Positions 1 through 64,000 of a stretch of DNA of 64,000 nucleotides are shown here, piece by piece. The DNA comes from an uncultured Clostridia bacterium. GTDB taxonomy: Bacteria; Bacillota; Clostridia; Oscillospirales; Ruminococcaceae. The position numbers and the translations under genes were made by a program. The DNA is taken from assembly GCA_944387915.1 (NCBI GenBank), contig CALXGT010000003.1, positions 1 through 64,000 of the forward strand, given 5' to 3'. The notes beneath the pieces were generated by a model. That model was not told the origin of the DNA. It saw only the letters and a list, made by a program, of their open reading frames with translations, and made no database searches. How positions within the stretch are numbered: position 1 is the first letter of the stretch; each line of letters opens with the position of its first letter.

Positions 1-179
1 TCAATACTTTTTTTCTTTTTTCTTGACAAATTTTTCCCCGATGCGGCCTCGCTTACCCCGTTTTCGGGACAGCTTCCTTACTCTACCACTTTCTTCCCCT
101 TTTGTCAATACCTTTTTTCCTTTTTTCTTTTTTTCTTTTCCCGCTAGCCTATTTGCTTTTCCGCACTGCACCAGATAAC
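1..179. other. T-rich intergenic edge with an imperfect direct repeat
   Basis: No gene is visible here. Plus-strand T-rich tracts dominate. The words beginning TCAATACTTTTTTT (from 1) and TCAATACCTTTTTTCC (from 105) form an imperfect direct repeat. On the minus strand TTGACA (108-103) lies 17 bases from TAGAGT (85-80), a possible promoter for a gene left of the window. Confidence 0.35.
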
Positions 180-210
180 AACGATCCCCCGACGCAGCCG
201 GGGGATCGTT
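180..210 (-). terminator. Strong GC hairpin after the yfcE-like gene
   Basis: A perfect 12-bp inverted repeat (AACGATCCCCCG / CGGGGGATCGTT, loop of 7) begins 10 bases past the stop of the leftward phosphoesterase gene. The T-run on the minus strand is short (GTTGTTA), so termination strength is uncertain. Confidence 0.6.
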
Positions 211-219
211 ACAAAACGT

Positions 220-708
220 TTACGGACAGGGAACCAAAAAAGGAAGGATCCCCTTTTCGGTGATATCAATAATCCCGTAAGAAGGCTTACCGTCTTTGGG
301 AGAAGCGGGACTTCCCGGGTTCATAATATAAACGCCGTCGAAATAACAAGTGTCGCCGATGTGGCTGTGGCCATATAATAGAATGTTACAGTCTCTTTCC
401 TTGGCCAGGGACGAAAGGCGTTCTTTTCGCCCTTCCGGATTTTTTACATTGTAGCGGTGGCCATGAATCATCAAAATCCGCCCTTCGCCGATAGTGATTC
501 GCTCTTCGTCGGGGAAATCCCTTCCGATGTCGCAATTTCCTTTCACCGCCACAATATTCACTTCCGGGTCCAGGAGCTTTAACTCTTCCACATCGCCTTC
601 CCCGTCCCCCAAATACAGAAAGGCGTCCGCCTCTTTTCGGTGTTTTTCCACAATTCTTCTCAAAAGATTAAAGTGCTTATGCGTATCGGAAATCACAATC
701 ACCCGCAT
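220..708 (-). CDS. YfcE/MJ0936-family metallophosphodiesterase
   Basis: A 162-residue single-domain calcineurin-like phosphoesterase. The metal-binding motifs appear in order: D-x-H (SDTHKH, near residue 7), GD-(x)n-GD (GDGEGD), GNCD, an IHGH segment and the closing GHSH. Length and motif spacing match the YfcE/MJ0936 family, which hydrolyses phosphodiesters with Mn or Ni; the natural substrate is generally unknown. The start at 708 is preferred because AGAAGGGA lies 8 bases upstream, whereas the in-frame ATG at 717 overlaps that site. It is transcribed alone and ends in a strong hairpin. Confidence 0.85.
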   Translation of the reverse strand: MRVIVISDTHKHFNLLRRIVEKHRKEADAFLYLGDGEGDVEELKLLDPEVNIVAVKGNCDIGRDFPDEERITIGEGRILMIHGHRYNVKNPEGRKERLSSLAKERDCNILLYGHSHIGDTCYFDGVYIMNPGSPASPKDGKPSYGIIDITEKGILPFLVPCP

Positions 709-826
709 AAAATCCATCCCTTCTGTTCTTTTTCTTAGCTTTCCCCGATTATAATAGAAACAGGCATACGTACCGTCATCAGTATAACGGATTTTGGTTT
801 ATTCGTCAATTCACGGAGGTGCTTTT

Positions 827-1006
827 ATGAAATTACCCGACAATCCTTTCAACCCCAAGGCAGTGGAAGAGTTAAAAAGCCGTCTCACCAAAGAAGAACA
901 GAAGAAGCTTAAAGAGGCATTAAACAATCCGGATATTGCCAAAAAGGTATTGGACACTCCCGAGGCGCAAAAAATTCTTGCAAGCCTTTTGGGAAAGAAA
1001 AAATGA
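827..1006 (+). CDS. Small lysine-rich helical protein, unknown function
   Basis: This 59-residue protein is not one I can name. It is predicted helical and highly charged, with an NPFNPKAVEELK-type N-terminus, a central KEEQKKLKEAL segment and a KKK tail; no cysteines, signal peptide or membrane segment are present. A ribosome binding site (CACGGAGG) precedes ATG 827; a longer in-frame start at 794 lacks one. It is the first of three small same-strand genes ahead of folC, so the three are probably co-transcribed. A TATAAT at 750-755 could be its -10 element. Confidence 0.7.
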   Translation: MKLPDNPFNPKAVEELKSRLTKEEQKKLKEALNNPDIAKKVLDTPEAQKILASLLGKKK

Positions 1007-1036
1007 TTTGCATGACCCGTAGAAAGGAGGGAGCAT

Positions 1037-1390
1037 ATGGACGGCTTAAACGACCTGATTTCCAATATTATGCAGGATGAGGAAAGCGTAAAAAAACTTC
1101 AGGATATGGCCGCATCCCTCGGCATTTCTTCGGAGTCCCCGGCGGCGGCTTCGGTGGATCCCGCGCCGGGCGGCGCTGTGCCGGAGCTGTCGCCGGAAAT
1201 GATGGGGACTTTGGTACAGCTGATGGGAAAGATGAGAGAGGACAACGACTCCATTCGTCTTCTCAAAGCCCTTCGTCCCCTTCTCTCCCCGAGCCGTCAG
1301 CAAAAATTAGACGGCGCCGTTAAAATCAACCGGCTGTTTTCTCTGCTTCCCTTATTAAAGGAAAGCGATCTTTTAAGCCGGCTCTTATAA
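1037..1390 (+). CDS. Small uncharacterised protein with Ala/Pro-rich linker
   Basis: 117 residues. An N-terminal helical segment (DLISNIMQDEESVKKLQDMA) is joined by an Ala/Pro/Gly-rich linker (about residues 35-55) to a C-terminal helical segment with the pattern LLKALRPLLSPSRQQKLDGA and a leucine-rich end. From memory, similar two-part proteins occur in many Clostridia next to the following gene's family, but I cannot name a domain. AAAGGAGGG precedes the ATG. It lies 30 bases after the previous small gene and 17 bases before the next. Confidence 0.75.
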   Translation: MDGLNDLISNIMQDEESVKKLQDMAASLGISSESPAAASVDPAPGGAVPELSPEMMGTLVQLMGKMREDNDSIRLLKALRPLLSPSRQQKLDGAVKINRLFSLLPLLKESDLLSRLL

Positions 1391-1407
1391 CGCGGAAGGA
1401 TGATTCC

Positions 1408-1710
1408 ATGTCCCAAACTACTTACAGCCCTTCGGAACTGCTCAAAATGCAAAAGGATGCCGAACGCCGGGTCCGGGAAATGCAAAAAAGGGCGGAGCAG
1501 CGGCTTTCCCATCCCCAAAGCAGCGATGGGGCGCCATCGTCCCCGCCTTCTCCCCCGCCGCCGGCTTTTGCCGCTCCGTCGGACCCCGTTTCTTCCCTTC
1601 TCTCTTCGTTTTCCGATGACCGGGCGCTGATTCTCCTGCTCCTTTTGGTACTATATAAGGAAAAAGCGGATCTTCCCTTGCTTCTCTCGCTCCTTTACTT
1701 GCTTTTATAG
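1408..1710 (+). CDS. Small protein with proline-rich middle and leucine-rich membrane-like tail
   Basis: 100 residues in three parts: a charged N-terminal helix (SELLKMQKDAERRVREMQKRAEQR), a Pro/Ser-rich linker with a run of prolines, and a leucine-rich C-terminus ending LLLSLLYLLL. The C-terminus could be a membrane helix or an amphipathic coat-like segment. A loosely similar 'LLILALLLLL...ADRELLLALLY' ending is, from memory, common in small clostridial proteins. GGAAGGATG precedes the ATG. folC follows 53 bases later. Function unknown. Confidence 0.7.
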   Translation: MSQTTYSPSELLKMQKDAERRVREMQKRAEQRLSHPQSSDGAPSSPPSPPPPAFAAPSDPVSSLLSSFSDDRALILLLLLVLYKEKADLPLLLSLLYLLL

Positions 1711-1763
1711 GGGACGAGTGCTATAATCGTAGGCGACAAAACCCTTTGGGAAGGAAGGATCCT

Positions 1764-3014
1764 ATGAATCATCAAGAGGCAGTCGCCTATATCCACAGCC
1801 GGAAACGGTTTCCTTCAGACGGGAGCCTGATCCGTATGGCGCCGTTTCTGGAGGCGCTGGACCACCCCGAAAGAAAGCTGTCCTTTGTTCATATTGCGGG
1901 AACCAACGGAAAAGGCTCCACCGCGACCATGCTTTCCCGCGCTCTCACCTTAAGCGGCAAAAAAACCGGGTTGTTTATCTCCCCCTTTGTTTTGGATTTT
2001 CGCGAGCGGATCCAGATCGACGGAAAGCCCATTCCCAAAGACCGTCTGGCGAAGATCGTCACCGATTTGCTTCCGCTGATGGAAGAGGAGGAAAAAAAGG
2101 GGCATGAGCTGGCGGAATTTGAGTTAGACACCGTAGTGGCTTTGCTTTACTATCTGGAGGAGAAGTGCGATGTGGTGGTGCTGGAAGCCGGCGTCGGCGG
2201 ACGGTACGACGCCACCAACTGTATCGAAACACCCCTTCTTTCGGTGCTCACCGGCATCGCTTACGACCACACCAAAACGTTGGGCAGCACCCTGACCGAA
2301 ATCGCTTCCAATAAAGCGGATATCATCAAGGGAAATGATGCCGTTATTTATCCGATACAGGATCCCGAGGCGCTGGCGGCGGTGATGAAGCGCTGTGCCG
2401 AAGTGGGGTCCAAGCTTATGACCCCCGCGTTATCCGCCATCTCCATTCAAAAGGAGACCCTTTCGGGCACCGACTTCCTTTACGGAGGAGAAAGATTTAC
2501 CGTTCGCCTTTTAGGGACCCACCAGGTCTATAATGCCGTCACCGTGATCGAAGCGGCCAGGGCCCTTTCCCTTGCCGATGATGTGATCTCGAAAGCTTTG
2601 GAGACCGTCACCTTCCCGGCGAGAATGGAAGTGGTTTCCCAAGATCCCCTGCTGGTCATTGACGGCGCTCATAATTTCCACGGGATGACCGCCTTGTTTG
2701 CCAGCGTCAAAAAGCTTCTTCCTCCCCGCTACGCGGTGATCCTTGGGATTATGGAGGACAAAGACTACAAGGATGCTGTGCTTTTAGCCGCCAAAAACGC
2801 CGCCCGGGTCTGCACCGTCACGGTGGACAACTACCGGGCAATGACCGCCGAGCATTTAAAAGAGCTTGCGGATACCGTCTGCGGCGACGTGATTGCCTGT
2901 CAAAGCTACGACGAAGCATTAAAACGCGCGAAAGAGATCGGGTGCGTTTTGGTTTGCGGCTCGTTATACCTAGCAAGCGACATTCGAAATAAAATAATCC
3001 CCTTTACCGACTAA
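1764..3014 (+). CDS. folC: Bifunctional folylpolyglutamate / dihydrofolate synthase
   Basis: 416 residues, the usual FolC length. It adds glutamates to reduced folates (and may ligate glutamate to dihydropteroate) using ATP in the cytosol. The Mur-ligase P-loop HIAGTNGKGST is at about residues 43-53, followed by GVGGRYDATN (Mg/ATP site) and the GAHN motif that starts the C-terminal domain. ATG 1764 is preferred over an in-frame TTG at 1746 because GGAAGGA lies just upstream of 1764. The gene follows the small-gene trio and ends before a clear terminator. Confidence 0.92.
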   Translation: MNHQEAVAYIHSRKRFPSDGSLIRMAPFLEALDHPERKLSFVHIAGTNGKGSTATMLSRALTLSGKKTGLFISPFVLDFRERIQIDGKPIPKDRLAKIVTDLLPLMEEEEKKGHELAEFELDTVVALLYYLEEKCDVVVLEAGVGGRYDATNCIETPLLSVLTGIAYDHTKTLGSTLTEIASNKADIIKGNDAVIYPIQDPEALAAVMKRCAEVGSKLMTPALSAISIQKETLSGTDFLYGGERFTVRLLGTHQVYNAVTVIEAARALSLADDVISKALETVTFPARMEVVSQDPLLVIDGAHNFHGMTALFASVKKLLPPRYAVILGIMEDKDYKDAVLLAAKNAARVCTVTVDNYRAMTAEHLKELADTVCGDVIACQSYDEALKRAKEIGCVLVCGSLYLASDIRNKIIPFTD

Positions 3015-3061
3015 AAACTTTTGTACAGGAATTTCAACCGTTTACGACTAAGCGCGACCAT

Positions 3062-3098
3062 ACCGGGATTTGGTGTAAAAACGAAATCCCGGTTTTTT
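3062..3098 (+). terminator. Rho-independent terminator of folC
   Basis: A 10-bp stem (ACCGGGATTT / AAATCCCGGT) with a 12-base loop is followed by TTTT. It separates the folC transcript from the heat-shock promoter of clpB. Confidence 0.85.
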
Positions 3099-3223
3099 AC
3101 CGGCAATTTCCTTTAAAGTTTTGACAATATATGGGCAAAATAGATAAAAACACGAAATAAAAATTGTTTATTTCCTTCTATTCGCCTATTTTAAAAATTC
3201 TTGCATTTTTTTCGTTTTTCCTA

Positions 3224-3253
3224 TTGACAAACGGGAAAAAAGTGATATTATAA
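3224..3253 (+). promoter_or_regulatory. Promoter of clpB
   Basis: TTGACA (3224-3229) and overlapping -10 candidates TATTAT/TTATAA (3246-3253) give a spacing of 16-18 bases. The CIRCE operator starts 2-4 bases further on and would cover the transcription start. Confidence 0.8.
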
Positions 3254-3255
3254 AA

Positions 3256-3282
3256 TTAGCACTCAAGAGATACGAGTGCTAA
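3256..3282 (+). promoter_or_regulatory. CIRCE operator (HrcA site)
   Basis: TTAGCACTC, nine bases, then GAGTGCTAA: the exact 9-9-9 CIRCE inverted repeat bound by the heat-shock repressor HrcA. Its place immediately after the -10 element implies repression by blocking RNA polymerase. No CtsR-type heptad direct repeat was seen near it. Confidence 0.95.
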
Positions 3283-3317
3283 TTTTGGAAGAAATCATAG
3301 TGAAAGGAGTCTGCGCT

Positions 3318-5915
3318 ATGTTTGATGTAAATAAACTGACTAAAAAATCTACCGAAGCCTTGCTTTCCGCAAAGCAGCGGATGGAGGCGCAAAAAAACGG
3401 CCAGCTGGAACCTTGCCATCTGGCGGCGGCTTTGCTTTCCGACCGGGATGGATTGATCCCTTCCCTGCTGACCAAAATGTCTATTGACCCTAACGCCATG
3501 CTTGCGGCTATGGAACGGGAAATCGCCGCCCTTCCTAAGCTTTCCTATACCGAAGACCGGCTCTATCTTTCCAAAGAATCCGAAGCGGTCTTTAACGAGG
3601 CGGAACAATGCGCCAACAAAATGGGCGACGAATATATTTCTGTGGAGCACCTCTTTTTGGGATTACTGGAAAAAGGCGGCAGCGCGTTTCGTCGGGCGGC
3701 TTCCTCTTTTAACCTGTCCAAAGAGCGGTTTTTATCGGCGCTTAAGGAAATTCGGGGAAATACCCGGGTCACCAGTGACGAGCCGGAAGGCAGCTACGAC
3801 GTTTTAAACAAATACGGCCAAAACTTAGTAGAGCTGGCAAGACAGCAAAAGCTGGATCCGGTTATCGGTCGGGACAACGAAATTCGAAACGTTATTCGAA
3901 TCCTCTCCCGGAAAACCAAGAACAACCCCTGTATCATCGGCGAACCCGGCGTCGGAAAAACCGCCATTGCCGAAGGATTGGCTCAGCGAATTGTCCGCGG
4001 GGATGTTCCGGAGAATCTGAAAAACCGGATCATTTTTTCGCTGGATATGGGCTCTTTGATCGCCGGCGCTAAATTCAGGGGCGAATTTGAGGAACGGCTC
4101 AAAGCGGTTTTGAATGAAGTCAAAAACAGTGAAGGAAAGATTATTCTTTTCATTGATGAGATCCACACCATCGTGGGCGCCGGTAAGACGGAAGGCTCCA
4201 TGGACGCGGGCAACCTTTTAAAGCCCATGTTGGCCAGAGGCGAGCTTCATTGCATCGGCGCCACCACCTTAAACGAATACCGGAAATATATCGAAAAGGA
4301 TCCGGCGTTGGAGCGGCGGTTCCAGCCGGTTATGGTGGATGAGCCCTCGGTAGAGGACACCATCGCCATTTTGCGGGGATTAAAAGAGCGGTATGAGGTG
4401 TACCATGGCGTTAAGATCCAGGATTCCGCCATTATCGCCGCCGCCACCCTGTCCCACCGGTACATTCCCGACCGGTTTTTGCCTGATAAAGCCATCGACC
4501 TGATTGATGAGGCCTGCGCCTTGATTCGGACGGAGATGGATTCCATGCCGACGGAACTGGATGAAGTCAGCCGGAAGATCATCCAGCTGGAAATCGAGGA
4601 AGCGGCTTTGAAGAAAGAGACCGACAGCATCGCCAAAGAGCATCTGGCGGAGATCCAAAAGGAGCTTTCCGAGTTGAGAGCCTCCTTTAATGAGATGAAG
4701 AGCCGCTGGGAGAACGAGAAAAATACCATCGGCAAATCCCAAAAGCTGAGAGAGCAAATCGAACAGGTCAACAGCCAGATCGAATTAGCGGAGCGAAACT
4801 ACGACTTGAATCGGGCGGCGGAACTCAAATACGGCGAGCTTCCCGCTCTGCAAAAGCAGCTGGAGGAAGAAGAGAGCAAGAAAGTTCCCCACAACACCCT
4901 CTTGCGGGATAAAGTAACCGACGAGGAGATCGCAAGAATCGTAGAGCGTTGGACCGGTATTCCGGTAGCGCGGTTAATGGAAGGCGAAAGGGAGAAGCTT
5001 CTCCATCTGGAAGATATTCTTCATTCCCGGGTTATTGGTCAGGACGAAGCCGTCGAAAAGGTTTCCGAGGCCATTATCCGTTCCCGGGCGGGAATCCAAA
5101 ATCCGGATCGCCCCATTGGTTCCTTCCTCTTTTTGGGCCCCACCGGCGTCGGAAAGACGGAGCTTGCCAAGACTTTGGCGGCGACGCTGTTTGACGACGA
5201 GAAAAATATGGTTCGGATCGACATGTCGGAGTATATGGAGAAGCACTCCGTCTCCCGTTTGATCGGAGCGCCTCCCGGATATGTGGGCTATGAAGAAGGG
5301 GGCCAGCTCACCGAAGCGGTTCGGAGAAAACCCTATTCAGTTATTCTTTTCGATGAAATCGAAAAGGCCCATCCCGACGTGTTTAACGTTTTGCTCCAGG
5401 TGTTGGATGATGGACGAATCACCGATTCCCAGGGTCGGACGGTGGATTTCAAGAACACCATTATCATCTTGACCAGTAACTTGGGTTCCTCTTTCCTTCT
5501 GGAGGGAATCGACAGCCAGGGCAACATTACTCCTGAAGCCAAAAAAGCGGTGGAAGACACCTTAAAGCATTCCTTCCGCCCCGAGTTTTTAAACCGGTTG
5601 GATGAGATCGTCTTCTACAAACCGTTAACTCGAGACAACATCAACGGTATTTTGGAACTTTTGATGAAGGAACTGTCCAAGCGGCTTGCCGACAAACGGA
5701 TCACCCTTTCTTTGACGGAATCCGCCAGAGAGCAGATCATTGCGGAAGGCTACGACCCCGTTTACGGCGCCCGTCCCCTGAAACGGTATCTCCAGCGGAA
5801 GGTGGAAACGTTAGTGGGAAGAAAGATCATTGCCGACGAGGTAACCCCCGGCGATCACCTCATCATCGATTTCCAAAACGGAGAGTTTACCGCTTCTGTG
5901 CAAAGCGTTGCCTAA
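3318..5915 (+). CDS. clpB: ClpB protein disaggregase
   Basis: 865 residues, the normal ClpB size. It is a hexameric AAA+ ATPase that, with DnaK, extracts proteins from aggregates. Order: N-terminal Clp repeat domain (1-150), AAA-1 with Walker A GEPGVGKT (about 208-215), a long charged coiled-coil M domain (about 400-530) that distinguishes ClpB from ClpC/ClpA, AAA-2 with Walker A GPTGVGKT (about 607), and the C-terminal D2-small domain. ATG 3318 has GAAAGGAG upstream; the longer GTG start at 3276 lies inside the CIRCE repeat and is rejected. Expression should be HrcA-controlled. Confidence 0.97.
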
Positions 5916-5921
5916 GCAAAA

Positions 5922-5948
5922 AACCAGGCGAATTTCGCCTGGTTTTTT
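5922..5948 (+). terminator. Terminator after clpB
   Basis: AACCAGGCG and CGCCTGGTT flank a tiny loop and are followed by TTTTTT. The A-rich left side may let it also serve the leftward exonuclease gene that ends at 5989. Confidence 0.85.
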
Positions 5949-5988
5949 CTTATGCCCATTTTATACTACTGGTATTATTTTTTTACAT

Positions 5989-6981
5989 TTATACAATATC
6001 GACTTCTTCCGATACATGCGCCTGCGCTTCCTTTTGCCGAGCCTCCAGGGAACGCTGGCGCCGCTTCTCGGCCCGCTCCCTTTCTTTTTGGATCTTCTCC
6101 TCATAACGGGCGAGCGCCTCGGCGTCGATCTTTTGGGTACAACGGGAAGCGTTTCGTTTCTTTCCCGCCTTCGTCACCGTCAATCGAACCACATAGTCTC
6201 CGTGGCAATCGCAGTGGATCAGGGAGAAAAATTTGTTGTTCCCCTGCCGCGTCCAGTAAACATTCGAAGCCAGCGCCTTTTTACAATCGGGGCAAACAAC
6301 GGCTTGCAGCCGTTTGTCCGTAAGGATCGCTTTGGTGCTGGGATACCCTTTGATAAATTTTCGGTCCAGTTCCGGCGCTTTCTCCTCTTTGGCTTTGCTT
6401 AATACCGACGAAGGGTACTCGGCTATGCCTTTTTTTATGTCCAGCTTTTGACAGATCTTCACGGTATAATAGGCGTCATAATAGGCGTCGTGAGCGGGAA
6501 GATCCTGGGGGATATCGAAAAATTTGAGCGCCGTTTCCAACGATTTCTGTTGGTGGTCGGATTCGGTTTGGATATTATAAATCACCTGTAGATTATACCA
6601 TGGCTCCAGCCAATCGCTCTCCAGCCCGTGTACCGTCAAATTTTCCCGAAGGAGACGAACGTCGTCGGCGCCCCATGTCAGCAGGCAAAATTCCTCCCCG
6701 CAAAAATCCAAAAAATCCTTTGCCGCTTCGGGAAACGGCATTCCCGCCCGAAGGCGCTCGGCGTTAAACCCGGTAAGTTCTTCTACCTTCCGATTCATTT
6801 TTTTAAAATAAACGGGACGGATATCCACATTAAAGGAGTCCTGTTGCTCTAACTGGTCGTTCAGTTTAAACGCGCCAATTTGAATAATTTCCCCCTCCAG
6901 CCGGCAAGGAAGGTTTTCCAAAAACGCGGGACGGGCATACATAGGCTGGTTCCATTCCATATCCAATACAATATAATTCAT
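5989..6981 (-). CDS. DEDDh 3'-5' exonuclease with zinc-finger-like C-terminus
   Basis: 330 residues. Exonuclease motif I is DMEWNQ (residues 7-12, D-x-E), motif II includes LTWGADD near residue 95, and motif III is HDAYYDAYYT near 165, giving the DEDDh catalytic set. A C-terminal segment has CPDC (about 230) and, about 25 residues on, HCDC, which could bind zinc. It ends in a very basic helical tail rich in Lys/Arg/Glu, consistent with nucleic-acid contact. The family is related to the epsilon subunit of DNA polymerase III and to KapD-like proteins; the substrate here is not known. GAGGG lies upstream of the ATG. The gene appears monocistronic. Confidence 0.82.
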   Translation of the reverse strand: MNYIVLDMEWNQPMYARPAFLENLPCRLEGEIIQIGAFKLNDQLEQQDSFNVDIRPVYFKKMNRKVEELTGFNAERLRAGMPFPEAAKDFLDFCGEEFCLLTWGADDVRLLRENLTVHGLESDWLEPWYNLQVIYNIQTESDHQQKSLETALKFFDIPQDLPAHDAYYDAYYTVKICQKLDIKKGIAEYPSSVLSKAKEEKAPELDRKFIKGYPSTKAILTDKRLQAVVCPDCKKALASNVYWTRQGNNKFFSLIHCDCHGDYVVRLTVTKAGKKRNASRCTQKIDAEALARYEEKIQKERERAEKRRQRSLEARQKEAQAHVSEEVDIV

Positions 6982-7005
6982 CGCTATACCCTCTATAAAA
7001 ACAGC

Positions 7006-7036
7006 AAAAGCCTGAGGGAGTTCCCACAGGCTTTTT
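7006..7036. terminator. Bidirectional terminator between exonuclease and MATE genes
   Basis: AAAAGCCTG and CAGGCTTTT with a 12-base loop, which itself can pair GGG/CCC. It ends the leftward MATE gene (stop at 7040) just before the exonuclease start. Confidence 0.7.
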
Positions 7037-7039
7037 TAT

Positions 7040-8443
7040 TTATTCTGTGGCAACGGGATCCCGGTTGATGATCCCTTTGTTTTTCCATTTGCCTTTCCGA
7101 TAGAACCAAACGGTAAGAAGCATTCCCAGTACCCAGGAAACCAGCAGAGAAACGAAGATGGACTCGGGACGACCGTTTACATATTCTTCGCTCCGGGTCA
7201 AGAAAGCCATACCGTAAGCCACCGGAACACGGAAAGCAACGGTCGTAATGAGGGAAATCCACATGGGGGTCATGGTATCTCCGGCGCCCCGCATGGTCCC
7301 GGAAAGAGTTTGGGTCACCGCCACGGCAATATACCCCACCGCCAATAAAAACAGCATTTTTTCGGTCATTTCAATCAGCTCCGGCGTATTGGTAAAAATC
7401 CGAGCCAGATATTTTCCAAACAGTAAGATCAGTCCGGTAATCACTACCGAAGTGAGTACCGCAATCTTCACGCCGCTCTTGGTTCCACTGATTACCCGAT
7501 CCATCTTTCCGGCGCCGATGTTTTGGCCGGAATAGGTAGTCAGCGACACGCCGAAGGTCATATTGGGCATCATGGCAAAGGAGTCGATACGCATTACAAT
7601 TACGTTACAGGCGATAAAGGTTTCACCAAAGCTGTTGGTCAAGGACTGGACAATAATCATCGCCAGAGAAAACACCATCTGGGTAATACCCGAAGGGATA
7701 CCGAGGTGAATCAGCCGTTTGATATGCTCCTTATAAAAACGGAAATATTCCCGCTTCATATCAAAGGTCTCCCGCATCCGGGAAAGGCGGATCATACAGA
7801 GAACGGCGGAAACTACCTGGGCAATGGCCGTCGCCCAAGCCACGCCGGGAACGCCCCAGTGAAAGCTCGCTACGAACCAAACGTCCAGCACAATATTCAA
7901 AAGGGTCGCCACCAAAAGAAAGAGCAGCGCCGAAACCGAATCTCCCAGTCCTCTTAAAATACCGGAAAGTACATTGTAAAATGCACCGCCGCAGATCATG
8001 ATAAATAAAATGTTCAAATACTCCTCGCACCAATCAATAATAGACGCGGGAGTGCTTAATGCCTCCAAGATCGGACGAGACACCAAAGGCCCCAAAATCA
8101 TAATAACCAGCGAGGCCAAAGCCGTCATAATGATACAGGTCGCTACCGATTCGGAAAGGCGTTTGCGGTCCTGAGCGCCGAAATATTGAGCGATCATAAT
8201 GCTCGCTCCGGCGGAAACGCCGATAAATAGTACCAAAAGCAGGTTCAAAATGGGTGCGGCGCTTCCTACCGCCGCCAGCGCGTTATCTCCCACATACTGC
8301 CCTAATACGATAGAGTCCACCGTGCTGTAAAGCTGCTGCGCGATATTTCCAAGTAGCATAGGAATCGCGAATTGAATAATGCGTTTGGCCGGAGAGCCCA
8401 CCGTCATATCCTGGGCCGCCAGCAAAGATCGTAAACTTGCCAT
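7040..8443 (-). CDS. MATE-family multidrug/sodium antiporter
   Basis: 467 residues with about twelve hydrophobic segments, the normal MATE length. It expels cationic or other small toxic compounds using a Na+ or H+ gradient. The N-terminus PAKRIIQFAIPMLLGNIAQQLYSTVDSIVLGQYVG is typical of the DinF/NorM-like MatE repeat, and a second MatE repeat begins in mid-protein (LIHLGIPSGITQMVFSLAMIIVQS). GAGAGGAAATT precedes the ATG. It is transcribed alone from a good promoter (8534-8506, minus strand). The substrate cannot be read from the sequence. Confidence 0.9.
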   Translation of the reverse strand: MASLRSLLAAQDMTVGSPAKRIIQFAIPMLLGNIAQQLYSTVDSIVLGQYVGDNALAAVGSAAPILNLLLVLFIGVSAGASIMIAQYFGAQDRKRLSESVATCIIMTALASLVIMILGPLVSRPILEALSTPASIIDWCEEYLNILFIMICGGAFYNVLSGILRGLGDSVSALLFLLVATLLNIVLDVWFVASFHWGVPGVAWATAIAQVVSAVLCMIRLSRMRETFDMKREYFRFYKEHIKRLIHLGIPSGITQMVFSLAMIIVQSLTNSFGETFIACNVIVMRIDSFAMMPNMTFGVSLTTYSGQNIGAGKMDRVISGTKSGVKIAVLTSVVITGLILLFGKYLARIFTNTPELIEMTEKMLFLLAVGYIAVAVTQTLSGTMRGAGDTMTPMWISLITTVAFRVPVAYGMAFLTRSEEYVNGRPESIFVSLLVSWVLGMLLTVWFYRKGKWKNKGIINRDPVATE

Positions 8444-8505
8444 AATTTCCTCTCTGTCTTTCTGTAAATAACATTATTATTTATTGTCTACCAAAAGCAA
8501 CGAAC

Positions 8506-8534
8506 ATTATACCACATATTTCCCTCGGTGGCAA
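8506..8534 (-). promoter_or_regulatory. Promoter of the MATE gene
   Basis: On the minus strand TTGCCA (8534-8529), 17 bases, TATAAT (8511-8506). Confidence 0.75.
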
Positions 8535-8572
8535 TTCCTTTTTCTATTTTCTACACTGTTAGAAAAAAAGAG

Positions 8573-8595
8573 GGAAAAGGAGCCTTTTCCTTTTT
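8573..8595. repeat. Hairpin in the MATE/iorA divergent region
   Basis: GGAAAAGG and CCTTTTCC sit two bases apart and are followed by TTTTT on the plus strand. It resembles a terminator, yet no gene ends here on either strand. It lies upstream of the predicted iorA start of transcription, so it would not be in that mRNA. Confidence 0.4.
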
Positions 8596-8690
8596 GACTC
8601 TTTGACCAAAACACCTTATTATTGCCGCAAAATCCTTTAAAAATGCGTCGAAATATTTCCAAAATCGCTCTTTTTTTCTGTTTTGTGCTG

Positions 8691-8699
8691 TGCTATACT
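8691..8699 (+). promoter_or_regulatory. Extended -10 promoter of iorA
   Basis: TGCTATACT is a TGn-extended -10 element; no good -35 is present. The predicted transcript would begin about 15 bases before the AAAGGAGG ribosome site. Confidence 0.55.
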
Positions 8700-8733
8700 A
8701 AAACAAAAGCAAATAACAAAGGAGGTTTCCTTT

Positions 8734-10530
8734 TTGAAACAGTTTTTGATGGGCAACGAAGCCATTGCCTTAGGCGCCTGCCATGCCGGCGTCCGGCTGG
8801 TGGCGGGATACCCCGGGACCCCCTCCACCGAAATTTTGGAATCGGTGGCAAAGCAAAAAGACCCGGACATCTATGTAGAATGGTCCGTCAATGAAAAAGC
8901 CGCTTTGGAGGTAGCCGCCGGCGCCGCTTACTCCGGAGCGCGAACGATGGTGACCATGAAACAGGTAGGACTGAACGTGGCCTCTGATCCACTAATGAGC
9001 CTTGCCTATGTAGGCGTCAAGGGCGGTATGGTGGTGGTTGTCGCCGACGACCCCGGCCCCATCTCCTCCCAAACGGAGCAGGACACCCGCACCTTCGCTT
9101 CCTACTCCAAGCTTCCCGTCTTCGATCCTTCCTCCCCCGAGGAAGCCTACCAGATGATCCAGGACGCCTTTACCCTCTCCGAAGAGGAAGGCACCCCGGT
9201 GCTGTTTCGGCCCACTACAAGGGTCTGCCACAGCTGCGCCGATATCGAGGTATTGGATCAAAAGCCCGCTTTCCCCGCGCCGGAGGGCTTTATGAGAGAC
9301 ACCGCCCGGTTTGTGATCTTCCCGAAAGCCTCTTACCAAAACCATCTTCGCATCGAAAAGCGCAACCCGTTGATCGGAAAGCGGTTTTCCTCTTATCGGT
9401 ACAACACCTTAACGGGAAAAGGGAAAAAAGCCTTAGTCACCGGCGGCATCTCCACCGCTTACGCCAAGGAAGCCCTTCTCGGCTACGATGGAGAATTTCT
9501 CCATCTTTGTGTCGCGACGCCCTTCCCCTTCCCCGAAGAGCTAGGGAGAAAGCTTTTAAATGAAGTAGATGAGGTGCTGGTTTTGGAAGAGCTGGATCCG
9601 GTATTGGAGAAGGCTTTGATCTTCCTTTGCGGAAAGTATCATTTCGACGTCGCTATCCATGGAAAATTAGACGGCTTCGTCCCGGCGGCGGGAGAAAACT
9701 CGGTAGAGATCCTCAAAAACGCCATGTACGAATTTTTCGACGATTTCCCCCGTCCTTCCCGCCCCGAAGCGGTTTTGGAAGACCTTCCCGTCCGGCCTCC
9801 CGTCTTATGCGCCGGATGTCCCCACCGAGCTTCCTTCTACGCGGTCAAGCAGGCCATGAAAGGAAGGAAAGCGGTCTTTTGCGGAGACATCGGCTGTTAT
9901 ACCTTGGGAAACGCCATGCCCTTGGATATGGTGGATACCTGTCTTTGTATGGGCGCCGACGTTACCATTGCCCAGGGAATTCGGCGAGTGGATCCGGACA
10001 CGACATGTTTTTCCTTCATTGGCGATTCTACCTTTTTTGCCTCGGGAATTACCGGCGTAGTGAACGCTGTGTATAACCAATCAGATATTATACTTATTGT
10101 TTTAGATAACTCCACCACCGCCATGACCGGGCATCAGCCCCACCCCGGCACCGGCCAGACCATGATGGGCACCATTTCGGAAAAGATTTCCATTGAGAAG
10201 ATCCTTACCGCCATCGGCGTCACCTCGGTCCAGACGGTGGATCCGTTAAACTACAAGGCCGCCGTCAAAGCGGTTGCTGACGCGGCGAAGGAAAAGGGTG
10301 TTCGGGCGATCCTTTTCCGTTCTCCCTGTATCGCGGTGGTCAAACCGGAAAAACCGGTGGTCATCGACCGGGAAAAATGTGTGGGATGTAAAAAATGTAT
10401 CCGGGATTTAGGCTGTCCCGCTTTGATGATGAACGACAACAAGGCCTCTGTGGAGGAAAGCCTTTGCACCGGCTGCGGCCTTTGCAGCCAGATCTGTCCC
10501 ACCTCGGCCATTTCAAAGGAGGGAAAATGA
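8734..10530 (+). CDS. iorA: Indolepyruvate ferredoxin oxidoreductase, alpha subunit
   Basis: 598 residues. With IorB it oxidatively decarboxylates aryl pyruvates (from Trp, Phe, Tyr) to aryl-acetyl-CoA, reducing ferredoxin. The N-terminal pyruvate-oxidoreductase domain carries GYPGTPSTEILE; the thiamine-diphosphate domain carries GDIGCYTLG and a GDS...N motif (about 429-459). The C-terminus holds two [4Fe-4S] motifs, CVGCKKCIRDLGCP and CTGCGLCSQICP. The TTG at 8734 is chosen as start: AAAGGAGG lies 8 bases upstream and the protein then begins with the family's typical KQFLMGNEAIA. iorB follows with overlapping stop and start. Confidence 0.95.
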   Translation: MKQFLMGNEAIALGACHAGVRLVAGYPGTPSTEILESVAKQKDPDIYVEWSVNEKAALEVAAGAAYSGARTMVTMKQVGLNVASDPLMSLAYVGVKGGMVVVVADDPGPISSQTEQDTRTFASYSKLPVFDPSSPEEAYQMIQDAFTLSEEEGTPVLFRPTTRVCHSCADIEVLDQKPAFPAPEGFMRDTARFVIFPKASYQNHLRIEKRNPLIGKRFSSYRYNTLTGKGKKALVTGGISTAYAKEALLGYDGEFLHLCVATPFPFPEELGRKLLNEVDEVLVLEELDPVLEKALIFLCGKYHFDVAIHGKLDGFVPAAGENSVEILKNAMYEFFDDFPRPSRPEAVLEDLPVRPPVLCAGCPHRASFYAVKQAMKGRKAVFCGDIGCYTLGNAMPLDMVDTCLCMGADVTIAQGIRRVDPDTTCFSFIGDSTFFASGITGVVNAVYNQSDIILIVLDNSTTAMTGHQPHPGTGQTMMGTISEKISIEKILTAIGVTSVQTVDPLNYKAAVKAVADAAKEKGVRAILFRSPCIAVVKPEKPVVIDREKCVGCKKCIRDLGCPALMMNDNKASVEESLCTGCGLCSQICPTSAISKEGK

Positions 10531-11129
10531 TGGTAAACAGTTGTCTTCTCTGCGGCGTCGGAGGGCAGGGAACGGTTTTGGCTTCCAAGCTCATCGCTTT
10601 TGCCGCCATGGAAAAAGGGAAACGGATCCGTACCGCCGAAACCATCGGTATGGCCCAGCGGGGAGGCTGCGTCGTCAGCCATGTCCGCATCGGCGACGAA
10701 ATCTTTTCCCCCATGATTCCCCTCAAGGGCGCCGACATCCTCATCGCCTTTGAACCGGCGGAGGCGGTGCGCTGTCTTCCCTATCTGAAAGACGGGGGCA
10801 CGGTAGTGGTCAATCAGAAAGCGGTGCGTCCCGTTACCGCTTCGTTAGCTGACTCCGGCTATGACGGAAAGGAAATGATCGCCCATTTGAAGGGTCTCCC
10901 CATCCGCCTGATCGTAGTGGACGGAGACGCCATCTGCCAAAAATGCGGCTCTCCCCGGGTGCTGAACGTAGCGCTGTTAGCGGCGGCAGCCAAGAGCGGC
11001 GCTCTGGCGATGACCGCAGAAGAGCTGAAATATGCTATCCAAAAACGCCTTCCCGAAAAATTTCACCAAATCAATTTTGCGGCTATTGAAGCTGTGGAAA
11101 TCGAAACCGAAAGGAACCCAATCGTATGA
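10530..11129 (+). CDS. iorB: Indolepyruvate ferredoxin oxidoreductase, beta subunit
   Basis: About 199 residues. This is the gamma-type pyruvate-oxidoreductase domain, starting with LLCGVGGQGTVLASK and containing the TAETIGMAQRGG and HVRIG segments of the IorB family. It completes the IorAB complex. Two in-frame starts are possible, ATG 10527 (ATGA overlap with the iorA stop) and ATG 10530; the AAAGGAGGG upstream is better spaced for 10530. The end overlaps paaK by four bases (ATGA), indicating translational coupling of all three genes. Confidence 0.94.
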   Translation: MVNSCLLCGVGGQGTVLASKLIAFAAMEKGKRIRTAETIGMAQRGGCVVSHVRIGDEIFSPMIPLKGADILIAFEPAEAVRCLPYLKDGGTVVVNQKAVRPVTASLADSGYDGKEMIAHLKGLPIRLIVVDGDAICQKCGSPRVLNVALLAAAAKSGALAMTAEELKYAIQKRLPEKFHQINFAAIEAVEIETERNPIV

Positions 11130-12355
11130 AAATGACCGATACCCAATTAGAAATTATTCGCAACCAATTAAAGGAGCTCACCTCCAAAGACTGTTTCTAC
11201 AAAGAAAAGCTCAAGGGATACAACATCGATATCCATTCCCAGGAGGAATTCGAGCAGCTCCCCTTCACCTGGAAGGGCGATTTGAGGGAAGCCTATCCTC
11301 TGGGGCTCCAGGCGGTACCCGACGAAAAGATCGTTCGGATCCACTCCTCCTCGGGAACCACCGGCACCCCGGTCATCATCCCCTACACCCAAAAGGACGT
11401 GGACGACTGGGCGGAGATGTTTAAGCGCTGCTACGAGGTGGCGGGGCTGACCAATTTGGACCGAATCCAGATCACCCCGGGGTACGGACTTTGGACAGCG
11501 GGAATTGGGTTTCAAATCGGCGCTGAACGGCTGGGGGCCATGGCGATTCCCATGGGGCCCGGCAACACCGACAAACAGCTTCGCATGATGATAGACCTCA
11601 AATCCACCGTTCTTTGCGCCACATCCTCTTATGCCCTTTTGCTGGCGGAGGAGATCGAAAAGCGGGGAATCGGCGACCAGATCTGCCTCAAGAAAGGCAT
11701 TATCGGTTCGGAACGTTGGGGCGAAAAGATGCGCAAACGGATCGCCCAAGAGCTTGGCGTTCGGCTGTACGACATTTACGGGCTCACCGAAGTCTACGGT
11801 CCCGGTATCGGTATTAGCTGTGATTACGAATGCGGTATGCATATGTGGGACGATTACATTTATTTCGAGATCGTCAACCCCAAAACCGGCGAAGTGGTCC
11901 CCGACGGCGAGATGGGCGAGTTAGTCATTACCACCCTTCGCAAGGAGGGCGCGCCTCTCATCCGCTACCGCACCCACGACCTCACCCGGGTGATTCCCGG
12001 CGAATGCCCCTGCGGCAGCCCGTATCCCAGGATCGACACCATTTTGGGCCGCACCGACGATATGGTCAAGGTCAAAGGCGTCAACATCTTCCCCAGCCAG
12101 ATTGAGGAGATGTTAGCGGGGGTCCATGGCGCTTCCAGTGAGTACCAGTTTATGATCGATCATTTAAACGGTCGGGATATCTGCACCCTCTTTGTGGAGG
12201 CGGAACCGGACGCCAACCGCTACACCTTAGAGATCGACGTTCAAAATAACTTTAAAAATAAGATCGGCATTTCGGTCATTGTTAAACCGGTAGACATTGG
12301 CGAACTTCCTCGAAGCGAGAAAAAATCCACAAGAGTCTTTGATAACCGGTATTGA
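11126..12355 (+). CDS. paaK: Phenylacetate (aryl-acetate)-CoA ligase
   Basis: 409 residues, slightly short for PaaK. An adenylate-forming enzyme that interconverts aryl acetates and their CoA thioesters. The ATP-binding loop SSSGTTGTP is at about residues 72-80; the second core motif YGLTEVYGPG follows, and the C-terminal domain has LGRTDDMVKVKGVNIFPSQIE, characteristic of PaaK. Coupled to iorAB, it probably handles the aryl-acetyl-CoA that IorAB makes: in fermentation it may release aryl acetate with energy capture, or work in the opposite direction to activate aryl acetates. The direction is inference. Confidence 0.9.
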   Translation: MKMTDTQLEIIRNQLKELTSKDCFYKEKLKGYNIDIHSQEEFEQLPFTWKGDLREAYPLGLQAVPDEKIVRIHSSSGTTGTPVIIPYTQKDVDDWAEMFKRCYEVAGLTNLDRIQITPGYGLWTAGIGFQIGAERLGAMAIPMGPGNTDKQLRMMIDLKSTVLCATSSYALLLAEEIEKRGIGDQICLKKGIIGSERWGEKMRKRIAQELGVRLYDIYGLTEVYGPGIGISCDYECGMHMWDDYIYFEIVNPKTGEVVPDGEMGELVITTLRKEGAPLIRYRTHDLTRVIPGECPCGSPYPRIDTILGRTDDMVKVKGVNIFPSQIEEMLAGVHGASSEYQFMIDHLNGRDICTLFVEAEPDANRYTLEIDVQNNFKNKIGISVIVKPVDIGELPRSEKKSTRVFDNRY

Positions 12356-12384
12356 TGCCGATGAACTGTAACAAAAATAGAACG

Positions 12385-12413
12385 CCCGCCTTCCTTTGGG
12401 AGGCGGGTTTTTT
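12385..12413 (+). terminator. Terminator of the ior-paaK operon
   Basis: CCCGCCTTCC / GGGAGGCGGG with a three-base loop followed by TTTTTT. Confidence 0.9.
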
Positions 12414-12456
12414 CGGCTTTTTTGTTAGCTTCCGTAAAAATCTTTATATTTTAATA

Positions 12457-12825
12457 TCACTTTTTTTCTTCAAAAAAACAAGCGGTAATCCGACCCAACA
12501 TTTGGTACTGCTCCATCTCCGCTTTTTTGCCAAGCGACCCGTTTTGCAGCTGAAACAGCGCCGCCAGATCCCGAAGAATCTCCGTTTGTTCTTTGGAAAG
12601 GCCGTACAGCGGCAATGCTCCCGCCGGTTCGTTTCCGTACAAAAAATCGAGAGAAACGTTGAAAATCGCCGCTATGGCGCGCATAGTCTCAAAAGGCGGC
12701 GTCGCCGTGTTGCTTTCATATTTGCTGACAGTGGCCTCGGTCACGTTCAGCCGATCCCCAAGCTGTTTTTGGGTTAGGCCCCTTTTCTTTCGTTCTTCTT
12801 TTAAAATATATCCAAAATCATACAC
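12457..12825 (-). CDS. XRE/Cro-type HTH transcriptional regulator
   Basis: 122 residues. The N-terminal Cro/C1-type helix-turn-helix (about residues 8-62: ILKEERKKRGLTQKQLGDRL ... TEATVSKYESN) is clear, ending in the family's FNVSLDFLYG motif. The last 50 residues are a helical tail of unknown role, perhaps for oligomerisation. Translation starts at GTG 12825 behind GGGGGTGA. It is divergent from the zinc-ribbon gene, so its own promoter region and that of the neighbour overlap in about 170 bases. It probably controls itself and possibly the divergent pair; no operator repeat is obvious. Confidence 0.88.
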   Translation of the reverse strand: MYDFGYILKEERKKRGLTQKQLGDRLNVTEATVSKYESNTATPPFETMRAIAAIFNVSLDFLYGNEPAGALPLYGLSKEQTEILRDLAALFQLQNGSLGKKAEMEQYQMLGRITACFFEEKK

Positions 12826-12875
12826 GGTTTCACCCCCAAAATACTTTCCTATAATTAAATATTATTGGCAGAATA

Positions 12876-12904
12876 TTGAATTAAATGCAAGTATGTGTTA
12901 TAAT
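12876..12904 (+). promoter_or_regulatory. Promoter of the zinc-ribbon gene
   Basis: TTGAAT (12876-12881), 17 bases, TATAAT (12899-12904). It lies between the divergent XRE regulator and the zinc-ribbon gene. Confidence 0.75.
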
Positions 12905-13000
12905 ATTTTCCGGAAAAGAAAGTCGATTGAGATAAATCGGAACGATATTCCGATCCAAAACACTTTCAAAACCGTATCTATTTTGGAAAGGCGGATGTTT

Positions 13001-13423
13001 ATGTGGACATGCAGACAATGTAAAACCGATAACGGGGATTCCAGCACCTATTGTATCCAATGCGGCGCAAGAAGGGTAACGGGGTCCAAAACAGCCGTTG
13101 GCACCTACCCGACGGCTTCCCTATCCAAATCTTCCCCATCGGCAAAAAGGAGCGGCATCTCTCCCTATGAGCGGACCTGCGATCAGGCCAAGGCGCTGGA
13201 TCGCTGGGCGGGTATTGTTTTTCTTTTGTTTCTCCTTGCGGCGGCAGTGATCTTTTTCCTTCCCTTTTTGAAAATATGGGATATTACGTACCTGGATATT
13301 CTCCTCAATATCCCTACCGCGCTCCTTCTGTTTGCAGGAGGTCAGATCGCCGCGACGGTGATGCAGGGCTTGGCTATGGTAACGGAAGCCGCTTACCGCC
13401 GCATGCAGGAACCAAGGGGATGA
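13001..13423 (+). CDS. Zinc-ribbon protein with two membrane segments
   Basis: About 140 residues. The N-terminus is a four-cysteine zinc ribbon (C-x2-C ... C-x2-CG within the first 21 residues). A Ser/Lys-rich linker of about 40 residues follows, then two hydrophobic helices (WAGIVFLLFLLAAAVIFFLP and LLNIPTALLLFAGGQIAATV). This is a general 'zinc-ribbon membrane protein' architecture of unknown function. ATG 12995 (giving MFM...) is an alternative start; GGAAAGG is better spaced for 13001. A much longer reading frame upstream runs antisense to the XRE gene and has no ribosome site, so it is rejected. The next small gene follows 46 bases later. Confidence 0.72.
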   Translation: MWTCRQCKTDNGDSSTYCIQCGARRVTGSKTAVGTYPTASLSKSSPSAKRSGISPYERTCDQAKALDRWAGIVFLLFLLAAAVIFFLPFLKIWDITYLDILLNIPTALLLFAGGQIAATVMQGLAMVTEAAYRRMQEPRG

Positions 13424-13469
13424 AAAGCCTCTTGAGAAAAAAACAAAAACAAGGCAAAGGAGAATATTT

Positions 13470-13721
13470 ATGGAAGAAAAGAATCAAACAGAAAATGTAG
13501 TAGCGAAGTTATGCAAAGGAATCGCGGGCTTGTTTATGGGTGTGATAATCGTTGCGGGATTTGTAATCGCGTCGGAAGAAGACAATGTCCTGTGGTTTTT
13601 TGGTTTTTCCCTGAGCGGATTGTTTTCCGGGATGATGCTTTGGGGAATCGGAGAAATCATCCGCTTGCTGCATGAAGGAGCTGTTGCGCAATCCTGTCCC
13701 CCGAAAAAAGAATCTCTTTAA
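13470..13721 (+). CDS. Small two-helix membrane protein, unknown
   Basis: 83 residues. A charged N-terminal stretch of 15 residues is followed by two hydrophobic segments (GIAGLFMGVIIVAGFVIA and VLWFFGFSLSGLFSGMMLWG) and a short cytosolic-type tail with a PPKK motif. It follows the zinc-ribbon gene in the same direction with AAAGGAG upstream, so the two are probably one operon. I do not recognise a family. Confidence 0.65.
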   Translation: MEEKNQTENVVAKLCKGIAGLFMGVIIVAGFVIASEEDNVLWFFGFSLSGLFSGMMLWGIGEIIRLLHEGAVAQSCPPKKESL

Positions 13722-13734
13722 AAATATACAGCAA

Positions 13735-13766
13735 AAAAAGGAACAGGCAATGCCTGTTCCTTTTTG
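13735..13766. terminator. Bidirectional terminator
   Basis: AAAAAGGAACAGGCA and TGCCTGTTCCTTTTT form a nearly perfect 15-bp arm pair. It ends both the rightward small-gene pair and the leftward rubrerythrin operon. Confidence 0.92.
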
Positions 13767-13796
13767 TTTGGTTTCATACACCCTGCGCAAGCAGAA

Positions 13797-14126
13797 TCAG
13801 TCGAGAATCTCCATCACTTTGCCGCAGCAAATGGGAATGGGCTCGCCCTTTTTCACATGCACGGTTTTATTGCAGGTCACACAGTAGACATCGGTGTCGT
13901 ACGGAGCGATCACCTGAGCCGTCGTATTCTTCTCTTCTTCAGAAAGACCCTGAATAAAGAAACGCGCTACGTTATTTTCCTGAGGCTGATACACGCCGAT
14001 AGGCTCAAGGCTTTTGGAATCGCCGATACAGTTTCCCATCTTGATCCAAAGCGCTTCCAGCTCCGCCGTTTCGCGCGCATTTTCGGGGATAAACTCAGCA
14101 ATCGCTTTATCCAATCTGATTTTCAT
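13797..14126 (-). CDS. Desulfoferrodoxin-type (Dx-like) iron-site protein, new fusion
   Basis: 109 residues. The last 31 resemble the desulforedoxin-like N-terminal module of desulfoferrodoxin: C-x2-C (YCVTCNKTV), then CCGKVMEIL, the classic four-cysteine FeS4 or zinc site with a CCG-x2-M ending. In desulfoferrodoxin this module is N-terminal and followed by a superoxide reductase domain; here it is C-terminal behind about 75 residues I cannot assign, and the SOR domain is absent. It lies 26 bases after the reverse rubrerythrin gene, so it is probably co-expressed and may act as an electron-transfer or metal-binding partner in peroxide defence (inference). Confidence 0.7.
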   Translation of the reverse strand: MKIRLDKAIAEFIPENARETAELEALWIKMGNCIGDSKSLEPIGVYQPQENNVARFFIQGLSEEEKNTTAQVIAPYDTDVYCVTCNKTVHVKKGEPIPICCGKVMEILD

Positions 14127-14152
14127 AAGAACACCTTACCCATTCACGAATC

Positions 14153-14743
14153 TTATTTGCCGAAATATCTCTCCAGCAGACCTTTGAGGGCTTTGCCGTG
14201 TCTCGCTTCGTCTCTGGCCATCTCGTGAACGGTGTCATGGATGGCGTCGAGGCCGTTTTTCTTCGCGCAGGCAGCTAGGTCAACTTTACCCTGGGTAGCG
14301 CCGAATTCGCAATCTACACGCCAAGCCAGATTCGCTTTGGTGGAGTTTTTCATATTGGGCTCCAGCGTTTCGCCAAGCAGCTCGGCAAATTTTGCCGCAT
14401 GCTCCGCCTCTTCGTAAGCGGCTTTCTCCCAGTAAAGACCGATCTCGGGATAACCCTCTCTATGAGCGATACGCGCCATGCACAGATACATACCCACTTC
14501 GGAGCACTCGCCGTTGAAATTGGCTTTCAACTGCTCAAGGATGTACGCTTTGTCTTCGGCGCTGATGTCGTTATTATTGGCAACGGTTTTCTCGTAAACG
14601 CCAAAGTCATGCTCCGCAGCCAGTACCAAATCGCCCTTTTGCTCTACAAATTTCGAAGCAGGCGCCTTACACTGGGGGCAAGCCTCGGGGGGCGTTTCGC
14701 CTTCGTAAACATAACCGCAAACGGTGCAAACAAATTTTTTCAT
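14153..14743 (-). CDS. Reverse rubrerythrin (NADH-linked peroxidase component)
   Basis: 196 residues. The rubredoxin domain comes first ([10 protein letters not shown] and CPQCKAP, residues 6-27) and the diiron ferritin-like domain second, with E-x2-H type ligands in [26 protein letters not shown] and [10 protein letters not shown]. This reversed order matches the revRbr proteins of clostridia, which reduce H2O2 (and O2) using electrons from NADH via rubredoxin reductase. The gene has a near-perfect promoter with a palindrome upstream, and heads an operon with the Dx-like gene. AAGGAGG precedes the ATG. Confidence 0.93.
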
Positions 14744-14790
14744 TTTGATTTCCTCCTTAACTTTTTATGCGCTTTCTTGTTGTTGCCTTT

Positions 14791-14819
14791 ATTATACCGG
14801 GCAAAAACGCGTTTGTCAA
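14791..14819 (-). promoter_or_regulatory. Consensus promoter of the reverse rubrerythrin operon
   Basis: On the minus strand TTGACA (14819-14814), exactly 17 bases, TATAAT (14796-14791): both hexamers match the sigma-A consensus. Such a strong core promoter usually needs a repressor. Confidence 0.92.
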
Positions 14820-14824
14820 TAGTT

Positions 14825-14843
14825 TTTTAGAAAAATTCTAAAA
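14825..14843. promoter_or_regulatory. Palindromic operator candidate upstream of the rubrerythrin promoter
   Basis: TTTTAGAA-AAA-TTCTAAAA is a perfect 8-3-8 inverted repeat that ends 5 bases upstream of the -35 element. It is AT-rich like PerR/Fur-type sites but does not match the 7-1-7 Per box. It is a candidate binding site for a redox regulator. Confidence 0.5.
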
Positions 14844-14861
14844 TATTTTTTTCAAAGAAAC

Positions 14862-14890
14862 GCCGGGGTAAACGCATTGTTCTCCCCGGC
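14862..14890 (-). terminator. Terminator of the rubrerythrin gene
   Basis: GCCGGGG / CCCCGGC with a 15-base loop, 8 bases past the stop at 14898. The minus-strand T-run is interrupted (GTTTCTTTG). Confidence 0.6.
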
Positions 14891-14897
14891 TGTTCCC

Positions 14898-15446
14898 TTA
14901 ATAATTTACTTTCCGAACCTCAAAGTAGCTTCTCGGATGGGCGCAAACCGGGCAGACCTCGGGCGCCTTTTTGCCGATGACCAGATGGCCGCAGTTTCTG
15001 CACTCCCACATGGTCTCCTCGCTCTTTTCGAACACCTTTTGCATCTCCACATTGTTCAAAAGGGCACGATACCGTTCCTCATGAGATTTTTCGATCGCGG
15101 CGACGCCGCGAAATTGAGCGGCAAGCTCCTTAAAGCCTTCTTCTTCCGCTTCTTTGGCAAACCGATCATACATATCGGTCCACTCGTAGTTTTCGCCGGC
15201 AGCAGCCGCAGCCAGATTTTCCGCCGTTTGGCCCAGCTCGCCCAGCGCTTTAAACCAGAGTTTGGCATGTTCTTTCTCGTTGTCCGCCGTCTTCTGGAAG
15301 ATTTCCGCGATTTGCTCATACCCTTCTTTTTTCGCCACCGAAGCGAAATAGGTGTACTTGTTTCTCGCCTGGCTCTCGCCGGCAAAGGCCTCGAGGAGAT
15401 TTTTCTCCGTCTTGGTTCCCGCGTAAATCGATTTTTTCTGTTCCAT
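14898..15446 (-). CDS. rbr: Rubrerythrin (classical domain order)
   Basis: 182 residues. The ferritin-like diiron domain comes first ([33 protein letters not shown]) and the rubredoxin domain last (CRNCGHLV and CPVCAHP). It reduces hydrogen peroxide to water in anaerobes. ATG 15446 is chosen because AGGAGG lies 8 bases upstream; an upstream in-frame GTG overlaps that site. It has its own promoter and terminator, separate from the reverse rubrerythrin operon next to it. Confidence 0.95.
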
Positions 15447-15511
15447 ATACCGCACCTCCTATGTTGATTTTACCGAATCCCGTCTCTATTGCGGCGGGCT
15501 TCCTCGCTCTC

Positions 15512-15540
15512 AGTCTACACATCTTTTCCTTTTTCGTCAA
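15512..15540 (-). promoter_or_regulatory. Promoter of rubrerythrin
   Basis: On the minus strand TTGACG (15540-15535), 17 bases, TAGACT (15517-15512). Confidence 0.7.
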
Positions 15541-15552
15541 GGGGATAACGGA

Positions 15553-15588
15553 AAAAAGTCTGCACGAAATTCTTCGCGCAGACTTTTT
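15553..15588. terminator. Terminator after the beta-propeller gene
   Basis: AAAAAGTCTGC / GCAGACTTTTT, with CGAA/TTCG pairing inside the loop. It follows the leftward gene ending at 15619 by 30 bases and stops reading into the rubrerythrin promoter. Confidence 0.88.
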
Positions 15589-15618
15589 CGCCCAGTAGGT
15601 TATCTCTATATCAAAAAT

Positions 15619-17997
15619 TTAGAAAGAATCATTCCATAAAACCGTTCCGGTAGAAATTTGTATCGCCGTAATGTTATTTTCGTTTACCAAATACAACCTA
15701 TCTCCCGAAATGGTTCCCCATTCATACAACGCACCGCAGGGAATTTTCGCCACCGGCTCAAAGCCGCCGGTATACCGATACAGGTAACAGAAAGTTTCCG
15801 TTACGCCTTCCCCGGTGGTCTTTTGCGCGGTAAAGAAAATCAGATTGGTGGCGGGATCAAATTGCAAGCCGGTGTACGCCCCTACCCCTTCTTCCGCGGG
15901 AATCAAAAGGGAAGAATACAACGTCCCCTCCGCCAAAGAGGTAATCGCGAGGGAAAGGCCGGTTTCATCCGAAACCAGTTCCAGCTCATAACCTTCCACA
16001 AAAGGAATCGCATCCTTTTCCCCTAAAATTACATCGGAGGAGAGAGATTCTGACTCGCCGGTAAAGGAGAGGGTGTGCACCTGCCCGCCCGAGAGATAAT
16101 AAACGGTTCCTTGCCGGAACATCGCAACTCGCACCGTCGATTCCACGGTCGTCGAAATCTCCGCCACATAGCCTAAAGACGGGTCAAATTGAGTGAGAGC
16201 CAAAGTACCGTCTCCAGATTGGGTCAAAAGGAACAAAGACCCCAAATTTTCTCCCGCCGACGCCGTATGGTACAGCATACTCCCGTATACCGCCGTCTCT
16301 CCCGCAAAGAAAAACGCGCCTTTATCGATGGTGTATTTGGAAATTACCGTCCGGGGAACGCCCTTTTCTTCGCTTGCGCCAAAGAGGTATATGCCTCTAT
16401 CGGCGAGATAAAGGCCCTTTCCCCCTCCGGCCACCGCCACAATATCCACATAATAAGGCGACGTCCCCATAGGCATAGCGCCCAACACGCGATATCCTCC
16501 CACGCCGCTTTCACTGAGATCCACGTCATTGGCGCTCAATCGAGAAGATACGCCGCCCGCGCCATAGCTCGGCATAAAGGAATCGGGATTCTCCAAAGTA
16601 TATCCGCTAAGGGGAAGATAATCGGTCACCAAATACAACTGGGACGCATAAACTCTTCCGGCAAGATATTTCCCGCTCTGGAAAAGAGTATTTTGATACA
16701 CGGGCAAAGCATTGGAAAACTGGTAAAAGCTCGCCGCCGTATACACATTGCCGGAAAGGGTTTCTACCTCGGTAACTACCGCTAAAATCCCGTTTTCGTA
16801 AAACACATCCCGCAAGGAGAGGCTTACCGTCTCTTCCGCCGCCGAAAGCTGTACCGTTACCGGATACTCTCCCAAAACGCCGGTACTGCTCTCCGCCAGA
16901 TCGTAAACCCGCAAAGCGGGACCGGTCTCCCCTTCAATTACGGTAAGGCCATAACCTCCCGAGAAGAAGACCGGTTCCTTCTCCTCCGAAAACGGCTCCT
17001 CGGTAAATATCGTAACAGCCTCTTCCCCCACATTCTGCGTCAATGCGTCGAAAATTCCCTGGTAAGGAGACGCCACTGCTACGAAAACACCAACCTGGTG
17101 CGCCATCGACATAAATTTCCCCAAAGGGGAGCTAAGAATCTCGTTTTTCAAAATGCCCGCCGATTCGGAAATGGTATTCGAAGGATTCGAAACGGTTTCG
17201 GAAGATTCTTCGCCGTCTTGCGGCTTAGAAGAAACCGACTCGGATTCTTCTTTCCCGGCGTCGCCGCTTTCCGACCCGCTATTTTCTTCAATGTCCGGCT
17301 CCTCATTCGAATCGGAAGACGTCGTTCCCGACGGTTCCCAATCGTTTTCCTCTCTCGAAGGCTCAGATACCGGTTTGCTATTCTCCTCGGATGCTGTCTC
17401 AGATCCGCTTTCTTCGGAAGTATTTTCCTCGGAAGCATTTTCTTCGGAGGGAGGCTCGCCTAACGCCGGCCCGGGAAAAGAGGATGCAAAGGAGTTTCCG
17501 TCAGGATCATGAATAATGGGGTTCTCCGGAGGATGTTTCTTTCCGGTATTTTCCTCTCCGCTTTCGGAAGAAGAACTGCTTTCCGGCGCCTTTGCGCTGC
17601 TTTCCGTATGGGAAGATTCTTCCGAGGAAACGCTGCTGTCTTCTGAACTCGAGAAAGCGGAGGAAGCAGAAGAAGACGCATTCCATTCACTTTCCTCCCG
17701 ACTTTCCTCGCTGTTGTCAACGCGAATGTACTCGGAGGAAGAAATGGGCTGAATGGAGCGCCCGGAAAGGTATTCCTTTACCGCCGCGTTCCCGGTAATG
17801 ACCAAGGCGATACATGTCACCGCCGCCAGCGCATAGGGCGACAATCTCCGGTAAAGGGAACGGGGCTTTTTGTCCGGCAGGCGCTTCATCATCATTTCCG
17901 GCGAGACAGAAAGAGGAACCGGCGTAGACTCCGCTTTCTTTAAGATCTGTTCTACAATTTCTTCTTTCCATAAGTTATCGCGATTTTCTTTGCCCAT
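15619..17997 (-). CDS. Membrane-anchored beta-propeller protein, probable anti-sigma factor
   Basis: 792 residues. About 55 cytosolic residues (WKEEIVEQILKKAE ...) precede one membrane helix (YALAAVTCIALVITGNAAV, about 56-74). A Ser/Glu-rich linker of roughly 200 residues with repeats such as NASEE/NTSEE follows, then a C-terminal domain of about 500 residues resembling the secreted beta-propeller family PF09826 (GKYLAGRVYASQLYLVTDYLPL-like segment). The gene directly follows an ECF sigma gene, which suggests that the N-terminus sequesters the sigma factor and the propeller senses something outside. The N-terminus lacks the HxxxCxxC zinc anti-sigma motif. GGGAGGGG precedes the ATG. Confidence 0.75.
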   Translation of the reverse strand: MGKENRDNLWKEEIVEQILKKAESTPVPLSVSPEMMMKRLPDKKPRSLYRRLSPYALAAVTCIALVITGNAAVKEYLSGRSIQPISSSEYIRVDNSEESREESEWNASSSASSAFSSSEDSSVSSEESSHTESSAKAPESSSSSESGEENTGKKHPPENPIIHDPDGNSFASSFPGPALGEPPSEENASEENTSEESGSETASEENSKPVSEPSREENDWEPSGTTSSDSNEEPDIEENSGSESGDAGKEESESVSSKPQDGEESSETVSNPSNTISESAGILKNEILSSPLGKFMSMAHQVGVFVAVASPYQGIFDALTQNVGEEAVTIFTEEPFSEEKEPVFFSGGYGLTVIEGETGPALRVYDLAESSTGVLGEYPVTVQLSAAEETVSLSLRDVFYENGILAVVTEVETLSGNVYTAASFYQFSNALPVYQNTLFQSGKYLAGRVYASQLYLVTDYLPLSGYTLENPDSFMPSYGAGGVSSRLSANDVDLSESGVGGYRVLGAMPMGTSPYYVDIVAVAGGGKGLYLADRGIYLFGASEEKGVPRTVISKYTIDKGAFFFAGETAVYGSMLYHTASAGENLGSLFLLTQSGDGTLALTQFDPSLGYVAEISTTVESTVRVAMFRQGTVYYLSGGQVHTLSFTGESESLSSDVILGEKDAIPFVEGYELELVSDETGLSLAITSLAEGTLYSSLLIPAEEGVGAYTGLQFDPATNLIFFTAQKTTGEGVTETFCYLYRYTGGFEPVAKIPCGALYEWGTISGDRLYLVNENNITAIQISTGTVLWNDSF

Positions 17998-18031
17998 CGG
18001 ATTCCCCTCCCTTCTCTGTAAACTATTAAAA

Positions 18032-18553
18032 CTATGTTTCTTTTAGATATTCTTTCATCTTTCCCAAAGCCCTGCTTTGCTTGGAACGAACGGTATTTCG
18101 ATTCTTATGAAGCATCTTTGCGATTTCGTCGCTGTTGTAGCCGCCGAACACGTTTAACGAAATAATCATCCGTTCCTCGTCGCTCAGCGCTTCGAACGCC
18201 TTTTTGAGATCCATACGCTCCGATGTATCCGATTCAAAGGAAAGCGCGGAGAGGTCGGTCTCCGAAAGAAGCGTCTCCCGGCTCCGACCAGCGTAGCTTT
18301 TTAGTTTCCGTTTACATTTTGCCGACAAAATCTTAAACATCCAGCCTCGAAAAGCATCCGCGTTTTTCAGCTTTCCAAGGCCGACATACGCATCCATCAC
18401 CGCGTCGCTCACCGCGTCCTCGGCATCTTGCTGATCTTTTAGTACATAATAGGCGAATTTATACAGATCGTTATATATTTTTCCGTACAGAGCAGAAAAA
18501 GCTTCCTTGCTTCCTTTCTGCGCCGCCTTTACTAAATCGGCGGATTCCGACAT
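18032..18553 (-). CDS. ECF (extracytoplasmic function) RNA polymerase sigma factor
   Basis: 173 residues. Region 2 (ALYGKIYNDLYKFAYYVLKDQQDAEDAVSDAVMDAY) recognises the -10 element; region 4 (LSDEERMIISLNVFGGYNSDEIAKMLHKNRNTVRSKQSRAL) holds the helix-turn-helix for the -35. ATG 18553 is preceded by AGAGGTGAGGAG; the longer frame to 18625 runs through the promoter repeat and is rejected. The beta-propeller gene follows after 34 bases, so it is the likely partner anti-sigma factor. A 9-bp inverted repeat flanks the putative promoter. Confidence 0.92.
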   Translation of the reverse strand: MSESADLVKAAQKGSKEAFSALYGKIYNDLYKFAYYVLKDQQDAEDAVSDAVMDAYVGLGKLKNADAFRGWMFKILSAKCKRKLKSYAGRSRETLLSETDLSALSFESDTSERMDLKKAFEALSDEERMIISLNVFGGYNSDEIAKMLHKNRNTVRSKQSRALGKMKEYLKET

Positions 18554-18585
18554 CTCCTCACCTCTTTTCCAAAAGGAAGGAATGC

Positions 18586-18628
18586 GAATTGCCGTTTCTA
18601 TAATAATAGTGTCTTTTTTCGGCAATTC
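18586..18628 (-). promoter_or_regulatory. Promoter and flanking inverted repeat of the sigma operon
   Basis: GAATTGCCG (18586-18594) and CGGCAATTC (18620-18628) are perfect 9-bp arms 25 bases apart. On the minus strand the first arm contains TTGCCG (18625-18620), 17 bases before TATAGA (18602-18597). The repeat is well placed to bind a dimeric regulator or to mark autoregulation. Confidence 0.55.
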
Positions 18629-18643
18629 TGTTGCATTTTTCCT

Positions 18644-20371
18644 TTATTTTAGCTTTTCCGGTAATTTTTTCCGTTTTCCGTTTCCCCAAATGTCCCTGCT
18701 TCCGTAATCAAAAAGATAGAGGCACATTCCCTCTTCCCCGGTGTCCGGGTCGAACGAAAAGCCTTGGATATCGCTTCGGCGCTCCCGTTCCTTTCCGCTT
18801 AGCGGGGCGAAAGGAGGATACACTTCTCCGATCCTTGTTCCTCGATAAAAATCGAGGATCTCTTTTCTCCGCTCCCTTAACGGGTTCTCCCCGAAAAAGG
18901 CGGGAGCTTTTTTCCCGTTTTCATGGATACAGTAATCAAACCGTTCCCGCTCCAACACCTGTGGCGGGTCGAGGGCAGGATTTTTCATAAGAATAAACTC
19001 GTAAAGAAGCCGGTACTGGCTCTCCACCGTTTTAGGACGATGCAATACGCCCATCCCCTTCAAGTAGGAAGCAAAATCCCGATAAAACCGATAGGGGGAT
19101 TCATATTGAGAAACAGCATAAGTTAATGTGCGCCGAAACCGACCGCTGTTATAATACAAATCCAAAACACATTCCACTTCCTTAAGCTCCAGCATATCCC
19201 AAAAGGAAAGATCCGGCGTACTTAAAACCGGGTAGGGAGGCGTTTCATCATATACAAATTGGAATTTTTCTCTATTATTATACAATCCAGATCCCTTCAG
19301 CAGCTTCAAAAAGCCCAGCTGGAGCTGGTTTGGCTCCAAGGCATAGACCTCGTTGAAGGATTGCGCAAACCGCTCCTTCGTTTCATAGGGCAGTCCGGCG
19401 ATCAAATCCAGGTGGATATGGATGTTCTCCTTTTTCTTGAGCCTCTGGCAGACCGCCGCAATCCTTTGCAGATCGGTGCGCCGGCGCACCGCCTCGAGAG
19501 TAGGAGCAAAGGTAGACTGTACCCCGATCTCGAACTGAAACAGCCCTTCCCGCACCGTCTCCAAAAAGGAGAGGGTCTCCTCGTCCAAAAGCTCCGCCGC
19601 CAGCTCGAAATGAAAATTGGTAACGCCGTTGTCATGCTCCGCCAAAAACTGCCAGATGGTCAGCGCGATATTCCGGTCGCTGTTAAAGGTGCGGTCCAAA
19701 AGCTTGACCTGGGGGACTTTTTTCTCCAAAAAAAAGGAAAGCTCCCTTTTGACCATCTCCATCGGCCGGCGCCGCACCCGCTCTCCCCGGCCGGAAAGGC
19801 AATACTGGCAAAAAAAAGGACACCCTCTTTGGGTCTCATAGTAAAGGATCCGGTTTTCAAACTGGGAGAGATCCTGGTAAATAAAAGGGATCTCCTCTAT
19901 GTTCGGAAGACAAACCCCGGTATTTTGAAGAAGCGCCTCCCCTTCCCGCCATGTCAGAGACGGGACATCCTTCAAAGGGCTCCCCTGGATCAGGGCGAGA
20001 CAGAGCAGCGAGAAGCTCTCCTCCCCTTCTCCCGAAAGCACCAGATCGCACATCGTCTCGCAAAGGGTCTCCTTTGGCGTATCGCTCACCTCGGGACCGC
20101 CCAGAAGGATGCGACATGCGGGAGCGAGCTTTTTGATCCGGCTACAAAGGCGCTGTACCAAAGGGTAGTTCCATATATAACAGGAAAACGCCAAAAGATC
20201 CGGCTGGCGCAGAAAAATCTCCTCGAGGATCTCCTCTTCGTCCTGATTGACGGTAAATTCTACCGTTTCGCTTTGGATCCCGTAACGCTCCTTCGCGTAC
20301 GCGCTCAAAAGATAGACCGCGGGAGACGGATGGATATATTTCGCACTGATTCCCACCAAAAGGATCTTCAT
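18644..20371 (-). CDS. B12-binding-domain radical SAM protein (DUF4080 type)
   Basis: 575 residues. The N-terminus (MKILLVGISAKYIHPSPAVY) starts a cobalamin-binding-like Rossmann domain, and the radical SAM cluster motif C-x3-C-x2-C (GCPFFCQYC) lies near residue 180, followed by an elongator-like SAM barrel. The C-terminal half resembles DUF4080. Members probably modify a substrate with methyl or other radical chemistry; the substrate is unknown. ATG 20371 has GGAGG upstream; the TTG at 20386 overlaps it. The gene ends 16 bases upstream of the sigma-operon repeat and may be independent of it. Confidence 0.85.
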   Translation of the reverse strand: MKILLVGISAKYIHPSPAVYLLSAYAKERYGIQSETVEFTVNQDEEEILEEIFLRQPDLLAFSCYIWNYPLVQRLCSRIKKLAPACRILLGGPEVSDTPKETLCETMCDLVLSGEGEESFSLLCLALIQGSPLKDVPSLTWREGEALLQNTGVCLPNIEEIPFIYQDLSQFENRILYYETQRGCPFFCQYCLSGRGERVRRRPMEMVKRELSFFLEKKVPQVKLLDRTFNSDRNIALTIWQFLAEHDNGVTNFHFELAAELLDEETLSFLETVREGLFQFEIGVQSTFAPTLEAVRRRTDLQRIAAVCQRLKKKENIHIHLDLIAGLPYETKERFAQSFNEVYALEPNQLQLGFLKLLKGSGLYNNREKFQFVYDETPPYPVLSTPDLSFWDMLELKEVECVLDLYYNSGRFRRTLTYAVSQYESPYRFYRDFASYLKGMGVLHRPKTVESQYRLLYEFILMKNPALDPPQVLERERFDYCIHENGKKAPAFFGENPLRERRKEILDFYRGTRIGEVYPPFAPLSGKERERRSDIQGFSFDPDTGEEGMCLYLFDYGSRDIWGNGKRKKLPEKLK

Positions 20372-20537
20372 AACGGCCTCCGGCAATAAAATTTCTTCTT
20401 ATTGTAACATAAATTGCCGTTTTTATCAAGGGAAAAAGGGTGATAACGACGGTAAAGGGAGGCAAAGCCTTACGGTATGGGCACAAAAAAACCCGCCAAT
20501 ATTTTTTTCAAAAAATTGTTGCTTTTATGGATGGAAG

Positions 20538-20565
20538 TTGTTTTCTCACTTTGTTATCATATAAA
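20538..20565 (+). promoter_or_regulatory. Promoter of the esterase pair
   Basis: TTGTTT (20538-20543), 16 bases, TATAAA (20560-20565), about 60 bases before the first esterase. The 250 bases between the radical SAM and esterase genes hold no other gene. Confidence 0.65.
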
Positions 20566-20623
20566 TGAGTGTCAGAAATGGATAACATCCCCATTGGAAA
20601 CGGGAACAGAAGGAGTGAGCGTT

Positions 20624-21406
20624 TTGGCATTAGTCACCATAAACTTTTTTTCCACAGTGCTCGGTATGAATACGGCCATGCATGTGATTTTGCCGGATAA
20701 ATATCCCAAAGCCGGCGGGAAAGCGAGGAAAGAACCCTTCCCCGTTTTGTATCTCTTTCACGGGGGCGGAGACAACCACACCAAATGGCTTCGCTATACC
20801 GCGATCGAACGGTACGCCGAGAAAAAGCAGATCGCCGTGGTGATGCCCACCACCATGCAAGGCTGGTACACCGACATGAAATACGGTTACGACTTTTTTA
20901 CCTTCCTTTCCGAGGAACTCCCCGAAATTATAAAGCGGGATTTCCCGAAAATCTCCACCGATTCCAAAGATACCTTTGTCGCCGGCCTCTCTATGGGCGG
21001 CATGGGCGCGTTAAAATGGGCGTTTGTCAAGCCGGAGCGGGTCGCGGCGGTGGCGTCGTTATCCAGCTCCATTGACATGACCGTCTCCATGGAACGGGCA
21101 ATGAAAAGAGACGGTAAGCTCCCCGACAATATGCGCAATATCTGGGGTTCCCCTGAGGAAATCAAAGGGACGGTGGACGATGTCCCTTATTTGATCGACC
21201 AAGCCATCGCCTCGGGCAAGCCTCTTCCCAAGGTCTTTATCGCGGTGGGTACCGAGGACTTTACCTACCAGTGCAACGTGGACTTTAAAAACAAGTATCA
21301 GGATCAGCTGGATCTCACCTACCTTGAGGAGCCGGGGACCCATAGCTGGGAATTTTGGGACAGAAACATTGAGAGAGTCTTAGACTGGCTTCCCCTGGAC
21401 GATTAG
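20624..21406 (+). CDS. EstA/esterase-D-family serine esterase, copy 1
   Basis: 260 residues. An alpha/beta hydrolase of the tributyrin esterase / S-formylglutathione hydrolase group. Oxyanion-side motif HGGGDNHTKW, nucleophile elbow GLSMGGMGAL, and a C-terminal GTHSWEFW with the catalytic His. No signal peptide is visible from the chosen TTG start (AGGAG lies 8 bases upstream); the longer in-frame start at 20477 has no ribosome site. It is followed after 14 bases by a related esterase, so the two form an operon. Likely acts on acetyl or short-chain esters; the true substrate is unknown. Confidence 0.87.
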   Translation: MALVTINFFSTVLGMNTAMHVILPDKYPKAGGKARKEPFPVLYLFHGGGDNHTKWLRYTAIERYAEKKQIAVVMPTTMQGWYTDMKYGYDFFTFLSEELPEIIKRDFPKISTDSKDTFVAGLSMGGMGALKWAFVKPERVAAVASLSSSIDMTVSMERAMKRDGKLPDNMRNIWGSPEEIKGTVDDVPYLIDQAIASGKPLPKVFIAVGTEDFTYQCNVDFKNKYQDQLDLTYLEEPGTHSWEFWDRNIERVLDWLPLDD

Positions 21407-21420
21407 AAAGGAGAGAGAAT

Positions 21421-22299
21421 ATGTCTTTTTTACAGCTTGATTTTTACTCCCGCACTCTTGGGATGGACAGCCAGCTCAATATCGTCCTTCCCGAAGAAAA
21501 ACAGGGGGTTGGTTTTATCCCGGTTCCGCGAAAGGGACAACATCCGGTGTTGTATCTGCTTCATGGCACGTCGGGAGACCATACCGACTGGGAACGCTGG
21601 ACGTCGGTAGAACGCTACGCCGCCAAAAAAGGGATCGCTTTGGTTATGGTAGCGGGACAGCTTTCCTCTTACACCAACATGGTCTACGGACAGAAATTTT
21701 TCGACTACATCGCCTACGAGGTACCCGAGGTCGTCAAAGACTTCTTCCCCATTTCCGACAAGCGGGAGGACACCTTTATCGCCGGTCTTTCCATGGGAAG
21801 CTACGGAGCATTAAAGATCGCTTTGGCCCTTCCCGAAAACTACGCCGCCGCCGGCGCCCTTTCCAGCGGCAACCACGCCTACAACCCGGAGCGGTTTAAT
21901 GAAGGAAAAGGCGGCATTGCCCATATGATGGGGAAAAACGTCTCCGAGGTCACCAAAGCCGACCAGGACAAGGGGATCTTTTCCACCGCGGTGCTGGAGA
22001 GAAGGTTAAAACTTTGCTGGGGATGGGAAAAGGGCGATTCCATCCTGAACACGGAGGAAGACTGGTTTTTCCTTGCCAAACGAAACCTTGAGGAAGGGCG
22101 GCCTTTGCCCAAGATCTTCCATGCCTGCGGCACCGAGGATCACAACTGGAACGAAGCGGTGCGGGCGAGAGATTTCTTCCAATCCCTCCCGGGCAATCCC
22201 TACCAGTACGAGTTTCACCAGGGTCCCGGCCAGCATAACTGGGAATTTTGGGACAAATGGATCGAAAAGTTCATCCAATGGCTTCCGGTGTCCCTGTAA
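21421..22299 (+). CDS. EstA/esterase-D-family serine esterase, copy 2
   Basis: 292 residues, a paralogue of the preceding gene. Motifs: HGTSGDHTDW, GLSMGSYGAL (nucleophile Ser), GTEDHNWN and PGQHNWEFWD (catalytic His). It carries about 30 extra residues, mainly in the lid region between nucleophile and acid, which may change substrate choice. AAAGGAGAG precedes ATG 21421. The tandem arrangement suggests the two act on related substrates, for example in deacylation of plant or host polymers (inference). Confidence 0.88.
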   Translation: MSFLQLDFYSRTLGMDSQLNIVLPEEKQGVGFIPVPRKGQHPVLYLLHGTSGDHTDWERWTSVERYAAKKGIALVMVAGQLSSYTNMVYGQKFFDYIAYEVPEVVKDFFPISDKREDTFIAGLSMGSYGALKIALALPENYAAAGALSSGNHAYNPERFNEGKGGIAHMMGKNVSEVTKADQDKGIFSTAVLERRLKLCWGWEKGDSILNTEEDWFFLAKRNLEEGRPLPKIFHACGTEDHNWNEAVRARDFFQSLPGNPYQYEFHQGPGQHNWEFWDKWIEKFIQWLPVSL

Positions 22300-22315
22300 A
22301 AAATAAACAATGAGT

Positions 22316-22354
22316 AGAAACGGGTCGGTTTATTCCGGTTCGTTTCTTTTTTTC
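22316..22354 (+). terminator. Terminator of the esterase operon
   Basis: AGAAACGGGTCGG and CCGGTTCGTTTCT pair (with G-U) around TTTATT, followed by a T-run. Confidence 0.82.
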
Positions 22355-22374
22355 TCCCCTTTTTTGCCGGTTTA

Positions 22375-22383
22375 TGGTATAAT
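22375..22383 (+). promoter_or_regulatory. Extended -10 promoter of the ybaK-like gene
   Basis: TGGTATAAT, an extended -10 element 33 bases before the start codon. No matching -35 hexamer. Confidence 0.6.
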
Positions 22384-22415
22384 AGGGAAAATGACTGCGA
22401 TATGAGGAGGATATT

Positions 22416-22889
22416 ATGCCGGAAAAGACCAATGTGATGCGGCTGCTGGATCAAAAAAAGGTAGGATACACTCCCCACTTTTACGATCCGGGAGATGGGA
22501 TCAGCGGCGAAGAAGTCGCCATAAGCTTAGGGGAGGATCCCAAAAGGGTATTTAAAACCTTAGTCACCGAAGGGAAATCGGGAAAATATTATGTTTTTAT
22601 GATTCCGGTTTTAGAGGAACTGGATCTCAAAAAAGCCGCCAAAGCAGTGAAGGAAAAAGCCATTTCCATGCTCAAATCCAAGGAGCTTCTCCCCCTTACC
22701 GGATATATCCATGGGGGCTGTTCCCCCATCGGGATGAAAAAGCTCTTTCCCACGGTGATCCACCAAACGGCAGCCGGCTTTCCCACCATCTTTTTTTCCG
22801 GGGGAAAAATCGGATGTCAGGTGGAATTGCCGCTCGACTCTTTAAAGAAAGTCATTCCTCTTTCCGAAAACGACCTTACCGTCTCGTAG
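22416..22889 (+). CDS. ybaK: Cys-tRNA(Pro)/Cys-tRNA(Cys) deacylase, YbaK/EbsC family
   Basis: 157 residues, the family's usual length. It removes cysteine from mischarged tRNA(Pro). Landmarks: MRLLDQKKVGYTPHFYD near the N-terminus, FKTLVTEGKSGKYYVFMIPV in the core, LTGYIHGGCSPIGMKK with the conserved GxxxP loop, and the FSGGKIGCQVELPL segment at the end. GAGGAGG-type site upstream. Confidence 0.93.
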   Translation: MPEKTNVMRLLDQKKVGYTPHFYDPGDGISGEEVAISLGEDPKRVFKTLVTEGKSGKYYVFMIPVLEELDLKKAAKAVKEKAISMLKSKELLPLTGYIHGGCSPIGMKKLFPTVIHQTAAGFPTIFFSGGKIGCQVELPLDSLKKVIPLSENDLTVS

Positions 22890-22924
22890 AAACGAGAGAA
22901 TTTTTGGAAAATGTTTCCTTGCTA

Positions 22925-22953
22925 TTGCCCGAAAACCGCTTTTGTAGTATACT
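22925..22953 (+). promoter_or_regulatory. Promoter of the phosphoesterase-zapA cluster
   Basis: TTGCCC (22925-22930), 17 bases, TATACT (22948-22953). It would serve the dense rightward gene run from 22991. Confidence 0.65.
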
Positions 22954-22990
22954 GAAATCAGTTATACTTTAAGGAAAGGATTTCTGTCGG

Positions 22991-23674
22991 ATGCTTTATT
23001 TTACCGGGGATACCCACGGGGATTACCACCGTTTCAAGGACCCCAAAATCAAGAAATTGTCAAAAAAAGACACCCTCATTATCTGCGGAGATTTCGGCTT
23101 TCTCTGGGATGGCACCGACGAAGAGAAAAAGCTCCTCAAAAAAATCGGGAAAAGGCCCTTTGACACCCTTTTTGTGGAGGGCTGCCACGACGCTTATCCC
23201 CTTTTGGAAGCGTATCCCATCGTTTCCTACCGGGGTGGAAACGCCCGGAAGATCAGCGGCAATCTTTACCAGCTTTTGCGGGGAGAAATCTACGAAATCG
23301 AAGGAAAAACGGTGTTTGCTTTCGGGGGAGGAGACAGCGGCGAGGAAGCGATTTTAAACTCCGCTTCCCGCTGGTACCAGGAAGAAACCCCTACCGTAAA
23401 GGAAACCCAAGCGGGACTGGAAAACTTAAAAAAGCATGGAAATAAAGTGGACTACATCGTGACCCACGACGCGCCGGAGTCCCTTCGAAGGCTTTTTATC
23501 GAGGATCAGCAAAAAACATCCTTCATTCACCGATATTTTGAGACACTCCTCACCACCGTTTCCTTTACCCAGTGGTATTTCGGCGCTTACCATGTGGATC
23601 GAATCATACCGCCCCGTTACACTGCTTTGTTTTCCCAGGTAGCGGCGGCCAAATCAGCTTCTACGGAGGAATGA
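22991..23674 (+). CDS. Calcineurin-like metallophosphoesterase
   Basis: 227 residues. Metal motifs are TGDTHGD (residues 5-11), CGDFGFLWD, EGCHD (in place of GNHD) and a THDAP segment. The closing GHxH is replaced by GAYH (in QWYFGAYHVDR), so one usual metal-site His is missing. Fold and length fit the large family of bacterial phosphoesterases, whose substrates vary. It is the first gene of a tight run with zapA (4 bases after). Confidence 0.82.
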   Translation: MLYFTGDTHGDYHRFKDPKIKKLSKKDTLIICGDFGFLWDGTDEEKKLLKKIGKRPFDTLFVEGCHDAYPLLEAYPIVSYRGGNARKISGNLYQLLRGEIYEIEGKTVFAFGGGDSGEEAILNSASRWYQEETPTVKETQAGLENLKKHGNKVDYIVTHDAPESLRRLFIEDQQKTSFIHRYFETLLTTVSFTQWYFGAYHVDRIIPPRYTALFSQVAAAKSASTEE

Positions 23675-23678
23675 CAAA

Positions 23679-24062
23679 ATGAAAGTGCGCGTAATTATCT
23701 GCGGAAAAAGCTACACCTTAAATACCGACGAAAGCCCCTCGTATTTGACCACCTTAGCGGAAGCGCTCACCGAGCGGATCAACGCCTTTATGGACGAAAA
23801 CGACAGCGCTTCCCTCACCAGCGCGGCGGTGATGGTGGGACTTTCCCTCCTCGACGAAAGCAATAAATCTACCTGTGATGTGGACAACTTCCGCGCCCAG
23901 ATCAAGGGATACGTCGAGGAAGCCGCCAACGCCCGCATCGAAGCGGACCAGTTAAAGCGGGAGATCGCTCTGCTTAAGCAGGAAAACGAGGATCTCAAAA
24001 ACGATTTAGCCCTTTTAAAATTGCGGGACGACGTTCCGGATGCGGAAAATACCGATGAATAG
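23679..24062 (+). CDS. zapA: Cell division protein ZapA
   Basis: 127 residues. N-terminal strand VRVIICGKSYTLNTDE (residues 2-17) then a C-terminal coiled coil (VEEAANARIEADQLKREIALLKQENEDLKNDL) is the ZapA layout. ZapA tetramers bundle FtsZ filaments and stabilise the Z-ring. It has an acidic tail. The last 8 bases overlap the start of the U32 peptidase gene, so translation is probably coupled; this neighbour pairing is common in Firmicutes. Confidence 0.9.
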   Translation: MKVRVIICGKSYTLNTDESPSYLTTLAEALTERINAFMDENDSASLTSAAVMVGLSLLDESNKSTCDVDNFRAQIKGYVEEAANARIEADQLKREIALLKQENEDLKNDLALLKLRDDVPDAENTDE

Positions 24063-26091
24063 CTTGGAAATTCTTGCTCCCGCCGGATCTATGGACGCGC
24101 TGATCGCGGCGGTTCGCTGCGGCGCCGACGCGGTCTATCTGGGACAAAAATCCTTCAGCGCCCGGAAAAACTCCAAAAACTTTGACGAAACGTCCTTAAA
24201 AGAGGCGGTCTTATACGCCCATGAACGGGGAGTCGCCATTCATCAGGCGTTAAACATTGTAGTGTTTGACCATGAGCGCGACGAGCTGAAACGTTGTATC
24301 GAAACGGCGCTAAACGCCGGTATCGACGCCTTTATCGTTCAGGATATGGGCGTCGTTTCCATTTTGCGGCAGATGGCGCCCACTGTTGCCCTCCACGCAT
24401 CCACCCAAATGGCGATCCATTCGGTAAACGGCGTAAAAATGGCCGAGGAGATGGGCTTTTCCCGGGTAGTGCTGGCAAGGGAGCTTTCCAAAAAAGAGAT
24501 CGCGAACATCCGAAGCCACACCGACTTGGAATTGGAGGTCTTCGTCCATGGCGCCCACTGTATGTCGGTGTCGGGGCAATGCTATTTAAGCGCCGTTATT
24601 GGGGGAAAAAGCGGAAACCGGGGACAATGCGCCCAGCCTTGCCGCCTTCCTTTTTCCACCGGCGGAAAAAACGAATATGCCCTTTCGCTAAAGGATTTAA
24701 GCTTATTCCCCCGGATCGAGGAACTCAAAGCCCTTGGCGTCCAATCGCTAAAAATCGAAGGGAGGGCAAAACGCCCCGAGTATGTGGCGGCGGCGGTGAC
24801 CGCCTGCCGGCAGGCATTAAACGGGGAGCCTTACGATCTGCGAAGGCTGGAAGCGGTGTTTTCCAGAGACGGCTTTACCAGCGCCTATTTTGACGGCAAT
24901 CTCACCAAAGACATGTTCGGCGTCCGGCGAAAGGAAGACGTTCTCTCGACGGAGGGCGCTTTAAAAGAGCTGTCCCTTTTATATCATAAAGAGGTCCCCC
25001 TCGTTCCCCTTACCCTCGCTTATTCCTTTAGCGAAAACGAAGGGACGCTCACTTTGTCCGACGGGGTCCATACCGTCGTAAAGACTGTCCCTTTGGAAAA
25101 AGACGGCAAGACACCCCTTTTGGAAGGGCGGATCCGGGAAAACGGCGGAAAGCTCGGGGGAACGCCTTATTATGCCGCTTCGGTTACCGTAGAGCGCCCG
25201 GAGCTTGCTTTTTTGCCTCTTTCCGGGATCAACGCCCTTCGCAGAGAAGGGATAAAGGCTCTTTCTACGATTCGAACAGAGCGCCCCTCCCCGCCTTCGG
25301 GAACCTTTCCGGCGATTTCCTCTGGTGTTTTACCCTCGGCTTCTTCCCCCGCGCGTTACGGAAAAATTCCTTCTCTCGCGCTGGTCAGCAAAGAGGCGGA
25401 GGCATTTTTCCAACGGCTGATCTTACCGGCAAGGGAGCTTTTATCCCTTCCCTCCATCAGCGAAAAAATCACCGCGTTTTTGCCGCCCTTCCTGTTCCGT
25501 GGCGAAGAGGAAGCCCTTTCCCTTTTGAAACAGCTTGCCGATAAGGGATTAACAAGCCTGTACTGCGACGGGCTTCATCATCTTTCCCTCGCCAAAAAAG
25601 CGGGGCTTTCGGCGATAGGAAGCCCTTTTTTCAACATCACCAACTCCTTTAGCGCCAAGGAAGCCGCCCGCCTCGGACTGACGGAGCTCACCCTTTCCTT
25701 TGAGGGAAAATGGAAGGCGTTAATGGAGATCCAAAGCCCGATACCCGCCGGGGTCCTCGTTTACGGCTTTTTGCGGGTGATGGCCCTTCGAAGTTGTCCG
25801 ATGCGGGCAAGAAAAGGATGCAGCCAATGCCGTCACCTTTTGGTGGATCGAAAGGGCGTATCCTTTCCCCTTTTTTGTGATGAAACCAAGACCGCCTTTT
25901 TATATAACAGTCTTCCTTTGTGGATGGGAGAGCAAAAAGAAAGAAAACCGGGCTTTTCCTTTTTCCTCTTTGATTTTTCTTTGGAGAGCAAAGAGGAGAT
26001 CAAAGAGGTTATGGACTGCTTTTTAAAAGGCAAAAAATTAAGCCGCCCCACCACCAAAGGGTTGTACTACCGGGGCGTAGAAGGAGAATAA
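24055..26091 (+). CDS. U32-family peptidase / RlhA-type rRNA hydroxylation protein
   Basis: 678 residues. The N-terminal U32 barrel (LEILAPAGSMDALIAAVRCGADAVYLG) and the family signature EVFVHGAHCMSVSGQCYLS are present, followed by GKSGNRGQCAQPCRLPF. The region beyond residue 350 is the DUF3656-type extension. U32 proteins include collagenase-like peptidases and the tRNA/rRNA hydroxylases RlhA and TrhP; the conserved cysteines fit the modification-enzyme group better than a protease (inference). ATG 24055 is preferred because family members start with 'M-x-LLAPAGS'; ATG 24040 is an alternative. Overlaps the end of zapA. Confidence 0.85.
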   Translation: MNSLEILAPAGSMDALIAAVRCGADAVYLGQKSFSARKNSKNFDETSLKEAVLYAHERGVAIHQALNIVVFDHERDELKRCIETALNAGIDAFIVQDMGVVSILRQMAPTVALHASTQMAIHSVNGVKMAEEMGFSRVVLARELSKKEIANIRSHTDLELEVFVHGAHCMSVSGQCYLSAVIGGKSGNRGQCAQPCRLPFSTGGKNEYALSLKDLSLFPRIEELKALGVQSLKIEGRAKRPEYVAAAVTACRQALNGEPYDLRRLEAVFSRDGFTSAYFDGNLTKDMFGVRRKEDVLSTEGALKELSLLYHKEVPLVPLTLAYSFSENEGTLTLSDGVHTVVKTVPLEKDGKTPLLEGRIRENGGKLGGTPYYAASVTVERPELAFLPLSGINALRREGIKALSTIRTERPSPPSGTFPAISSGVLPSASSPARYGKIPSLALVSKEAEAFFQRLILPARELLSLPSISEKITAFLPPFLFRGEEEALSLLKQLADKGLTSLYCDGLHHLSLAKKAGLSAIGSPFFNITNSFSAKEAARLGLTELTLSFEGKWKALMEIQSPIPAGVLVYGFLRVMALRSCPMRARKGCSQCRHLLVDRKGVSFPLFCDETKTAFLYNSLPLWMGEQKERKPGFSFFLFDFSLESKEEIKEVMDCFLKGKKLSRPTTKGLYYRGVEGE

Positions 26092-26093
26092 TT

Positions 26094-26567
26094 ATGGAGC
26101 AGGCACTCTCTTTTCCCATCAAGATTAAAAAGCGGCGGGAAAACGCCATTTTGCCGGTGCGAAAAACCAAAGAAAGCGCCGGATTCGACTTATGCGCATG
26201 CCTCGACGCCCCTATGGCCATTTTGCCGGACGAGATCGTCAGAGTCCCTACGGGATGGGCGTTTTCTCTCCCCAAAGGAACGGCGGGATTTCTTTACGCC
26301 CGGAGCGGTCTCGGCGGGCATGGCATCACCCTCCCCAACGCCGTGGGCGTGATCGACAGCGACTATCGGGGAGAGGTCTTCGTTCAGCTCATCAATTTGT
26401 CCCCGAAGCCCTTTTTCATCCGCCATGGCGACCGCATCGCCCAGCTGGTGATCGCGCCGGTCTTTTTCCCCGTTTTAGAGGAGACCGATACCCTCGATGA
26501 AACGGCGCGGGGAGAAGGAGGATTCGGTTCCACCGGACAAAACGAAACAGAAGGAGGAAACGTATGA
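26094..26567 (+). CDS. dut: dUTP diphosphatase
   Basis: 157 residues, trimeric dUTPase family. It hydrolyses dUTP to dUMP, keeping uracil out of DNA and feeding thymidylate synthesis. Motifs: 1 ESAGFDLCA, 2 ARSGLG, 3 GVIDSDYRGEV, 4 GDRIAQLVI and 5 RGEGGFGSTG. It starts 2 bases after the U32 stop and overlaps the following small membrane gene by four bases. Confidence 0.95.
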   Translation: MEQALSFPIKIKKRRENAILPVRKTKESAGFDLCACLDAPMAILPDEIVRVPTGWAFSLPKGTAGFLYARSGLGGHGITLPNAVGVIDSDYRGEVFVQLINLSPKPFFIRHGDRIAQLVIAPVFFPVLEETDTLDETARGEGGFGSTGQNETEGGNV

Positions 26568-26827
26568 AACGGACGTTTTGGTTTTTGCTTTTCTTACTGG
26601 GAGGGATCCTTTGCGGCGCCTTAGTATCGGAGCTTGCGAGCCAGGTCTCGTTTTTGCGCTTTCTCTGTTACGGGGAAAGCATCGGGGTAGGCTATCCCTC
26701 TCCGGTGACGGTGGATCTCGCGGTGATCCAGTTCAGCTTCGGTTTTATGATTGAATTGAATTTGGCGAAATTCCTTTGTATTATCGCCGCGATGGCGCTG
26801 TATATTAAAATCGGGAGAAGATTATGA
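26564..26827 (+). CDS. DUF4321 small membrane protein
   Basis: 87 residues. An N-terminal helix (FWFLLFLLGGILCGALVSEL) and a second (IELNLAKFLCIIAAMALYI) with a conserved-looking segment in between (PVTVDLAVIQFSFGFMI) match the DUF4321 family, which typically sits beside maf in clostridia. Function unknown. Overlaps dut by four bases (ATGA) and maf by four bases, suggesting a single translational unit. Confidence 0.82.
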   Translation: MKRTFWFLLFLLGGILCGALVSELASQVSFLRFLCYGESIGVGYPSPVTVDLAVIQFSFGFMIELNLAKFLCIIAAMALYIKIGRRL

Positions 26828-27435
26828 TACAAAATTTACCGGTGATTCTCGCTTCCCGCTCCCCCAGGAGACGGGAGCTTTTGTCCCTTTTGTTTGATGC
26901 ATTTACCGCTGTGACATCGGACTTTGACGAAGAAAGCGTAAAAACAAAAGGACTTTCCCCAAAAGAAACCGCCGTCGCCCTTTCCTTTGGCAAAGCGAAG
27001 GCGGTTTTGGACGCCCTGGATTATGACGCTTTGGTCATAGGAGGCGATACCGTCGTCGTTTCGCCAGAGGGAGAAATTTTCGGCATCCCCAAAGATAAAG
27101 CCGACGCCAAACGCATGCTTCTTTCCCTGTCGGGGAAAAAACACCGGGTGATCTCCGCCGTAACCTATCTCACCAAAAACCGGCGCCGTTCCTTTTCTTC
27201 CGAAACGGCGGTCTTTTTCTACCCTCTTTCCGAAGAGGAGATCGACGCCTACATCCAAAGTGGAGAGCCGTTTGACAAGGCAGGGGGATACGGAATCCAA
27301 GGGAAAGGAAGCCTTTTGGTGGAAAAAATCGAAGGCGATTACTTTACCGTAGTGGGATTTCCCGTAGCGAAAGCCAAAAAAGAGCTGGATTCCCTTTTTT
27401 TGGAAGAAAATTTACTTTTTTCGGCAGAAAAATGA
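26824..27435 (+). CDS. maf: Maf nucleoside triphosphate pyrophosphatase
   Basis: 203 residues. It hydrolyses dTTP/UTP or modified nucleotides, a house-cleaning and division-linked enzyme. Starts LPVILASRSPRRRELLSLL (the S/R-R Maf signature), with GGDTVVV, the Asp general base and a KAGGYGIQGKG segment. Overlaps the DUF4321 gene by four bases; mreB begins after it behind its own promoter. Confidence 0.93.
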   Translation: MIQNLPVILASRSPRRRELLSLLFDAFTAVTSDFDEESVKTKGLSPKETAVALSFGKAKAVLDALDYDALVIGGDTVVVSPEGEIFGIPKDKADAKRMLLSLSGKKHRVISAVTYLTKNRRRSFSSETAVFFYPLSEEEIDAYIQSGEPFDKAGGYGIQGKGSLLVEKIEGDYFTVVGFPVAKAKKELDSLFLEENLLFSAEK

Positions 27436-27464
27436 TTGTGCTTTTTAGGGGAAACGGTTATAAT
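27436..27464 (+). promoter_or_regulatory. Promoter of mreBCD
   Basis: TTGTGC (27436-27441), 17 bases, TATAAT (27459-27464). It starts immediately past the maf stop. Confidence 0.82.
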
Positions 27465-27513
27465 AAGGAAAGGTAGATCTTTGGATTCTACGAAAATGGA
27501 GAGGAGAATGCAT

Positions 27514-28542
27514 GTGTTTCCGTTTTTTTTAAAGGACATCGGAATTGATTTGGGAACAGCCAACACCTTAGTATACATCAAGGGAAAAGGGATTATTATT
27601 CGGGAACCCAGCGTGGTTGCCGTGGATATTAAAAACAACAAGGTCAAATGCGTCGGACAGGAGGCCAAAGAGGTCATTGGAAGGACTCCCGGCTCTATTG
27701 TGACGGTACGGCCGTTGAAAGACGGGGTTATCGCCGATTTTGACATCACCACCGCCATGCTTCAGGACTTTATCCGCAGAGCGGTAGGAAAGAGCTTTTT
27801 CTCCCGTCCCAGAGTCATTATCTGTATCCCTTCGGGCGTTACCGAAGTGGAGCGCCGGGCGGTGAGAGACGCCAGCGAGCAGGCGGGCGCCAAACGGGTC
27901 TCCATCATTGAAGAGCCCATGGCGGCGGCGATCGGCGCCGGTCTTCCCGTAGCCGAACCCCAAGGCTCCATGGTGGTGGACATTGGCGGCGGCACCTCGG
28001 AGGTGGCGGTGATCTCCTTAGGGGGCATTGTCGCCGCGAAATCCGTGCGGGTAGGCGGCGATAAATTTGACGAAGCGATTATTAACTTTATCAAAAAGAA
28101 ATATAATCTTTTGATCGGCGAACGCACCGCCGAAGATATTAAAATCCAAATTGGCTCCGCCTATCCGCTGGAAGACGGGGAACTGGAAATGGAAATCAAG
28201 GGAAGAAATCTTTTAAACGGACTTCCCGAGAATATTGTCATTACCTCGGACCAGATCCGGGGCGCGTTAAAGGATTCCCTTTCGGCGATTTTAGAAGCCA
28301 TCCGCATTACCCTGGAAAAAACCCCGCCCGAGCTTTCCGCCGATATTATTGACCAGGGCATCACTCTCACCGGAGGCGGCGCCTTGCTTCGAGGATTGGA
28401 TAAGCTGATCCACGAGGAGACCAATATGCCCGTCAACATCGCGGAAAATCCGCTGGACTGCGTTGCCGTTGGCGCAGGCATGGTTTTAGATAACATTGAC
28501 AAGCTGACGGATGTTTTAAGCGAAGAGGAAAATAAATATTAA
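27514..28542 (+). CDS. mreB: Rod shape-determining protein MreB
   Basis: About 342 residues, an actin homologue that directs side-wall peptidoglycan synthesis. The phosphate-1 motif [12 protein letters not shown] is near residue 9; later come the phosphate-2 loop [12 protein letters not shown] and the adenosine motif [14 protein letters not shown] 27514 is favoured: GAGAGGAG lies about 7 bases upstream and the protein then begins [10 protein letters not shown], like other MreB. ATG 27508 is only one base from that site but remains possible. Heads the mreB-mreC-mreD-mrdA shape cluster. Confidence 0.95.
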
Positions 28543-28546
28543 CGGT

Positions 28547-28597
28547 AAGCGGACAGGAAAACGGCAAAGCCTTTTTGCCCTGTCCGCTTTTCTTTTC
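28547..28597 (+). terminator. Terminator-like hairpin between mreB and mreC
   Basis: AAGCGGACAGG / CCTGTCCGCTT, an 11-bp arm pair with further GGCAAA/TTTGCC pairing inside, followed by TTCTTTT. It lies inside an operon, 4 bases past mreB, so it probably lowers rather than stops mreC expression. Confidence 0.8.
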
Positions 28598-28613
28598 GAA
28601 AGGAGGGGAGCCT

Positions 28614-29471
28614 TTGCGAGAGTTTTTAAAAAGCCTGCGGTTTAAAATCCTGCTGGGGGTACTGGCTGTGCTTTTGGGGATGATGATTTACGCGGCGGGA
28701 AGCGGCGGTATCGATACCCTTCCAGAACGTATCTTCGCTTCCATTGTAACCCCTGTCACCAAATTTACCGCAACGGTCACCGACGGATTTGTAGACTTCT
28801 TTTCGGTCTTTTTCAACGCCAAAGACAATTATGAAGAAAACCTTCTCCTCAAGGAAGAAAACGCCAAACTGAAACAGCAGCTTGCGGATTACGCAACCAT
28901 GAAAACCGAAAACGAGCGGCTAAAGGAAATTTTAAATATTACCGAGTTGGACGCGGACATTGAGTTGATCGACGCCGGCGTCATCAGCAGAGACCCCACC
29001 GACAGCTTTTACAGCTTCAACATCGACAAAGGAAGCGCCCATGGGGTTTCCCTTCGGGATCCGGTGGTCACCGCCGACGGACTTGTGGGATTTATCAGTT
29101 CCGTAGGTCCCACCTACTCCACGGTAACCACCCTTTTTAGTCCCCAATCCAACGTAGGCGCTTTGGATTCGGTTTCCCGGGAAACGGGAAATGTCACCGG
29201 TACCATCGAGCTTGCCAAGGACGGTCTCATTAAAATGGAATTTCTTTCCACCGAAACGGCGATCGAGGAAGGCAACCTTATTGTCACCTCGGGAAGCAGC
29301 GGGATGTATCCTGCCGATTTGGTAATTGGCGAGGTAAAAGAAATCGTCACCGAGGATTCCGGCATCTCCCTTTCCGCTTACCTAAAGCCGGCGGCGGACA
29401 TTACCAAAACCAAATACGTTTATATTCTGACTTCTTTTTTGGGACAAAACAGTGAGGAGGAAACGCCGTGA
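28614..29471 (+). CDS. mreC: Rod shape-determining protein MreC
   Basis: 285 residues. One N-terminal membrane helix (ILLGVLAVLLGMMIYAAGS), a coiled coil (LLKEENAKLKQQLADYATMKTENERLKEIL, about 75-105) and the beta-rich extracytoplasmic MreC domain (VVTADGLVGFISSVG, VTSGSSGMYPADLVIGEV). It links MreB to the elongasome PBPs. The start is TTG 28614 behind AGGAGGGG. The end overlaps mreD by four bases (GTGA). A 14-bp palindrome related to the Noc site lies in its coding region (29172-29185). Confidence 0.92.
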   Translation: MREFLKSLRFKILLGVLAVLLGMMIYAAGSGGIDTLPERIFASIVTPVTKFTATVTDGFVDFFSVFFNAKDNYEENLLLKEENAKLKQQLADYATMKTENERLKEILNITELDADIELIDAGVISRDPTDSFYSFNIDKGSAHGVSLRDPVVTADGLVGFISSVGPTYSTVTTLFSPQSNVGALDSVSRETGNVTGTIELAKDGLIKMEFLSTETAIEEGNLIVTSGSSGMYPADLVIGEVKEIVTEDSGISLSAYLKPAADITKTKYVYILTSFLGQNSEEETP

Positions 29472-29989
29472 CCTTGGGAAAAAACGGAAAGCTTGCAGTA
29501 AAATGGGGAATTTACCTGTTGCTGCTCTTTCTTTGCTGCGGACTTCAAGGAACGCCCAGTCTTTTTTCCATTGACGGAATCAAGCCCCTTTTCCTACCCG
29601 CTCTCGCCGTCTCCCTCGCCTTTTTCGAAAATGAGATCGCCGCCGGCGCTTACGGCCTTGCGGCGGGGCTTTTATGGGACGTTATGGCGGGAAAGGTATT
29701 TGGATTTTTCGGTATTCTTTTGATGCTGTGCTGTATTACCGCAACGCTTCTTTCTATGTACTGCCTGCGGGTCAACTACATCAATATGATGCTGTTAAAC
29801 GGCGCCGTAATTGTTTTATGCCTTTTGTGGGATTATTCTTTCAACTATTTGCTTTGGGGATATGAAGGCCACGCCGCCTATCTGCTCCGGTACTTTTTTG
29901 TCACTCTTTACAGTCTCCCCTTTTCCTTCCTAACCGCCTTTTTGATTCGGAAAATCGCATCCCGTTTCTCCCCGGTGATCCGGGCGTAA
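29468..29989 (+). CDS. mreD: Rod shape-determining protein MreD
   Basis: 173 residues with five to six hydrophobic segments (e.g. WGIYLLLLFLCCGLQGTPSLF, GLAAGLLWDVMAG, FGILLMLCCITATLLSMYC) and the family's D-x-W motif (LLWDVMAGKVFGFFG). Membrane partner of MreC in the elongasome. Begins at GTG 29468 overlapping mreC. mrdA follows after ten bases. Confidence 0.9.
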   Translation: MTLGKNGKLAVKWGIYLLLLFLCCGLQGTPSLFSIDGIKPLFLPALAVSLAFFENEIAAGAYGLAAGLLWDVMAGKVFGFFGILLMLCCITATLLSMYCLRVNYINMMLLNGAVIVLCLLWDYSFNYLLWGYEGHAAYLLRYFFVTLYSLPFSFLTAFLIRKIASRFSPVIRA

Positions 29990-29999
29990 AGGAGTTGTT

Positions 30000-31991
30000 A
30001 TGCAAAAAAAATTGTCCACCCGGGTCCGCCTTTTGTTCTTAGGATTTTTCGCTTTGGGAATTTTTATCGTTTATGGGCTGCTCTTAATGACCTACCAGGT
30101 GGTCCATGGCGCCGAATACCGCGCCCAGATGAACCGAACTACGGTTACCCGAATCACGATCGATGCCGCGAGAGGAAATATTTTAGACCGCAACGGCGTT
30201 TTACTCGCCACCAATGAAATCGGGTTAAATGTGGTATTTTACTACTCTTCCTTGCAATCGGGGAGTGAAAACGAAATTATTGCCGGCCTTATTACCCTTT
30301 TCGAAGAAAAAGGAGAAGAATACACCGACCTTCTTCCCCTTTCCGACGACGGGACCTCTTTCCTTCCCGATACCGAAAAAGAAGTGGAAACCTTAAAATC
30401 CGCATTGGGGTTAAACGTTTACGCTACGGCGGAAAACTGCTTATACCACCTCATTGAACAGTACGATATCGATGGGTACGACACCGAAATGGCTCGAAAA
30501 ATCGCCGGCGTACGATACAGTATGTACCAATCGGATTTTTCGGTCAATAATAACGTATACCGGTTTGCCCAGGACATCTCCTACGACTTGGCGCTAACCC
30601 TCAAGGAGCTTTCTTATCGGTTTCCCGGCGTAGAAATTGAGGAAACCGACCTTCGGATCTACCCCGAAGGAGACACCGCTCCCCACCTTGTGGGAACCAT
30701 TGGCGCTATGAGCGCCGAAGAATACGCGGACACTTACAAAGACGCCGGGTATCCTATGAACGCGTATGTGGGAAAATTCGGCATTGAAAAGGAATATGAG
30801 TCCATTCTTCATGGCGAAGAAGGCATTTTGGCAGTAGAGCGAAACGCCAAAACCGGCGAAATCCTCTCCGAGGTGGTTACCGAAGCGCCGCAGGCGGGAA
30901 GCGATGTGGTCCTTACTATCGATAGCGTCTACCAGCAAAAACTTCAGGAAATTTTGGATAATCACCTTGCCGCTCTTCGTGAGGAGCAGGAGGGAGAAGA
31001 CGGAAACCATGCCGAAGGCGGAGCGATCGTAGTATTAGACGCCCGAAACGGCGACGTGCTGGCTATGGTTACCTCCCCTTCTTACGATATTAACGATTTC
31101 TTTACCGAGTACGATACCATCAGCACCGCCGAATATAATCCCTTAACCAACCGAGCCATTTCGGGGTTATATCGCCCCGGCTCCACGTTCAAAACCGTGG
31201 TGGCGGCGGCGGGACTGTCGGAGAATATTATTACCCCTACCCAGACGGTATACTGCGCCCATGTTTACACCTACTACGACTATATTCCCGGCAACACCTT
31301 TCATCCCACATGCCTTGGGACCCATGGAAATATTGCGGTCAGCGACGCTTTGACGGTTTCCTGTAACATCTTTTTTTACGAAGTAGGACGACTTTTAGGG
31401 ATTGACACCATCAATCGTTACGCCAACGCCTTTGGACTGGGAGTGGATACCGGATTAGAGCTCTACAGCCACCCGGGATATCTCTCCAGCCCGGAACGAA
31501 GCGAGGAATTGGGGACCGAATGGTTCCAAGGAAACGTGGTCCAGGCATCCATCGGGCAGATGGACACGGCGGTTACCCCTTTACAGCTCGCGGTACAGGC
31601 AATGACCCTAGCAAATAAGGGAAGCCGCTATCAAGCGCACTTAGTCAAGGAAATTCAATATCAGGACGAAACGGTTTCCCAGACAACCCCCCAAGTGCTA
31701 AGCGAAATTTCTCTTTCCGACGAAAACTACCAGGCGATTTTAAACGGAATGATCGGCGCCGCCAACCGGGTAACCGGCGAGTATGCCCTAACGAATTTAG
31801 GATACGCGGTGGCGTTAAAAACCGGTACGCCCCAGGTTACCACCGAAACCTACAACTCTGTCGCTATCGGCTTCGCCCCCGCCGACAATCCGGTTTTGGC
31901 TTTCGGTATTGTCTTGGAGGAAGGGGAATACGCAAACCAACTGGTTCGACAAATTTTAGATGCGTATACCGATCTTTACGGAAATTTTTAA
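30000..31991 (+). CDS. mrdA: Penicillin-binding protein 2 (elongasome transpeptidase)
   Basis: 663 residues. Class B PBP: short cytosolic start, one membrane helix (LLFLGFFALGIFIVYGLLLMTY), a pedestal domain (RGNILDRNGVLLATNEIG), and a transpeptidase domain with SxxK (PGSTFKTVVAAAGL), SxN (VSCNIFF) and KTG (LKTGTPQ). It cross-links side-wall peptidoglycan. GGAG upstream. Position after mreD fits the PBP2 role. Confidence 0.94.
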   Translation: MQKKLSTRVRLLFLGFFALGIFIVYGLLLMTYQVVHGAEYRAQMNRTTVTRITIDAARGNILDRNGVLLATNEIGLNVVFYYSSLQSGSENEIIAGLITLFEEKGEEYTDLLPLSDDGTSFLPDTEKEVETLKSALGLNVYATAENCLYHLIEQYDIDGYDTEMARKIAGVRYSMYQSDFSVNNNVYRFAQDISYDLALTLKELSYRFPGVEIEETDLRIYPEGDTAPHLVGTIGAMSAEEYADTYKDAGYPMNAYVGKFGIEKEYESILHGEEGILAVERNAKTGEILSEVVTEAPQAGSDVVLTIDSVYQQKLQEILDNHLAALREEQEGEDGNHAEGGAIVVLDARNGDVLAMVTSPSYDINDFFTEYDTISTAEYNPLTNRAISGLYRPGSTFKTVVAAAGLSENIITPTQTVYCAHVYTYYDYIPGNTFHPTCLGTHGNIAVSDALTVSCNIFFYEVGRLLGIDTINRYANAFGLGVDTGLELYSHPGYLSSPERSEELGTEWFQGNVVQASIGQMDTAVTPLQLAVQAMTLANKGSRYQAHLVKEIQYQDETVSQTTPQVLSEISLSDENYQAILNGMIGAANRVTGEYALTNLGYAVALKTGTPQVTTETYNSVAIGFAPADNPVLAFGIVLEEGEYANQLVRQILDAYTDLYGNF

Positions 31992-32071
31992 TGAAAAAAG
32001 AGGTTTTCGGGCAAAAAGGAAAAGAAAATTGAAAAAAATATCCTTTTTCTATAGAAAAAAGCAAAGGTTTG

Positions 32072-32080
32072 TGTTATACT
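32072..32080 (+). promoter_or_regulatory. Extended -10 promoter before minD
   Basis: TGTTATACT (32072-32080) is a TGn-extended -10; no good -35. Start of minD lies 40 bases further on. Confidence 0.5.
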
Positions 32081-32119
32081 GGACTTATGTTATGCTGAGA
32101 TAATGGGTAGGTGGGGCTT

Positions 32120-32854
32120 TTGGCAGAAATTGTTTCGGTTCTTTCCGGAAAAGGCGGCGTCGGAAAGTCCACCGTTATCTCCGCATTAGGGTATTCTTTA
32201 GCCGCCGAAGGGAAAAAAACGCTTATCATCGAGCTGGATTTGGGGCTTCGCGGATTGGACCTTATGCTTTCCCTTTCCGACCAGATCGTTTTTGATTTGG
32301 GAGACCTTCTTTATGGGCGCTGTATGCTAAGCGACGCTTTGGCGCGCTCTCCGTATACGCCCTGGCTTTCTGTGATTCCCGCTCCGGTCTCTCCGCTTAA
32401 AGAGCTGGACGCCGGCCGCATGGCGGTCCTTTTACGGGAACTTTCTCTTCATTTCGACTTTATTCTTTTGGACATGCCCGCCGGTCTTTACTTGAGTCCG
32501 TCTCTCACCGCTTTGTTAGCGGATACCGCATTGATTGTCGCTACGCCGGATCCGGTTTCTATCCGCAGCGCGGGCAAAGTTCGCGCTCTGTTGGAGGAAC
32601 AGGGCTTTACCTCCCACCGGCTGCTTATCAATCAATTTCGCTGGTCTACGTTTAAAAAGAGCGGCTTTTCCAATATGGACCAGGTAATTGACGCGGTAGG
32701 AAGCCAGCTTATAGGAATTTTCCCCAAAGACGAAAAGGGGATCTCTTTTTTAATCCACGGAAACAAACCAGTAGAGGGCAGCGCCTTTTTGACTGTCGCC
32801 AGAGCGATCGCCCGCCGTCTGCTGGGTATCTATATTCCCTTACTGATTCACTGA
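32120..32854 (+). CDS. minD: MinD-family ATPase (orphan)
   Basis: 244 residues. Deviant Walker A motif SGKGGVGKST (residues 8-17), the ELDLGLRGLDLML switch segment and the D-P-A family hydrolysis region. MinD recruits MinC to membrane to block polar Z-rings. Neither minC nor minE is adjacent, and the C-terminal tail (ARRLLGIYIPLLIH) is more hydrophobic than a typical amphipathic membrane-targeting helix. TTG 32120 is chosen (AGGTGG 5 bases upstream). Could instead be another ParA/MinD-type positioning ATPase. Lies between mrdA and mgsA. Confidence 0.8.
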   Translation: MAEIVSVLSGKGGVGKSTVISALGYSLAAEGKKTLIIELDLGLRGLDLMLSLSDQIVFDLGDLLYGRCMLSDALARSPYTPWLSVIPAPVSPLKELDAGRMAVLLRELSLHFDFILLDMPAGLYLSPSLTALLADTALIVATPDPVSIRSAGKVRALLEEQGFTSHRLLINQFRWSTFKKSGFSNMDQVIDAVGSQLIGIFPKDEKGISFLIHGNKPVEGSAFLTVARAIARRLLGIYIPLLIH

Positions 32855-32881
32855 TACATAAATAAAAGGAGGAGACAGCAC

Positions 32882-33286
32882 ATGAACATTGCTTTGACCG
32901 CCCACGACTCAAAAAAAGAGCTGATGGTACAGTTCTGCATCGCTTACTGCGGTATTATGAGTCACCACAATCTTTGCGCCACCGGAACCACCGGAAAGTT
33001 GATTTCTGAAGCCACCGGTCTCAATATCAAGCGTTTTTTAAGCGGCCCTCAAGGCGGTGATCAGCAAATTGCTTCTTTGATTGCTTGCAATGAAATTGAT
33101 CTACTCTTATTTTTCCGGGATCCGTTAACTCTTCAATCCCAAAACACTCATGAGCAAAACCTCCTGCGTCTCTGCGACGTGCATAATATCCCGGTCGCTA
33201 CCAATATCGCTACCGCCGAAGTGTTGATCCATGGACTGGAACGGGGCGATTTGGACTGGAGAATGATTTTAAATCAAAACGGATAA
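32882..33286 (+). CDS. mgsA: Methylglyoxal synthase
   Basis: 134 residues, normal MgsA size. Converts dihydroxyacetone phosphate to methylglyoxal and phosphate, bypassing lower glycolysis when phosphate is short. Key pieces: [16 protein letters not shown] (phosphate-binding), [14 protein letters not shown] (catalytic Asp) and FFRDPL. AGGAGGAGA precedes the ATG. Confidence 0.95.
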
Positions 33287-33306
33287 CAAAAATGAAAACG
33301 GTCGAA

Positions 33307-33341
33307 ATGAGCTTATCGGAAGATAGGCTTATTTTGTCTGT
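33307..33341 (+). terminator. Weak terminator between mgsA and hisS
   Basis: ATGAGCTTATC, GGAA loop, GATAGGCTTAT with G-U pairs; followed by TTTGTCTG. A short T-run makes it a weak terminator or a hisS leader hairpin. It is too short to be a T-box. Confidence 0.45.
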
Positions 33342-33366
33342 CAATCCTTTCAGATAGGAGTATCAT

Positions 33367-34686
33367 ATGGCACTGGAAATTCGATCCATCAAAGGCACAC
33401 AGGACATTTTACCCTCGGAAAGCTATCAGTGGCAGTTTGTGGAACGGCTGTTTTTGGATATGGCGAAAAATTACGGCTTTTCCGAGATCCGGGTTCCGGT
33501 TTTTGAAGACAAGAACCTCTTCATCCGCTCGGTGGGAGACACCACGGACGTGGTGCAAAAGGAAATGTACACCTTTACCGACCAGGGAGGCAGAGAGCTC
33601 GCTCTTCGTCCCGAGGGAACCGCCGGCATCAACCGGGCGGTGATCGAAAACGGGATCTTAAACGAAGCCCTCCCCGCCAAGCTTTGCTATAACATTTCCT
33701 GTTTCCGGGCGGAAAAGCCCCAGGCGGGACGTTACCGCCAGTTCCACCAGTTAGGCATGGAGCTGTTCGGCGCCCATTCCCCCGCTGCCGACGCCGAAGT
33801 CATCGCCTTTGTGGACGAGTTTTTCGCGGTACTGGGGATCCAGGGAATTTCCCTGGAGATTAACTCCATCGGCTGCCCTACCTGCCGCAAGGAATACCAC
33901 AAGGCGCTTAAGGAGTATTTTTCCGCGCGGAAAGACGAGCTTTGCGAAACCTGTCTTACCCGTCTGGAAAAAAATCCTCTTCGGATCTTAGACTGCAAAA
34001 GCCCCGCCTGCCGGGAGATCGCCAAGGACGCGCCCGTGGGGCTCGACTACCTTTGCGACGACTGCAAGACCCACTTTGAGGGACTGAAAAAGCGGTTAGA
34101 CGCTTTAAATATTGCCTATACCGTTAACCCCCGGATCGTTCGGGGACTGGATTACTACACCAAAACGGTGTTCGAATTTGTCTCCGGGGATATCGGCGCT
34201 CAGTCCACCGTCTGCGGCGGCGGCCGCTACGACGGGCTTATTCGTTCCCTTGGCGGAAACGACCAGCCGGGTATCGGCTACGCGATGGGGATAGAACGGC
34301 TGCTTATGACCTTAAAAGCCCAAAATATCGAGATTCCCAAGCCTCCCACATGCGACCTTTATATCGCTTCTATCGGAGAGGACGCATCCCTTCGGGCGAT
34401 GCAGCTCACCGCCCTTCTTCGGGGCGAGGGATTTTTCGCCGAATGCGACTTGATGGATCGAAGCGTCAAGGCGCAGATGAAATACGCAAACAAAATCGGC
34501 GCCAAATTTTCCATGGTGCTGGGAGACGATGAACTGAAAAACAATCAGGCCGCCGTCAAAAATATGGAAACCGGGGAGAGCCGGCCCCTTTCTTTGGAAG
34601 AAGAACCCTTTCTTCGGTTTTTCTACGACGCCCAGATTGAGGATCTGAGCGATTCCGTCAACGAAATGTTAAAAAGTGAGGAGTAA
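33367..34686 (+). CDS. hisS: Histidyl-tRNA synthetase
   Basis: 439 residues. Class II aaRS: N-terminal EIRSIKGTQDILP, motif 2 (ALRPEGTAGINRA), FRAEKPQAGRYRQFHQLGMELFG, the His-specific segment RGLDYYTKTVFEF and motif 3 (GIGYAMGIERLLM), then the C-terminal anticodon-binding domain. Charges tRNA(His). Six bases separate it from aspS: a two-gene synthetase operon, as in many Firmicutes. Confidence 0.97.
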   Translation: MALEIRSIKGTQDILPSESYQWQFVERLFLDMAKNYGFSEIRVPVFEDKNLFIRSVGDTTDVVQKEMYTFTDQGGRELALRPEGTAGINRAVIENGILNEALPAKLCYNISCFRAEKPQAGRYRQFHQLGMELFGAHSPAADAEVIAFVDEFFAVLGIQGISLEINSIGCPTCRKEYHKALKEYFSARKDELCETCLTRLEKNPLRILDCKSPACREIAKDAPVGLDYLCDDCKTHFEGLKKRLDALNIAYTVNPRIVRGLDYYTKTVFEFVSGDIGAQSTVCGGGRYDGLIRSLGGNDQPGIGYAMGIERLLMTLKAQNIEIPKPPTCDLYIASIGEDASLRAMQLTALLRGEGFFAECDLMDRSVKAQMKYANKIGAKFSMVLGDDELKNNQAAVKNMETGESRPLSLEEEPFLRFFYDAQIEDLSDSVNEMLKSEE

Positions 34687-34692
34687 TACGTC

Positions 34693-36468
34693 ATGGCAGA
34701 AACGATCAAGGGGCTGAAACGCACCCACTACTGCACCGAGGTATCCACAGCGGATATTGGAAAAACGGTAGTGGTAGGCGGTTTTGTCCAAAAGCAGAGA
34801 GATAAGGGAGAACTTTGTTTTATCGATTTACGGGATCGGACCGGCATTCTTCAGCTCACCTTTGACGACAAAACCGACCGGGGCGTGATGGAGAAAGCCA
34901 AGTCGGTGCGCTCCGAGTATGTGTTGATGGCCAAGGGCGAAGTCAGACGGCGGGAAAGCGTCAATCCCGAGATCGAAACCGGGGAAATCGAGGTTTTCGT
35001 TACCGAGCTTCGGATCTTAGCCAAGGCGCAGACCCCTCCCTTCCCCATCACCGACGACACCGACACCAACGAGGAGCTTCGGCTTCGGTACCGGTATTTG
35101 GATCTTCGGAGAAAAACCCTGCAAAAAAATCTGATGATGCGCCATAAGATCACCAAGGCGGCCAGAGATTATTTTGACGACCATGGTTTTATCGAGATCG
35201 AAACGCCTATGCTGATGAAATCCACTCCCGAAGGCGCCAGAGACTATGTGGTCCCCTCGAGAGTGCATAAGGGAAGCTTTTACGCCCTTCCCCAATCCCC
35301 CCAAATTTACAAACAGCTTTTGATGGTGGCGGGATTGGACCGGTATGTCCAGTTTGCCCGGTGTTTCCGTGACGAAGACCTTCGGGCGGACCGCCAGCCG
35401 GAATTTACCCAGATCGACGTCGAGATGTCCTTTGTGGATATGGAGGACATTCTGGAGATGGGAGAAGGACTGATCGCGCATGTAATGAAAGAGGTCCTTG
35501 ATACAGATATCCCCACCCCCCTTCCCCGTATGACCTACAAAGACGCTATGGAGCGGTTTGGAAGCGATAAACCGGACGTCCGGTACGGTATGGAGCTCAC
35601 GGACCTTTCGGACCTTGTGAAAGACTGTAACTTTTCGGTCTTTACCTCCGCATTGGAAAACGGCGGTTCGGTCCGGGGTATCTGCTTAAAAGGCGGCGCT
35701 TCGATTTATACCCGAAAAGAGATCGATAAGCTGACGGAGCAAGCCAAAGGCATTGGCGCCAAGGGCCTTGCGTTTATCCGGTTTGTGGAGGATGTGCCAA
35801 GCTGTTCCTTCTCGAAGTTTATGACCCAAGAAGAGATGGACGCCATCCTTGCCCGTCTCGATTGCCAAAAAGGGGACGTGGCACTGATCGTCGCCGACAA
35901 AAATCGGGTTACCCTTCCGGTGCTTGGCGCTTTGCGCCAGATGACCGCCAAGCGGTTAGGAATCATCCCCGAAGGCTACGCTTTCCTTTGGATTACCGAG
36001 TTCCCCTTCTTTGAATGGGACGAAGAAAGCGGCTCTTTTGTGGCGATGCATCATCCTTTCACTATGCCCATGGACGAATGTCTCCCCTATTTGGACAGCG
36101 ATCCCGCGTCGGTTCGTGCCAAGGCGTACGATCTGGTGTTAAACGGCGTCGAGCTTTCCAGCGGCTCCATCCGCATCACCGACTACGAGCTGCAGCAAAA
36201 AATGTTTGAGGCGCTGGGTTTAAGCGACGAAGAAATTGAAGCCAAGTTTGGATTTTTGGTAGACGCTTACAAGTTTGGAGCGCCTCCCCACGGAGGCATG
36301 GGCTTAGGGTTAGACCGGCTGAGTATGATTCTCTGCGGCGCGGACAATATTCGTGACGTCACCGCTTTCCCCAAAGTGCAAAACGCCAGCGAGCTGATGA
36401 GCGGCTGTCCGTCCCCCATCGATCCCATTCAATTAGAGGAACTTTCCATCGTGATTGACGAAAAATAA
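34693..36468 (+). CDS. aspS: Aspartyl-tRNA synthetase
   Basis: 591 residues, the bacterial-type length. N-terminal OB-fold anticodon domain (VVVGGFVQKQRDKGELCFIDLRD), class II catalytic core (FIEIETPML; FARCFRDEDLRADRQPEFTQIDVE motif 2) with a bacterial GAD insertion in the middle, and motif 3 GLGLDRLSM. Whether it also misacylates tRNA(Asn) cannot be decided without knowing if asnS or gatCAB exists elsewhere. Confidence 0.97.
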   Translation: MAETIKGLKRTHYCTEVSTADIGKTVVVGGFVQKQRDKGELCFIDLRDRTGILQLTFDDKTDRGVMEKAKSVRSEYVLMAKGEVRRRESVNPEIETGEIEVFVTELRILAKAQTPPFPITDDTDTNEELRLRYRYLDLRRKTLQKNLMMRHKITKAARDYFDDHGFIEIETPMLMKSTPEGARDYVVPSRVHKGSFYALPQSPQIYKQLLMVAGLDRYVQFARCFRDEDLRADRQPEFTQIDVEMSFVDMEDILEMGEGLIAHVMKEVLDTDIPTPLPRMTYKDAMERFGSDKPDVRYGMELTDLSDLVKDCNFSVFTSALENGGSVRGICLKGGASIYTRKEIDKLTEQAKGIGAKGLAFIRFVEDVPSCSFSKFMTQEEMDAILARLDCQKGDVALIVADKNRVTLPVLGALRQMTAKRLGIIPEGYAFLWITEFPFFEWDEESGSFVAMHHPFTMPMDECLPYLDSDPASVRAKAYDLVLNGVELSSGSIRITDYELQQKMFEALGLSDEEIEAKFGFLVDAYKFGAPPHGGMGLGLDRLSMILCGADNIRDVTAFPKVQNASELMSGCPSPIDPIQLEELSIVIDEK

Positions 36469-36470
36469 AG

Positions 36471-36499
36471 AAAAAAGCGCGGATGACCGCGCTTTTTTC
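36471..36499 (+). terminator. Terminator of hisS-aspS
   Basis: AAAAAAGCGCGG, ATGA loop, CCGCGCTTTTTT, immediately after the aspS stop. Confidence 0.93.
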
Positions 36500-36543
36500 T
36501 TTATCCACATTTTTTTCTCTTTTTTCATTCTTAAAACAGCGTA

Positions 36544-36574
36544 AGCAAAAGGCGCGCCTTTACGGCACGCCTTT
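36544..36574 (-). terminator. Terminator of the Amt-PII gene
   Basis: AAAGGCGCGCC / GGCACGCCTTT (one mismatch) with a five-base loop, 50 bases past the leftward stop at 36625, ending in TTTT on the minus strand. Confidence 0.75.
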
Positions 36575-36624
36575 CGCTTTTTGGAGAGAGGTTATGAAAA
36601 CCTTTTCGGTGGCAGGCAAATTTA

Positions 36625-38337
36625 TTATTCCACATCCTGAAGAGCGTCGAAATCTTCTTCGCCGGTACGAACCTTCACAACCTTGTCAACCCGGTAAACA
36701 AAGATCTTTCCGTCGCCGATATGGCCGGTATAAAGAGCTTTCTTCGCCGCGTCAATTACCGCGGAAACCGGAATCTTGCTGACAACAATTTCCACTTTCA
36801 CTTTCGGAAGTAAGGTCGCGTCCATCTCAACGCCACGGTACATCTCCCCGGCGCCTTTCTGGATGCCACAGCCCATAACCTGGGTTACTGTCATACCAGT
36901 AACACCCAAATCGTTCATCGCTTTCTTCAGATGATCGTACCGAGCAAGCTTAGCGATGATAACCACTTTATACATACCCGTACTGCTGAGAGCCGCGGGC
37001 TCCTCGATATGTACAACCGAGGTTTCCCGAACGGGAAGAGCTTCCGCCGCCACACCGAGATCGGTGTTTTCATTGACTTCCATGGTCATGCTGCCGGAAA
37101 CATCCATAATGCTAAAGCCGGAGTAAGCGGAAGCCAAACCATGCTCGCAGGAATCCAAGCCAACCTGCTCTTCTTCCTCGCTGACCCGAAGGCCAAAGAT
37201 CGCTTTAATCAGTAAGAAGGACAGCGTCATCGTCACTACCGTCCAGGCAGCAACCGTAACAACACCCAGAATTTGTTTGCCTAACAGCTCGAAACCGCCG
37301 CCGTAGAACAAACCGGTAAAGGTATCGTTTCCGGGAACAGTGGTGGTAGCGAATAAACCTACCGCAAGAGTTCCCCACACTCCGTTAAAGCAATGGACCG
37401 CCACAGCGCCCACCGGGTCGTCGACGTGTAATTTGTAATCCAAAAACCAAACGCCGAAAACTACCAACACGCCGGAGACGGCGCCAATGATAATAGAGCC
37501 TAACGCATCCGTTACATCACAACCCGCGGTAATACCTACAAGGCCCGCAAGGGAAGCGTTCAGACACATGGAAACATCGGGCTTTCCGTATTTCACCCAG
37601 GTGAAAATCATGCAGACCACCGTCGCAACGGAGGGAGCAATCGTAGTAGTAAGGAAGATGGAGCCTAACTGCTCTACCGAAGTAGCGGCAGCGCCGTTAA
37701 ATCCATACCAACCAAGCCAAAGAATAAATACGCCCAGCGCGCCAATGGTTAAGTTGTGACCAGGGAAAGCGTTTACCTTAGTAACCTTTCCCGCTTCGTT
37801 CCGCACAAACTTTCCAATACGGGGACCCACCATTTTCGCGCCGATTAAAGCGGTGATACCGCCTACCATATGAATGGCGCAGGAGCCGGCAAAATCATGG
37901 AACCCGAGCTGAGCGAGCCAGCCGCCGCCCCAGATCCAGTGGGCTTCGATGGGGTAAATCAGCGCAGAAATAACTGCGGAGTAAACGCAGTAGGAAAGGA
38001 ACTTCGTCCGTTCCGCCATAGCGCCCGAAACGATGGTAGCCGTAGTCGCGCAGAATACTAAGTTAAAGACAAAGCTGGACCAGTTAAAGTTTTCGTAACT
38101 GGTAAAAATATCGAAGCCGGGCTTTCCAATGAACCCGAGCAAATCCTCTCCCAGCAGCAGTCCAAAACCAATCAGGATAAATACCACCGTACCGATGCAA
38201 AAGTCCATCAGGTTTTTCATCAGGATGTTTCCGGCGTTTTTCGCTCGGGTAAACCCAGTCTCCACCATCGCGAATCCCGCCTGCATCCAGAACACCCATG
38301 CGGCGCCGATCAAAAACCATACGCCCCATACTTCCAT
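36625..38337 (-). CDS. amt: Ammonium transporter fused to PII signalling protein (Amt-PII)
   Basis: 570 residues. Residues 1 to about 400 are an Amt/Rh channel (eleven helices; GGGWLAQLGFHDFAGSCAIHMVGG with pore residues; LDSCEHGLASAY at the end). After a linker of about 55 residues, residues 455-570 are a complete PII protein: T-loop (GMTVTQVMGCGIQKG...YRG), B-loop TGHIGDGKIF and C-loop RTGEEDFDAL, all needed for ATP/ADP/2-oxoglutarate binding. The usual uridylylation Tyr51 of PII is Met. The fusion should tether the gating regulator to its own channel, blocking ammonium uptake when nitrogen is plentiful. RBS AAGGAGG 6 bases before ATG 38337. Confidence 0.93.
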   Translation of the reverse strand: MEVWGVWFLIGAAWVFWMQAGFAMVETGFTRAKNAGNILMKNLMDFCIGTVVFILIGFGLLLGEDLLGFIGKPGFDIFTSYENFNWSSFVFNLVFCATTATIVSGAMAERTKFLSYCVYSAVISALIYPIEAHWIWGGGWLAQLGFHDFAGSCAIHMVGGITALIGAKMVGPRIGKFVRNEAGKVTKVNAFPGHNLTIGALGVFILWLGWYGFNGAAATSVEQLGSIFLTTTIAPSVATVVCMIFTWVKYGKPDVSMCLNASLAGLVGITAGCDVTDALGSIIIGAVSGVLVVFGVWFLDYKLHVDDPVGAVAVHCFNGVWGTLAVGLFATTTVPGNDTFTGLFYGGGFELLGKQILGVVTVAAWTVVTMTLSFLLIKAIFGLRVSEEEEQVGLDSCEHGLASAYSGFSIMDVSGSMTMEVNENTDLGVAAEALPVRETSVVHIEEPAALSSTGMYKVVIIAKLARYDHLKKAMNDLGVTGMTVTQVMGCGIQKGAGEMYRGVEMDATLLPKVKVEIVVSKIPVSAVIDAAKKALYTGHIGDGKIFVYRVDKVVKVRTGEEDFDALQDVE

Positions 38338-38365
38338 ACCAATTCCTCCTTGACCCTTTCTCTTT

Positions 38366-38407
38366 TTCAAAACAAAAGAGCGCTGTAGGAATCATTTCCT
38401 ACAGCGC
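38366..38407 (-). promoter_or_regulatory. Terminator-like leader hairpin of amt
   Basis: On the minus strand GCGCTGTAGGA, loop AATGAT, TCCTACAGCGC (38407-38380), then CTCTTTTGTTTTG. It lies between promoter and start codon, so it can only end transcription before the gene: a candidate attenuator. The hexaloop has A1 and G4, as in ANTAR-protein targets, but a clear first hairpin is missing. Confidence 0.6.
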
Positions 38408-38426
38408 CCTTGCTGTTTATGGGAAC

Positions 38427-38454
38427 AGTATAACACCAAATGAGAAAAAGTCAA
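38427..38454 (-). promoter_or_regulatory. Promoter of amt
   Basis: On the minus strand TTGACT (38454-38449), 16 bases, TATACT (38432-38427). Confidence 0.75.
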
Positions 38455-38533
38455 TCCCTTTTTCCCAAAAAATTCCGATTTCAGCATAGTGGATAAGGAG
38501 AGCCGGTCCAAAAAACCGCTTTTTTGTGAAAGT

Positions 38534-40171
38534 TTAAGAATCAGTTCCTGCAAAATTCAACGATTCTGTCAGCGCATCCGCTATAGCGGCAAAGACAGGC
38601 GCGGCGGTTTCATTGCCGTAGCCGCTGTTTTCCGACAACACCACTACCACGTATTCCGGCGACGCGGCGGGGAAAAATCCGGCAAACCATCCATGCTCAT
38701 ATTCTTCGCCGTTTTCGTTGTATTGACCGGTTTGGGCGGTAGCGGTTTTTCCGCCGGCGGTGGTATGAGTGGGAACGGCCTTAGAGTCCTCCGCCACCAT
38801 GACACAGTGGATCAAATAGGTTTGAATGGCGGCGGCAATGTCCGAGGAAAGAATTTTTTCGCTGTTTATATCCCGATATCGATTTTCGTTTTCCCCGTCG
38901 TACTCCCCTTCAATTAGCCTCGGCGTCACCCGATACCCTCCGTTGACCACCGCGCTAAGCATCACCGCGATCTGGACTGGCGTAGCCGTCAACTTTCCCT
39001 GGCCAAAACTTAAATTGGCCACCGCCGCCGGGTTGATCATCTCCGATTCCGAAGGAAGTGTTCCCGCCGCAGAGGTAATCCCCTCGGTAAATATCGTTTC
39101 CTCTCCAAAGCCAAACGACTTTGCCATGGTAAGGAGCGCGTCTCCCCCTACCGAAAGGCCCAACGTAATAAAATAGGGGTTACATGATTCTTTTAACGCG
39201 TCTAACAAGTCCACCTCGCCATGGCCGCTTCGCAGATGACAACGAAAAATTTGTCCGCTTACATCCAGATACCCTTTGCAAACCATCGTTTCCTCCATTT
39301 TGTGCCCCGCGTTTAATCCGGCGGCGGTAGTCACAATCTTAAAGGTAGAGCCTACGGCGTAAGGATAAAACGCCCGATTGATCATAGGGGTATTCTCCTC
39401 GTCCAGAAGGTCGTCGGAAAGGGTGGAAAGCTGGTAATCGGGAAAGGAGGCAACTCCCTTGAGAGCGCCGGTGTAAGGGTCCATGACCACAATTGCCCCC
39501 TTATTGAGCATCTCTTTGCCGATGGATTCAATTACTGATTGTATATTTTTATCAATAGATAACATAATTCCCGTTTCCGAAGGGGTTTCCGCGCGAATTT
39601 TTGGCTCGACACCACTCATTACCCTCCCCAATCCGTTTACCATTACCGTCGCTGTTGTCTCACAAGCGAGGGAGGAGAGGAAATTATTAAAGGCCGCCTC
39701 CACGCCGCTAACCCCATTTCCTTCCCCATCCAGATAACCAATAATGTGCTGCGCCAGCTGATCCTCCTGATACCGGACCGGAACCGAAAAAGGATAAACC
39801 CCTTCCCCTTCCGGTGGCGTCAGAGGATCGTAAAGCAAGAAAGGCTTGCCCGCCTGAAACTGTGCCAAAACGCTTTCCCGTCGGGAAATAGGTACCGTTT
39901 TCAGCACCTGGGTCACATTATCCGCCGACGGCAAAATAAGATACACGGTTTCCTCTTGCTCCGCCACCAATCGCTCCCCGTTGCAGTCATAAATCAATCC
40001 CCGACTTTGCGACACTGTCAGAGTGTAGGAAGATTGATTTCCGGCGGCGGTAGAAAGCACCTCCGATGAGGTAAGACTTCCAATTCGGGCGAACAAACCT
40101 ACAAACAGAAAACTGTAAATGCAAAAAGAGATTAATACCCTTTTTTGAATCCTTTTTGTATATTTCCCCAT
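38534..40171 (-). CDS. Class B penicillin-binding protein (FtsI/SpoVD-like transpeptidase)
   Basis: 545 residues. One membrane helix (RVLISFCIYSFLFVGLFARIG, about 12-32), dimerisation domain (SRGLIYDCNGERLVAEQEE), then transpeptidase with SxxK (VGSTFKIVTTAAGL), SxN (ESCNPYF) and, at the KTG position, KTATAQTG: the Gly is Ala. Some class B PBPs of clostridia carry this form. No PASTA domains. Smaller than PBP2 at 30000 and not in a division cluster, so it may be a sporulation or septal enzyme. ATG 40171 has AGGAG upstream; the longer frame to 40312 is rejected. Confidence 0.87.
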   Translation of the reverse strand: MGKYTKRIQKRVLISFCIYSFLFVGLFARIGSLTSSEVLSTAAGNQSSYTLTVSQSRGLIYDCNGERLVAEQEETVYLILPSADNVTQVLKTVPISRRESVLAQFQAGKPFLLYDPLTPPEGEGVYPFSVPVRYQEDQLAQHIIGYLDGEGNGVSGVEAAFNNFLSSLACETTATVMVNGLGRVMSGVEPKIRAETPSETGIMLSIDKNIQSVIESIGKEMLNKGAIVVMDPYTGALKGVASFPDYQLSTLSDDLLDEENTPMINRAFYPYAVGSTFKIVTTAAGLNAGHKMEETMVCKGYLDVSGQIFRCHLRSGHGEVDLLDALKESCNPYFITLGLSVGGDALLTMAKSFGFGEETIFTEGITSAAGTLPSESEMINPAAVANLSFGQGKLTATPVQIAVMLSAVVNGGYRVTPRLIEGEYDGENENRYRDINSEKILSSDIAAAIQTYLIHCVMVAEDSKAVPTHTTAGGKTATAQTGQYNENGEEYEHGWFAGFFPAASPEYVVVVLSENSGYGNETAAPVFAAIADALTESLNFAGTDS

Positions 40172-40229
40172 AATATCTCCTAATCGTAAAGGACGTTTCT
40201 TTTTAGTATGGGCATTTTTGCTCCCAATA

Positions 40230-40276
40230 TTCGGAAAAAGAAAAGCCGGAAAGGACAGAAAACTGTCCTTTCCGGC
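40230..40276 (-). terminator. Terminator of the thioesterase / serS transcript
   Basis: A 14-bp stem, GCCGGAAAGGACAG / CTGTCCTTTCCGGC, loop AAAA, followed by CTTTTCTTTTT on the minus strand, about 30 bases past the stop at 40305. Confidence 0.92.
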
Positions 40277-40304
40277 GTCCTTCTCATCAAGAGACCCAAA
40301 AGTT

Positions 40305-41021
40305 TTATTCAAAAGTCAATTTTGCAATGAAGCACTCCCGATCCTGCAAAAGGCCTTTTACCATCACCGTATTTTCCTCAAAGAGTCCGAAAAAGCGAAT
40401 CAAGTCACCCTCCTTGGCCTCGTGGAGATAATTCATTTCGTAACCGGTCACAAACCGATCCCGATACGATACGGGGAGCACATCCATAATCAGATCCGCG
40501 TAGGTAGCGTTGTGGAGATGGCCGTTGGCGTCCAAATGGGAGTACAGGACCTTTAGCTCTCCCAACGGCTCCCCTTCATGCATCCGAAGCCGCTTACAGT
40601 CCTCCACGCCAATCTCTTTTTGGAAGAAATTCCCTTCCCCGAAAAACTCCGACGGACGATGAATTTTCCGGGTCAAAGGATTGACCGCAATCCAATCACT
40701 TGTAGCGGCAAAAAGGGTCTCCCCTTTCTCGTTGACCGCCTCGAAATCCCGAACGAAAGCGGCGCCTCGAATTTCCTTTTCCCAGGTATGCATTTCCACC
40801 ACGTCATAGGCCACCACCGGCTGGAAAAAGCGAATATGAATCTTGGAAACCAGGAAAACAAACCCCCGTTCCCAAAGCATTTCATGGCTCAATCCCCGCT
40901 TTCGAAACGCCCAGCCGGCGATCTCGGCAAAGTAAGCGTTAGCGGCGGAGAGTTTCAACCGTTTATGGCTGTCACATTGAAAAAACGGGATTTGATGGCG
41001 CTCCCGATATACCTTTTCCAT
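40305..41021 (-). CDS. Acyl-ACP thioesterase (FatA/FatB family)
   Basis: 238 residues, double hot-dog fold. It hydrolyses acyl-ACP to free fatty acid, ending fatty acid synthesis. N-terminus IPFFQCDSHKRLKLSAANAYFAEIAGWA and ATSDWIAVNPLTRKIHRPSE are typical of bacterial FatA-like proteins, and the second hot-dog has VLYSHLDANGHLHNATY, with the N-x-H-x-N catalytic region. Start is 3 bases after the serS stop, so it is co-transcribed with serS. Confidence 0.88.
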   Translation of the reverse strand: MEKVYRERHQIPFFQCDSHKRLKLSAANAYFAEIAGWAFRKRGLSHEMLWERGFVFLVSKIHIRFFQPVVAYDVVEMHTWEKEIRGAAFVRDFEAVNEKGETLFAATSDWIAVNPLTRKIHRPSEFFGEGNFFQKEIGVEDCKRLRMHEGEPLGELKVLYSHLDANGHLHNATYADLIMDVLPVSYRDRFVTGYEMNYLHEAKEGDLIRFFGLFEENTVMVKGLLQDRECFIAKLTFE

Positions 41022-41024
41022 AGG

Positions 41025-42305
41025 TTATCGGATCTCGCTTTTCCCGCCCATATAAGGGCGAAGCGCTTCGGGAATCCGTACCGATCCGTCGTCGTTCAAG
41101 TTGTTTTCCAAAAAAGCGATAAGCATTCTCGGAGGCGCAACTACCGTATTGTTTAAGGTGTGCGCCAGATATTTGGTACCGTCGGCGCCGTTGATCCGGA
41201 TCTTTAACCGGCGCGCCTGGGCGTCGCCCAAATTGGAACAGCTTCCCACCTCAAAGTACTTTTTCTGGCGAGGAGACCAAGCCTCTACGTCCACCGATTT
41301 TACCTTCAAGTCCGCCAAATCGCCGGAGCAGCACTCCAAAGTCCGCACCGGGATATCCAAGCTCCGGAACAGATCTACCGTGTTCTGCCACAGCTTATCA
41401 AACCACATTTTGCTGTCCTCCGGCTTGCAGACCACGATCATTTCCTGTTTTTCGAATTGGTGGATCCGGTAAACGCCCCGTTCCTCGATACCGTGGGCGC
41501 CCTTTTCTTTCCGGAAACAGGGAGAATAGCTGGTCAAAGTATAGGGAAGATCCTTTTCGTCCAAAATGGTGTCGATAAATTTTCCGATCATAGAATGCTC
41601 CGAGGTACCGATCAAATAAAGGTCCTCTCCTTCGATCTTATACATCATGGCATCCATCTCGTCAAAGCTCATAACGCCGGTCACCACGTTGCTCCGAATC
41701 ATAAACGGAGGTACGCAGTAGGTAAAGCCCCGGTCAATCATAAAATCTCTCGCGTAGGAGATCACAGCGGAGTGAAGCCGCGCAATATCTCCCATCAGGT
41801 AGTAAAAACCGTTTCCGGCGACTTTTCTGGCGCTGTCCAAATCAATCCCATGGAAAGATTCCATAATCTCGGTATGGTAAGGAATTTCGAAATCCGGCAC
41901 TACCGGCTCGCCAAACCGCTCCACCTCTACATTTTCGCTGTCGTCCTTACCGATGGGCACCGACGGGTCGATCATCTGGGGGATGACCATAAGGATGTTT
42001 TTGAGCTTCTCCTGAAGCTCTTTTTCCGACGCCTCAAGAGCCTCTAACCGGTTTGCCTGTTCGGCCACCAGTTTTTTCATCTCCTCGGCTTCCTCTTTCT
42101 TCCCCTGTGCCATCAGCCCGCCGATGGACTTGGAAATTTGGTTGCGCTTTGCCCGCAAAGCGTCGGCTTCCTGCTGCGCCGCCCGGCTTTGCCGGTCCAG
42201 CTCGATCGCTTCGTCCACCAAAGGCAGCTTTTTGTCCTGAAACTTCTTTTTAATGTTTTCTTTGACCAGATCCGGATTTTGACGGATAAATTTCATATCC
42301 AGCAT
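41025..42305 (-). CDS. serS: Seryl-tRNA synthetase
   Basis: 426 residues. N-terminal tRNA-binding coiled coil (residues 25-105, with SRAAQQEADALRAKRNQISKS), then the class II core: LIGTSEHS, motif 2 SPCFRKEKGAHG-x-RGVYRIHQFEK and motif 3 (GTKYLAHTLNNTVVAPPRM). Charges tRNA(Ser). Lies at the downstream end of the soj-parB cluster, 15 bases after parB. Confidence 0.97.
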   Translation of the reverse strand: MLDMKFIRQNPDLVKENIKKKFQDKKLPLVDEAIELDRQSRAAQQEADALRAKRNQISKSIGGLMAQGKKEEAEEMKKLVAEQANRLEALEASEKELQEKLKNILMVIPQMIDPSVPIGKDDSENVEVERFGEPVVPDFEIPYHTEIMESFHGIDLDSARKVAGNGFYYLMGDIARLHSAVISYARDFMIDRGFTYCVPPFMIRSNVVTGVMSFDEMDAMMYKIEGEDLYLIGTSEHSMIGKFIDTILDEKDLPYTLTSYSPCFRKEKGAHGIEERGVYRIHQFEKQEMIVVCKPEDSKMWFDKLWQNTVDLFRSLDIPVRTLECCSGDLADLKVKSVDVEAWSPRQKKYFEVGSCSNLGDAQARRLKIRINGADGTKYLAHTLNNTVVAPPRMLIAFLENNLNDDGSVRIPEALRPYMGGKSEIR

Positions 42306-42320
42306 GACGTTTCCCTCTTC

Positions 42321-43175
42321 CTATTTGGTTAATTTTTCCGCAATGGCGGTTAAATCCTCTTTGTTGTAAAAGTGGATGGTGAGCGTCCCTTTGCCGCTTT
42401 TCCCCACCGACAACTTTACTTTTCTTCCCAGTTCCTCCTCTAACGCCTGTTCCATCATCAAAAGGTAGGAATCAAACGAGGCGAAGGTTTTCGGGTCTTT
42501 CTTTTCCGCTTTTTCTCTGGCGACCCGCTTTTCCACTTCCCGCACCGAAAGGCCCTTATCCGCCGCTTCCTTGGCGACAGCGGTCATCGTTCCTATATCC
42601 TCGATTCCCATTAAGGCCCTGGCATGTCCCGCCGAAAGGCGACCCTCCTCGACAAGAAGGCGGACCTGTTCGGGAAGCTGGAGCAGTCTTAAGGTATTGG
42701 CCACCGCCGAACGGGACTTCCCCACTCGTTTGGCGGCTTCCTCCTGGGTCAAACCGTAGGTTTCCATCAAATCCCGGTACCCCGCCGCTTCCTCCAAGGG
42801 AGTTAAATCCTCCCGCTGGAGATTTTCAATCAAAGCCAGCTCCATAACCTCGGCGTCGGTCATCTCCCGCACAATCGCCGGTACTTCGTCCAATCCCAGC
42901 ATCCGACATGCCCGCCAGCGCCGTTCTCCCGCTACCAGCTGGTACCGTTCGTCTCCCAAAGGACGCACCAGCAGCGGCTGAATCAGGCCATGTTCCTTAA
43001 TAGAATCGGCAAGCTCGGACAACGCCTCTTCGGAAAAGGTTTTTCGAGGCTGATTTTTATTGGGTTCAATCGCGGAAAGCCGAAGCAATCGACTGTTTTC
43101 CCCAGAAGATTCTTCGGAAGCGTTGATCTCAAAAAGAGATCCCAATCCTTTCCCTAACCCGGTTTTTTTCGCCAT
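42321..43175 (-). CDS. parB: Chromosome-partitioning protein ParB (Spo0J)
   Basis: 284 residues. A KTGLGKGLGSLFE start is typical of Spo0J. N-terminal CTPase domain has NQPRKTF and GERRWRA, followed by the HTH (LTQEEAAKRVGKSRSAVANTLRLL) that reads parS, and a C-terminal dimer domain. It loads as a sliding CTP clamp at parS and recruits SMC. ATG 43175 overlaps the soj stop (TGATG) and AAAGGAGGA lies upstream, so soj and parB are translationally coupled. Confidence 0.96.
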   Translation of the reverse strand: MAKKTGLGKGLGSLFEINASEESSGENSRLLRLSAIEPNKNQPRKTFSEEALSELADSIKEHGLIQPLLVRPLGDERYQLVAGERRWRACRMLGLDEVPAIVREMTDAEVMELALIENLQREDLTPLEEAAGYRDLMETYGLTQEEAAKRVGKSRSAVANTLRLLQLPEQVRLLVEEGRLSAGHARALMGIEDIGTMTAVAKEAADKGLSVREVEKRVAREKAEKKDPKTFASFDSYLLMMEQALEEELGRKVKLSVGKSGKGTLTIHFYNKEDLTAIAEKLTK

Positions 43176-43969
43176 CAGCCATTCCTCCTTTCCTTCTTCG
43201 CTTTTCGTTTTTGCCATTTTAAGAACTCTTTTGCCAATTCCTCATACGCCTTGGCGCCCTTGGAATGGCGGTCGTAGTACATAACCGGCTGGCCGAAGCT
43301 CGGCGCCTCGGAAAGACGGACGTTCCTCGGGATGGTGGTCTTATAGACCTGCTTCGGAAAGTATTTTTTGACTTCCTCCACCACCTGCAAGGTTAAATTT
43401 AGCCGCCCGTCGTACATAGTCAGCAGCACCCCTTCCACCTCGATAGCGGGATTGTAAAGGCGCTTAACCTGTTTAATGGTGGAAAAAAGCTGGGACAAGC
43501 CCTCTAACGCAAAATACTCGCATTGAATGGGGATTAAAATACTATCCACCGCCGAAAACGCGTTTAAGGTAATCAAGCCCAAAGAAGGCGGACAATCCAC
43601 GAAAACGAAATCGTACCGGTCCACCACCGAGGCTATGGCCTGTTTCAATCGAAAAATTCGATTCTCCAGCGCCACCAGCTCGATCTCCGCCCCCGCCAAA
43701 TCCATACTGGAAGGAATAATGTCCACCCCGGTAAAGGGCGTTTTTCGTAAGGTTTCCTCGGCGGAAGCCTCACCGATGAGCAGATGGTAGGAATTTTTTC
43801 CTAAATTTCGCTTGTCCACACCGAAACCGCTGCTGGCGTTGCCCTGGGGATCGATGTCAATGAGCAACACTTTTTTCTTTAGTTCTCCCAAAGCGGCGGC
43901 CAGATTCACTGCCGTCGTCGTTTTTCCGACGCCGCCTTTTTGATTGGCTACCGCCACAACTGCGCCCAT
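43175..43969 (-). CDS. soj: Chromosome-partitioning ATPase ParA (Soj)
   Basis: 264 residues. Deviant Walker A NQKGGVGKTTTAVNLAAAL (residues 8-26), Walker A' DIDPQGNASSGFG and FVDCPPSLGLITLNA. ATP dimers bind DNA and respond to ParB; in Bacillus Soj also controls DnaA. Just upstream (44038) lies a perfect parS, so the gene pair sits next to its own centromere. The C-terminus is strongly basic. Confidence 0.96.
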   Translation of the reverse strand: MGAVVAVANQKGGVGKTTTAVNLAAALGELKKKVLLIDIDPQGNASSGFGVDKRNLGKNSYHLLIGEASAEETLRKTPFTGVDIIPSSMDLAGAEIELVALENRIFRLKQAIASVVDRYDFVFVDCPPSLGLITLNAFSAVDSILIPIQCEYFALEGLSQLFSTIKQVKRLYNPAIEVEGVLLTMYDGRLNLTLQVVEEVKKYFPKQVYKTTIPRNVRLSEAPSFGQPVMYYDRHSKGAKAYEELAKEFLKWQKRKAKKERRNG

Positions 43970-44037
43970 AGCAAGCCTCCTTTTTTTTACCTTTTTTCAG
44001 TATACCACACTTTTCCCCCTTTTAAAAGCCCTTTTCC

Positions 44038-44053
44038 TGTTTCACGTGAAACA
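44038..44053. promoter_or_regulatory. parS site 1
   Basis: TGTTTCACGTGAAACA, an exact match to the canonical 16-bp ParB/Spo0J palindrome. It lies between noc and soj, directly abutting the noc terminator stem, about 10 kb left of oriC. Confidence 0.97.
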
Positions 44054-44089
44054 AAAATAACCGGAAGGAAAATCCTTCCGGTTATTTTT
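44053..44089 (-). terminator. Terminator of noc overlapping its stop codon
   Basis: A 17-bp arm pair (ATAACCGGAAGGA / TCCTTCCGGTTAT core) with a three-base loop. The noc stop (44084-44082) is inside the stem, and the minus-strand T-run ends where the parS begins. Confidence 0.9.
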
Positions 44090-44891
44090 GTTTTGTTGCC
44101 GCCACGGGGATCTTGACCACGTATTCGATATAATTTTCCCGTTCTCGTTTTTCCGCGGTGGCGTCAATACCCGCTGTTTTCATGGTGTCCACCGCTTTGT
44201 TGATGGTGTTTAGAAAAATGCGCACATCCTTTAGCATAATAATCTTGCGTTTGGGTGGCTTCGGCGTGAGAAGGCGTTCAACATACTGCTCGGTTTTGGC
44301 AACGCTTAAATTTTCTTTGGAAATATGTAAAATCGCTTCCTTTCGCAATTCCCCCGCCGGGAGCCGCAAAAGGGCTCTGGCGTGGCGTTCGGTGAGATGA
44401 TTTTCGGTAATAAGCTTTTTCTCCTCTTCGGTAAAGACCAAAAGCCGCAGCTTATTGGCGATGGTGGACTGGGCCTTCCCCAGCCGTTTCGCCGCTTCTT
44501 CCTGGCTGACACCCCACTCCACAATCAAGCTGTGAAGCGCCGCCGCTTCCTCAAAAACGGAGAGATCTTTTCGCTGAATGTTTTCCAAGATCGCATACAC
44601 CGCCGACTGGCGGGCGCTGGTATCCATAATTACCGCCGGAATGGTCTTTTTTCCCGCTAAAATAGAAGCTCTTGTTCTTCGTTCCCCGGAAATCAACTCG
44701 TACCGGCCGTTTTGCCCTTTCCGCACCAAAATCGGCTGCAACACCCCGTTTTCCGAAATACTGTCGCTTAGCGATTGCAGCTCCTTTTCGGAAAACACCT
44801 GCCTTGGCTGAGCCGGATTGGGGTCAATTTCGGTTAAAGGAAGCAAAACCACTTTGTTGACTGTCTTTTCTTTTTGCAAAAATCCCGCCAT
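44082..44891 (-). CDS. noc: Nucleoid occlusion protein Noc (ParB paralogue)
   Basis: 269 residues. ParB-type CTPase with NPAQPRQVFSE and GERRTRAS, HTH VSQEEAAKRLGKAQSTIANKLRLL, and a C-terminal dimer domain ending in a KRERENYIEYVVKIP strand. Position directly after rsmG and the N-terminal extension (MAGFLQKEKTVNKVVLLP) match Noc, which in Bacillus binds NBS sites and brings DNA to the membrane to block division over chromosomes. A second ParB cannot be excluded without testing its binding site. Confidence 0.85.
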   Translation of the reverse strand: MAGFLQKEKTVNKVVLLPLTEIDPNPAQPRQVFSEKELQSLSDSISENGVLQPILVRKGQNGRYELISGERRTRASILAGKKTIPAVIMDTSARQSAVYAILENIQRKDLSVFEEAAALHSLIVEWGVSQEEAAKRLGKAQSTIANKLRLLVFTEEEKKLITENHLTERHARALLRLPAGELRKEAILHISKENLSVAKTEQYVERLLTPKPPKRKIIMLKDVRIFLNTINKAVDTMKTAGIDATAEKRERENYIEYVVKIPVAATKQK

Positions 44892-44984
44892 TTGCCATCC
44901 TCCTCTCTTTCAAGACCAGTATAACAAAGGCGGGAAATAATTTCCAGAAATTTCGGTCGCACAAACCGACATGGTTCTTTCTTT

Positions 44985-45704
44985 TTACCGGCGAATCAAG
45001 GGTTCTTTTTTGATTTTTCCGGCGTTTCTCGGGTATTTTGTCGGGGTGGGTCGATTTTTTCTTAGGACAAGCAGGGTGCGTTTACTTCCCTCAGGAAGAG
45101 AAAACTCGGTAACCGATTCCACTTCCCCTCCCATCTGTTCAATCGCATAGCGGCTTTCCGAAAGCTCGGTTTCCATATCCGGGCCTTTGAGGGCGACAAA
45201 TACCCCTCCTACCCGGACAAAAGGAAGGCAATATTCCGAAAGTTCCCGAAGATGCGCCACTGCCCGCGCGGTGGCACAGTCGTACTGTTCCCGGTATTCT
45301 TCCTTTCTTCCCAGCTCCTCCGCCCGGCCATGGACCCGTTCCACCGAAAGAGAAAGTTCCTTCGCTACGGCATCCAAAAATAACAGCCGCTTGTTTAAGC
45401 TGTCCAACAAAGTCACCGATAAATCCCTCCGCGCAAGCGCCAAAGGCACGCCGGGAAATCCGGCGCCGGTACCTACGTCGATCAAACGGCTCCCCTCTTT
45501 GGGCGTATAAACCTTGAGGAAAAGGAGACTGTCTAAAAAATGCTTTACGGCGATTCCTTCGGGGTCGGTAATGGCCGTTAAATTCATCTTTTGGTTCCAT
45601 TCCCATAAAAGCGCCCCGTACCGGTCCAAATTCTCGCAAAGCGCCGGATCGGAGGGAAGGCCATACCCGGAAAGCAGCGACTCCATCCTTACAAGATCAA
45701 TCAT
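44985..45704 (-). CDS. rsmG: 16S rRNA (guanine-527-N7)-methyltransferase RsmG
   Basis: 239 residues. SAM-binding motif LIDVGTGAGFPGVPLAL, followed by LLDSLNKRLLFLDAVAKEL and a CATARAVAHLRELSEYCLP segment, the RsmG signature. It methylates G527 of 16S rRNA; loss gives low-level streptomycin resistance. ATG 45704 overlaps the end of mnmG by 8 bases. The protein ends with a basic tail of about 20 residues. Confidence 0.95.
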   Translation of the reverse strand: MIDLVRMESLLSGYGLPSDPALCENLDRYGALLWEWNQKMNLTAITDPEGIAVKHFLDSLLFLKVYTPKEGSRLIDVGTGAGFPGVPLALARRDLSVTLLDSLNKRLLFLDAVAKELSLSVERVHGRAEELGRKEEYREQYDCATARAVAHLRELSEYCLPFVRVGGVFVALKGPDMETELSESRYAIEQMGGEVESVTEFSLPEGSKRTLLVLRKNRPTPTKYPRNAGKIKKEPLIRR

Positions 45705-47580
45705 CGGTATGCTCCTTTCGCTCCAAAAAAATAAGCAGCGCGGTAATATCCGCCGGGTTGACGCCGGAGATTCGGGACGCCTGGCCTACGTTTTCCGGCT
45801 GGACTTTGTTCAGCTTTTCGATCGCCTCTAACCGCAGCCCGTTGACCTTGGTATAATCAAAGGGATAAGGGATCTTTTTCCGTTCAATGCGGTGCAGTTC
45901 CTCCGCCTGCGCCAGCTGCTTTTTAATGTACCCTTCGTATTTAATGCGCACTTCCACCTGCTCCCCTACCTCGTCGGGCAGATGGGGACGGCCGGGGTCA
46001 AAGGGGGCGAGGCCTTCATAGGTGAGCTGGGGACGGCGAATGAGATCGGCAAGTTTGACACCGGTGTGAATAGGGACTGTTTCACGTGAAACAAGAAAGG
46101 CGTTGAGTTCCTCGGAGGGGGCGATGTTCACCTTTCGCACCCGTTCCTCCTCGGCCTTGACCTGTTCCATCTTCTCCAAAAACCGGCGGTACCGTTCCTC
46201 GGAAATGAGTCCGATTTCGTAACCAATGGGGGTGAGGCGCTCGTCGGCGTTGTCCTGGCGCAAAAGAAGGCGAAACTCGCTTCGCGAGGTCATCATCCGA
46301 TAGGGATCGGAACAGCCCTTGGTCACCAGATCGTCAATAAGGGTACCGATGTAAGAGCTGGACCGGGGGAGAATCAGCGGCTCTTTCCCCGAAATCTTCC
46401 GGGCCGCGTTGATGCCGGCGATGAGTCCCTGGGCCGCCGCTTCCTCGTAACCCGAGGTGCCGTTAAACTGGCCGGCGCCGTACAAGCCCTTAATGTTGCG
46501 GTACTCTAACGAAGCGAACAAAGCGGTGGGGTCACAGCAATCGTACTCGATGGCGTAGGCGTTACGCATCACCTCCAAATGCTCGAAGCCCTTGATGCTG
46601 CGCAAAAATGCCATCTGGACATCCTCGGGCATAGAGGAAGAGATCCCCTGGAGATACATTTCCTCGGTGTCCAGGCCCATAGGCTCTACAAAAAGCTGGT
46701 GCCGCGGCTTATCGGAAAAGCGGACGATCTTGTCCTCGATACTGGGGCAGTACCGGGGGCCAATGGCTTCGATCCGGCCGCCGTAAATGGGAGAACGGTC
46801 TAAATTTTCCCGGATGATCCGGTGGGTCTCCTCGTTGGTGTAGGCAATATAGCAATCCACCTTATTTTCCAAAGGACCTTTGGTGGTAAAGCTAAAGGGG
46901 ACGATCTTCTCGTCGCCGCTTTGCTTTTCCAGCACCGAAAAATCAATGCTCCGGCGATGGACCCGAGGCGGAGTTCCCGTCTTAAACCGGCGCATGGGAA
47001 GGCCCTCTCGTTGAAGGGCGGCGGTCAGCCCTTTGGCGGCGGAGATCCCGTCAGGTCCGCTTTCATAGGAAACCTCCCCCACATGGATCATCCCCCCAAG
47101 GTAGGTCCCGGTGGCGAGGATACATGCCTTGGTTTGATAAAGGGCGCCCAATTTGGTAACCACGCCGGTCAAAACACCGTCCTCCACCACAATATCCACG
47201 ATCTCGCCCTGTTTCAAATCCAGATTGGGGATGGATTCCAACAATTTTTTCATATAAGTATGGTATTTCCGGCGGTCGGTTTGCACCCGAAGGGAATGGA
47301 CGGCGGGTCCTTTTCCCATATTCAGCATCCGGCTTTGCAAAAAGGTGGCGTCGGCGGCAATACCCATTACCCCGCCCAGCGCGTCGATCTCCCGCACCAG
47401 GTGCCCTTTGGCGGTGCCGCCGATAGAGGGATTACAGGGAAGGTTCGCCAAAGCGTCTAAAGAGAGGGTAAACAAGACGGTGCGCATCCCCAGCTTCGCC
47501 GCAGCCACCGCCGCTTCAATACCCGCATGGCCGGCGCCCACCACACAGACGTCATATTGATCCATCAAATATCGATTCAT
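45697..47580 (-). CDS. mnmG: tRNA uridine-5-carboxymethylaminomethyl modification enzyme MnmG (GidA)
   Basis: 627 residues. FAD-binding motif DVCVVGAGHAGIEAA near the N-terminus, CNPSIGGTAKGHLVREIDALGG with the active Cys, a second Cys in the CPSIEDK segment, and the C-terminal tRNA-binding helical domain (FSPE-like PENVGQASRISGVNPADI). With MnmE it modifies the wobble U of several tRNAs. ATG 47580 has TAGGAA upstream. The second parS (46078-46093) is inside this gene. Confidence 0.96.
   Translation of the reverse strand: MNRYLMDQYDVCVVGAGHAGIEAAVAAAKLGMRTVLFTLSLDALANLPCNPSIGGTAKGHLVREIDALGGVMGIAADATFLQSRMLNMGKGPAVHSLRVQTDRRKYHTYMKKLLESIPNLDLKQGEIVDIVVEDGVLTGVVTKLGALYQTKACILATGTYLGGMIHVGEVSYESGPDGISAAKGLTAALQREGLPMRRFKTGTPPRVHRRSIDFSVLEKQSGDEKIVPFSFTTKGPLENKVDCYIAYTNEETHRIIRENLDRSPIYGGRIEAIGPRYCPSIEDKIVRFSDKPRHQLFVEPMGLDTEEMYLQGISSSMPEDVQMAFLRSIKGFEHLEVMRNAYAIEYDCCDPTALFASLEYRNIKGLYGAGQFNGTSGYEEAAAQGLIAGINAARKISGKEPLILPRSSSYIGTLIDDLVTKGCSDPYRMMTSRSEFRLLLRQDNADERLTPIGYEIGLISEERYRRFLEKMEQVKAEEERVRKVNIAPSEELNAFLVSRETVPIHTGVKLADLIRRPQLTYEGLAPFDPGRPHLPDEVGEQVEVRIKYEGYIKKQLAQAEELHRIERKKIPYPFDYTKVNGLRLEAIEKLNKVQPENVGQASRISGVNPADITALLIFLERKEHTDD
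46078..46093. promoter_or_regulatory. parS site 2, inside mnmG
   Basis: TGTTTCACGTGAAACA, identical to site 1, read through as sense codons of mnmG. Two perfect copies 2 kb apart near the origin fit the ParB loading zone. Confidence 0.97.
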
Positions 47581-47587
47581 ATTGTTC

Positions 47588-48949
47588 CTACTTTCCAACG
47601 CAAAAATGGGAGAAAATCTCTTCCACCACCCGTTCGCTTACCTTTTCTCCGCTTAACGCCAGCAGCGCCGACAAAGCGTTTTCCCCGTCCAACGCTATAG
47701 CGTCCAAAGGAAATCCGTTATCAATGGTGGCGATGGTTTCATCCAGAGCGCCAAGGGCCTGTTTGGCGGCGGAAAGCTGGCGCTCATTAAACAAAAACGC
47801 TTCGTTTCCCGTCAGTGACGAAAGGGAAAGAAAAGAAGAGATCGCCTCGGTAAGGGTTTCTTTGCCAGTTCCCTCTTTGGCGGAAACGGAAACCACTACG
47901 GGAAATCGCTCCCGGAGCTTTTTGGAGAGCACATCCCCTAAATCGGTTTTGTTCACCACCGCGATAACCGGTAAACCGTTTAACTGTTCCCAGAGGGCGT
48001 CGTCTTCCGAGGAAAAATCCTCGGAACCGTCGAATACCGCTAAAATTAAGGAAGCCGTCTCCACTCGTTTTTTCGCTAACTCCACCCCGATTTGCTCCAC
48101 CGGGTTATCGGTTTCTCGAAGCCCGGCGGTGTCCGCCAAATTCAAGGTAAGATTTCCAAGGGAGATGCGCTCTTCTACCACATCTCTGGTGGTGCCGGGG
48201 ATATCGGTCACAATGCTCCGCTCCCTTTGGGAAAGAAGGTTCATCAAGGTCGATTTTCCCACGTTGGGTTTTCCTACGATGACGGTGTCGATGCCATCCC
48301 GCAAAAGCTTCCCCTTATCGAAATCCAAAATCAGCGCCGAAAGGGCGTCCTTAGCGCGGCAAAAGCCCTCCCGGATCTGGGACCGGGCAAGGGGATCCAA
48401 ATCCTCTTCCGGATAATCCAGATAAGCGGCAATGGAACCGATTACCGCCACCAAATCATCGGAAATCCCTCGAATCTTTCGGTAAAGGTTCCCGTCCATC
48501 GCGTTTTTGGCGGCTTTTAAAGCGTTTTCATTTTCCGCCTGGATCATCTCTAAAACCCCTTCCGCCTGGGTCAGGGTCATTTTTCCGTTTTCAAAAGCCC
48601 GTTTGGTAAATTCCCCGGCTTGGGCTAACACCGCGCCTGCATCCAAAACCAAACGAAGCACCTTTTTGGTGACAAATAAACCGCCGTGGCAGGAAAGCTC
48701 CACCACATCCTCCCCGGTATAGCTGTGGGGCGCTAAAAAAACGGTAGCAATCCCCTCGTCTACCGCTTCCCCTTTTTCCATTAACCTGCCGTAGGCCGCC
48801 CGGTAGCCTTTTAACTGGGAAAGCTTGGTTCCTGAATAAGCGGAAAACACCTTATCCGCCACAGCAATCGCATCTTCACCGGAAATGCGAATGATGCTGA
48901 TACCCCCGGCAGCCAAAGGCGTAGATATGGCCGCAATTGTCTTTTCCAT
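47588..48949 (-). CDS. mnmE: tRNA modification GTPase MnmE (TrmE)
   Basis: 453 residues. N-terminal folate-binding domain (IAAISTPLAAGGISIIRISG), helical domain, and inserted GTPase with G1 GKPNVGKST, G2/G3 DIPGTTRDVVEE and DTAGLRET, G4 NKTD. The C-terminus ends in the family's C-x-GK (FCVGK), with the conserved Cys. Partner of MnmG, whose start is 8 bases further on. A hairpin-rich leader precedes it. Confidence 0.96.
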   Translation of the reverse strand: MEKTIAAISTPLAAGGISIIRISGEDAIAVADKVFSAYSGTKLSQLKGYRAAYGRLMEKGEAVDEGIATVFLAPHSYTGEDVVELSCHGGLFVTKKVLRLVLDAGAVLAQAGEFTKRAFENGKMTLTQAEGVLEMIQAENENALKAAKNAMDGNLYRKIRGISDDLVAVIGSIAAYLDYPEEDLDPLARSQIREGFCRAKDALSALILDFDKGKLLRDGIDTVIVGKPNVGKSTLMNLLSQRERSIVTDIPGTTRDVVEERISLGNLTLNLADTAGLRETDNPVEQIGVELAKKRVETASLILAVFDGSEDFSSEDDALWEQLNGLPVIAVVNKTDLGDVLSKKLRERFPVVVSVSAKEGTGKETLTEAISSFLSLSSLTGNEAFLFNERQLSAAKQALGALDETIATIDNGFPLDAIALDGENALSALLALSGEKVSERVVEEIFSHFCVGK

Positions 48950-48968
48950 CTTTTTCTCCTAAAAATAA

Positions 48969-49024
48969 CGGCGTCCCCTTTTAAGATTCGCTACCAAACA
49001 GTACGAACTCAAAGCAGGACGCCG
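48969..49024 (-). other. Structured leader candidate upstream of mnmE
   Basis: Outer arms CGGCGTCC (48969-48976) and GGACGCCG (49017-49024) enclose a hairpin of TTCGCTAC / GTACGAA type (48987-48994 and 49001-49007, loop CAAACA, one bulged base). It lies in the 109-base gap between jag and mnmE, read on the minus strand. Confidence 0.5.
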
Positions 49025-49058
49025 GATACGACATTTTATCGTTCCTTGCCGATATCGC

Positions 49059-50081
49059 TTACAGCTCGATCTTGCTGTAAAGCTTAATGTTATCATTCAA
49101 TTCTTTCGGTTCCTTATTGGTGGTTTCCGAAGAAACAGGCGAGGATTTCTTCTCCTCTCTCTGATTTCTGGAACGGTTGTAGCTTCCCTTCCGATCGTTC
49201 CGACGATATCCACCCTGCTGTCTCGACGGCTTAATCACAACCTTGCGGTTGGGTTCCTCGCCGCTGGACTTGGAATAAACCCCTTCGATCTCAGTAACCA
49301 CCGAATGGATGATCCGCCGCTCATAAGGATTCATGGGCTCCAACGCCGCGGGGCGACCGGTCTTTAACACCTTTTTGGCCATTCTCGCAGCCAGCGCCTT
49401 TAACGTCTCTTCCCGTTTTTCCCGGTAATTTCCGGCGTTTAAGGTGAAGCGGATGTAGTCGCCTTCCAGCCGGTTGGCAACCAAACAAACCAGATATTGA
49501 ATCGCGTCTAAGGTCTCTCCCCGCTTTCCAATAACTGAACCAATATCATTTCCTTCAAGACGAACGTAAATCGTCTTATTGGCGCCCTCCAAAAACGTCG
49601 CCGTTACGCTGGACGCGCCCATTTTATCAAATACCTCGCGAAGATACGCCTCCGCCACCTGGACTTTGGGCATCAATTCCGCCGAGGGCTCTTTTAACGC
49701 CTCTTCCGCCGAAGAAGTTTCTTCTTTTGCGGCGGGCCGCGCTTCCTTTTCTTCTTTGCTTTCTTCTTTTGCCACAACAGGCGCCGCCTCTTTTACAGGC
49801 TGCTCCTTGCGGGGCTTTTGTACCGGCTTTTTTTCCTCTACGGCCTCTTTTTTGGGCTCACTTTTTACCGCAGGGCGCTCCGAACGCGCTTCTTCCAGCG
49901 TAAACTCGTCGTCTTCCACCGTAAGGCGAACCCTCGCCGGCGTTTTAATCTTACCGAAAAATCCCTTTTTCGGGTATTGCAGGATTTCAGGAATCCCAAC
50001 GTCTTCTCCGATTCCCATTTCGGCTCTCGCTTTGGCGATTGCTTCTTCCACGGTATTTCCCGTCGCTTCGTACTGCCGCAT
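49059..50081 (-). CDS. jag: RNA-binding protein Jag / KhpB (SpoIIIJ-associated)
   Basis: 340 residues. Jag-N domain (residues 1-50, with the KKGFFGKIKTPARV signature), a Lys/Glu/Ala-rich linker to about 140, a KH domain with GxxG (VIGKRGETLDAIQ), an R3H domain (RRIIHSVVTEIEG) and a basic, Arg/Asn-rich tail. It binds RNA and affects cell elongation and sporulation in Firmicutes. Follows yidC by 12 bases as in Bacillus. AAAGGAGGA lies before the ATG. Confidence 0.93.
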   Translation of the reverse strand: MRQYEATGNTVEEAIAKARAEMGIGEDVGIPEILQYPKKGFFGKIKTPARVRLTVEDDEFTLEEARSERPAVKSEPKKEAVEEKKPVQKPRKEQPVKEAAPVVAKEESKEEKEARPAAKEETSSAEEALKEPSAELMPKVQVAEAYLREVFDKMGASSVTATFLEGANKTIYVRLEGNDIGSVIGKRGETLDAIQYLVCLVANRLEGDYIRFTLNAGNYREKREETLKALAARMAKKVLKTGRPAALEPMNPYERRIIHSVVTEIEGVYSKSSGEEPNRKVVIKPSRQQGGYRRNDRKGSYNRSRNQREEKKSSPVSSETTNKEPKELNDNIKLYSKIEL

Positions 50082-50093
50082 ATGGATCCTCCT

Positions 50094-51200
50094 TTATTTT
50101 AGATCGTTGTCACTGACTTCTATATACTCTTCGCCGTATTTTTCCGCGTCTCTTCTCCGGGCTTCCGCCAGTCTTCGACGGTTCCTCTCCTTTTCGGAAA
50201 TGCCCTCTTCGTCGATGGGAAGGACTTTCCTCTTTCCATCGCTCGTTTCCTCTTTGTCTTCCTCTTCGTTTTCCGGCTCTTCTTCTTTGAGCTTTCCGCC
50301 CGAAGCCTTTCTCCGTTTTTCCCGCTCCAGCCGTTTTCTTTCCTTCTCCGCTTCCAAAGCGGCCTCATATTCCGCTTTATATTTCGCGGGGCTGTAAAGC
50401 TTGTTCATCAAAATACTCTGAAGCACTGCCAGAATATTGGACAAAATCCAGTATAAACCGACGCCGATGGGCACCGAAAAAGTAATCCAGATGGACATTA
50501 AAGGCATCATATAGATCATGCCCTTCATCATGCCCGCGCCCTGGCTTTGGGCCGTTCCGCTCATTTTCATGGAAACATAGCCGGACAGAAAAGAAGTCAA
50601 ACCGGATAAAATGGGCACCAAAAGCAACACATTAAAGGCAAGAGTGGGCGTCTGGCCCAGATACAATCCAAAGAGGGAGTAATTAAAATCGGCAATTTGC
50701 TGCGTGGTTTCGGTGCCGATGACCGAAGCAAAGGTATCAAACTGCCCGCTTTGAATAGCGGAAATAATTTGCAGCTCAATCTGCCGTACCGACTGTCCCA
50801 AGGTGTTGGTGACGACATCACTGGCTAACGCGATGGTCTCTGAATCCAGATGGAGAATATGGGTCAAAGGCTTATACACCACGTCGATAACGCCAAATAG
50901 CACTAAAAACGTCACCAGCAAGGGAAGACAACCGCTCATGGGGTTGAAGTGATGCTCCTGGTAAAATTTCGCCAGCTCTTCTTGCTGTTTTTGCTTATTG
51001 TTGGCGTATTTTTTCTGGATCTCGTTGATTTTAGGCTGAAAAACCGACATTCTTGCCGTGGATTTCTGCTGTTTAATACTTAAAGGGAAGGTCGCGACCT
51101 TTACCAAAACGGTAAACAGAATCAGGGCGACACCGTAATTTTTCACCAGCGAATAAATCGCCCACATAATCCAGCCCAAGGGCCAACCGAGAATTCCCAT
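50094..51200 (-). CDS. yidC: Membrane protein insertase YidC (SpoIIIJ type)
   Basis: 368 residues. Helices at GWPLGWIMWAIYSLV, YGVALILFTVLVKVATFPL, then the coiled-coil hairpin (QPKINEIQKKYANNKQKQQEELAKFYQEH), three further helices and a charged, Lys/Glu-rich C-terminal tail of about 75 residues. Inserts membrane proteins with or without Sec. No lipobox is obvious at the N-terminus: it begins MGILGWPL with its first helix, which is typical of clostridial YidC. Confidence 0.95.
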   Translation of the reverse strand: MGILGWPLGWIMWAIYSLVKNYGVALILFTVLVKVATFPLSIKQQKSTARMSVFQPKINEIQKKYANNKQKQQEELAKFYQEHHFNPMSGCLPLLVTFLVLFGVIDVVYKPLTHILHLDSETIALASDVVTNTLGQSVRQIELQIISAIQSGQFDTFASVIGTETTQQIADFNYSLFGLYLGQTPTLAFNVLLLVPILSGLTSFLSGYVSMKMSGTAQSQGAGMMKGMIYMMPLMSIWITFSVPIGVGLYWILSNILAVLQSILMNKLYSPAKYKAEYEAALEAEKERKRLEREKRRKASGGKLKEEEPENEEEDKEETSDGKRKVLPIDEEGISEKERNRRRLAEARRRDAEKYGEEYIEVSDNDLK

Positions 51201-51221
51201 TTCATTATTCCTTTCAGCAAA

Positions 51222-51464
51222 CTATTTTCTTTTCTTAAAAAAAGTAAACTCTTCCGGGGCCGGATCAAAGCCTCCGGGAAATAGAGGATTACAACGCAAA
51301 ATCCGTTTTATACTCAAATATCCGCCTTTTAAAGCGCCGAAGCGACTGATCGCTTCATAGGCGTACGCGGAACAAGTCGGATAAAATCGGCAGCATGGCG
51401 GCTTTAAACCGGAAAGATACTTCCGATAAAGGGCAATCAATTTCAAAAAAAGCCATCGGATCAT
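51222..51464 (-). CDS. yidD: Membrane protein insertion efficiency factor YidD
   Basis: 80 residues. The YidD core [25 protein letters not shown] (three conserved cysteines) and [13 protein letters not shown] are present. Small membrane-associated helper of the YidC pathway. Its first four bases overlap rnpA, so it is translated with it. Confidence 0.94.
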
Positions 51465-51820
51465 TTCGTTTTCTGGGGCGCTTCCTTTTCTCCCTCCGGA
51501 GAAAAAAGGGCTTTTTCCATCGCTTTGGCGACCTGGGGCATTTTGGCGGAAAGAATCCTTTCCCGGGCGACAAAAACAAAATCCCGGTTTTCCTTTTCAC
51601 GAAATTCCATGGTCAAAAAAGCCGTCCTCAAAAGACGCCGCGCCCGATTCCTTTCCACCGCGTTTCCCAGCTTTTTCGACGCTGTAAGGCCGTAACGGAT
51701 CCCCTCGTGTCGGTTTTTGACGATGTAACAGAAAAAATAAGGCGAAACTCTCCGTTTTCCCCGGTAATACGCGCGTTTAAACTCCTTATTCAGCGTCAGA
51801 GTCCGTACTTTCGGTTTCAT
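51461..51820 (-). CDS. rnpA: Ribonuclease P protein component
   Basis: 119 residues. Basic protein with the RNase P motif ([24 protein letters not shown]). It helps the catalytic RNA remove 5' leaders of tRNA precursors. The last 25 residues form a Lys-rich tail. It follows rpmH, the standard arrangement. Confidence 0.95.
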
Positions 51821-51916
51821 ATTTTCTCAATCCGTTTTCCTTTTTTCGGAAAATGAAGGGAAACTGCCCCGCGTCGCTTTGCAGGGCAGTTTTACCATTT
51901 CCGGGTTCAGTTAAAA

Positions 51917-52051
51917 TCAATAGCTCAATCTTGCTCTGCCTTTTGCCCGTCTCCTGGCTAAGACCTTACGACCGTTTCTGGTGCTCATTCTGGCACGAAA
52001 TCCATGAACTTTCTGTCTGTGCAGCTTTTTGGGCTGGTAGGTTCTCTTCAT
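51917..52051 (-). CDS. rpmH: Ribosomal protein bL34
   Basis: 44 residues, canonical bL34 length and sequence: [18 protein letters not shown], then [19 protein letters not shown] and an end in RLSY. Large-subunit protein. The ATG at 52051 has GGAGGG upstream. It is the first gene of the leftward rpmH-rnpA-yidD-yidC-jag cluster, driven by a perfect promoter at 52224-52196. Confidence 0.97.
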
Positions 52052-52195
52052 AACAGACCCTCCTTTTTCCATCATCCGTTTTTAAGCTTTCGCCTTTGCT
52101 TTCTATGCCGTCCCAAACGCCCCTTATTTTACCCAAAAAAGACGGTAGGCAAGTCCTAAAAAAACCGGTAAAAAAGCGAAAACTCTCAATTTAGT

Positions 52196-52224
52196 ATTAT
52201 ATTGAAGGAACCCCCTTTTGTCAA
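52196..52224 (-). promoter_or_regulatory. Consensus promoter of the rpmH operon
   Basis: On the minus strand TTGACA (52224-52219), 17 bases, TATAAT (52201-52196): both hexamers and spacing are ideal. Confidence 0.95.
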
Positions 52225-52435
52225 CTGTTTTTTTGTAAATTCAATAGACCCCCTAAAAAATTCTCTTTATTTTTCTCTATTTTCTTTTCCCCTTTTTGAT
52301 GTGGAAAACTTGAAATTGATTTTCCTTTATGCTATATTTATAAAGGTATGTTTTTTTCTTATAGGATTGTTTTCCTTTTTTCCTTCCGGCGAGGGTATTG
52401 GAAAAAAGGCTTTTTATATTTAAGGAGGACTCGCT
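52225..52435 (+). promoter_or_regulatory. dnaA upstream region and promoter
   Basis: T-rich. TTGAAA (52310-52315), 17 bases, TATATT (52333-52338) is the likely dnaA promoter. TGTGGAAAA (52300-52308) is one base off the reverse DnaA-box consensus and could be an autoregulatory box. No perfect TTATCCACA occurs here, unlike Bacillus. Confidence 0.65.
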
Positions 52436-53818
52436 TTGAATTCTTTTATGGAAGTACTGGAGTATGTGAAGGAATATTTTCTCGAAAAGGTTCGCAACAA
52501 TGAACTTTCCCAAACCGCTTACAACTGCTGGATCAAAGACTTGGAACCCATCCGGCTGGAAAACGATACGGCGGTGGTGGCCGTTCGGACCAATTTTCAC
52601 AAAAAAATCCTACTAAGCCAGTACGAAAGCCGTTTATTGGAGGCTTTTGAGGCGGTTTTGGGCTTCCCCGTAAAGGTGGAGATCATCGCCACCGAAAATC
52701 TCTCGGGAGAAGAGGAAGAGGATATTTTAAAGCCCACTTACGCCCCGAAAGAAGCCAGCGCCGAAGACACCTCTTTCCAAAGCGGCGACTATATCGACGA
52801 CCGGTACGAATACACCTTCCAAAACTTTGTCGTGGGAAGCAAAAATGAATTTGCTTACACCGCCTGTAAATCGGTAGCGACCTCGTCCACCGTCAAAACC
52901 TACAACCCTTTATTTATCTACGGCCCCTCTGGATTGGGCAAAACCCATCTGCTGATGGCGATTAAACATGAGGTTCAGCAGCGAAACCCGGAAATGAACA
53001 TTGTTTACACCAACAGCGAAACCTTTACCAACGATTTGATTTATGCCCTCGGAAACAAAGGCATCGACGATTTCCACTTAAAATATCGCCACGCCGACTT
53101 CTTTTTGATCGACGATATTCAGTTCCTTTCCGGCAAGGAGCGTTCCCAGGAGGAATTTTTCCACACCTTTAACGAGCTGTACCTTTCGGGAAAGCAGATC
53201 GTCATTACCTCCGACCGGCCTCCAAAAGATATTAACATCATTGAGGAACGGTTAAAAAACCGGTTCGAATCGGGTCTTTTGGCGGACATTTCCTATCCGG
53301 ACACCGAAACGCGAATCGCCATTATTAAGCGGAAAGCAGAATTTTTACAGATCGACATTCCCGACGACATTGTCAATTTTATGGCCAACAAGCTGAAACG
53401 GAACATTCGTCAGCTGGAAGGGGCGGTCAAGAAGATGAAGGTATACAAGCTTCTTTCCGGCTCCAATCCCAATATGAGCGTAGCGCAAAATGTCATTAAG
53501 GAGATCCTAAACGAAAACCAGCCGGTGGACATCACTATCGACAAAATTATCGAAGAAGTGGCGAAGACCTACAATGTCTCCGCCGAAGACATCCGTTCCA
53601 AAAAGCGGACAGGCCCCGTTTCCGCCGCGAGACAGGCGGCGATTTATGTCACCAGAGAGATCACCCAGATCTCCATGAAACAGATCGGCCAGGAATTTGG
53701 AAACCGGGACCACACCACCATTGTCTATGCGCTAAAGCAGGTGGAACAACTGATGAAGGTCAACCCCCATGAAAAAGGGATTATCGAGGATATTATCAAA
53801 AACATCAAGAACCGATAA
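52436..53818 (+). CDS. dnaA: Replication initiator DnaA
   Basis: 460 residues. Domain I (residues 1-80) for interactions, variable domain II to about 120, AAA+ domain III with YTFQNFVVGSKNEFAY, Walker A GPSGLGKTH, Walker B FLIDDIQF, and domain IV with HTH motif RDHTTIVYALK. It binds DnaA boxes at oriC and melts the origin. Starts at TTG 52436 with AAGGAGG 6 bases upstream; ATG 52448 is a less likely alternative. Confidence 0.97.
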   Translation: MNSFMEVLEYVKEYFLEKVRNNELSQTAYNCWIKDLEPIRLENDTAVVAVRTNFHKKILLSQYESRLLEAFEAVLGFPVKVEIIATENLSGEEEEDILKPTYAPKEASAEDTSFQSGDYIDDRYEYTFQNFVVGSKNEFAYTACKSVATSSTVKTYNPLFIYGPSGLGKTHLLMAIKHEVQQRNPEMNIVYTNSETFTNDLIYALGNKGIDDFHLKYRHADFFLIDDIQFLSGKERSQEEFFHTFNELYLSGKQIVITSDRPPKDINIIEERLKNRFESGLLADISYPDTETRIAIIKRKAEFLQIDIPDDIVNFMANKLKRNIRQLEGAVKKMKVYKLLSGSNPNMSVAQNVIKEILNENQPVDITIDKIIEEVAKTYNVSAEDIRSKKRTGPVSAARQAAIYVTREITQISMKQIGQEFGNRDHTTIVYALKQVEQLMKVNPHEKGIIEDIIKNIKNR

Positions 53819-54079
53819 CTTTCCCCAAAGTTTTCCTTTTTCTTTCCCCTGCTCCCTCCTTTTTCCCTGCGCGTTTTTTCCTTTTTTTCTCTTTTCCCCT
53901 TTTCCCTATTTTTTTCCTTCCCTTTTCCAAAAGGAAAAAAGAGGGAAAAATGCCGTTGTTTTCGGAAAAAGAAGGGCTGTTTCCACTTTTTAGAACCCCC
54001 TATTACTACTACTAAAATAATACTATTCTATTCTCTATATATAGTATGCATCATAAAATTAGAAGAAAGGATCAGCGGT
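53819..54079. other. oriC (dnaA-dnaN intergenic) with DnaA-trio-like element
   Basis: A pyrimidine-rich tract (53820-53928) includes a long inverted repeat (53911-53950). Then a degenerate DnaA box GTTTCCACT (53979-53987) is followed by CCCCC (53996-54000) and TATTACTACTACTAAAATAAT (from 54001, described here in pieces: TAT-TAC-TAC-TAC-TAA). Box, GC-run, trio repeats and AT-rich DNA reproduce the basal unwinding arrangement known from Bacillus oriC. DnaA boxes are weak to the eye. Confidence 0.7.
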
Positions 54080-55195
54080 ATGAAATTTGTCTGTGACAAA
54101 TCGGTATTATCCGAAGCGGTAAACAGCGTCTCTCCCGCAGTGGCGCAAAAATCTACCCTTATGGCGTTGGAATGTATTTTACTTCGCTTAAAAGCCGATT
54201 CTCTTACGGTAATCGGTTACAATTTGGAGCTGGGAATCACCAAAGAGGTTTCGGTGCGGGGCCTGGAAGAAGGGGAAGTGATCGTCAACGCGAGACTGTT
54301 TGGCGAAATCATCAATCGCATGCCCCAAGGAGAGCTTCAATTTACCATTGACGAAAAACTGCTTATGGTCATCAAAGGTGGCGGAGCCCAATTTACCATT
54401 TTGGGGATGGGTGCGGAAGAATATCCGGAGATCCCCTCGTTAAACGAAGAAGATACCCTTTCCCTTTCGGTTCCCTTGCTTCGGGATATGATTTCCCAAA
54501 CTCTTTTCGCCGTTTCCCAGGACACCGCCACTCCGGTACTTACCGGCGTTTTATTTGAAACCAAAGAGCAAAACCTCTATTTGGTTTCCGTCGACGGAAG
54601 AAGGCTCGCTTTGCGAAAAGAACCGGTGGAGGTTACAAAGGATATTCGATTTATTGTTCCCGGAAAGACATTGTCCGAGCTTTTAAAGCTCACCTCCCGT
54701 TTTAACGACGAGGAGGAAAAGATTCTTGTGCGGGCGGGAAAGCGGCATATCGCTTTTGAATGCTGCGGCTATCGGATGATTTCCAGACTTTTGGAGGGGG
54801 ATTTTATCGATTACGAAAACGCCATCCCCAAAAGCTATACCGTTTCGGTGACTCTCAACACCAGAGAGATGATCGAAAGCATCAACCGGGCGTCCATTTT
54901 AATCAGCGACAAGGTAAAAAATCCCATTCGCACCGTTTTTGAGGACAACATGGCGCATCTCTCCTGTGAAACATCCATGGGAAAGGTCAGCGATTCTCTC
55001 CCGGTGGAGATGGAGGGAGGCCCGTTAAAAATCGGTTATAACAACCGGTATATGACCGACGCCCTCAAAGCGACACAACAGGATAAGGTCATTTTACAGA
55101 TGTCCTCTCCGGTTTCCCCCATTCGCATCGTTCCCCTGGAGGGAGACGACTTTATTTTTCTGGTTATGCCCATGAGGTTGAAAGACGATGATTAA
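54080..55195 (+). CDS. dnaN: DNA polymerase III sliding clamp (beta)
   Basis: 371 residues, three-domain clamp. N-terminus MKFVCDKSVLSEAVNSVSPAV, SVDGRRLALRKEPVE in domain 2, and the C-terminal VIPLEGDDFIFLVMPMRL tail resemble the family's conserved end (PVR/MPMRL). Encircles DNA and tethers the polymerase. AGAAGAAAGG precedes ATG. The end overlaps yaaA by 8 bases. Confidence 0.96.
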   Translation: MKFVCDKSVLSEAVNSVSPAVAQKSTLMALECILLRLKADSLTVIGYNLELGITKEVSVRGLEEGEVIVNARLFGEIINRMPQGELQFTIDEKLLMVIKGGGAQFTILGMGAEEYPEIPSLNEEDTLSLSVPLLRDMISQTLFAVSQDTATPVLTGVLFETKEQNLYLVSVDGRRLALRKEPVEVTKDIRFIVPGKTLSELLKLTSRFNDEEEKILVRAGKRHIAFECCGYRMISRLLEGDFIDYENAIPKSYTVSVTLNTREMIESINRASILISDKVKNPIRTVFEDNMAHLSCETSMGKVSDSLPVEMEGGPLKIGYNNRYMTDALKATQQDKVILQMSSPVSPIRIVPLEGDDFIFLVMPMRLKDDD

Positions 55196-55397
55196 GGAAA
55201 TTATTTTGAAAACGCCGTTTATCAAGCTGGATCAGCTTTTAAAATACGCCGGTGCCGTCCAAACCGGAGGGCATGCTAAAATCCTGATTGCGGAGGGCGG
55301 GGTCAAAGTCAACGGACAGACCTGCACCCAACGGGGGAAAAAGATTTTTTCCGGCGACCGGGTTTTGGTAGGCGACGACGAGCTTTTGATCCAGTAA
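55188..55397 (+). CDS. yaaA: S4-domain RNA-binding protein YaaA/RlbA
   Basis: 69 residues, one S4 domain: TPFIKLDQLLKYAGAVQTGGHAKILIAEGGVKVNG, then GDRV. Between dnaN and recF, its universal place in Firmicutes; linked to ribosome/50S assembly in Bacillus. Overlaps dnaN by 8 bases; recF starts 2 bases after. Confidence 0.93.
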   Translation: MIKEIILKTPFIKLDQLLKYAGAVQTGGHAKILIAEGGVKVNGQTCTQRGKKIFSGDRVLVGDDELLIQ

Positions 55398-55398
55398 T

Positions 55399-56508
55399 AT
55401 GAATATTTGTCGCCTTTCCCTGCGCTCTTTTCGAAATATTGAACAGGCGGATTTGACTTTTGCGCCGGGAATTTACGTGATTTACGGAAACAACGCCCAG
55501 GGGAAAACCAACCTTTTGGAAAGCATTTACCTTTGCAGCGGAAACCGAAGCTTTCGAGGCGCCAAAGAGAAGGAAATGACCATGTTCTCTTCGGATCGCT
55601 TTGAGATCCGTATGATTTTTAAAGACCGGCAGCGGGAGCAGGAAATTTTGTATCAGGGAGGAGAAAAGCGCAAAATCACCCTCAACTATGTCCCTCTTTC
55701 CTCTCCTTCCGCTCTGTTCGGCGTTTTTTCGGCGGTAGTGTTCCATCCCGAGGATCTTTTTATCATCAAAGAGGGACCGAAGCTCCGGCGGGAATTTTTA
55801 GACTCAGCCATCAGTAAGGTGAAGCCGGTTTACCAAAGCTATCTCTCCCAGTATCACGACATTTTGGAACAGCGAAACGCTTTGCTTCGGAGTATTCGGG
55901 AAACGGGAAAAGGAAGGGAGCTTCTCTCCCTTTGGGATGAGCCTCTCGCCAAAGCCGGCACCGCTATTTCCCTTCTTCGGAAGGATTATCTGCAAAAGCT
56001 CAACATGGTTTCCAAAGAGATTTACAGCGGGTTTACCGAACAAAAAGAACAGTTTTCCGTTTGTTATGATTCCTCTGTGTTCCCTTTCGAGGACGAGGAT
56101 ACGGTGTATTCCGATTCTTTGATCGAACAATACAAAAAGGCGTTAGCGGATTCCCTCGAGGAGGACATCCGGCTTAAATATACAAGCGTGGGAATTCATC
56201 GGGATGATTTGGATATCCGCATCGACGGTCTTCCCGCCAGAACCTACGGCTCCCAGGGACAGCAGCGAAGCGCCGCTGTGACGTTAAAGCTGTCGGAAGC
56301 CAAGCTTCTTTGCAAAATTACGCGGGAAAATCCGGTGATTCTTCTGGATGACGTAATGAGTGAACTGGATAAAACCCGTCAAGACTATATTTTAAACCAA
56401 ATCCAAAATTTTCAAGTTCTCATTACCTGTTGCGACGAAAAGGATTTCGCGCTGTTTCGGCATGGAAAAAAAATCAGAGTGGAACAGGGAAAATTTTACG
56501 AGGAGTAA
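55399..56508 (+). CDS. recF: DNA replication and repair protein RecF
   Basis: 369 residues. SMC-like ATPase: N-terminal LRSFRNIEQADLTF and Walker A YGNNAQGKTNLLE, signature TYGSQGQQRSAAVTLKLSEA, Walker B PVILLDDVMSELDKTRQ. Loads RecA via RecOR at gaps. Immediately downstream of yaaA. Confidence 0.95.
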   Translation: MNICRLSLRSFRNIEQADLTFAPGIYVIYGNNAQGKTNLLESIYLCSGNRSFRGAKEKEMTMFSSDRFEIRMIFKDRQREQEILYQGGEKRKITLNYVPLSSPSALFGVFSAVVFHPEDLFIIKEGPKLRREFLDSAISKVKPVYQSYLSQYHDILEQRNALLRSIRETGKGRELLSLWDEPLAKAGTAISLLRKDYLQKLNMVSKEIYSGFTEQKEQFSVCYDSSVFPFEDEDTVYSDSLIEQYKKALADSLEEDIRLKYTSVGIHRDDLDIRIDGLPARTYGSQGQQRSAAVTLKLSEAKLLCKITRENPVILLDDVMSELDKTRQDYILNQIQNFQVLITCCDEKDFALFRHGKKIRVEQGKFYEE

Positions 56509-56517
56509 ATAATTACT

Positions 56518-56778
56518 ATGATTATACATGTTGGAAATGACATTATTTTGCATCAAGAAGAGATTATCGGAATTTTCGATTTGGAAAACAGCTCCATTTC
56601 CAAATTTACCAAGGAGTACCTTCGTAAAAAACAGCAGGAAAATGAGGTAATCACCGTAACCAAGGAAATGCCGAAATCCTTTATCGTGACGGTGCATCAA
56701 AAAAAAGAAACCGTTTATCTTTCCCAACTTGCCCCTTCCACTTTGAAAAAGCGGAGCGACAGTAAATACAATAAGTAA
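56518..56778 (+). CDS. RemB (YaaB)-like DUF370 regulator
   Basis: 86 residues. Start MIIHVGNDIILHQEEIIGIFDLEN with a VITVTKEMPKSFIVT core matches the DUF370/RemA-RemB family; in Bacillus yaaB (remB) sits between recF and gyrB and takes part in biofilm-matrix regulation. The C-terminus is basic (KKRSDSKYNK). RBS weak. Function in this organism not known. Confidence 0.9.
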   Translation: MIIHVGNDIILHQEEIIGIFDLENSSISKFTKEYLRKKQQENEVITVTKEMPKSFIVTVHQKKETVYLSQLAPSTLKKRSDSKYNK

Positions 56779-59465
<2,687 letters not shown>

Positions 59466-59476
59466 AGGAGTAAATG

Positions 59477-62017
59477 ATGAATCAGGAGCAGGAAAATAAT
59501 AAAAACCCGGAGGGAACAAAAATACTGTCTGTGGATATCGAAAAGGAGATGCGAAAATCCTTTCTCGATTATTCCATGTCGGTAATCGTATCCAGAGCCC
59601 TCCCCGATGTGCGGGACGGTTTAAAACCGGTTCACCGTCGGATTTTATATACCATGTACGATAATGGACTGTACCCCGAACGGGCGTACCGGAAATGCGC
59701 CGATACGGTGGGAAGCGTTTTGGGTAGCTACCATCCCCATGGCGACGCCAGCGTTTACGACGCGTTAGTGCGTCTCGCCCAGGACTTTTCCCTTCGCTAT
59801 CCGTTAGTGGACGGCCAGGGAAACTTCGGTAACATCGACGGGGACCCCCCTGCCGCATACCGGTATACCGAAGCGAAGATGAGCAAAATCGCCATGTCCA
59901 TGCTTACCGATATCGATAAGGATACGGTAGATTTTGTCCCTAACTACGACGACCGGTTAAAGGAGCCTTCGGTTTTGCCTTCCCGGTTTCCCAACCTTTT
60001 GGTCAACGGCGTTACCGGCATCGCGGTAGGTATGGCCACCAACATTCCTCCCCACAACTTAAGGGAGGTCATCAACGCCATTATCGCGTTGATTTCCGAT
60101 CCGGACAAAAGCTTTGAGGAGCTGATGGAATACATCAAAGGGCCGGATTTCCCTACCGGCGGTATCATTATGGGCCGAAGCGGCATTCGTTCCGCCTACG
60201 CCACCGGCAAAGGAAAGATTACTCTTCGGGCGAGAGCCGAAATCGAAGAGGACAGCAAAGGAAGAGCCTCCATTATCGTCACCGAGATTCCCTATATGGT
60301 ACGGAAAACCGCTATTATTGAGGGAATCGCCAATTTGGTGAAGCAAAAACGCATCGAGGGCATCTCTTTTATCCGGGACGAATCGGATAGAGAGGGTATG
60401 CGGTTGGTGCTGGAGCTAAAGCGGGACGCGGTGCCCCAAATTGTTTTGAACCAGCTTTACCGTTTCTCCTCTTTGCAGGAGACGGTGGGCGTCATTATGC
60501 TGGCGCTGGTAGACGGACGGCCCAAGATTTTAACCCTAAAGGAAATGCTCCAGCATTACATCGATTTCCAAGGAGAGATCATTACCCGCCGGACTCGGTT
60601 CGATTTGAAAAAGGCGAAAGATCGGGCGCATATTTTAGAGGGTCTCAAACGGGCGGTAGACATCGTGGACGAGTTGATCGCCGTGATCCGGGGATGTAAG
60701 GGAGGCCGGGCGGAAGCCAAAACCGCCATTATGGAGACCTTCGGTTTCGACGACGTCCAGGCCTCCGCCATTATCGCTTTCCAGTTAGGCCAGCTTGCGG
60801 GACTGGAGATCTTAAAGATCGAGACCGAGTTAAACGAGCTGTTGGAAAAAATTAAGGAATACGAGCGGATTTTGTCTGATTACAGCTTAGTGATGGAGAT
60901 TTTGGAGAAAGAGCTTTCCGAGATCCGGGAGAAGTACGGCGACGACCGCCGCACCGAGATCCAGACGGTGAGCGGCGAAGTGGACATCGAGGATCTCATC
61001 CCGGTGGAGGACTGCGTGGTGACGCTGACCCATTTCGGGTACGTCAAGCGCCAGCCCGCCGATGTTTATAAGATCCAGCGCAGGGGCGGCAAAGGCGTTT
61101 CCGCCATGAAACAGCGGGAGGAGGACTTTGTGGAAGAAGTCTTTATCTCCTCTACCCACAGCAATCTTCTCTTCTTTACCAGCAAAGGCCGGGTGTTCAA
61201 GCTGAAATGCTACGAGATCCCCGAGGGAAGTAAAGCATCCAAGGGCGCCAACCTTATCAATTTTTTGGCGCTGGACAAGGACGAAAAGATTTCCGGCGTG
61301 CTGCCGGTGGCGGATTTTAATACCGACCAGTATCTTGTCATGATTACCCAAAAGGGAATTATTAAGCGCACCCGTCTTTCCGCTTACCAAAACGTTCGGA
61401 AAAAGGGCCTTATTGCGCTGGGACTCAAGGAAGGGGATTCGCTGACCCGGGTGGCTTTGACCGACGGCAAGGCGGAGCTCTTGGTGGCGACCAAATTCGG
61501 CATGGCCATTCGATTTGACGAAAACCAGATCCGGCCTATGTCCCGGACCGCTTCCGGCGTAAAGGCAATCGCGCTGAAGGAAGAGGATCAGGTTGTGGGC
61601 ATGGAGGAATTAAAGCCGGGAATGTCGGTGATGACCGTGACCGATAAAGGTCAGGGACGGCGTACGCTGGCTTCCGATTACCCCCTGCAAAGCCGCAACG
61701 GAAAAGGAAAGATCAACTACAAGGTAAGCGAGAAAAAGGGATATGTCTGCGGCATTAAGGCGGTCAACGAGGACGACGACCTTATTTTGATCTCCAACGA
61801 GGGAGTTATCATCCGTATCGCCGTAAACGAAGTGAATGTGATGTCCCGTTACGCTTCCGGCGTTCGGGTGATGCGCCTTTCTGAAAACGACCGGGTGGTT
61901 TCCTTTGCCCGGGCTGACCATTCCGAAGAAGAGGTGGAGCATCTCCCCGATGAACCGGCGGAGGAGACGGAGGTTTCCGACGAAAATGCGGTGGAAATGG
62001 AGGAGGATGAAGATTGA
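59477..62017 (+). CDS. gyrA: DNA gyrase subunit A
   Basis: 846 residues. Active-site Tyr in [14 protein letters not shown]; quinolone region [20 protein letters not shown]; GyrA-box QRRGGKGV in the C-terminal beta-pinwheel, which marks GyrA rather than ParC; and an acidic end. At E. coli position 83 the residue is Ala, a natural form of reduced quinolone susceptibility. ATG 59477 chosen (GGAG 6 bases upstream); ATG 59474 possible. The stop overlaps the ogt start. Confidence 0.97.
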
Positions 62018-62529
62018 TCTATCAATATACCTTTTCCTTTCCCGGATTTTTTGATATGACGGCGGTTTGTAACGAAGAGGCGATTACCCATCTGCTTTTT
62101 GACGGCGCTATCGACGCTCCGGTCAAAAAAACGCCGCTCCTTTTGGAATGTGAGCGCCAGTTAGAGGAATATTTTTCCGGAAAGCGCGCCGTCTTTACCC
62201 TTCCCCTCGACCCCAAAGGCACCCCTTTTCAAAGACAGGTCTGGCAGGCGCTTTTGACGATCCCTTACGGGGAGACGAGAAGCTACGGACAGATCGCAAA
62301 ACAGGTAGGGAGAGAAAAGGCGGCGCGGGCGGTAGGCGGCGCCAACCACAATAACCCCATCTCCATTTTGATCCCCTGTCACCGGGTGATCGGCGCCGAC
62401 GGCACGCTGTGGGGCTACGGCGGCGGTTTGGACAAAAAGAAAGCCCTTTTGGATTTAGAGCGAAAGTACAAAGATGTTTTGACTTTAGGAGGATCCTATG
62501 AACAAAGAGCTGCTACAGAAAAATTTTGA
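62014..62529 (+). CDS. ogt: O6-methylguanine-DNA methyltransferase
   Basis: 171 residues. Methyl acceptor PCHRV (about residue 128), with the preceding [13 protein letters not shown] and the arginine-finger helix [20 protein letters not shown]. It transfers methyl groups from O6-alkylguanine to its own Cys. TTG 62014 with AGGAGG upstream overlaps the gyrA stop by four bases, so translation is coupled to gyrase. Confidence 0.95.
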
Positions 62530-63088
62530 AGACCGGGGCTTTACGGTGCGGTTTTTCGAGACGGGAGCGGAGGCGAAAGACTATCTCTGCTCCAAATTGA
62601 CCGCCCGTTCCATTGGATTTGGCGGCAGCGTCACCTTAAAGGAGCTTGGACTGTACGAAGCTCTTTCCGAGAAAAATGAGGTGGTTTGGCATCATCGGAT
62701 TTGGGGCGACGAGATCAAAGACCTCGCAAGTCATGCGAGAATTTACCTTACCAGCGCCAATGCGGTGGCGGAAACCGGCCAGATCGTCAACATCGACGGG
62801 GCGGGAAACCGTCTGGCTATGACCTTATGGGGACCGGAGCAGGTGTACTATCTGGTGGGAAAAAATAAGATCGTTCCCGATCTTTCCGCCGCGCTGGATC
62901 GGGCGAAAAACGTAGCGACCCCGAAAAACGCCTACCGGCTGGGCGCTAAAACCCCCTGCGGCGTCAAAGGCGACCGCTGTTATCAATGCAACAGTAAGGA
63001 AAAGCTTTGCCGGTTGACTTTGGTTATGGACGGCGCGCCCCATACCCCTTCCGAGATTCTCTTTATCAACGAGGAGCTTGGCTATTAG
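62498..63088 (+). CDS. LUD-domain (LutC/YkgG-type) protein
   Basis: 196 residues. LUD domain: SIGFGGSVTLKELGLYEAL, HHRIWGDEIKDLASHARIYLTSANAVAETGQIVNIDGAGNR. C-terminus has a four-cysteine motif (CGVKGDRCYQCNSKEKLC) found in stand-alone clostridial members. Related to LutC, needed for lactate oxidation, but the lutA/lutB genes are not adjacent, so the role is open. Overlaps the end of ogt by 32 bases with AGGAGGA inside ogt. Confidence 0.85.
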   Translation: MNKELLQKNFEDRGFTVRFFETGAEAKDYLCSKLTARSIGFGGSVTLKELGLYEALSEKNEVVWHHRIWGDEIKDLASHARIYLTSANAVAETGQIVNIDGAGNRLAMTLWGPEQVYYLVGKNKIVPDLSAALDRAKNVATPKNAYRLGAKTPCGVKGDRCYQCNSKEKLCRLTLVMDGAPHTPSEILFINEELGY

Positions 63089-63186
63089 GGAGAGCTTGTC
63101 CTTTTTTGTCCCATTTTTCCTTTTTTCGTCTGAATGAGGCGATGTCCGAATATACTGAAACAAAAAGTATACGGAGGCGACGCTTT

Positions 63187-64000
63187 ATGAAAAAACGAAG
63201 AGTGGGAAAACTGATTGCCCTTTTTTTGGGTGTGTTTGTGACCGTATTTTGCTGTACCCTGTTTGAGGGGCAAAGCCTTCCCGTTTTTTCCGAAACGGAG
63301 GACGGAACTCCTCTTTTGATCCTTTCCTACGGAGACATTAGCTCTACCGAGAGCAATAAGTCTGTCGTTTCCTTGGACACCCTGAAATCAGATATTGAAT
63401 TTCTTTCCGAAGCCGGCTATGTGTTTATTAACAGCGCGGATCTCATCGCCTATAAGCAGGGGCGGACCACCCTCCCCGAAAAGGCGGTCTGGCTCACTTT
63501 TGACGATGGCTTTGAAAGCGTATATACCTTGGTTTATCCTCTGTTTCAGGAGAAGGGGATTAAGGGCGATGTGTTTGTAGTGGGAAGCTACAGCGATCTT
63601 TACTCGGGAAATCTTTCGGAAAAGCAGGGCGGTTACCTCTCTTACACTCAGCTTAAAGAGCTTTCCGACAGCGGCCTGTTTGAGATTGGAAACCACACCT
63701 ACGCCCTGCACGAGAAAAAAGGGATCGATGGAAGAAAAGGGGTCAAACAGCTTCGGGGAGAAGATGACGAAAGCTACCGGAAAATGCTGATGGAGGATAT
63801 CTTAACCCTCCAAAATCGACTGAACGAGACCATCTATAAGGACAGCCGGGTCTTTTCCTACCCCTTTGGGGTTTACACCGAATTCAGCGAAGAAATCTTA
63901 CGGGATGACCTCGGCTTTTTAATTACGTTGACCTATGACGAGGGAATGAACTACCTTAAGGAGGGAAGTTCCCTTTTTGCCCTTCACCGCTATCAGCGGG
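63187..64000 (+). CDS. Polysaccharide deacetylase (NodB family), cut by window edge
   Basis: At least 271 residues; open at the right edge. Signal-anchor segment LIALFLGVFVTVFCCTLF at residues 8-25. NodB motifs: LTFDDGFES (metal and base Asp), GNHTY (metal His), and SYPFG downstream (motif 3). Secreted or membrane-anchored enzyme removing N-acetyl groups from peptidoglycan or another polymer. ACGGAGG precedes ATG 63187. It is a single gene after the LUD protein, with a 98-base gap. Confidence 0.88.
   Translation, partial: MKKRRVGKLIALFLGVFVTVFCCTLFEGQSLPVFSETEDGTPLLILSYGDISSTESNKSVVSLDTLKSDIEFLSEAGYVFINSADLIAYKQGRTTLPEKAVWLTFDDGFESVYTLVYPLFQEKGIKGDVFVVGSYSDLYSGNLSEKQGGYLSYTQLKELSDSGLFEIGNHTYALHEKKGIDGRKGVKQLRGEDDESYRKMLMEDILTLQNRLNETIYKDSRVFSYPFGVYTEFSEEILRDDLGFLITLTYDEGMNYLKEGSSLFALHRYQR

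Follow-up and report, generated by a model that had tools for sequence, protein, structure and literature searches.

An ECF sigma factor gene paired with a putative zinc-free membrane anti-sigma factor carrying a PF09826 beta-propeller in a Clostridia bacterium

The sigma factor gene and the propeller gene

The window, the whole 64,000-nucleotide stretch of DNA that was analysed, stems from a Clostridia bacterium that is a relative of gut species. An ECF sigma factor and a propeller protein had been predicted as a pair, and both open reading frames were found, the sigma gene (18032..18553, - strand) lying 34 bp upstream of the gene for a putative membrane anti-sigma factor with a beta-propeller ectodomain (15619..17997, - strand; assigned from its open reading frame, PF09826 and a structural model). 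The sigma factor starts with ATG and has 173 residues with regions 2 and 4. It matched Sigma70_r2 (E = 8.7e-10) and Sigma70_r4_2 (E = 5.4e-10), lay above the cut-offs for PF04542 (region 2) and PF08281 (region 4), which marks it as an ECF factor, and scored 89.5 bits against TIGR02937 (the sigma70-ECF superfamily of NCBIfam, cut-off 42.9). A scan of the operon for sigma-70 promoters and terminators revealed nothing that clearly exceeded its own shuffles.

Four parts follow one another in the 792-residue protein: a 53-residue tail, one membrane helix, a disordered spacer and a propeller of the PF09826 family. The cytosolic tail (residues 1-53; 17839..17997, - strand), a putative zinc-free anti-sigma domain, contained two helices, 3-24 and 33-39, in an AlphaFold2 model of the whole protein. 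Its conserved core, residues 28-40 (PLSVSPEMMMKRL; 17878..17916, - strand), corresponds to the family pattern P..L.PENI..ML. The single membrane helix of the original prediction was recovered at residues 54-77 (17767..17838, - strand), both in the model and from the hydrophobic sequence. The Ser/Glu-rich spacer (residues 78-340; 16978..17766, - strand) was delimited by composition, with Ser, Glu and Asp making up 53% of residues 78-290, and by a pLDDT mostly below 50, the model being disordered from about residue 80 to 339. The earlier estimate of a 200-residue spacer fits the Ser/Glu-rich part of approximately 210 residues, but falls short of the entire disordered spacer of about 260.

The remainder (residues 341-792; 15622..16977, - strand) agrees with the large external propeller that had been proposed: PF09826 matched above its cut-off (E = 6.6e-13, 48.8 bits, cut-off 22.4), and the strand-rich model was all-beta from residue 343 to 791, with a pLDDT mostly of 76-96 and lower near 649-665. 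The best PF09826 stretch covered residues 413-575 only (profile positions 89-255 of 495). Judged by the model only, a complete propeller domain appears to be present, the all-beta fold being continuous over 343-791 and likened to propellers by VIA-align, with 3wj9_B as the top match (Z 18.1, 351 residues aligned, rmsd 4.0). The VIA-align matches to eIF2A, EMC, BamB and other propellers were not accepted as indications of function. A sequence search for a PF09826 structure at E-values up to 0.1 found none.

Linkage of sigma factor and propeller genes across genomes

Of the 398 genomes sampled in the phylum, 101 carried the widespread PF09826 family. A neighbourhood analysis, suggested together with the original prediction, clearly favoured sigma adjacency within the window's family. 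In 56 other genomes of this family, a sigma gene lay directly upstream at 55 of 60 PF09826 places, the window's own copy being excluded, second fragments of one frame being merged, and two of the 55 (L080 with a broken frame, L084 at a contig end) being counted by position because no complete propeller frame surrounded the match. Forty regions each were fetched from the 101 phylum genomes and from 47 order genomes with matches, full-length matches being preferred and most of the phylum regions coming from different genera. At the order level or in the same family (40 further loci), 18 of 41 propeller open reading frames were linked; one locus of this set, L130, yielded no open reading frame by the propeller profile, and one of the 18, L103, combines a 44-residue sigma fragment with a signal-peptide-like start and is probably no true pair. 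Outside the order, the link occurred at 1 of 40 PF09826 open reading frames (39 genomes). At L107, an unlinked open reading frame of the order-level or same-family set, a sigma gene lies 311 bases upstream and the frame lacks its N-terminal part.

The reverse test used the best 80 of 322 confirmed loci. Among these, a propeller adjoined 55 of 63 close relatives of the sigma factor in named genomes, three of the others being cut by a contig end and five having no propeller, and 0 of 17 distant sigma factors; seven of the 63 were identical to sigma factors from the family genomes. Adjacent gene order had been read as the sign of a sigma-propeller system, and the counts in both directions support that reading. 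The pairing is genuine. Among the same best 80 of 322 loci, genomes with the pair carried the labels Oscillospiraceae, Ruminococcus and Lachnospiraceae.

The sigma profile A1 gave 69 matches, including that of the window, in 68 of 148 family genomes (E <= 1e-38), and a scan of the genome contigs with the window's propeller alone found no relatives. Beyond the pair, any one gene family was common to at most 12 loci, at varying positions, and the neighbours gave no functional hint. Judged by gene order, the pair was shown to persist across genera while the surrounding genes change. Linkage switched at least six times on well-supported branches of the propeller tree. On a quick sigma tree, the family-type sigma factors were split (three changes, two of them forced), and sigma factors from separate clades adjoined PF09826 propellers. 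Both trees have long branches, so that the number of recruitments is approximate.

The cytosolic tail and its candidate anti-sigma role

The strongest hydrophobic stretch was preceded by a median of 57 residues in 74 linked open reading frames and of 9 residues in 65 unlinked ones; eight of the latter seemed to have more than 25 residues there, which by eye suggests start codons called too early. The window's propeller belongs to the same family as the secreted PF09826 (Beta_propel) proteins. Unlinked forms mostly start signal-peptide-like, as assessed by hydropathy and by eye, and are free of a sigma gene, whereas the window's propeller is tethered to the membrane and preceded by a cytosolic tail. 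As delimited in these sequences, a long cytosolic tail was shown to accompany the sigma gene and to be absent from most sigma-free propeller relatives. In independent pairs it tracked linkage about five times out of six (median p of the sign test 0.0625), and co-change of tail and linkage over such pairs is suggestive only.

In 117 distinct partners, the positions of the tail motif P..L.PENI..ML were conserved to 94% (P), 82% (L), 69% (P), 58% (E), 47% (N), 48% (I), 39% (M) and 76% (L), and the membrane helix displayed an Ala-Ala-Cys pattern (89%, 88% and 54%, respectively) that is present in looser form in the window. The tail itself had no match in Pfam up to E = 10. Compared with a same-genus copy, dN/dS was 0.025 for the sigma factor, 0.088 for the tail, 0.021 for the membrane helix, 0.266 for the spacer and 0.203 for the propeller, ratios that are rough at a dS of 0.9-1.8. 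By this estimate, evolution is slow in the tail, helix and sigma factor and faster in the propeller and spacer. These values argue that the pair and its layout are more than chance.

Further evidence came from 17 loci of family genomes without a PF09826 match in the genome search, although L311 passed the Pfam cut-off on a protein scan (37.4 bits) and L301, L305, L307 and L315 weakly matched our own propeller profile. All 15 uncut sigma partners in this set had the tail and a hydrophobic stretch of membrane-helix strength, and their ectodomains were different or tiny. To judge from these sequences, tail and helix stay when the propeller is eroded or replaced, and since ectodomains are eroded in some relatives, the propeller would not always be needed. 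The occurrence of sigma factors of separate clades beside propellers, together with one sigma group that has other ectodomains, suggests that sensor modules have been exchanged between ECF systems. DUF4179 proteins encoded immediately behind an ECF gene (L282, L284, L295 and L296) also combined a short tail, a hydrophobic stretch and an ectodomain, but there the ectodomain is another one and the sigma factors are outside the family type.

These observations bear on the possibility that the propeller protein is a mere co-transcribed target of the sigma factor, a surface protein, and that the true anti-sigma factor is encoded elsewhere or lacking. A target of this kind would fit the one common predicted autoregulatory promoter of the pair (see below) and the secreted appearance of the unlinked, sigma-free propellers, which indicates that a propeller can exist independently. 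It would not explain why a tail before the membrane helix accompanies the sigma gene, why partners without a recognisable propeller retain tail and helix beside it, or why the tail is under strong constraint, and a protein of the same layout, Tt-TolB (see below), is a proven anti-sigma factor. We consider the mere target unlikely; most likely, the short inside tail restrains the sigma factor.

The absence of the zinc anti-sigma motif from the short cytosolic domain held true. The zinc-binding class I anti-sigma domain is defined by Hx3Cx2C (PMC7406223); residues 1-53 contain neither Cys nor His. The same source gives a mean length of 101 +/- 33 residues for these domains (ASDI) and sets those below 50 aside as possible class II (PMC7406223), next to which the tail has 53 residues and two helices. 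CnrY of Cupriavidus, a class II protein, is likewise a short zinc-free two-helix domain (PMC7406223), and in proteins of its type the first helix lies on sigma region 4 and the second on region 2.

AlphaFold2 was run on a read-through chain of sigma factor plus tail from a relative, not from the window, and gave the tail motif a pLDDT of 90-95. The modelled sigma factor resembled the one in SigW-RsiW (Z 16.9, 158 residues aligned, rmsd 3.5) and CnrH in CnrH-CnrY (4cxf; Z 15.1, 152 residues aligned, rmsd 3.8), a likeness by shape that fits 4cxf and 5wuq. It differed from sigma factors in holoenzymes (rmsd about 27), and sigmaE-RseA and AlgU-MucA were matched in region 2 only (Z 8.6-8.9). Docking of the tail in this model was judged from confidence and sigma shape alone, and a lone ECF sigma factor may fold likewise in AlphaFold2.

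In Thermoanaerobacter tengcongensis, the 39-residue tail of Tt-TolB (TTE0322) binds the ECF sigma factor Tt-RpoE1, and in vitro transcription by this sigma factor declines in the presence of Tt-TolB (PMC3397946). As presented there, it is a single case without a described family (PMC3397946). The likeness lies in a sigma gene with a membrane protein directly behind it, whose short tail leads via a single membrane helix to a large C-terminal domain, annotated in Tt-TolB as TolB. The pair of Tt-RpoE1 and the membrane-bound, TolB-domain protein Tt-TolB is the closest precedent. We take the TolB domain of Tt-TolB to be a propeller.

Co-occurrence, tail motif and conservation would equally suit a positive partner, whose tail delivers or activates the sigma factor when the propeller is engaged, as these features cannot separate activation from inhibition. 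The lowered transcription in the presence of Tt-TolB speaks against such a partner, as does the modelled sigma shape, which is that of some inhibited complexes, and we regard it as highly improbable. We favour inhibition by the tail, with the PF09826 propeller probably serving as the outside sensor in relatives that carry the pair, and we infer that it is a sensor rather than a mere attached ectodomain.

Predicted promoter, proposed release of the sigma factor and meaning

A predicted autoregulatory ECF promoter (18608..18635, - strand) was found 54 bases from the sigma start codon. It is an exact match in the window, composed of TGCAACA (18635-18629), 17 bases and CACT (18611-18608). Among 52 family-type sigma genes, 37 had the pattern GCAA[CTG]A-N16-18-CACT upstream and 15 lacked it; none of the 22 other sigma genes with a linked propeller had it, and the chance expectation was 0.0057 per 266 bp. 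In the shortest reading, the spacer of the 37 promoters had 17 bases in 35, 18 in L071 and 13 in L034, the last being also readable as 17. The promoter preceded 9 of 17 sigma genes in the PF09826-negative set (strict match missing in 8) and 24 of 63 in named genomes (missing in 39; best 80 of 322). A dedicated promoter class, GCAA[CTG]A-N17-CACT as read from these alignments, was thereby shown to precede most family sigma genes, and autoregulation, predicted from this common class, is the best reading of the ECF system. Tt-RpoE1 transcribes its own gene from a different promoter, tGTTAC-N16-CGTC (PMC3397946).

A strict family-wide pattern gave 41 matches, compared with 5 for the reversed control. 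Twenty-two were sigma promoters, 19 of these beside a Pfam propeller. Among the remaining 19, 17 were viewed in context (G113:C2:339808 and G002:C6 were left out); 12 lay inside an open reading frame of more than 130 aa and five did not, three of the five (L212, L213 and L204) being followed after 15-44 bases by genes for predicted lipoproteins or a secreted protein. In the window's own genome, its own promoter alone fits the pattern. Across this genome and three relatives, no second convincing target was found, the reversed control having equally many matches, nor did the pattern yield a regulon supporting a sensory role. In G082, one of these relatives, the known sigma promoter itself escaped the pattern, so that targets may be overlooked.

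With a probability of roughly 85%, we propose that one operon encodes an ECF sigma factor and a membrane anti-sigma factor that holds it by the tail, with a propeller as sensor, proteolytic release and transcription from the operon's own promoter. The 53-residue zinc-free two-helix tail would bind sigma regions 2 and 4 and keep the sigma factor away from RNA polymerase. The disordered spacer would hold the propeller, an exchangeable sensor, off the membrane. An external signal would free the sigma factor, most likely through a first cut outside the membrane and a second one made by a site-2 protease (regulated intramembrane proteolysis), and the free sigma factor would transcribe its own operon from TGCAACA-N17-CACT. 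The amount of sensor would then rise with the signal, and the switch would reset itself.

Externally triggered membrane anti-sigma factors of other Bacillota, RsiV for sigma-V and RsiP for sigma-P, are reported to use regulated intramembrane proteolysis (PMC5014341, PMC9044953, PMC8844934). The window protein is predicted to resemble them as a membrane anti-sigma factor answering an external signal and differs in that their signals, lysozyme and beta-lactams by those accounts, are known. The host genome encodes a member of the site-2 protease family (PF02163, E = 2.2e-63), as do 14 of 14 control genomes, so that its presence carries little weight. To our knowledge, the ectodomain of RsiV and RsiP is not a propeller. 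The protein may also be an anti-sigma factor that lets go of its sigma factor by a shape change, phosphorylation or redox chemistry, a variant that does not exclude the other steps. With 61 serines in spacer residues 78-290 and a Cys in the membrane helix of 54% of 117 rows, this is a possibility to be taken seriously, if not the expected one, given the proteolysis reported for RsiV and RsiP and the site-2 protease family member in the genome.

More doubtful is the idea of a self-contained switch, in which essentially the sole strong target of the sigma factor is its own operon and the propeller is both input and main output. If so, the signal would set the number of propellers displayed by the cell, the sigma factor would be dedicated to a single surface protein, and the ectodomain could be swapped or lost while sigma factor and tail, and often the promoter, are retained.

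In the literature searched, we found neither a PF09826 anti-sigma factor nor an assigned role for this propeller family, whose accession appeared there in a single paper. The locus is best read as encoding a zinc-free anti-sigma factor in the membrane, autoregulated and equipped with a propeller as sensor. Anchored PF09826 members would thereby gain a proposed function, that of the ectodomain in ECF anti-sigma factors. The short tail motif may serve as a handle for finding zinc-free anti-sigma domains, and GCAA[CTG]A-N17-CACT offers an exact predicted promoter that is ready for reporter use.

Gene pair and proposed mechanism

The ECF sigma gene (18032-18553, minus strand; Pfam regions 2 and 4) is followed on the same strand, after a gap of 34 bp, by a 792-aa propeller ORF (15619-17997; Pfam PF09826), which the original prediction regarded as the probable sensory anti-sigma of the adjoining sigma factor. 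The cytosolic tail of the 792-aa protein comprises 53 residues and contains neither cysteine nor histidine, in agreement with the predicted short tail without a zinc motif. Next come a helix at residues 54-77, a spacer rich in Ser, Glu and Asp, and a beta-rich domain. In an AlphaFold2 model built with 47 relatives, the tail formed two helices, the spacer was disordered, and the beta-rich domain (343-791) had pLDDT values mostly of 76-96, lower near 649-665. Propellers were the top VIA-align matches of this domain (Z 18.1, 351 aligned, rmsd 4.0), so that the anticipated order of membrane helix, Ser/Glu-rich spacer and propeller was borne out by composition, AlphaFold2 and VIA-align. Just downstream of the propeller gene, on the same strand, lie three ORFs (13797-15455), which from their sequence we take to be two rubrerythrin-like proteins and one desulfoferrodoxin-like protein. 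A rubrerythrin-like family is the second most shared neighbour (7 loci, L045 and six others), with varying positions and strands.

Most likely, the tail holds the sigma and the external propeller acts as sensor; the sigma would be released, probably via stepwise proteolysis, and once freed would transcribe its own operon. For the first step, the sigma and tail of a relative (L272), not the window's own pair, were modelled as one read-through chain. The tail motif had pLDDT values of 90-95, the linker and membrane part about 56 or under. The model sigma had the shape seen in SigW-RsiW (Z 16.9) and CnrH-CnrY (Z 15.1), unlike the holoenzyme shape (rmsd about 27); with sigmaE-RseA and AlgU-MucA the match was confined to region 2. 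Read from confidence and sigma shape, the model counts in favour of the tail most likely holding the sigma. As to proteolysis, a site-2 protease family member is encoded in the own genome, and likewise in 14 of 14 control genomes.

TolB domains are propellers. According to Liu et al. (2012, PMC3397946), Tt-TolB is a membrane protein with a TolB domain, whose 39-residue tail binds the adjoining ECF sigma in a two-hybrid assay and which inhibits this sigma in in vitro transcription; the sigma transcribes its own gene. The window's pair has the same layout, a likeness at layout level (TolB domain versus PF09826), but the promoter differs. The shared layout makes the anti-sigma reading likely, and the precedent also makes it less new. 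Within the literature searched, the size of the group, its tail motif, its promoter and its PF09826 ectodomain are new. Among the three classes of anti-sigma domains in PMC7406223, a tail as short as this one and free of a zinc motif would fall into class II.

Linkage of sigma and propeller genes

PF09826 is present in 57 of the 148 genomes of the window's family. Surroundings were fetched for 60 places in 56 family genomes, leaving out the window's own. The expected linkage to ECF genes was found at 55 of these 60 places, with the sigma gene directly upstream on the same strand (two by position only), and at 1 of 40 propeller ORFs outside the order; of the 41 propeller ORFs in 40 loci from the order or from the same family, 18 were linked. 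The five unlinked family places fall in two genomes, one with three copies that have signal-peptide-like starts and the other with two weak matches. Most unlinked propeller ORFs begin with a signal-peptide-like stretch. Among 139 ORFs with uncut start, the median number of residues before the strongest hydrophobic stretch was 57 in 74 linked versus 9 in 65 unlinked ORFs. Both forms occur together in genome G136 (three sigma-free copies with signal-peptide-like starts, L043 and L044; one anchored, sigma-linked copy, L073) and at one locus (L126, L127), where the first of two tandem PF09826 genes is anchored and sigma-linked and the second has a signal-peptide-like start.

Linkage was also counted from the sigma, using a profile built from 43 of the linked sigmas. 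At E <= 1e-38 it gave 69 matches in 68 of the 148 family genomes, one per genome save one. The best 80 of 322 named-genome loci were also examined. Among these, the propeller was next door to 55 of 63 sigmas scoring at least 150 bits and to 0 of 17 weaker ones; of the other 8, three stop at a contig end and five have another partner or none seen. Seven of the 63 duplicate family-genome sequences. The pair occurs in records of Ruminococcus flavefaciens, Anaerotruncus, Marasmitruncus massiliensis, Muricomes intestini and Mediterraneibacter, among others. It was also seen in two metagenome-assembled records whose titles, Muribaculaceae and Alistipes, point to another phylum (L237, L242); these bins may be mixed or wrongly labelled.

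Predicted promoter

The pattern GCAA[CTG]A-N16-18-CACT was found upstream of 37 of 52 family-type sigma genes (spacer of 17 in 35, shortest reading) and of 0 of 22 other propeller-linked sigma genes; the chance expectation is 0.0057 per gene, and shuffles were also run. In the window, the predicted promoter is an exact match on the minus strand (TGCAACA 18635-18629, CACT 18611-18608). The exact-17 form was kept in 9 of 17 further sigma loci, each from a different family genome (16 from genomes without a PF09826 match in the genome search, plus a second sigma copy of G122), and in 24 of the 63 named-genome loci, from the best 80 of 322, some Lachnospiraceae included. Among sigma genes preceded by the promoter are those of L217 (G120) and L218 (G039), whose partners had no PF09826 match, and that of L214, a second sigma copy in G122.

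In the own genome, the 16-18 spacer pattern had three matches, with 17 bases in the operon's only. A longer window-type pattern with up to three mismatches, which misses the sigma promoter of G082, had no match there besides the operon's promoter. These results suggest, short of proof, that the sigma acts mainly on its own operon. Elsewhere, promoter-like matches lie ahead of genes for putative lipoproteins or for a secreted protein, at distances of 15-44 bases, in L204 (ORF from ~1064), L212 (reverse strand, 160-aa ORF) and L213 (ORF from ~1077); these genes are possible regulon members in single species.

Tail and ectodomain

Among 117 distinct partners, the tail carries the motif P (94%)..L (82%).P (69%) E (58%) N (47%) I (48%)..M (39%) L (76%). 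The pattern in the membrane helix is A-A-C (89, 88 and 54%). Between the window and a same-genus relative, dN/dS was 0.025 for the sigma, 0.088 for the tail, 0.021 for the helix, 0.266 for the spacer and 0.203 for the propeller, rough values given a dS of 0.9-1.8. As judged from sequence, the tail is the fixed part and the propeller the changeable part of the partner protein.

Fifteen of the 17 further sigma loci have an uncut downstream ORF (145 to 662 residues), in each case encoding a tail and a stretch hydrophobic enough for a membrane helix. Weaker propeller similarity was found in 5 of these 15 (exceeding the Pfam cut-off in L311) and was detectable in none of the remaining 10. Two partners of family-type sigmas, L269 (4527-5633) and L309 (1017-1979), have a C-terminal domain of ~155 residues in common with an anti-sigma-like protein of Lutispora (L297, 4458-5741; E=3e-17 and 8e-20); the domain itself had no Pfam match over cut-off. 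The sigma beside the Lutispora protein belongs to a different clade from the family-type sigmas, which form no single branch in the quick sigma tree. PF09826 propellers with different-looking tails also lie beside sigmas at several positions of the sigma tree, whose well-supported branches require at least 3 changes. The C-terminal domain common across sigma clades, together with PF09826 beside sigmas at several tree positions, suggests that ectodomains have been exchanged in both directions between sigma systems.

Follow-up and report, generated by a model that had tools for sequence, protein, structure and literature searches.

Does the intergenic region between dnaA and dnaN in this uncultured Clostridia genome contain the unwinding site of a chromosome origin, and if so, how would the initiator recognise it among such weak DnaA boxes? 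The earlier note on the window (the whole stretch of 64,000 nucleotides that was analysed) had described a degenerate DnaA box, a GC-run and DnaA-trios, in the order known from the Bacillus origin, and had offered a shifted DnaA specificity or fewer boxes as explanations for the missing consensus boxes.

The locus and its gene neighbourhood

The genome that holds the window comprises 2.03 Mb in 78 contigs and is 99% complete; the window lies on contig C3. Its genes run rnpA and rpmH (both minus strand), dnaA, dnaN, an S4-type ORF, recF and gyrB, with rpmH and the S4-type ORF assigned by reading. This gene order is that of the usual Firmicute origin neighbourhood. The features that frame the two gaps flanking dnaA are:

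52310..52338, plus strand: dnaA promoter-like site, TTGAAA-17-TATATT, with TG ahead of the -10
52436..53818, plus strand: dnaA, initiator DnaA, 460 aa (TIGR00362, 472 bits)
54080..55195, plus strand: dnaN, sliding clamp (TIGR00663, 270 bits)

A perfect sigma-70 consensus promoter directed towards rpmH (TTGACA-17-TATAAT) is also present at 52224-52196 on the minus strand. Judged by DnaA, the nearest relatives in the named collection are uncultured Clostridia, Ruminococcus, Anaerotruncus, Acutalibacter and Faecalibacterium, all at 59% identity or less. The closest genomes are G001 (97%), the one congener available for comparison, G094 (71%), the G105 group (mostly 64–67%) and the G043 group (59–64%).

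A basal unwinding system in the dnaA-dnaN gap

Four elements follow one another in the second half of the gap:

53979..53987, plus strand: BUS-proximal DnaA box GTTTCCACT, assigned by register and conservation
53988..53999, plus strand: 12-bp spacer TTTTAGAACCCC, with a C-run at its end
54000..54014, plus strand: five DnaA-trios, CTA-TTA-CTA-CTA-CTA on the top strand, unique in the genome and kept in G001
54015..54060, plus strand: putative DNA unwinding element, AT-rich (83%), downstream of the trios

Because box and trios are kept in the congener and stand in the Bacilli register, we conclude that this block is a real basal unwinding system (BUS) as that term is used in PMC6669920 and PMC8287927, and hence an element of a known kind. 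With a probability of about 0.88, it is the BUS of the chromosome origin, where DnaA at the proximal box would load onto the trios and open the AT-rich DNA.

The bases of the box, GC-run and trios are as first reported, but box and C-run are not adjacent: the 8 nt of TTTTAGAA (53988-53995) separate the proximal box from CCCCC at 53996-54000, after which the strand continues with TATTACTACTACTAAAATAAT. The trio frame first given, TAT-TAC-TAC, was off by one base. The correct frame begins at the last C of the C-run, and the bottom strand accordingly reads 3'-GAT-AAT-GAT-GAT-GAT. Where a BUS calls for at least three DnaA-trios (3'-NAN-5', GAT preferred beside the box), five are found here, the first of them 3'-GAT. 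B. subtilis DnaA prefers the 3'-GA trio form (PMC10721633). The trio string has a single copy in the 2.03-Mb genome, even with up to one mismatch allowed, and a five-trio run arises in 5e-5 of composition shuffles of the dnaA-dnaN gap. Just past the trios, in the AT-rich stretch, lies CTATTCTATTCT (54023-54034). The string (C)TATTCTATTCT recurs past the trios in G001 (L003), L004 and L010, and this stretch is possibly a dnaN -10 region or an extension of the unwinding element.

Taken by itself, GTTTCCACT means little. It is 3 mismatches from the E. coli motif TTATCCACA and 2 from TTTTCCACA, and the window holds 1292 sites 3 mismatches from TTATCCACA. Its weight comes from a fixed register and from conservation, not from the sequence match alone. 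A match to TTTTCCACA with at most 2 mismatches appeared within 16 bp upstream of the trio in 8% of shuffles, and in the exact register in 1%. The 12 bp from box to first trio place it in the same register as TTATCCACA in Bacilli and TTTTCCACA in the family. Its extended form GTTTCCACTTTTT (53979-53991) is invariant in the congener; the window and G001 share GTTTCCACTTTTT and CCCCCTATTACTACTACTAA without a difference, whereas the gap sequence between and around these two differs. The proximal box reads GTTTCCACTTTT in both of these genomes and TTCTTCACTTTT in G094. A tandem second, weaker DnaA box between the first box and the trios is the most frequent BUS arrangement, though not an obligatory one. 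At that place (the box 7 position) the window has TTTTAGAAC, which is not box-like, and G001 reads TTTTCCCTC.

If the block is an origin element it should recur in homologous gaps, as the earlier note had pointed out, and the congener, most family members and Bacilli do indeed carry the box/spacer/trio block between dnaA and dnaN. Across 23 Bacilli/Clostridium loci the module consists of TTATCCACA, 12 bp and CTA repeats (exact box in 21, one mismatch in 2). A trio run (score ≥8) was found in 46 of the 54 family loci, and trios are kept as trios in family members whose gap sequence is otherwise unrelated. The gap of one AT-rich family member (L006) carries repeated TTTTCAACA, and the trios lie a mere 4 bp away from one of these copies.

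The published BUS rule accepts a sole DnaA box at most 16 bp upstream of the trios with a mismatch limit of 2, and the accompanying program allows a lineage-specific box motif for species with divergent boxes (PMC8287927). We applied the rule with the trio position fixed by our own scoring. With the default motif TTATCCACA the window fails, having 3 mismatches at spacer 12, and with the lineage motif TTTTCCACA it passes, with 2 mismatches at the same spacer; under the E. coli motif and a limit of 2, the window's origin is therefore not scored as a BUS. The rule passes 32/54 family loci with TTATCCACA versus 44/54 with TTTTCCACA, a concrete reason for missed origins, and 23/23 Bacilli/Clostridium loci with either motif.

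DnaA boxes across the lineage

Exact box matches were counted in the dnaA-dnaN gap together with the 420 bp that precede dnaA (shuffled expectations, 0.2–1.5). The 19 Bacilli/Clostridium loci contained 88 copies of TTATCCACA, 6 of TTTTCCACA and 3 of TTTTCAACA; the corresponding numbers for the 30 family loci were 2, 46 (0.9 expected) and 41 (1.5 expected). The family origin box is TTTTC[C/A]ACA rather than TTATCCACA, and the missing TTATCCACA in the window's origin is partly lineage-wide. A looser family PWM for ranking loci was abandoned, as it scored pyrimidine-rich strings too generously. The open-licence literature that we searched yielded no description of this lineage-specific box consensus and no paper on the DnaA boxes of Ruminococcaceae or Faecalibacterium.

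Further box drift in the window's genus

The following sites and tract lie in the two gaps that flank dnaA:

52285..52296, plus strand: candidate DnaA box of degenerate sequence, TTTTCCCCTTTT (G001: TTTTCCACTTTT), upstream of dnaA
52300..52308, minus strand: DnaA box TTTTCCACA, close by on the 5' side of the dnaA -35; no other box in the gaps matches the consensus as well
53816..53930, plus strand: polypyrimidine tract, 90% C+T (112 nt), the most extreme in the window
53892..53903, plus strand: candidate DnaA box of degenerate sequence, TTTTCCCCTTTT, located distally in the dnaA-dnaN gap and conserved in G001

Neither the rpmH-dnaA nor the dnaA-dnaN gap contains a perfect TTATCCACA; the window's single perfect copy stands at 36501-36509, as had been noted. 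That survey had, however, missed TTTTCCACA at 52300-52308, the sole exact TTTTCCACA in the window's origin region; G001 has none. The same site reads TGTGGAAAAC in G094, in members of the G105 group, in L147 and in L032, and TGGGGAAAAC (also written TTTTCCCCA) in G001. At gap offset 75, TTTTCCCCTTTT is found in the window and G001 and TTTTTCACTTTT in G094. Instead of the cluster of consensus boxes by which an oriC is judged, each gap holds about one box with at most 1 mismatch, a density of one per 300 bp, which the best places in the rest of the window equal or exceed. The suggestion of fewer boxes gains support, most relatives having more consensus boxes than the window's genus, but a few other family members are as poor: L016 and L019 have none in the gap. 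The two sites within 52285-52308 form a head-to-head pair 5' of the dnaA -35. L113, L136 and L032 show a similar arrangement, and the pair looks like dnaA autoregulation.

Sites of the form TTTYCMCTTTT, a pattern chosen after inspecting the sequences, occur three times in each of the origin regions of the window, G001 and G094 (0.04–0.15 expected), and three such sites were reached in 0/300 dinucleotide shuffles. Pyrimidine-rich DNA favours the pattern, and the polypyrimidine tract accounts in part for the form TTTTCCCC. The tract itself (53816-53930) may be the remnant of a same-strand TTTTCCnC box array. As a genome-wide regulatory motif the pattern was discarded, being not clearly enriched (73 versus 58 for the reversed control). 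In the origin regions, these sites point to a T-tailed box with a relaxed position 7. Box drift together with few strong boxes in the window's genus is, on the sequences compared, well supported, and by the same comparison this genus has drifted further than the family, to candidate TTTYC[C/A]CTTTT-like sites. It is conceivable, and we put it forward tentatively, that a 12-bp DnaA box TTTYC[C/A]CTTTT, unlike any described, evolved in this genus and its nearest relative through a two-step shift while the trios stayed constant. The steps would have been from TTATCCACA to TTTTC[CA]ACA at the level of order or family and then to the T-tailed, position-7-relaxed form, a path we regard as possible rather than probable.

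The initiator protein

The window's DnaA is full length with all domains present, and its closest solved relative is 8btg, the B. subtilis BUS structure. The trio-contact residues of B. subtilis are N187, I190, I193, R202 and E228, R202 contacting the trio guanine (PMC10721633). The window has N, I, L, H and E at these positions, four of them conserved or conservative; the R202 position corresponds to residue 214, a His. His at this position is the rule in the family and is seen in other relatives too, with mostly Arg in Bacilli and others. Most family members carry it although their trios stay 3'-GAT rich.

Domain IV keeps R399, R407, D433, H434 and T435 and has Lys at 423 (E. coli residue numbers, set from the RDHTT motif). 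At residue 423, Pro occurs in 40 loci whose origins are of the TTATC[CA]ACA type and in 0 of the TTTTC[CA]ACA type; another residue stands there in 75 T-type loci and in 6 of the A-type. This apparent association with box type is strong by count, but on the DnaA tree the box changes no more than about six times, giving 2 supported pairs that are independent, and we treat it as a lead only. A DnaA residue change as the cause of the box shift was set aside: shared descent is enough to account for the association, which therefore points to no particular residue.

Has DnaA specificity shifted?

The shift in DnaA specificity first suggested gains support, in the sequences, as changed site usage, with the lineage box TTTTC[CA]ACA; a change of binding is putative. 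The DnaA of the window's genus would bind the drifted sites, either at low affinity or with altered preference, and cooperativity of the trio filament may compensate for the drifted boxes.

The alternative that survives best concerns only this question of specificity and leaves the BUS itself untouched. DnaA may have its ordinary specificity and simply few weak boxes, GTTTCCACT being a decayed low-affinity site, tolerated since trio assembly or a high DnaA level compensates, and the TTTTCCCCTTTT sites being unbound. The retained domain IV residues listed above agree with this account, as does the single consensus-like box per 300 bp in each gap, and B. subtilis can manage with only its two proximal boxes if DnaA is abundant (PMC6669920). 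We give this account a substantial chance, if somewhat short of an even one: TTTYCMCTTTT recurs non-randomly at matching positions of three genomes, and the box consensus has changed throughout the lineage, both of which speak for a moved site preference.

Position of the origin

The GC-skew minimum, named in the earlier note as a check on the origin's position, falls at the trios: for the cumulative skew of the 64-kb window it is at 54035, in the AT-rich stretch and no more than 25 bp from the trio. Skew remains positive up to the contig end at 75 kb; with the genome in 78 contigs, the minimum refers to the window and the rest of contig C3. In the single-contig relative G350 the skew flips at its dnaA from -0.21 to +0.20, a noisy sampling that supports a local flip at dnaA only. 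An active origin elsewhere, with the dnaA-dnaN block as a relic or as a regulator of dnaA/dnaN only, would suit a consensus-box density at dnaA that is not above background, and a 78-contig genome in which skew is not traceable genome-wide. It is nevertheless very improbable, given the skew minimum beside the trio, the conservation of the block in the congener and across the family, and the flip at dnaA in G350. The only other close box pair seen, C12:514-549, was dropped as a competing box cluster, since it consists of two boxes and sits without a skew flip. Least probable of all is that the trio-like string arose by chance or belongs to a dnaN promoter, for although a weak promoter-like match (TTTAGA-18-TAAAAT, 53989-54018) overlaps it, the string is unique in the genome, its five-trio run is very rare in shuffled gaps, and its trios are conserved where the other gap sequence is unrelated.

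Proposed opening of the origin

For the block read as the BUS of the chromosome origin, the following course is envisaged. DnaA-ATP would dock at the proximal box GTTTCCACTTTTT, aided by the few weak distal boxes, and would be guided from there onto the bottom strand of the five trios. An ATP-DnaA filament would then grow 3'-to-5', capturing the trio bases, and the AT-rich DNA would open towards dnaN. Strand opening from box and trios has been reconstituted for B. subtilis (PMC6669920, PMC10721633), and helicase loading on the trio-complementary strand has been described (PMC10201434). Such loading is plausible here as well, a DnaD-type protein being present: the genome encodes a DnaB_2/DnaD-domain protein, which matches the Bacillus-type initiation pathway.

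Comparison with known origins

The unwinding element itself is ordinary, conserved and already known; the box drift is real and fairly unusual. The trio module stays constant while the double-stranded boxes drift, which supports the view of the trios as the core that bacterial origins conserve. Where boxes have drifted, origin finders that rely on them, and BUS scans, can miss an origin, and standard origin-finding rules would overlook such boxes. The lineage also provides a natural series in which the joint change of DnaA domain IV and its box could be studied.

The closest known system is the BUS of B. subtilis oriC (incC), box 6/7 plus trios, which the window resembles in its dnaA-dnaN position and box orientation, in the 5'-CTA repeats with AT-rich DNA after them, in the 12-bp spacer with a C-rich end, as in the aligned Bacilli loci, and in the mostly conserved trio-contact residues of DnaA. 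It differs in that its proximal box is GTTTCCACT and not TTATCCACA, that a second proximal box is not clear, that consensus boxes are few at distal sites, and that His stands at the R202 position. With cyanobacterial origins the family consensus shares the box TTTTCCACA, with T at position 3, which has been named as the species-specific box of Cyanobacteria (PMC10225481). In contrast to these, A at position 6 (TTTTCAACA) is in use in the family as well, and positions 7-9 have drifted further in the window's genus. Thermotoga maritima oriC, with its AAACCTACCACC boxes, likewise has a lineage-specific DnaA-box consensus, whereas the window box is still TTnTCCAC-like and the domain IV recognition residues are largely canonical.
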